Source of the DNA: Moraxellaceae bacterium
Lineage (GTDB): Bacteria; Pseudomonadota; Gammaproteobacteria; Pseudomonadales; Moraxellaceae
Assembly: GCA_021156385.1 (NCBI GenBank)
Contig: JAJNDL010000009.1
Coordinates: forward strand, 1-15,861
Reading direction: 5' to 3'
Length of the DNA stretch: 15,861 nt
Made by a program: the position numbers and the translations under genes. Positions 1-15,861 of this stretch are shown here, piece after piece. The notes beneath the pieces are model-generated. The model was not told where the DNA came from. It saw only the letters and a program-made list of their open reading frames with translations, and did no database searches. Within the stretch, counting starts at the first letter, position 1, and every line of letters begins with the position of its first letter.

Positions 1-203
1 GCCTCGCCGTTGATGACGTTGATGAAGTCGTACACCACGCGCCGCTCGCAGCCCATGATGAGGTCGAGGTTGCGCAGGCCGACGTCGAAGTCGATGAGGG
101 CGACCTTGTGGCCGCGCTGGGCGAGGCCGGTGCCGATGGCGGCGGAGGTCGTGGTCTTGCCCACGCCGCCCTTGCCGGAAGTCACAACGATGATTTTTGC
201 CAC
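1..203 (-). CDS. minD: Septum site-determining ATPase MinD (5' part, runs off the window)
   Basis: MinD is the membrane-associated ATPase that recruits MinC to the membrane and, with MinE, oscillates to keep FtsZ rings at midcell. The first 67 residues are present. They read (V/M)AKIIVVTSGKGGVGKTTT, which contains the deviant Walker A motif KGGVGKT with its signature lysine. The switch region IDFDVGLRNLDLIMGCERR and VVYDFINVI follow, almost identical to the E. coli protein. The start is a GTG at 203, chosen because it gives the family's usual N-terminus and because AGGA lies a few bases upstream. The gene continues past base 1, and minE would be expected beyond the edge. It lies downstream of minC on the same strand but 349 bases away, and appears to have its own promoter. 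The identification is firm. Confidence 0.97.
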   Translation of the reverse strand, partial: MAKIIVVTSGKGGVGKTTTSAAIGTGLAQRGHKVALIDFDVGLRNLDLIMGCERRVVYDFINVINGE

Positions 204-262
204 GATGAAATCCTGCTGGTAGATATCGCCGGCGAAAAAACCGACGCCGTAAAAAGCGCGCG

Positions 263-291
263 AGTATTCATGAAAGCGCTGAGGTGTTCAA
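263..291 (-). promoter_or_regulatory. Candidate sigma70 promoter for minD
   Basis: On the minus strand TTGAAC (286-291) is followed by a 17-base spacer and AATACT (263-268), close to the -35 and -10 consensus. It sits in a locally AT-richer stretch about 60 bases upstream of the minD GTG. This is seen by eye only. It would let minD(E) be transcribed independently of minC. Confidence 0.5.
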
Positions 292-359
292 CACGACGCA
301 AGGGGAATTTTGTTGCGTTCTCTTTGGGCTGTGCGGACACAATGGATTTCGCCGCGTCA

Positions 360-512
360 GTGGGTCAGGCATCGGCGAGCAGCGGCAAGCAAGGTTGTCC
401 ACCCTGCGATGCTGCGCTGTGTCTGTGGGTCAGGCTTCAGCCTGACGACGTCGCCCAGTCCGGAATGCAGCGAGAATTTGCGGCGTCCTGTCAGGCTGAA
501 GCCTGACCCACA
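360..512. repeat. REP-like inverted pair between minC and minD, with a degenerate third copy
   Basis: A 23-base unit at 424-446 recurs as an exact reverse complement at 490-512, 43 bases apart. Each arm contains the palindrome GTCAGGCTGAAGCCTGAC (8-base stem, 2-base loop) flanked by TGTGGG/CCCACA. Both arms can fold alone or pair with each other, as in paired REP/BIME elements of gammaproteobacteria. A third partial copy (GTGGGTCAGGC) begins at 360. Elements of this kind are dispersed in intergenic DNA and can terminate or attenuate transcription or stabilise mRNA ends. The remaining DNA in 204-552 holds no supported gene. Confidence 0.75.
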
Positions 513-552
513 AAGCGCTCCTGCTGCCGGCATGCAAGGCGATTTGGAATGA

Positions 553-1329
553 TCAGAGCGCCACGATCTCGATTTCGCCGTCGCGCAGCAGCACCTGTGC
601 TCCCGCGCCCCAGAGCGCATGGCTGCGCAGTACATCGGCGGTGCGGTAGTGGCCGGCGACGGCAACCAGTTCCGCCTGCAGCTCGCGGCAATAGATGCGT
701 GCCTCGGTGTCGCCCTGCACGCCGGCGAGCACGCGGCCGCGCAGCGGGGCCCAGGCGTGGATGTGGCCGTCGGCCATGACCTCGGCGCCGGCGCTCACCG
801 GAGCGAGCAGCACGAGGTCGCCCTCGGCATAGATCTGCTGGCCGCCGCGCACCGGCTGCGCGATGACGCGCGTGCGGCGCGGGGCGGCCGGTGCGGCAGC
901 CTGCGGGTTGCTGCCGGCGGCGGTGCTTTCCGCGGCCCCGGGCCCCGCGGCAGGAGCGCCGTCTGCGGCAGCGGGGGCGGGCGCTTCGGCCTGGCGCTCG
1001 CGCGGACGCAGCGGCAGCAGCGCCAGGCCGAGTTTCGCCGCCTGCGCGAGGTCTTCGGGGCGCTGCGCACGCACGGCGACCGGATGCAGCGTGTGCACGC
1101 GGCAGATGGCGACCAGCGTGGCGAGGTCGAGGGCGCCGTCGGCCTCCTCCAGTTTCTCCAGGGCGAGCACCACGGGCGCGTTGCGCAGCAGCGAGGCCGA
1201 CTGCGCCATGCGTGCGGCGAGTTCCTGCGAGAAGGCGGCGGTATCGGTGCCGGTGATTTCCAGCACGGTGAAGGTGAAGGCGCTGCCTTTCATGAGGAAG
1301 GCAGGTCGGACAGCGGGCGTGGCGTTCAT
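553..1329 (-). CDS. minC: Septum site-determining protein MinC
   Basis: MinC is the FtsZ polymerisation inhibitor of the Min system, brought to the polar membrane by MinD. The protein is 258 residues, near the usual 230-270. Residues about 10-105 form the N-terminal FtsZ-inhibiting domain (FLMKGSAFTFTVLEI at the start). Residues about 112-150 are an Ala/Pro-rich linker. Residues about 152-258 are the beta-helical C-terminal domain, with RVIAQPVRGGQQIYAEGDL, GAEVMADGHIHAWAPLRGRVLAG and ARIYCRELQAELVAVAGHYR; the RSGQ-type MinD-binding turn reads VRGGQQ. The ATG at 1329 is preceded by a clear GAGGGG ribosome site. The order minC then minD is normal, but the spacing is not: these genes are usually a few tens of bases apart, and here a REP-like pair separates them. 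Confidence 0.95.
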   Translation of the reverse strand: MNATPAVRPAFLMKGSAFTFTVLEITGTDTAAFSQELAARMAQSASLLRNAPVVLALEKLEEADGALDLATLVAICRVHTLHPVAVRAQRPEDLAQAAKLGLALLPLRPRERQAEAPAPAAADGAPAAGPGAAESTAAGSNPQAAAPAAPRRTRVIAQPVRGGQQIYAEGDLVLLAPVSAGAEVMADGHIHAWAPLRGRVLAGVQGDTEARIYCRELQAELVAVAGHYRTADVLRSHALWGAGAQVLLRDGEIEIVAL

Positions 1330-1358
1330 CGTGCCCCTCGACTTTGAAAAAGGCGCGA

Positions 1359-1387
1359 CTTATAGCCGGCGCCGGCAGGGCACGCAA
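1359..1387 (-). promoter_or_regulatory. Candidate promoter of minC
   Basis: On the minus strand TTGCGT (1382-1387) and TATAAG (1359-1364) are separated by 17 bases. The -10 lies 30 bases upstream of the minC ATG, giving a short leader that contains the GAGGGG ribosome site. The GC-rich spacer carries the palindrome GCCGGCGCCGGC. This is judged by eye. Confidence 0.5.
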
Positions 1388-1456
1388 GCCGGCACCGCGC
1401 GGACGCTGGCGGCGGCGGCGCAAAAATCGGAACGCACGCGCCGGGCGGCCACCACG

Positions 1457-2140
1457 CTAGCGCGTCACCCAGCCGCCGCAGAGCGGGAACACCTGGCCGA
1501 CGAAGCAGTTGGCTGCCTCGCTGCAGAGATAGGCGGCGAATTGCGCGTCCTCGCGCGCGGCGACGAGGCGGCCGAGCGGCACCTCGCGCCGCAGCCGTTC
1601 CAGGAAGGCCGGGTTGGCCTGCACCTGCGGCGGAAAATACGTCGGGTTCTCCACGAAGTTCTGCGCGATGGCGTTGACCTGCACGTTGTGCGACGCCGCC
1701 TCCACGCCCACCGCCTGGATGTAGGCGAGCTGCGCGCCGCGCGCGGCGCTGTAGCTGGAGGCGCGCTTCATGCCGCGCAGCGCCGCGGCCGAGCCGATGG
1801 CCAGCACCTTGCCGGCGCGCCGCTCCAGCATCTGCGGCAGCACGGCGCGCGTGAGGCGCATGAGCGGATGCACCAGGGTCGCGAACACGTTCTCCCACTC
1901 GAGGTCGTCGACCTCGGTCACCGCCGTGGCGGGCGCGGGCAGGGCGAGGTTGGCGAGCAGCACGTCGATGCGCCCGGCGTCGCGCACGATGGCCTCGGCG
2001 GCTTCCGGTTCGCGCAGGTCGCCGGTCACCGCCAGCACTTCGGCGCCGGCCTCGGCGAAGACCTCGCGCAGCGCGGGACCCATGAAGGCGTCGGCCTGGG
2101 TGAGGAGTACCCGTTTTCCGGTGAGCGTGATCACGGTCAT
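1457..2140 (-). CDS. Halohydrin dehalogenase-like SDR-fold protein
   Basis: This 227-residue protein has the short-chain dehydrogenase fold but the sequence signatures of halohydrin dehalogenases (haloalcohol/epoxide lyases, EC 4.5.1.-), which interconvert vicinal haloalcohols and epoxides without a nucleotide cofactor. Near the N-terminus T14-QADA-F19-M-G21 fits T-X4-F-X-G, which replaces the glycine-rich NAD(P)-binding loop. The catalytic segment S117-X12-Y130-X3-R134 has Arg where ordinary SDRs have Lys. The C-terminal part (AIAQNFVENPTYFPP, then VGQVFPLCGGW) parallels the halide-pocket loop and C-terminus of HheC, whose triad is S132/Y145/R149, a constant offset of 15. The ATG at 2140 is chosen because GGAAG lies 7 bases upstream and the longer reading adds only low-complexity residues. 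No pathway partners are adjacent, and the native substrate is unknown. It could also be a related non-dehalogenating member. Confidence 0.82.
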   Translation of the reverse strand: MTVITLTGKRVLLTQADAFMGPALREVFAEAGAEVLAVTGDLREPEAAEAIVRDAGRIDVLLANLALPAPATAVTEVDDLEWENVFATLVHPLMRLTRAVLPQMLERRAGKVLAIGSAAALRGMKRASSYSAARGAQLAYIQAVGVEAASHNVQVNAIAQNFVENPTYFPPQVQANPAFLERLRREVPLGRLVAAREDAQFAAYLCSEAANCFVGQVFPLCGGWVTR

Positions 2141-2251
2141 CTGATTGCTTCCTGCAAGAACAGGCGCGCCGCAAGAATGCGGACGGCCAAGGAAAGGAGA
2201 GGAGCGCGGCGCCGGCGCGCGCAAGCAGGAGCGCGCCGGCGCCGGCCTGGC

Positions 2252-2461
2252 TTAGTGCCGGCTGCTGCGGCGCCGGCCCGGGGCGATGCCGCCGCTGTCG
2301 TCGCGGCGGATGCCGCCCTCGATCTGCGTCTCGTTGCGCTGCGTGCCGCGCTGGAACTCGCGGTTGCCGAAATCCTGGCGGTTCTCGCCGCGCTGCCGGG
2401 CCTGGTCTTCGCGGCTCTGTTCGCGCGCCTTCTCTTTCGGGTCCTGGCGTTGGCTGGCCAT
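2252..2461 (-). CDS. Small, highly hydrophilic Arg/Gln/Glu-rich protein, unknown function
   Basis: This 69-residue protein is dominated by Arg, Gln, Glu, Asp, Gly and Asn. It has no hydrophobic segment and so is probably disordered in solution. Its N-terminal half is charged and heptad-poor (MASQRQDPKEKAREQSRED), and its tail is Gly/Arg-rich. A strong AGGAGGAG ribosome site sits 6 bases before the ATG at 2461, the best argument that it is real. It lies 111 bases upstream of the halohydrin dehalogenase-like gene on the same strand and may be cotranscribed with it. It is divergent from dps across a 215-base gap. The composition resembles small stress-linked hydrophilic proteins, but no family is recognised and no function is claimed. 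Confidence 0.6.
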   Translation of the reverse strand: MASQRQDPKEKAREQSREDQARQRGENRQDFGNREFQRGTQRNETQIEGGIRRDDSGGIAPGRRRSSRH

Positions 2462-2475
2462 GATGCTCCTCCTGC

Positions 2476-2571
2476 GGGAATGCGTGTGCGGGGAATGCGT
2501 GGTCCGGAGCCCGGCCGGGCCCCGGCTGCAGGAAGCTTAGATGAAGCAGGCCGCGGCGGCGGTCCGGAGCC
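2476..2571. repeat. Two short direct-repeat pairs in the divergent promoter region
   Basis: GGGAATGCGT occurs at 2476-2485 and again at 2491-2500, a 15-base period. GGTCCGGAGCC occurs at 2501-2511 and 2561-2571, exactly 60 bases apart, and contains the palindrome TCCGGA. Both pairs lie between the divergently transcribed hydrophilic protein gene and dps. They could be protein-binding sites, but this is inference. Confidence 0.35.
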
Positions 2572-2626
2572 GGCGGAACTTGGCGCATGAAGTGTGCTCT
2601 GTCCGGCTTCTCCTTCTCCCTTGCTC

Positions 2627-2635
2627 TGCTAGGAT
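2627..2635 (+). promoter_or_regulatory. Possible extended -10 element for dps
   Basis: TGCTAGGAT (TG at 2627-2628, hexamer TAGGAT at 2630-2635) looks like an extended -10 box about 40 bases upstream of the dps start. No convincing -35 is present, which is compatible with either extended -10 or stationary-phase sigma recognition. Judged by eye. Confidence 0.3.
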
Positions 2636-2676
2636 GGGCCAACCTCTTCCATTCTTTCTTTCGCCATGGAATCGCG

Positions 2677-3213
2677 ATGAAAAACGCCAAGAAAGCCGCC
2701 TCCCCCAAGAAGACCGCAGGCGCCCGCAGGAACGGTGCAGGACTCCCCATCGACATCGGCATTTCCGAGGAACAGCGCGGCCGGATCGCCGCCGGCCTGT
2801 CCCGGCTGCTGGCCGACAGCTACACGCTCTACCTGATGACGCACAACTTCCACTGGAACGTCACCGGGCCCATGTTCAACACGCTGCACGTCATGTTCAT
2901 GCAGCAGTACACCGAGCAGTGGAACGCACTCGACATGATCGCCGAGCGCATCCGCGCGCTGGGCTTCCCGGCGCCCGGCACCTACCGGGAGTTCGTCAAG
3001 CTCGCCTCCATCAAGGAGGTCGAGGGCCAGCCGAAGGCGCTCGACATGGTCCGGCACCTGGTGGCGGCGCAGGAGGCCACGGCGCGCACCGCGCGCAGCC
3101 TCTTCGACCTCGTCGGCGATGCCAACGACCAGCCCACCGCCGACCTGCTCACCCAGCGCCTCGACGTGCACGAGAAAACGGCCTGGATGCTGCGCAGCCT
3201 GCTCGAGGAGTGA
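2677..3213 (+). CDS. dps: Dps-family DNA-protecting ferritin-like protein
   Basis: Dps proteins form 12-subunit cages that oxidise and store iron with H2O2, and many bind DNA. The protein is 178 residues, typical for the family. Residues 1-19 form a Lys/Arg-rich tail (K2, K5, K6, K11, K12, R17, R18), the kind that mediates DNA binding. The four-helix core from about residue 30 contains H56[15 protein letters not shown] and [12 protein letters not shown]. The ferroxidase positions equivalent to E. coli H51, H63, D78 and E82 are present as H59, H71, D86 and E90. The position of D67 is Met75, so the intersubunit site is altered. The start at 2677 gives the basic tail; an in-frame upstream extension would add a hydrophobic stretch not expected in Dps. 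The ribosome site (GGA) is weak. A TetR gene follows 10 bases after the stop. Confidence 0.9.
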
Positions 3214-3223
3214 GGAGCGGCGC

Positions 3224-3898
3224 ATGAGCAAGTATTCCGGATCCCATGGCGACCAGGCCGGCCTGCCGCGCGGTCGCAGCAGCCTCGCTCCCGAAGAGGC
3301 GCGCGAAGCACAACGCCGGCGCATCGTGCGTGCCGCCATCTCCGCCTTTGCCGAACTCGGCTACGTCAACACCACCATCGCCGACATCGTCGGGCGCGCG
3401 CGCGTGGCGCGCCAGGTGTTCTACGAACTCTATCCCTCCAAGGAAGACTGCTTCCTCGACGCCGAGGCCTTCGGCCGCGCCGCCCTGTTCGGCGTGGTCT
3501 TCGCGCCCTGGGGCGTGCCGGAGGCCATCACGCCGCGCAGCGATGCCTGGATCCGTGCGCCCTGGCGCGCCTACCTGCGCACCTGCGTCGAGGAGCAGGA
3601 GTTCTCGCGTGCCTGGGCGGTGGAGTTCCCCAATGCCGGGCCGCGCACGCTGACGCTGCGCAACAGCCTCTTCGAGGAATTCGGCAAGCTGCTCAGGCAG
3701 GGGCACGAGCGTGCCCTGCAACAGGCACCGGAGTGCTGGGCGCCCGTCCCCGAGCGGCTCTACGAAGCGGCGTTCGCCGGGGGCTACGAGCTCGTCTACC
3801 GCCTCATCTGCGCGCACCGCTATGCGGAAATACCGGCCCTCGAGGACGACATCGTCGACTTCACCTGCCGGGTGCTGGGCTACCGACCGCCCGCCTGA
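3224..3898 (+). CDS. TetR/AcrR-family transcriptional regulator
   Basis: This 224-residue protein has an N-terminal TetR helix-turn-helix at about residues 31-77: QRRRIVRAAISAFAELGY, then TTIADIVGRARVARQVFYELY and PSKEDCFLDA. The C-terminal two-thirds is the variable, mostly helical ligand-binding and dimerisation domain, so the effector cannot be predicted. The ATG at 3224 follows a GAGGAG ribosome site 6 bases upstream. The gene begins 10 bases after the Dps stop codon, so the two are almost certainly cotranscribed, and the regulator may control this unit. Residues 1-27, ahead of the DNA-binding domain, are a polar extension. Confidence 0.9.
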   Translation: MSKYSGSHGDQAGLPRGRSSLAPEEAREAQRRRIVRAAISAFAELGYVNTTIADIVGRARVARQVFYELYPSKEDCFLDAEAFGRAALFGVVFAPWGVPEAITPRSDAWIRAPWRAYLRTCVEEQEFSRAWAVEFPNAGPRTLTLRNSLFEEFGKLLRQGHERALQQAPECWAPVPERLYEAAFAGGYELVYRLICAHRYAEIPALEDDIVDFTCRVLGYRPPA

Positions 3899-4015
3899 AC
3901 GCCGGTCCGCCGTGGCGGCGCCCACCCCGAAGGGCGGGCCGCAGTTCGTCTGTCATGCCGATTCCCCCGGATTACGGCTGGCATGATGGCCGCCGATTGC
4001 GCAGAATCACCCCGT

Positions 4016-4039
4016 CACCCCTGAATGGCTGTAGGGGTG
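4016..4039 (+). promoter_or_regulatory. Hairpin in the leader of the AraC-type regulator gene
   Basis: CACCCCT (4016-4022) pairs perfectly with AGGGGTG (4033-4039) across a 10-base loop. Upstream, TCATGCC (3953-3959) is mirrored by GGCATGA (3980-3986). There is no T-tract, so this is not a classical terminator. It may be a leader structure or a binding site. The rest of the 204-base gap between the tetR and araC-type genes shows nothing else convincing. Confidence 0.3.
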
Positions 4040-4102
4040 GGGAGCCACGGGCAGGAGCCCGGACTGACCGAAAAACAAGAAAAGCCCGAGCTTGACTTAG
4101 TC

Positions 4103-5146
4103 ATGAAGAATTTCTGTCAAGACATTCATATTCCCCTGTTCGTCCTGCAAATGCCGCAGAAGACCCTGGCCCGCTTCGGCGCCAGCCAGCAGCACTGGAT
4201 CGAGTTCCTGCGCGCGCGGCTCAACATCGAGCTCAGCGAGAGCAATCTCACCGACACGCTGATCAGCCTCGACGATTTCTGCCAGGTGTTCCGGCAGACG
4301 CGCACGGCCATCGGCAAGGACCGTTTCCTTGCGGCCTACGTCGAGGACATCCGTGCCCGCCACATGGGGCCCATCGGCCTTGCCATGGAGGCGGCGCCCA
4401 CCATCGACGACAGCCTCGACCTCTGGGTGCGCAACATCGGCCTGCTGATGCCGGTGGCGCGCATCACGCCGCGCGAGGACGCCACCCAGCGCACCTTCGA
4501 GCTCGAGCTCACCGAGAGCCTGGGCGACATCACGCAGACCTGGCTCGAGCTCGCGCTGCTGATGAGCGCGGCCATCATCCGCAACCTCGCCGGCGGCCAG
4601 GTGCACGCGCAGATCCGCATTGCCCACGCCGCCGACCTGCCGCCGGAGTTCTACCGCGACAACTTCGGCTTCACGCCGGTGTTCGGCCAGCCGCGCTATG
4701 CGCTGGTGTTCGAGCGCACCGAGACCGCCAAGGTCAACGACTACTACGCGCCGCTGATGTACCAGCAGGCCCTGCGCGGCATCGAGGCGTTGCGCGAGAA
4801 CATCGAGAGCCAGTCCCGCGTCAGCCACCGCGTGCGCCAGTTCCTGGTGCGCGCCGCCGAGGCCGCAACCTTCCCGGCGCTGGAGGAAGTCGCCGAGCAG
4901 TTCAACATGTCGGTGCGCACCTTCACGCGGCGCCTGCAGGAAGAGGGCTCGAGCTTCCGCGACATGCGCAACCAGATCCAGATCGAGACGGCCAAGCGCC
5001 TGCTGCGCAAGTCGACGCTGCCCATCAAGGCCATCGTCGAACGTGCCGGTTTCAGCAATACCGCGGCCTTCTCGCGCGCCTTCCACCTCGCCAACGGCCA
5101 GACGCCCATGGAGTACCGCAAGGGCACGGACAACGCCAAGGGCTAG
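4103..5146 (+). CDS. AraC/XylS-family regulator with arabinose_bd-type N-terminal domain
   Basis: This 347-residue protein belongs to the OruR/ArgR-like group of AraC regulators: a long N-terminal sensing domain (about residues 10-210) resembling arabinose_bd (PF12625), followed by a C-terminal double helix-turn-helix at about 260-342. The DNA-binding part is well preserved: FPALEEVAEQFNMSVRTFTRRLQEEG (first HTH), then AKRLLRKSTLPIKAIVERAGFSNTAAFSRAFH and the closing GQTPMEYRK. Such proteins often regulate catabolic genes, but the ligand cannot be read here. The start at 4103 (MKNFCQD) is preferred; an in-frame start at 4025 would add 26 polar residues, and neither has a strong ribosome site. 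No neighbouring enzyme operon points to a target. Confidence 0.9.
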   Translation: MKNFCQDIHIPLFVLQMPQKTLARFGASQQHWIEFLRARLNIELSESNLTDTLISLDDFCQVFRQTRTAIGKDRFLAAYVEDIRARHMGPIGLAMEAAPTIDDSLDLWVRNIGLLMPVARITPREDATQRTFELELTESLGDITQTWLELALLMSAAIIRNLAGGQVHAQIRIAHAADLPPEFYRDNFGFTPVFGQPRYALVFERTETAKVNDYYAPLMYQQALRGIEALRENIESQSRVSHRVRQFLVRAAEAATFPALEEVAEQFNMSVRTFTRRLQEEGSSFRDMRNQIQIETAKRLLRKSTLPIKAIVERAGFSNTAAFSRAFHLANGQTPMEYRKGTDNAKG

Positions 5147-5334
5147 CGCGGCGGCGCATGCGCGCCATTCCTTTCTCCCGTGCTCGCCGGCCCGGCAGGC
5201 GGCCGCGGTCGCCCGGGTTGCCAAGCCCGCGCCCGCGGGCGTATGTATGGGCCGGATGCCGGCGCAGCGGCGACCATGGATCAGCCAGGCGCCGCGGCCG
5301 GAGGCACGCGGCGCTGCAACGCGGGGGAGAGGGG

Positions 5335-5868
5335 ATGAAGCGGATTGCCCGGGCCTGTGCCCTGGCCCTGCTGGCCGGCAGCATGGCTGCCGCCGACGCC
5401 GGCCAGCGCAAGGTCGCCGGAAAGGCGAAGGCCGGGCCGGCGGCCCGCACGGCCGCACCGTCCGCGCAGGCGCAGAAGGATGCCGCCGCCGTCGCCGCGC
5501 TCAGCGGCACCGCCTGGCGCGTGACCTGCAGCCTCTGCGACCGCCAGCTTTTTTCCCCGTATTTCCTGCTCCTGCGCGCCGACATGCAGATCGGCAGCAA
5601 TCTCGCCGCGCCGGTGGCCTGGGATTTCCGGACCGCGCCCGGCACCTGGCGGGTGCATAACGGCGAACTCTTCATCGAGTGGCAGCAGGGCTCGGTGCAG
5701 GCCTACACCCTGGACACCCTGGACCAGGAGCGCCTCACCGGCCTCAACCAGGACAACCAGCAGCAGGTGATGTCGAAGGTGGCGCTGCCCAGGCCCGGGC
5801 CCGGCCGCGGCGCCCCGGCCGCGCCGGCCTCCAGCCGCGAGGCGGACGCACTCCTCGAAGGCCTCTGA
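5335..5868 (+). CDS. Exported protein of unknown function with a CxxC motif
   Basis: This 177-residue protein begins with a typical signal peptide: MKRIAR, a hydrophobic core ALALLAGSMAAA, and a likely cleavage near ADA-GQ. An Ala/Lys-rich linker follows to about residue 55. The folded part starts at SGTAWRVTCSLCDRQLFSPYFLL; its only CxxC (TCSLC) could bind a metal or form a disulfide. A beta-rich middle reads GTWRVHNGELFIEWQQGSVQAYTLDTLD, reminiscent of a small lipocalin-like or lipid/ligand-binding barrel, but the resemblance is weak. The tail is Pro/Ala/Gly-rich. A purine-rich GGGGGAGAGGGG precedes the ATG. It lies downstream of the AraC-type regulator on the same strand, 188 bases away. 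No family is recognised. Confidence 0.65.
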   Translation: MKRIARACALALLAGSMAAADAGQRKVAGKAKAGPAARTAAPSAQAQKDAAAVAALSGTAWRVTCSLCDRQLFSPYFLLLRADMQIGSNLAAPVAWDFRTAPGTWRVHNGELFIEWQQGSVQAYTLDTLDQERLTGLNQDNQQQVMSKVALPRPGPGRGAPAAPASSREADALLEGL

Positions 5869-5895
5869 GCCGGGGCGGGGCAGGCGCCGGGGGGC

Positions 5896-5942
5896 GGGCA
5901 CCGGTCCGCTGCATCGCCCGCAGTGGCGCTTGGTCGGTGCCC
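5896..5942 (+). terminator. Possible weak terminator hairpin after the exported-protein gene
   Basis: GGGCACCG (5896-5903) and CGGTGCCC (5935-5942) form a perfect 8-base stem with a 31-base loop, followed by GTTTG rather than a real T-tract. It lies 28 bases after the stop at 5868. Closer to the next gene a smaller hairpin GTACGC-GGCG-GCGTAC (5982-5997) sits just before the ribosome site. Evidence for termination is weak. Confidence 0.25.
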
Positions 5943-6013
5943 GTTTGCCCTCCGGCCCGGGCCTGCGCAGGATGGCGGAAAGTACGCGGCGGCGTACGCT
6001 CCAGGAAGGAACT

Positions 6014-7858
6014 ATGAAACGGTGGCTGCAGCTCGCGGTGATCCTGCTCTGCGCCTGTGCGGGCAGCGCACGGGCCCTGGTTACGCTCGCTCCCGGCACC
6101 GCCTCCCTCCCCATCGGCAACCAGCTCAGCTACCTGCACGACGACACTGGCCGGCTCGACCTCGCCGGCGTCCTGCAGGCGCCTGCCGGCGCCTGGCAGC
6201 AGAACGACACGGCGGTATTCAACAAGGGCTACGGCGACACCACCTGGTGGCTGCGCTTCGAGATGCAGGGCGGCGCGCTGCGCGAGCCGCCGCTGCTCGA
6301 GGTCGCCTATCCCGTGCTCGACGAGGTCGAGGTCTGGCTGCTCGACGGCCGCCGCGTGCAGGCGCACTACGCCATGGGCGACAAGCAGCCCTTCGCCAGC
6401 CGCCCGGTCGCGCACCGCTTCTTCCTCGCGCCGCTGCCGCTGGTCGCGGACAAGTCCTACACCGTGGTGCTGCGCGTGCGCACCAGCAGCGCCGCGCAGG
6501 TGCCGCTCGCGCTCTGGCAGCCGGGCGCGCACCATGCCTACGACCAGCAGCGCCTGCTCGGGCAGGGCCTGTACTTCGGCTGCATGCTGGTGATCGCGCT
6601 CTACAACTTCTTCGTCTTCCTCGTCATCCGCGACCGCGCCTTCCTCTGGTACGTGCTGCACGTGGTTGCCATGCCGCTCTTCCTGGCCAGCCTGAACGGC
6701 CTGGCCTTCCAGTTCCTGTGGCCGGAGGCGACGACCTGGAACGACCAGGCCATCATCGTCATGCTCAACGCCGCGGTGTTCTTCGGCATCCTCTTCACGC
6801 GGCGCTTCCTGCAGACGCAGCGCTACCTGCCGCGCCTCGCGCCGGTGCTGGGCCTGCTCGCCGCCGCCTCGCTCGTGCTCTGTGCCGCGGCCTTCGTGTT
6901 CTCCTATGCCCTGCTCATCCGCTTCACCATCGGGGTGGGGGCGCTGACCTGCGCCACCACGTTCGCGGCCAGCGTCGTGCGCATGCGCGAGGGCGACCAT
7001 GCGGCGCGGCTGTACGCGCTGGCCTGGAGCGTGATGCTGGCAGGCGGCTTCGTGCTTGCACTCACCAAGTTCCACTACCTGCCGGTCAATGTCGTCACCA
7101 GCAACGCCACCCAGGCCGGTTCGGCCCTCGGCGTGCTGCTGCTGTCCTTCGCCCTCGGCGAGCGCATCACCCAGGAGCGCAAGCTGCGCTACCACGCCCA
7201 GCAGGATGCGCTGCAGTCGGAGCGCATGCTGCGCCAGGCCCAGGAAGAAGCGCTGGAGGTGCAGCGCCATGCCAACGAGCTTCTCGAGCTGCGCGTGCAC
7301 GAGCGCACCGCGGAGCTGGAGATCGCCAACTGCAAGCTGGCGGAGCTTTCTGCCACCGACCAGCTCACCGGCCTCAAGAACCGGCGCTGGCTCGACGCGC
7401 TGCTCGCCGAGGAGTTCGCGCGCTGTCACCGCTACGGCCACTCCATCGCCGTGCTGCTCTTCGACATCGACCGCTTCAAGCTCTTCAACGACACCTTCGG
7501 CCACCTCGTCGGCGACGAGTGCCTGCGCGCCGTGGCGAAAGCCGCGGCGCAGGCGGTGCGCACGCCGGTGGACCGCGTCGCGCGCTACGGCGGCGAGGAG
7601 TTCTGCGTGGTGCTGCCGGAAACCGATGTCGAGGGCGCGCATTGCGTCGCCGAGCGTATCCGCGCGGGCATCGAGGCCATGCATTTCGAGGTGGAGGGCA
7701 CGCGCGTGCCGGTCACCACCAGCGTCGGCGTGGCCGCCCGCGTGCCCGGGTCCGGGGACACCGCGCAGGCCCTGCTCGCCGAGGCCGACCGCGCGCTCTA
7801 TGCGGCCAAGGAGGCCGGACGCAACCGCGTGGTGTCGGCCGCCGCCGAACCCGCCTGA
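6014..7858 (+). CDS. Membrane diguanylate cyclase, 7TMR-DISM sensor with GGDEF domain
   Basis: This 614-residue protein would make cyclic di-GMP from two GTP in response to a periplasmic signal. It starts with a signal peptide (MKRWLQLAVILLCACAGSARA). Residues about 25-175 form a 7TMR-DISMED2-like carbohydrate-binding-type periplasmic domain (GDTTWWLRF, YPVLDEVEVWLLDG). Residues about 180-380 are a seven-helix 7TMR-DISM membrane domain. A coiled coil (ERMLRQAQEEALEVQRHANELLELRVHERTAE in the DNA frame, roughly 395-440) leads into the GGDEF domain from about 444 (DQLTGLKNRR). The active site is intact as G526-G-E-E-F530, and FDIDRFKLFND is normal. The inhibitory I-site RxxD is T517-P-V-D520, so its Arg is missing and product inhibition is probably weak. 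AGGAAGGA precedes the ATG. The hybrid kinase downstream may share its signalling role. Confidence 0.93.
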   Translation: MKRWLQLAVILLCACAGSARALVTLAPGTASLPIGNQLSYLHDDTGRLDLAGVLQAPAGAWQQNDTAVFNKGYGDTTWWLRFEMQGGALREPPLLEVAYPVLDEVEVWLLDGRRVQAHYAMGDKQPFASRPVAHRFFLAPLPLVADKSYTVVLRVRTSSAAQVPLALWQPGAHHAYDQQRLLGQGLYFGCMLVIALYNFFVFLVIRDRAFLWYVLHVVAMPLFLASLNGLAFQFLWPEATTWNDQAIIVMLNAAVFFGILFTRRFLQTQRYLPRLAPVLGLLAAASLVLCAAAFVFSYALLIRFTIGVGALTCATTFAASVVRMREGDHAARLYALAWSVMLAGGFVLALTKFHYLPVNVVTSNATQAGSALGVLLLSFALGERITQERKLRYHAQQDALQSERMLRQAQEEALEVQRHANELLELRVHERTAELEIANCKLAELSATDQLTGLKNRRWLDALLAEEFARCHRYGHSIAVLLFDIDRFKLFNDTFGHLVGDECLRAVAKAAAQAVRTPVDRVARYGGEEFCVVLPETDVEGAHCVAERIRAGIEAMHFEVEGTRVPVTTSVGVAARVPGSGDTAQALLAEADRALYAAKEAGRNRVVSAAAEPA

Positions 7859-7872
7859 GTTTTCCGTGCGGG

Positions 7873-7893
7873 GCGGCCGCACGGTGCGGCCGC
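7873..7893. other. GC-rich 21-base palindrome after the diguanylate cyclase gene
   Basis: GCGGCCGCAC (7873-7882) and GTGCGGCCGC (7884-7893) are perfect reverse complements about a single central base, starting 14 bases after the stop codon. There is no T-tract, so intrinsic termination is uncertain. A second hairpin (GGCTCCG...CGGAGCC) follows at about 7915-7937. Confidence 0.4.
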
Positions 7894-7949
7894 AGCGCGG
7901 GCTGGCAAGACCACAGGCTCCGGCATGCCCGCGGAGCCGGGGCCGCGCT

Positions 7950-7955
7950 TATACT
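7950..7955 (+). promoter_or_regulatory. Candidate -10 box for the hybrid histidine kinase gene
   Basis: TATACT at 7950-7955 stands out in very GC-rich surroundings, 48 bases before the kinase start, but no good -35 lies 16-18 bases upstream. It suggests the kinase may have its own promoter instead of depending on the cyclase transcript. Confidence 0.35.
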
Positions 7956-8002
7956 CGGGCGCTGCCCGAAGAGATACCGGACAGGCTGTTTTCCGCGGAG
8001 GC

Positions 8003-9787
8003 ATGATGCCGCAGCACCACGAACCCGAAGCCCCGGACACCGCCGGGACATCCGCGCCGGAAGGATGGGCACACGCGCAGGCGTTGCGCTACCTGCTCGC
8101 CATCCTGCAGGAGCTGTCGCAGGCCCGCGACATGGTCTCGCTGCAGCGCCTGGTGGCGGCGGCCGCGCGCACGCTCACCGGCTGCGACGGCGCCACCTTC
8201 GTGCTGCGCGACGGCAACTACTGCCACTACGTCGACGAGGACGCCATCAGTCCGCTCTGGAAAGGGCGGCGCTTCCCGCTTGAAACCTGCATCTCCGGCT
8301 GGGCCATGCTGCACGGCGAGACCGCCGTCATCCCCGACATCGCCGTCGATCCGCGCATCCCGCAGGAAGCCTACCGGCCCACGTTCGTGAAGAGCCTGGT
8401 AATGGTGCCGGTGCGGCCCGGCAATCCCATGGCCGCCATCGGCAACTACTGGGCGCGCGAACACCATCCGACGTCGCAGGAGATCGACCTGCTGCAGGCG
8501 CTGGCCGACAGCACCTGCATCGCGCTGGAGAACGTGCAGCTCTACGAGAGCCTGGAGCGGCGCATCGAGGAGCGCACCCGGGACCTTGCGCAGGCGCTGG
8601 CCGCCGAGCAGGCGGCGAAGCAGGAGGCCGATTGCGCCAACCGCGCCAAGAGCGATTTCCTCGCCACCATGAGCCACGAGATCCGCCAGCCGCTCGGCGG
8701 CCTCATCGGCCTGCAGGACCTGCTGCTGGAAACCCGGCTCGACGCGGAGCAGCGCCGCTTCGTGCAGCGCTCGGCGCAGTGCGCCGACATCCTGCTCGGG
8801 CTGGTCAACGGCCTGCTCGACCTGGCGCGCATCGAGGCCGGGCACATGCAGCTCGAGGCGCAGGAATTCCTGCCGCAGGACGTGCTGCGCGACGTTATCG
8901 AGTCGGTGCGGCCGGGCGCGGAGGAGAAGGGCCTGCGCCTGCTGCAGCGCAGCCGTGCCACGCCGCGCCTCGTCGGCGATGCGCAGCGGCTGCGCCAGAT
9001 CCTGCTCAACCTGATCGGCAATGCCGTGAAGTTCACTGCGCAGGGCCGCGTCGCGGTCGAGTGCAGCATGCTCGCGCACGCCGGCGAGGCGGCCTGGCTG
9101 CGCATCGTGGTGAGCGACACCGGCATCGGCATGGCGCCCGACGTGCTCGAGCGGCTGTTCCAGCGCTTCAGCCAGGCCGATGTCTCGACCGCACGCTTGT
9201 ACGGCGGCTCCGGCCTCGGCCTCGCCATCTGCAAGGCGCTGGTCGAGCGCATGGACGGACGCATCGGCGTCACCAGCGTGGCCGGGCGGGGCAGCACGTT
9301 CTGGGTGGAGATTCCCTTCCGCCCGTCCGGCCAGGAACACGAGAGCACGACGGCACGGCGCGACCGCCGCGCCGTGCCGGGCGCGCGCCGTCCGGCCCGC
9401 ATCCTGCTCGCCGACGACAACGAGGTGAACCGTCTGGTGGCGGGGCGCATGCTCGAGCAGCTCGGCTACAGCGTCGAGATCGTCGACGATGGCGCCCAGG
9501 CCGTGGCCGCCGCCGCGCGCACGCGCTACGACCTCATCCTCCTGGATTTCAGCATGCCGGTCATGGACGGGCTCGAGGCCTGCCGCGCCATCCGTGCGCA
9601 GGAAGCCGCCGCCGGGCAACCGGCCACGCCTGTCATCGCGCTCACCGCCTCGGCCTATGCGCGCGACCGCGAGGCCTGCCTCGCCGCCGGCATGGACGAT
9701 TTCCTCAGCAAGCCCGTGCACCTGCGCGAACTCGCGCTGGTGGTGGCGAAGTGGCTGCAGGCGCGCGGGCTCACCGACGCGAACTGA
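8003..9787 (+). CDS. Hybrid sensor histidine kinase (GAF-HisKA-HATPase-REC)
   Basis: This soluble hybrid kinase has 594 residues and no membrane segment. A GAF domain (about residues 25-175: [38 protein letters not shown]) senses an unknown cytoplasmic or diffusible cue. A coiled linker leads to the HisKA dimerisation domain with phosphoacceptor H225 in [10 protein letters not shown]; Gln replaces the usual Thr/Asn before Pro. The ATPase domain shows the N box ([10 protein letters not shown]), DTGIGM and [16 protein letters not shown]-terminal receiver follows ([18 protein letters not shown]), with phosphoacceptor D515 in [11 protein letters not shown] and the conserved Lys in SKPV. There is no HPt or DNA-binding output, so the phosphate must pass to a separate partner or the receiver acts by protein contact. 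Two ATGs at 8003 and 8006 are possible; GGAGG at 7997-8001 favours 8006 by spacing. Confidence 0.93.
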
Positions 9788-9809
9788 CCCGCTCTGTAGC
9801 GTCCGCGTT

Positions 9810-9824
9810 GCGCGACTGTCGTGC
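9810..9824. promoter_or_regulatory. Imperfect palindrome upstream of homospermidine synthase
   Basis: GCGCGACTGTCGTGC is an inverted repeat about a central T with one mismatch. The same element, perfect and longer, occurs at 13667-13683 upstream of another gene. It lies 170 bases upstream of the hss start, within the 207-base gap after the hybrid kinase. An operator is possible; only the sequence similarity is observed. A TTGCGC overlaps its left side (9808-9813), but no -10 is well spaced from it. Confidence 0.3.
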
Positions 9825-9994
9825 ATCGCACCGGATATTCTCCCGCGCTTTTCCTGGCGGACCGCGCCGCGCCGGCGTCGTGGTCAGCTCAGGAATTTCA
9901 CCTATCCTTGATCAGACGCCCAAGGACTGACTGGAGCCTGGCTCGTCAGTGTGCTGTCGGCTTTCCGATTCCGCGCCGGATAGGAGAAGAGCAC

Positions 9995-11407
9995 ATGAAG
10001 ATTCCGCGCCTGCCGCTCGCCGGCCGGCTGGTCATGGTGGGCTGCGGCAGCATCGGCCAGGCCATGCTGCCGCTGCTGTTCCGCCACTTCGACATCACGC
10101 CCGACCGGGTCGCCATCCTTGCCGCCGACGTCGACGGCAGCGAGATCGCCCGGCAGTACCAGGTCGGCTATTCGCTGCTGCCGCTGACGCCGGAGAATTT
10201 TCGCAGCGTGCTCTCGCCGCTGCTCGGGCCGGGCGATTTCCTGCTCAACCTCTCCGTCGACGTCGGCAGCGCCGACCTCGTGCAGCTCTGCGCCGAGCGT
10301 GGCGTGCTCTACCTCGACACCAGCACCGAGCCCTGGGCCGGCGGCTACACCGACCTCGCGCGCTCGCTCGACCAGCGCTCCAACCATGCCCTGCGCGAGC
10401 AGGTGCTGGCGTTGCGCCGCGAGCGCGGGAACGGTCCCACGGCGGTGATCACGCAGGGCGCGAATCCCGGCCTCGCCTCGGCCTTCGTCAAGCAGGCGCT
10501 GCTCAACCTCGCCGCCGACCTGCAACTGGACAGCGCGACACCGCGCGCGGCGGAGGACTGGGCGCGGCTCGCGCATCGCCTCGGCGTCAAGGTCATCCAT
10601 GTCGCCGAGCGCGACACGCAGCTCTCGGCGCGGCGCAAGCAGCGCGACGAGTTCGTCAACACCTGGTCGGTGACGGGCTTCATCGGCGAGGGCCTGCAGC
10701 CCTCCGAGCTCGGCTGGGGCAGCCACGAGAAACACTGGCCGGCGGATGCCGAGCGCCACGCCCACGGCACGGGCGCGGCGATCTTCCTGAAGCGGCCCGG
10801 CGTCGCCACGCGGGTGCGCAGCTGGACGCCGCTGGAAGGGCCCTACCAGGGCTTCCTCATCACGCACGCGGAGTCGATCTCCATCGCCGACCACCTCGCG
10901 CTGTACGAGGGCGGCGAGCTGCGCTACCGGCCCACCGTGCACTACGCCTACTACCCCTGCGACGACGCCGTGCTCTCGCTGCACGAACTGGCCGGCCGCA
11001 ACTACCGCGCGCAGGAGCGCAAGCGCATCCTGCGCGACGAGATCAGCACCGGCATGGACGAGCTCGGCGTGCTGCTCATGGGCCACGCGCGCACCGCCTA
11101 CTGGTTCGGCTCGCGCCTCAGCATCGGGCAGGCGCGGCAGCTCGCGCCCTGCAACAACGCCACCAGCCTGCAGGTGGTGGCCGGCATCCTGGGCGGCATG
11201 GCCTGGGCGCTGGCGAACCCGGAAGCCGGCATCGTCGAGCCGGACGACATCGACCACGACACCGTGCTCGCGGTGGCGCGGCCCTATCTCGGCGACGTGG
11301 TCGGCGTGTACAGCGACTGGACGCCGCTGGCCGGGCGCAGCCGCCTGTACGAGGAGGGCATCGATGCCGGCGACCCCTGGCAGTTCGTGAACTTTCGCGT
11401 GACCTGA
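9995..11407 (+). CDS. hss: Homospermidine synthase
   Basis: This enzyme makes sym-homospermidine from putrescine (or spermidine plus putrescine) with NAD+ as a bound hydride shuttle (EC 2.5.1.44). The 470 residues are close to the 477 of the Blastochloris viridis enzyme. The Rossmann loop G16-C-G-S-I-G21 opens the protein. Key residues known from the B. viridis structure are found with a constant offset of 5: E112 in TSTEPW (E117), E205 in HVAERDT (E210), W224 in NTWS (W229) and E232 in IGEG (E237). The ATG at 9995 follows TAGGAGAAGAG, a good ribosome site. It presumably forms an operon with the amine-oxidase-like gene 22 bases downstream. Homospermidine is a polyamine of many alpha- and some gammaproteobacteria, so this is a metabolic marker of the host. 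Confidence 0.95.
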   Translation: MKIPRLPLAGRLVMVGCGSIGQAMLPLLFRHFDITPDRVAILAADVDGSEIARQYQVGYSLLPLTPENFRSVLSPLLGPGDFLLNLSVDVGSADLVQLCAERGVLYLDTSTEPWAGGYTDLARSLDQRSNHALREQVLALRRERGNGPTAVITQGANPGLASAFVKQALLNLAADLQLDSATPRAAEDWARLAHRLGVKVIHVAERDTQLSARRKQRDEFVNTWSVTGFIGEGLQPSELGWGSHEKHWPADAERHAHGTGAAIFLKRPGVATRVRSWTPLEGPYQGFLITHAESISIADHLALYEGGELRYRPTVHYAYYPCDDAVLSLHELAGRNYRAQERKRILRDEISTGMDELGVLLMGHARTAYWFGSRLSIGQARQLAPCNNATSLQVVAGILGGMAWALANPEAGIVEPDDIDHDTVLAVARPYLGDVVGVYSDWTPLAGRSRLYEEGIDAGDPWQFVNFRVT

Positions 11408-11429
11408 AGCGGCCACGCACGGAGCCATC

Positions 11430-12609
11430 GTGCTACTCGAGAAAGAACGCGGTCTCACCGAGAATTCCTACTACGAAGCCGGTGTGCGCCGGCCCGAACC
11501 GGCGCTGCCGCTGGCCGGGCGCGTCACGGCCGACGTCTGCGTGGTCGGCGGCGGCTACGCCGGGCTCTCCGCCGCGCTGGAGCTGGCCACGCACGGCTAC
11601 AGCGTGGCGCTGCTGGAGGCGAAGGCCATCGGCTGGGGCGCCTCGGGGCGCAACGGCGGCCACGTCATCGTCGGCTACGCCACCGACCACGTCATGGAGG
11701 ACCAGCTCACGCCGGCGCAGGCGCGCGAGGCCTGGGACATCTCCGCGGAAGGCATGCGCCTGCTGCGCGAGCGCATCGCCTACCTCACGCTGGCGATCAA
11801 CGCGCGCAAGGCGCATGCGCTGCAGCGCTGGGCCGAGCGCGTGCTTTCTGCCTACGAATATCCGCTGCACTGGATAAGCCCGCAGGAAATCGGCGACTGG
11901 GTGGCCAGCGAACGCTTCCATGCCGGCACCTACGACGCCGATTCCGGCCACCTGCATCCGCTCAAGTTCTGCCTCGGCCTGGCCGAGGCGGCGCGCCGCA
12001 CCGGCGTGCACTTCTACGAACATTCGCCGGCACGGCACATCGAGCGCCAATACCGTGGCGCCCGAGCTCACCGGCCGCATCATGCCGGTCGGCACCTACA
12101 TCGTCGCCACCGAGTCCATGGGCCCGGAGCGCGCCGCCGCGCTGATCGCGAAGCGCGCCGCCGCTTCCGACACCAACTTCGTGCTCGACTACTTCCGGCT
12201 GAGTGCCGACCACCGCCTGCTCTTCGGCTCCGGCGACAGCTACAGCGCCGCCACGCCGCGCCAGCTGGTCGGCAAGATGCAGAAGCAGATGCTGGCGGTG
12301 TTCCCGCAGCTCGCCGACCTCGGCATCGACTACGCCTGGGGCGGCTTCGTCGACGTCACCATGAACCGTGCGCCGGACTTCGGCCGCATCGGCGACAACA
12401 TCTACTTCCTGCAGGGCTTCTCGGGGCACGGCCTCGCACTCACCGGCATGGCCGGCAAGCTGGTGGCCGAGGCCATCAACGGCCAGGCCGCGCGCTTCGA
12501 CCTGTTCGCCCGGATCAAGCATCTGCCGTTCCCGGGCGGCGCCTGGATGCGCACGCCGGCGCTGGTGCTCGGCATGTGGTGGTTCCGCATGCGCGACCTG
12601 CTGCTCTAG
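11430..12609 (+). pseudogene. PuuB-like FAD-dependent amine oxidase, disrupted by internal deletions and a frameshift
   Basis: The family (gamma-glutamylputrescine oxidase/DAO fold) oxidises amines with FAD. The 5' part (GTG at 11430, GGAG 5 bases upstream) shows the FAD-binding motif DVCVVGGGYAGLSAALELA, a Glu-ending strand (ALLEAKAIGWGASGRNGG), and GTYDADSGHLHPLKF. At about 12050 the frame changes, and homology resumes in the +1-shifted frame with TVAPELTGRIMPVGTYIVATES, ending in FSGHGLALTGMAGKLVAEAINGQA and TAG at 12609. Against E. coli PuuB (426 residues) about 30 residues are missing at the switch, the stretch that returns to the FAD-binding fold. About 11 more are missing after RERIA near 11780, in frame. 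Both halves are otherwise well conserved, so the lesion is recent or an assembly artefact. An intact copy would be a plausible polyamine oxidase partner of hss. Confidence 0.85.
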
Positions 12610-12629
12610 GGCGCGGCGGCAGCAGGAAG

Positions 12630-12661
12630 GGCGCCTAACCTGAAGCGCCTGAGCCGTTTTT
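12630..12661 (+). terminator. Possible rho-independent terminator after the oxidase gene
   Basis: GGCGC (12630-12634) and GCGCC (12645-12649) form a short stem with a 10-base loop, followed after 7 bases by TTTTT (12657-12661). The stem is short and the T-tract is displaced, so this is a weak call, but it is the only T-tract near the end of the hss operon. Confidence 0.3.
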
Positions 12662-12700
12662 CACGTCCGGCACACGCGGCGGGGCGCACGGTAGTGCCGC

Positions 12701-12706
12701 CATAAT
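12701..12706 (+). promoter_or_regulatory. Candidate -10 box upstream of the 258-residue protein gene
   Basis: CATAAT at 12701-12706 lies in a locally AT-rich patch 105 bases upstream of the proposed start at 12812. No clear -35 is seen. The composition change from the GC-rich surroundings is the main support. Confidence 0.3.
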
Positions 12707-12811
12707 CAAGTCAAACGAAGACGCCTCAGATTGCATCCATAAACGTCTATGGCCGCTGTGAGCCGCGGACTACGCTTATTTCGAAGTTCCGAGTTGCTGC
12801 CGAGCGTATCT

Positions 12812-13588
12812 ATGCCCAGGCCCATCCGTGGCAATGTCTACAATCTCGATGAAGTGCGCCGCCAGAAAGATCGCGCGGCGCTGGAAGACGTCTCCCATGA
12901 AATCGAATTCGCCAGCGAAGACGTGCTGGCGCTGCTGCAGGACTGGTTCGGTCCCGAGCTCAACGAATTCGTGGTGGCCTGCACGCTGGGCAAGGTGATG
13001 CATGCCATCGGCGATGCCGCCTTCCCCGGCAGTTCCACCGCGCACCTCGCGCTGGAGTCCGTGGTCGCCGAACAGCTCGATGGCGACATCCCCAGCCTGC
13101 TCGCCATCCACGGTTTCCTCGCCGGGCGCCGCGCCACGGCGCGCACGCCGCTCATCCTGCCGCTGCCGGATGCGCTCAAGCATTACGGCCGCACCCTCGA
13201 GGCCGCCGCCTTCGCCGACCTGCCCGACTTCAAGACGCTGGCCTTCCGCAGCCGCTTCTCCACGGTGGCCGTGGTGCTCGACCTGCGCCGCGGCGAGCCG
13301 ATCCTGCACCTGCGCGAGTGCCAGGGCGAGCTCGGCCACCAGGCGCTGACCGAGCTGCGTTTCCTCGCCTCGCCGGAGAAGGTGCAGGAGAGCCCGCTCT
13401 TCGAGTACTGCGACGACGACCTCGCCGCACTTGGCGACGAAGGCTATATCTGCACGGTCAGGGAGTCCTGCCTGCCCGGGCAGAAGACCGCGCGGCTCGT
13501 GGTCTTCAACCTCGTGCAGCTCTGCTTCGTGCGCGACATGACGGGCTTTCTCGCTATCCTCGCCGGACTCGGCGAGCGCAGGGATTGA
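12812..13588 (+). CDS. Hypothetical protein, 258 residues, probably cytoplasmic
   Basis: I do not recognise this protein. It has no signal peptide or membrane segment and a mixed alpha/beta composition. The N-terminal third is acidic and helical (NLDEVRRQKDRAALEDVSHEIEF, EDVLALLQDWFGPELNEFVVACTLGKVMHAIGDAAFP). The middle alternates hydrophobic strands and helices (TPLILPLPDALKHYGRTLEAAAF, FSTVAVVLDLRRGEPILHLRECQGELG). The C-terminus has FEYCDDDLAALGDEGYICTVRESCLPGQKTARLVVFNLVQLCFV with several Cys that do not form an obvious metal site. Codon and base use match the neighbours, so it is a real gene. The start at 12812 (MPRPIRGN) is preferred over 12749, which would add 21 unlikely residues; neither has a good ribosome site. 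No neighbour suggests a function. Confidence 0.75.
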   Translation: MPRPIRGNVYNLDEVRRQKDRAALEDVSHEIEFASEDVLALLQDWFGPELNEFVVACTLGKVMHAIGDAAFPGSSTAHLALESVVAEQLDGDIPSLLAIHGFLAGRRATARTPLILPLPDALKHYGRTLEAAAFADLPDFKTLAFRSRFSTVAVVLDLRRGEPILHLRECQGELGHQALTELRFLASPEKVQESPLFEYCDDDLAALGDEGYICTVRESCLPGQKTARLVVFNLVQLCFVRDMTGFLAILAGLGERRD

Positions 13589-13666
13589 GGTCTCGGAAAT
13601 TCTGGCGAGGCAGACGCGCGCGCCGGCGCGGACTGGCGGATTTCCGCAAGCCGATGGCGGGGAATG

Positions 13667-13699
13667 CGCGCGACAGTCGCGCGGGCGGGGCGCTATAGT
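13667..13699 (+). promoter_or_regulatory. Promoter with a perfect palindrome overlapping the -35
   Basis: CGCGCGACAGTCGCGCG (13667-13683) is a perfect inverted repeat about a central A. A -10-like TATAGT lies at 13694-13699, and GCGACA (13670-13675, inside the palindrome) is 18 bases upstream in the -35 position. The arrangement is that of an operator covering the -35 of the gene at 13768. A related element is at 9810-9824. Confidence 0.45.
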
Positions 13700-13767
13700 G
13701 CCGTCACCAGGGAGTGGTGCGGCCCGTCCGCAAGGGACGGCCCGGCAAGGATGGCACGGGGACGAGC

Positions 13768-14046
13768 ATGGTCAATTTCCGCAAGGGCCCGGAACGGGCA
13801 GGGTTCGCGCTGGCACTGTTGTGGCTGGCGCTGCCGGCGACAGCGTTCGAATCTCTCGACGATGAAAACCTCTCCGGCGCCGTGGTCTCGCAGCCGGACG
13901 ACGTCGCTTTCGGCAAGGAAACTGCCGGCGAGGACGAGAACGGCCGCGAGCCGGGCGATGCCTCCGAGCTGATCCGCGCCGGCCGCGTGGCGCCGCCCCA
14001 GCAGTTCCGCGGGGACCGCATCAATCTCACCATCCTGCGCGGCTGA
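13768..14046 (+). CDS. Small exported protein with a post-signal LDDENLS motif
   Basis: This 92-residue protein has a clear signal peptide: MVNFRKGPERAG, then the core FALALLWLALPATA, with cleavage predicted after TAFA-like ATA-F. Immediately after it comes FESLDDENLSGAVVSQPDD. That resembles the LDD-x-x-LS-x-V-x-Q signature found just after the signal peptide in a group of proteobacterial exported proteins (DUF6160-like), though the resemblance is partial and I offer it only as a hint. The mature part is short, acidic and polar, and probably disordered. GGGGACGAG precedes the ATG. Its stop at 14046 is 3 bases from the stop of the convergent BLUF gene. Function unknown. Confidence 0.65.
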   Translation: MVNFRKGPERAGFALALLWLALPATAFESLDDENLSGAVVSQPDDVAFGKETAGEDENGREPGDASELIRAGRVAPPQQFRGDRINLTILRG

Positions 14047-14049
14047 GGC

Positions 14050-14460
14050 TCAGCCCAGCTCGCGGAAGCTGCGCAGGTACTGCATCGCCTCGGGTCCGGC
14101 CGCCACCAGCTCGGCCAGTCCGCGCCGGCGATCGAAGAAATCCACGAAACCCTCCGGACGGGCCTGGTCGCACAGGCGGCGGAAGCCCATCGACCAGTTC
14201 CCGAAGGAACGCTCCTCCACCTTGCTTTCGTCCAGCACCATGGCGCCGCCATGGCGCGGGTCGCGGGCAATCCGCCACCAGGTGGCGCGTACCGCATCCT
14301 CCGGCCCCTCCAGGAACTGCAGGAAGTCCCCGTCCCGGTAGATCAGCATGCCGGTGATGCCGGCGCGCAGGTTGTTGCGCCGGGACTGCGCGAGCAGGGC
14401 ATCGAGGTCGGCCGGGCCGAATTCGCGGGTGGCGTGACTGACATAGACGAGGCTGAGCAT
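14050..14460 (-). CDS. BLUF-domain blue-light sensor protein
   Basis: BLUF domains bind FAD non-covalently and sense blue light through proton-coupled electron transfer between a Tyr and the flavin. This 136-residue protein is a stand-alone short BLUF: residues 1-95 are the domain, and about 40 helical residues follow. The photoactive residues correspond to those of PixD/Slr1694 with a constant offset of 2: Tyr6 (Y8), Asn30 (N32), Gln48 (Q50), Trp89 (W91) and Met91 (M93). The motifs are LSLVYVS, NNLRAGITGMLIY, FLQFLEG and FGNWSMGF. No output domain is fused, so it must act on a partner protein. The ATG at 14460 has GGAG upstream at slightly long spacing; longer in-frame starts add unrelated residues. 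Confidence 0.95.
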   Translation of the reverse strand: MLSLVYVSHATREFGPADLDALLAQSRRNNLRAGITGMLIYRDGDFLQFLEGPEDAVRATWWRIARDPRHGGAMVLDESKVEERSFGNWSMGFRRLCDQARPEGFVDFFDRRRGLAELVAAGPEAMQYLRSFRELG

Positions 14461-14900
14461 GGCGGCTTTCTCCGGAAGACAGTTCCACCGTTGTCGGCAA
14501 TCCGGCGCGGCAAGGCGATTGGACAAAGCCGGACAGGCGGGCCGCCGGCGACCGGCGTGCGCAGGCAGGCGACAGGCGACGTCCATGCCACCGCAGCGGA
14601 CGCCGCCCTGGGCCTAAAGTAGGGTGGCGCGGACAGGGAGGGCGCCGCAGCACGCGGTGTGCGCACAGGAAGCAGCAGCAAGGTTTCCTCCCCGCGATCC
14701 CGGGTGCCGCCGGCCGCCTCGAGCGCTGCCGCCGGCGTCATTCCATGACCCTGTCGCCTGCAGGAGCCCCGGCGCATGTACGACTTCGCATCGAACGGGC
14801 GGCCGAGCCCGCCCCGTATCCGGTGCCAGCCTGATGGCGCGGCCCTGAAACCGCGCCGCCCGCACGGCATGCGGGTGCGGATGCCGTGCGGTGGTGCCGC
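14461..14900. other. Intergenic region, divergent between the BLUF and HEAGH genes; no gene seen
   Basis: These 440 bases show no supported coding sequence; the open frames present are low-complexity. A possible plus-strand -10 (TAAAGT, 14614-14619) is preceded by no good -35. The main structure is a hairpin at 14860-14891, listed separately. The region probably holds the promoters of both divergent genes. Confidence 0.5.
14860..14891 (+). promoter_or_regulatory. Strong hairpin directly upstream of the HEAGH membrane-protein gene
   Basis: CCGCACGGCAT (14860-14870) and ATGCCGTGCGG (14881-14891) are perfect reverse complements with a 10-base loop GCGGGTGCGG. The stem ends 9 bases before the ATG at 14901, where a ribosome site would be expected. 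No T-tract follows. It could shield translation initiation or be a binding site; that is inference. Confidence 0.4.
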
Positions 14901-15401
14901 ATGCTGATTGCCGGCCTCGCCGCCTGGGCCGGCCTGCTGCTGTTCTTCCATGCCACCACGGGCTGGGTGCCCATCCTCGATTCCGCCAACCTGGCCTTCC
15001 ACGAGGCCGGGCATCCGCTCTTCGGCCTGCTGCATGCCGGGCTCGCCGTCTACGGCGGCACGCTCATGCAGCTGCTCATGCCGGCCGCCTGCGCCTTCAA
15101 GGCCTGGCGCCAGGAGAAGCACGGCATGTTCTATTTCTGCGTGATCTGGATTGCCGAGAACCTGCTCAACATCGCGCGCTACCTGGCCGATGCGCGCGCC
15201 CACGGGCTGCCGCTGGTGGGCGGCCTCGATCCCGAGTACTCGCACGACTGGACGGAGATCCTCGCGAAGTGGGGCCTGCTCGAGCAGGAGCTGGCGCTGG
15301 CCTTCACGGTGCGCATGCTTGCCGTGGCCCTCATGGCCTGGGCGCTGTTCGCCGCCTGGCGCACGCAGCGTACGCAGTGCCTGGTGGTGGAGGACGTCTG
15401 A
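14901..15401 (+). CDS. Small membrane protein with an HEAGH zinc-metallopeptidase-like motif
   Basis: The 166 residues form about four hydrophobic segments: LIAGLAAWAGLLLFFHATTGW, HPLFGLLHAGLAVYGGTLMQLLMPAA, GMFYFCVIWIAENLLNIARYL and LAFTVRMLAVALMAWALFAAW. FHEAGHPLF (HEAGH at about 34-38) has the HExxH pattern of zinc metallopeptidases, located between membrane segments as in site-2-type or M50-like proteins. A conserved-looking loop NIARYLADARAHGLPLVGG plus HDWTEILAKWGLL could supply a third metal ligand (Asp or His). I recall similar small HEAGH membrane proteins as conserved proteins of unknown role, so protease activity is not established. The start at 14901 is chosen over a GTG at 14886; no strong ribosome site is visible for either. 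Confidence 0.75.
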   Translation: MLIAGLAAWAGLLLFFHATTGWVPILDSANLAFHEAGHPLFGLLHAGLAVYGGTLMQLLMPAACAFKAWRQEKHGMFYFCVIWIAENLLNIARYLADARAHGLPLVGGLDPEYSHDWTEILAKWGLLEQELALAFTVRMLAVALMAWALFAAWRTQRTQCLVVEDV

Positions 15402-15496
15402 CACGGCGCACCTGGGGACCTGTCGCGTCAGCACTCCCGGCCTGCACCTGCATGCTCCGCGCCGGAAGTTACCGGTGGAGGCGGCCGGCGCCGCAT

Positions 15497-15529
15497 AAAA
15501 AAAGCCCGGCACTCTTGCGAGGCCGGGCT
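15497..15529 (-). terminator. Rho-independent terminator of the minus-strand gene at the window's end
   Basis: On the minus strand AGCCCGGC (15522-15529) pairs with GCCGGGCT (15503-15510) through an 11-base loop and runs into seven T (15497-15503). It lies 42 bases downstream of the stop at 15572, which is its proper position. The plus-strand reading lacks a T-tract, so it does not serve the HEAGH gene. Confidence 0.85.
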
Positions 15530-15571
15530 CAAGCTGCGGGCGGGCAGTCCCGCGGGTTCAACCTTTAAACA

Positions 15572-15861
15572 TCATTCGTCGAAGGTGGCGCACTCCGCAT
15601 TCGAGGGCGTGTGCTTGCAGCGCACGCGCTTGAGGATGTTCATCATGGTCGGCTCGTACACGCCCTCGCGCGTCATGTAGAGGCGCGCCTCGCGCAGCAT
15701 GTTGGAATAGCGCGCCTTCTCCTCGGCGGAGAGATCCACCCAGAGGTTCTTCGGGATGTCCTTCTCGGCCATCTTCAGCACGGCGATCAGCTCGTCGATG
15801 TGCTGCAGGCCGTACTCGCGCACCTGCGCGAGGCGCAGGTCGAGGTCGGGGATCTTCGGCA
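15572..15861 (-). CDS. Hypothetical protein, nearly complete, start just outside the window
   Basis: About 96 residues are visible. The frame runs to the edge as (x)PKIPDLDLRLAQVREYGLQH, and the last two bases read TG before CCG AAG. An A at the next position outside would make the start MPKIPDLDLR, giving a 97-residue protein. A GTG at 15823 is a weaker alternative. The protein is helical and charged (HIDELIAVLKMAEKDIPKNLW, LSAEEKARYSNMLREARLYMTREG) and ends with RVRCKHTPSNAECATFDE, with two Cys 11 residues apart. There is no signal peptide or membrane segment in what is visible. I do not recognise the family. A clear terminator follows it. Confidence 0.7.
   Translation of the reverse strand, partial: PKIPDLDLRLAQVREYGLQHIDELIAVLKMAEKDIPKNLWVDLSAEEKARYSNMLREARLYMTREGVYEPTMMNILKRVRCKHTPSNAECATFDE

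Follow-up and report, generated by a model that had tools for sequence, protein, structure and literature searches.

The locus considered here raises the question of whether a protein built on the fold of the short-chain dehydrogenases (SDRs) is an ordinary NAD(P)-dependent SDR or a halohydrin dehalogenase (HHDH), and what such an enzyme would be for. The window, that is, the whole stretch of DNA analysed, comprises 15,861 nucleotides, and the gene lies on its minus strand at 1457–2140 as an intact frame of 227 aa plus stop, with the ATG at 2140 and the stop at 1457–1459; the plus strand at 1457–2140 does not give the HHDH protein. The coordinates in the earlier note therefore hold an intact frame, but the note had left the minus strand unstated. 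A Shine-Dalgarno-like AGGA precedes the ATG on the minus strand, and a promoter and terminator scan returned nothing exceeding chance. From its sequence and its structure model, the gene very probably encodes a cofactor-free D-type HHDH, with a probability of about 0.93.

It has been reported that HHDHs follow the rule T-X4-F/Y-X-G plus S-X12-Y-X3-R, and SDRs the rule T-G/A-X3-G/A-X-G plus S-X10-14-Y-X3-K, as given in PMC11976700 and PMC4989007. Judged by its letters and this published rule, motif 1 of the window protein is TQADAFMG, residues 14–21 (T-X4-F-X-G; 2078–2101, minus strand), and motif 2, read from the letters, is SAAALRGMKRASSYSAAR, residues 117–134 (1739–1792, minus strand), the predicted catalytic triad; the patterns claimed earlier, T14-X4-F19-X-G21 and S117-X12-Y130-X3-R134, are both present letter for letter. 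The classical NAD(P)-dependent SDR motifs (T-G-X3-G/A-X-G loop and S-Y-K triad) are absent at residues 14–21 and 117–134, and four SDRs of the same genome have both SDR motifs. The loop 14–21 is predicted to be the nucleophile-pocket loop that replaces the SDR glycine loop. Meanwhile, alignment with HheC, HheA and HheD2/HheD8 points to a pocket loop, QNFVENPTYFPP, at residues 160–171 (1628–1663, minus strand), where the partners are P-N-Y-L in HheC and P-N-F-F-N-N-P-T-Y-F-P in HheA; this loop is predicted to form the halide/nucleophile pocket where SDRs have their P-G motif. The predicted pocket residues are common to the window protein, the HheD8-chloride sequence and the HheD2 sequence in the sequence alignment. 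In the same family comparison, S117, Y130 and R134 stand 15 residues ahead of HheC S132, Y145 and R149 (by alignment, counted on the 1pwx sequence); a constant 15-residue offset to the HheC triad had been proposed, and it holds for the triad and the N161-F162-V163 loop but not for motif 1, where T14 faces T7 of HheC.

These positions are strongly kept among relatives. In an alignment of 41 sequences, the window protein among them, T14, F19, G21, S117, Y130 and R134 show no variation in any of the 41, and the same is true of Q160, N161, V163, N165, F169 and P170 of the pocket loop. Both HHDH motifs occur in 80/80 related loci (the best 80 of 238 matching loci, the set used throughout) and in 120/120 proteins among the matches listed, the window's own counted, while none of the 5052 other ORFs in these loci (at least 70 aa, any frame) has the motif pair at a spacing of 50–160 residues; the pair is therefore not a product of chance. 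The S-Y-K form is present in each of five other SDR-like ORFs in these loci, three of which have the glycine loop too. Since the loci and the protein lists were picked by similarity and limited to the best matches, this describes conservation within the subfamily and is not a rule for all HHDHs.

The same conservation bears on the reading in which the protein is an ordinary NAD(P)-dependent SDR whose motifs have drifted by chance, because the HHDH motif forms are retained by every one of the related loci and listed proteins. Such an SDR would explain why the Pfam matches and the NCBIfam matches listed (25/188) are to SDR families and why several relatives bear the database name '2-keto-3-deoxy-L-fuconate dehydrogenase', a name that comes from one source; however, none of the 25 listed NCBIfam models reaches its own cut-off. 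In a search of sequences with solved structures, the top matches were 8xxb (1.3e-97), 7b73 (2.1e-92), HheB 4zd6 (3e-61) and its variant 5b12 (4.5e-60), followed by 6a41 (2.1e-30) and then by SDRs from 6e-23. Only D-type and B-type chains and 6a41 outrank every SDR, by sequence as by fold, which argues against an SDR; the HheA, HheC and HheG chains rank amid the SDRs in both comparisons and score no better than they do, which leaves the SDR reading some room. Identity to the window protein is 69.2% over 224 residues for 8xxb, a variant of HheD8, 64.8% over 219 for 7b73 (HheD2), 50.9% over 222 for HheB (4zd6), 31.9% over 226 for 6a41 and 27.8–29.1% for HheA, HheC and HheG, and four own-genome SDRs with the glycine loop reach 26.3–26.8% over the best BLASTP stretch.

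A tree of 34 rows (the window protein, seven PDB references, the four own-genome SDRs and 22 of the 80 loci) parts 30 HHDH rows from the 4 SDR rows by a 98/90 branch. Placement among NAD(P)-dependent SDRs, which had been named in advance as the outcome that would overturn the assignment, was thus not observed with respect to these four own-genome SDRs. Within the HHDH rows, HheA, HheC and 6a41 cluster together (99/98), and a D/B group of 26 rows includes the window protein (99/99), whose sister is L012, from a Moraxellaceae MAG (87%, 97/92).

An AlphaFold2 model built on 41 sequences has a mean pLDDT of 84.9, with low-confidence stretches at 120–125 and 222–227. When the model was compared by Foldseek, the nine top matches were HheD2, HheD8 and HheB chains with TM-scores by query of 0.88–0.91, and the model, which the earlier note had suggested building, came closest to HheD2 (7b73) and HheD8 (8xxb) at 0.90–0.91; next came 6a41 at 0.84 and FabG chains at 0.82–0.84. 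Because the Rossmann fold is common to SDRs, as the FabG scores illustrate, the fold alone cannot separate an HHDH from an SDR, and its occurrence in FabG and L-KDF dehydrogenase counts on the SDR side. With the two fingerprints, the 65–69% identity to two solved HHDHs, the tree and the fold comparison in agreement, an ordinary SDR is very improbable and the HHDH assignment made earlier is borne out.

The subtype is a further point. The protein belongs to subtype D by its identities of 69% (HheD8 variant) and 65% (HheD2), in a comparison that covered HheA, HheB, HheC, HheD2, HheD8, HheG and 6a41 chains; the 2016 review gives 57–95% identity between HheD19–38 and the verified HheD–HheD6 (PMC4989007). 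The conclusion of that review puts identities between HHDH subtypes below 30% (PMC4989007), and the 51% identity between the window protein and HheB conflicts with this figure for B and D. It can also be seen that HheB falls inside the D rows of the tree, at an unstarred fork (81/93), and the tree program warns that several branches are long and that false joining is possible. Both the fork and the 51% identity would suit an HheB-like, B-type enzyme, but HheD2 and the HheD8 variant are closer in identity, and the window loop QNFVENPTYFPP is D-like whereas that of HheB is QHWTQNKEYFWP. Since the HheB fork is unstarred and the branches are long, D was judged over B by identity and pocket loop, and a B-type enzyme appears highly unlikely.

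Comparison with known enzymes places the D-type protein further. According to its title, entry 8xxb shows halohydrin dehalogenase HheD8 with the mutations A69F/M124P/R127G, together with chloride, and over the aligned stretch its sequence differs from the L073 protein of Thauera aminoaromatica S2 at the A69F/M124P/R127G sites only. HheD8, crystallised in 8xxb with chloride, has the same motifs and the same pocket loop as the window protein; the differences are another host, other neighbours and ordinary sequence divergence. HheD2 (7b73), from a gammaproteobacterium, shares motifs and fold but has QNFVDNPTYFPE as its pocket loop; 7b73 is named as HheD2 in PMC9629495, and an earlier paper gives HheD2 the code 6qk3 (PMC7057212). 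HheB (4zd6, Corynebacterium sp. N-1074) shares both motifs and the fold but has Tyr in its motif 1. HheC (1pwx, Agrobacterium radiobacter) shares both motifs and an equivalent triad but is 29% identical and has a C-terminal extension; its gene reportedly shares an operon with that of an epoxide hydrolase (PMC11976700), unlike the window gene. The rarity implied in the earlier note is weaker than stated there, as the best 120 database matches listed are all at least 72% identical; D-type names had already reached HheD38 by 2016, when a review catalogued dozens of HHDHs (PMC4989007).

According to section 4 of that review, the Ser of HHDHs positions the substrate, the Tyr is the base, the Arg lowers the pKa of the Tyr, and the anion occupies the place of the SDR cofactor (PMC4989007). 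We infer by homology that this mechanism, with its activity and substrates, may be transferred to the window protein. S117 would position the substrate oxygen, and Y130, whose pKa R134 would lower, would deprotonate a vicinal haloalcohol, so that the alkoxide could displace the halide and form the epoxide. The halide would leave into a pocket made of the motif-1 loop 14–21 and the 160–163 loop, both of which would take the NAD(P) place of SDRs. In the reverse direction, an epoxide may be opened by halide, azide, cyanide, nitrite and similar anions.

The surroundings of the gene bear on its role. It was found that minC lies at 553–1329 on the minus strand (PF03775, PF05209; TIGR01222 over its cut-off) as a neighbour outside the enzyme system, that a small charged ORF of 69 aa lies upstream of the HHDH gene at 2252–2461 on the minus strand, with a nucleotide match in two same-genus genomes, and that a neighbouring Dps-like ferritin gene follows at 2587–3213 on the plus strand (PF00210; NCBIfam Dps match under its cut-off). 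The setting between minC and a stress-type locus is as first described. The absence of a xenobiotic pathway, also noted before, is upheld within the scan: no Pfam xenobiotic-degradation family occurs among the scanned frames, which comprise the window frames other than the small ORF, the minD fragment and 15572–15823. We take the sequence at the window start to be a minD fragment, and we likewise assign minD by eye in the same-genus genomes. In other parts of the window, a BLUF blue-light sensor protein is encoded at 14050–14463 on the minus strand (PF04940, 3.3e-30). A DAO FAD-dependent oxidoreductase is split over two overlapping plus-strand frames, 11430–12638 and 11920–12609, which match profile positions 1–186 and 213–352; the split is a frameshift, either real or an assembly error. 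The plus-strand frame 9997–11407 presumably, by its look to the eye, encodes a homospermidine synthase-like protein; it gave no Pfam match (E 0.001), and the longer frame 9821–11407 gave no NCBIfam match.

Within the genus the arrangement is not constant. In G004, whose HHDH match has the contig coordinates of L012, the HHDH gene comes after minD on the AraC side, whereas in the window the small charged ORF is on one side of it and minC on the other. At the nucleotide level, G002 matches the small ORF, minC, minD and AraC but not the HHDH gene, and it gave no match by protein at 1e-60 either. The locus is rearranged, and its place beside minC is therefore poor evidence of a functional link. 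As a separate observation, no minC relative was found (E <= 0.001) in 5/8 other same-genus genomes (G001, G003, G005, G006 and G007), one of which is 99% complete. An epoxide hydrolase relative (E <= 1e-20) occurs in 6/9 genomes of the genus, and none was found at this threshold in the window's own genome, which is 59% complete; that of G004, one of the six, is distant and lies on another contig (39% identity, 1.3e-23). A candidate halogenase in the own genome proves nothing, its one PF04820 match staying, at 20.3 bits, below the cut-off of 21.

The gene is also scattered. An HHDH match was found in 2/58 near genomes (E <= 1e-60), the window's own being one of the two and the second belonging to the eight further genomes of its genus, and in 4/398 genomes of the phylum, own included (E <= 1e-70), in a search that scored seven candidates per genome among the rows listed. 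The 80 loci are mostly from Pseudomonadota, with a few labelled Chloroflexota, Myxococcota, Bacteroidota or Thermodesulfobacteriota; because many loci are MAGs, some phylum labels may be binning errors. Only one of 72,556 plasmid records matched (E <= 1e-40), from Novosphingobium, at 45.5% identity. Patchy occurrence and differing places around the min genes would fit an accessory gene that moves. Most likely, the window gene is an accessory, horizontally shuffled gene for environmental epoxides or haloalcohols.

Another possibility is that the HHDH fold and pocket serve a different physiological reaction, dehalogenation being a side activity; this is unlikely. One example would be endogenous epoxides opened or closed with a natural anion under oxidative or light stress. 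The neighbouring Dps-like ferritin, the BLUF protein 12 kb away and the finding that none of the scanned window genes encodes a xenobiotic enzyme would suit it, and other loci offer further hints. A relative of the EphA-like hydrolase of L021 lies directly upstream of the HHDH gene in 4/80 loci, all Pseudomonas/Halopseudomonas and of one lineage (L021, L038, L078 and L086); in the first three the two genes share four bases at the HHDH start, and in L086 the hydrolase gene ends 22 bases ahead. The best solved match of the L021 hydrolase is EphA (5cw2, 2.2e-79), followed by a soluble epoxide hydrolase, which we take to be the M. tuberculosis and mammalian enzymes, respectively. A BLUF relative occurs in the same four loci, further upstream of the hydrolase–HHDH pair. 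A fifth hydrolase match, in L082, is weak (7.7e-10), downstream and on the other strand; the upstream hydrolase of L025 is PcaD-like, with its matches below the cut-offs, and the upstream gene of L022 is a glycerophosphodiester phosphodiesterase. In another single lineage, a photolyase gene lies 3' of the HHDH gene on the same strand in 4/80 loci, from Thauera or unnamed Proteobacteria (L022, L023, L028 and L069). By eye, we take a second photolyase-like protein to be encoded downstream in all four, and an AhpF-like gene to lie beyond the photolyases in L022, L023 and L028. The 2016 review, in its treatment of the role, leaves the physiological function of HHDHs open and does not exclude other functions, and it lists only two HHDH genes then known in an epoxide hydrolase operon, which may overlap the present loci (PMC4989007).

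Against a different reaction, each of these links stays within one lineage and may go back to a single ancestral arrangement, and 72/80 loci gave neither arrangement in a search seeded with these genes, the weak L082 match being counted among the 72. No widely conserved partner gene emerged across the best 80 of 238 loci: besides HHDH, the largest homology cluster covers 9/80 loci, neighbour families account for at most 8/79 immediate upstream genes (alpha/beta hydrolase families) and 5/77 immediate downstream genes (GGDEF and DUF2288, five each; Pfam photolyase families, three), and no family exceeds five in a scan of 148/309 nearby ORFs. The broader proposal that D-type HHDHs would deal with natural epoxides under oxidative or light stress, rather than degrading man-made halogenated chemicals, and that the gene would sometimes stand in an operon translationally coupled with an epoxide hydrolase and near blue-light genes, is quite unlikely. 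An accessory gene for environmental epoxides or haloalcohols is the reading retained. In the literature searched, which held few subscription papers, nothing else was found on the natural role or genomic context of HHDHs or on the HHDH of Thauera aminoaromatica; PMC4989007 addresses the role.

The window gene is a correctly read, ordinary further member of HHDH subtype D; it is not new, because structures have been solved before for two of its close relatives. It adds one more D-type HHDH of possible use in biocatalysis, and a further genome whose HHDH stands apart from any recognisable haloalcohol pathway. The question of the natural role of HHDHs is real and is not advanced by the window; the four loci in which the gene is coupled to an epoxide hydrolase suit tests of that role better.
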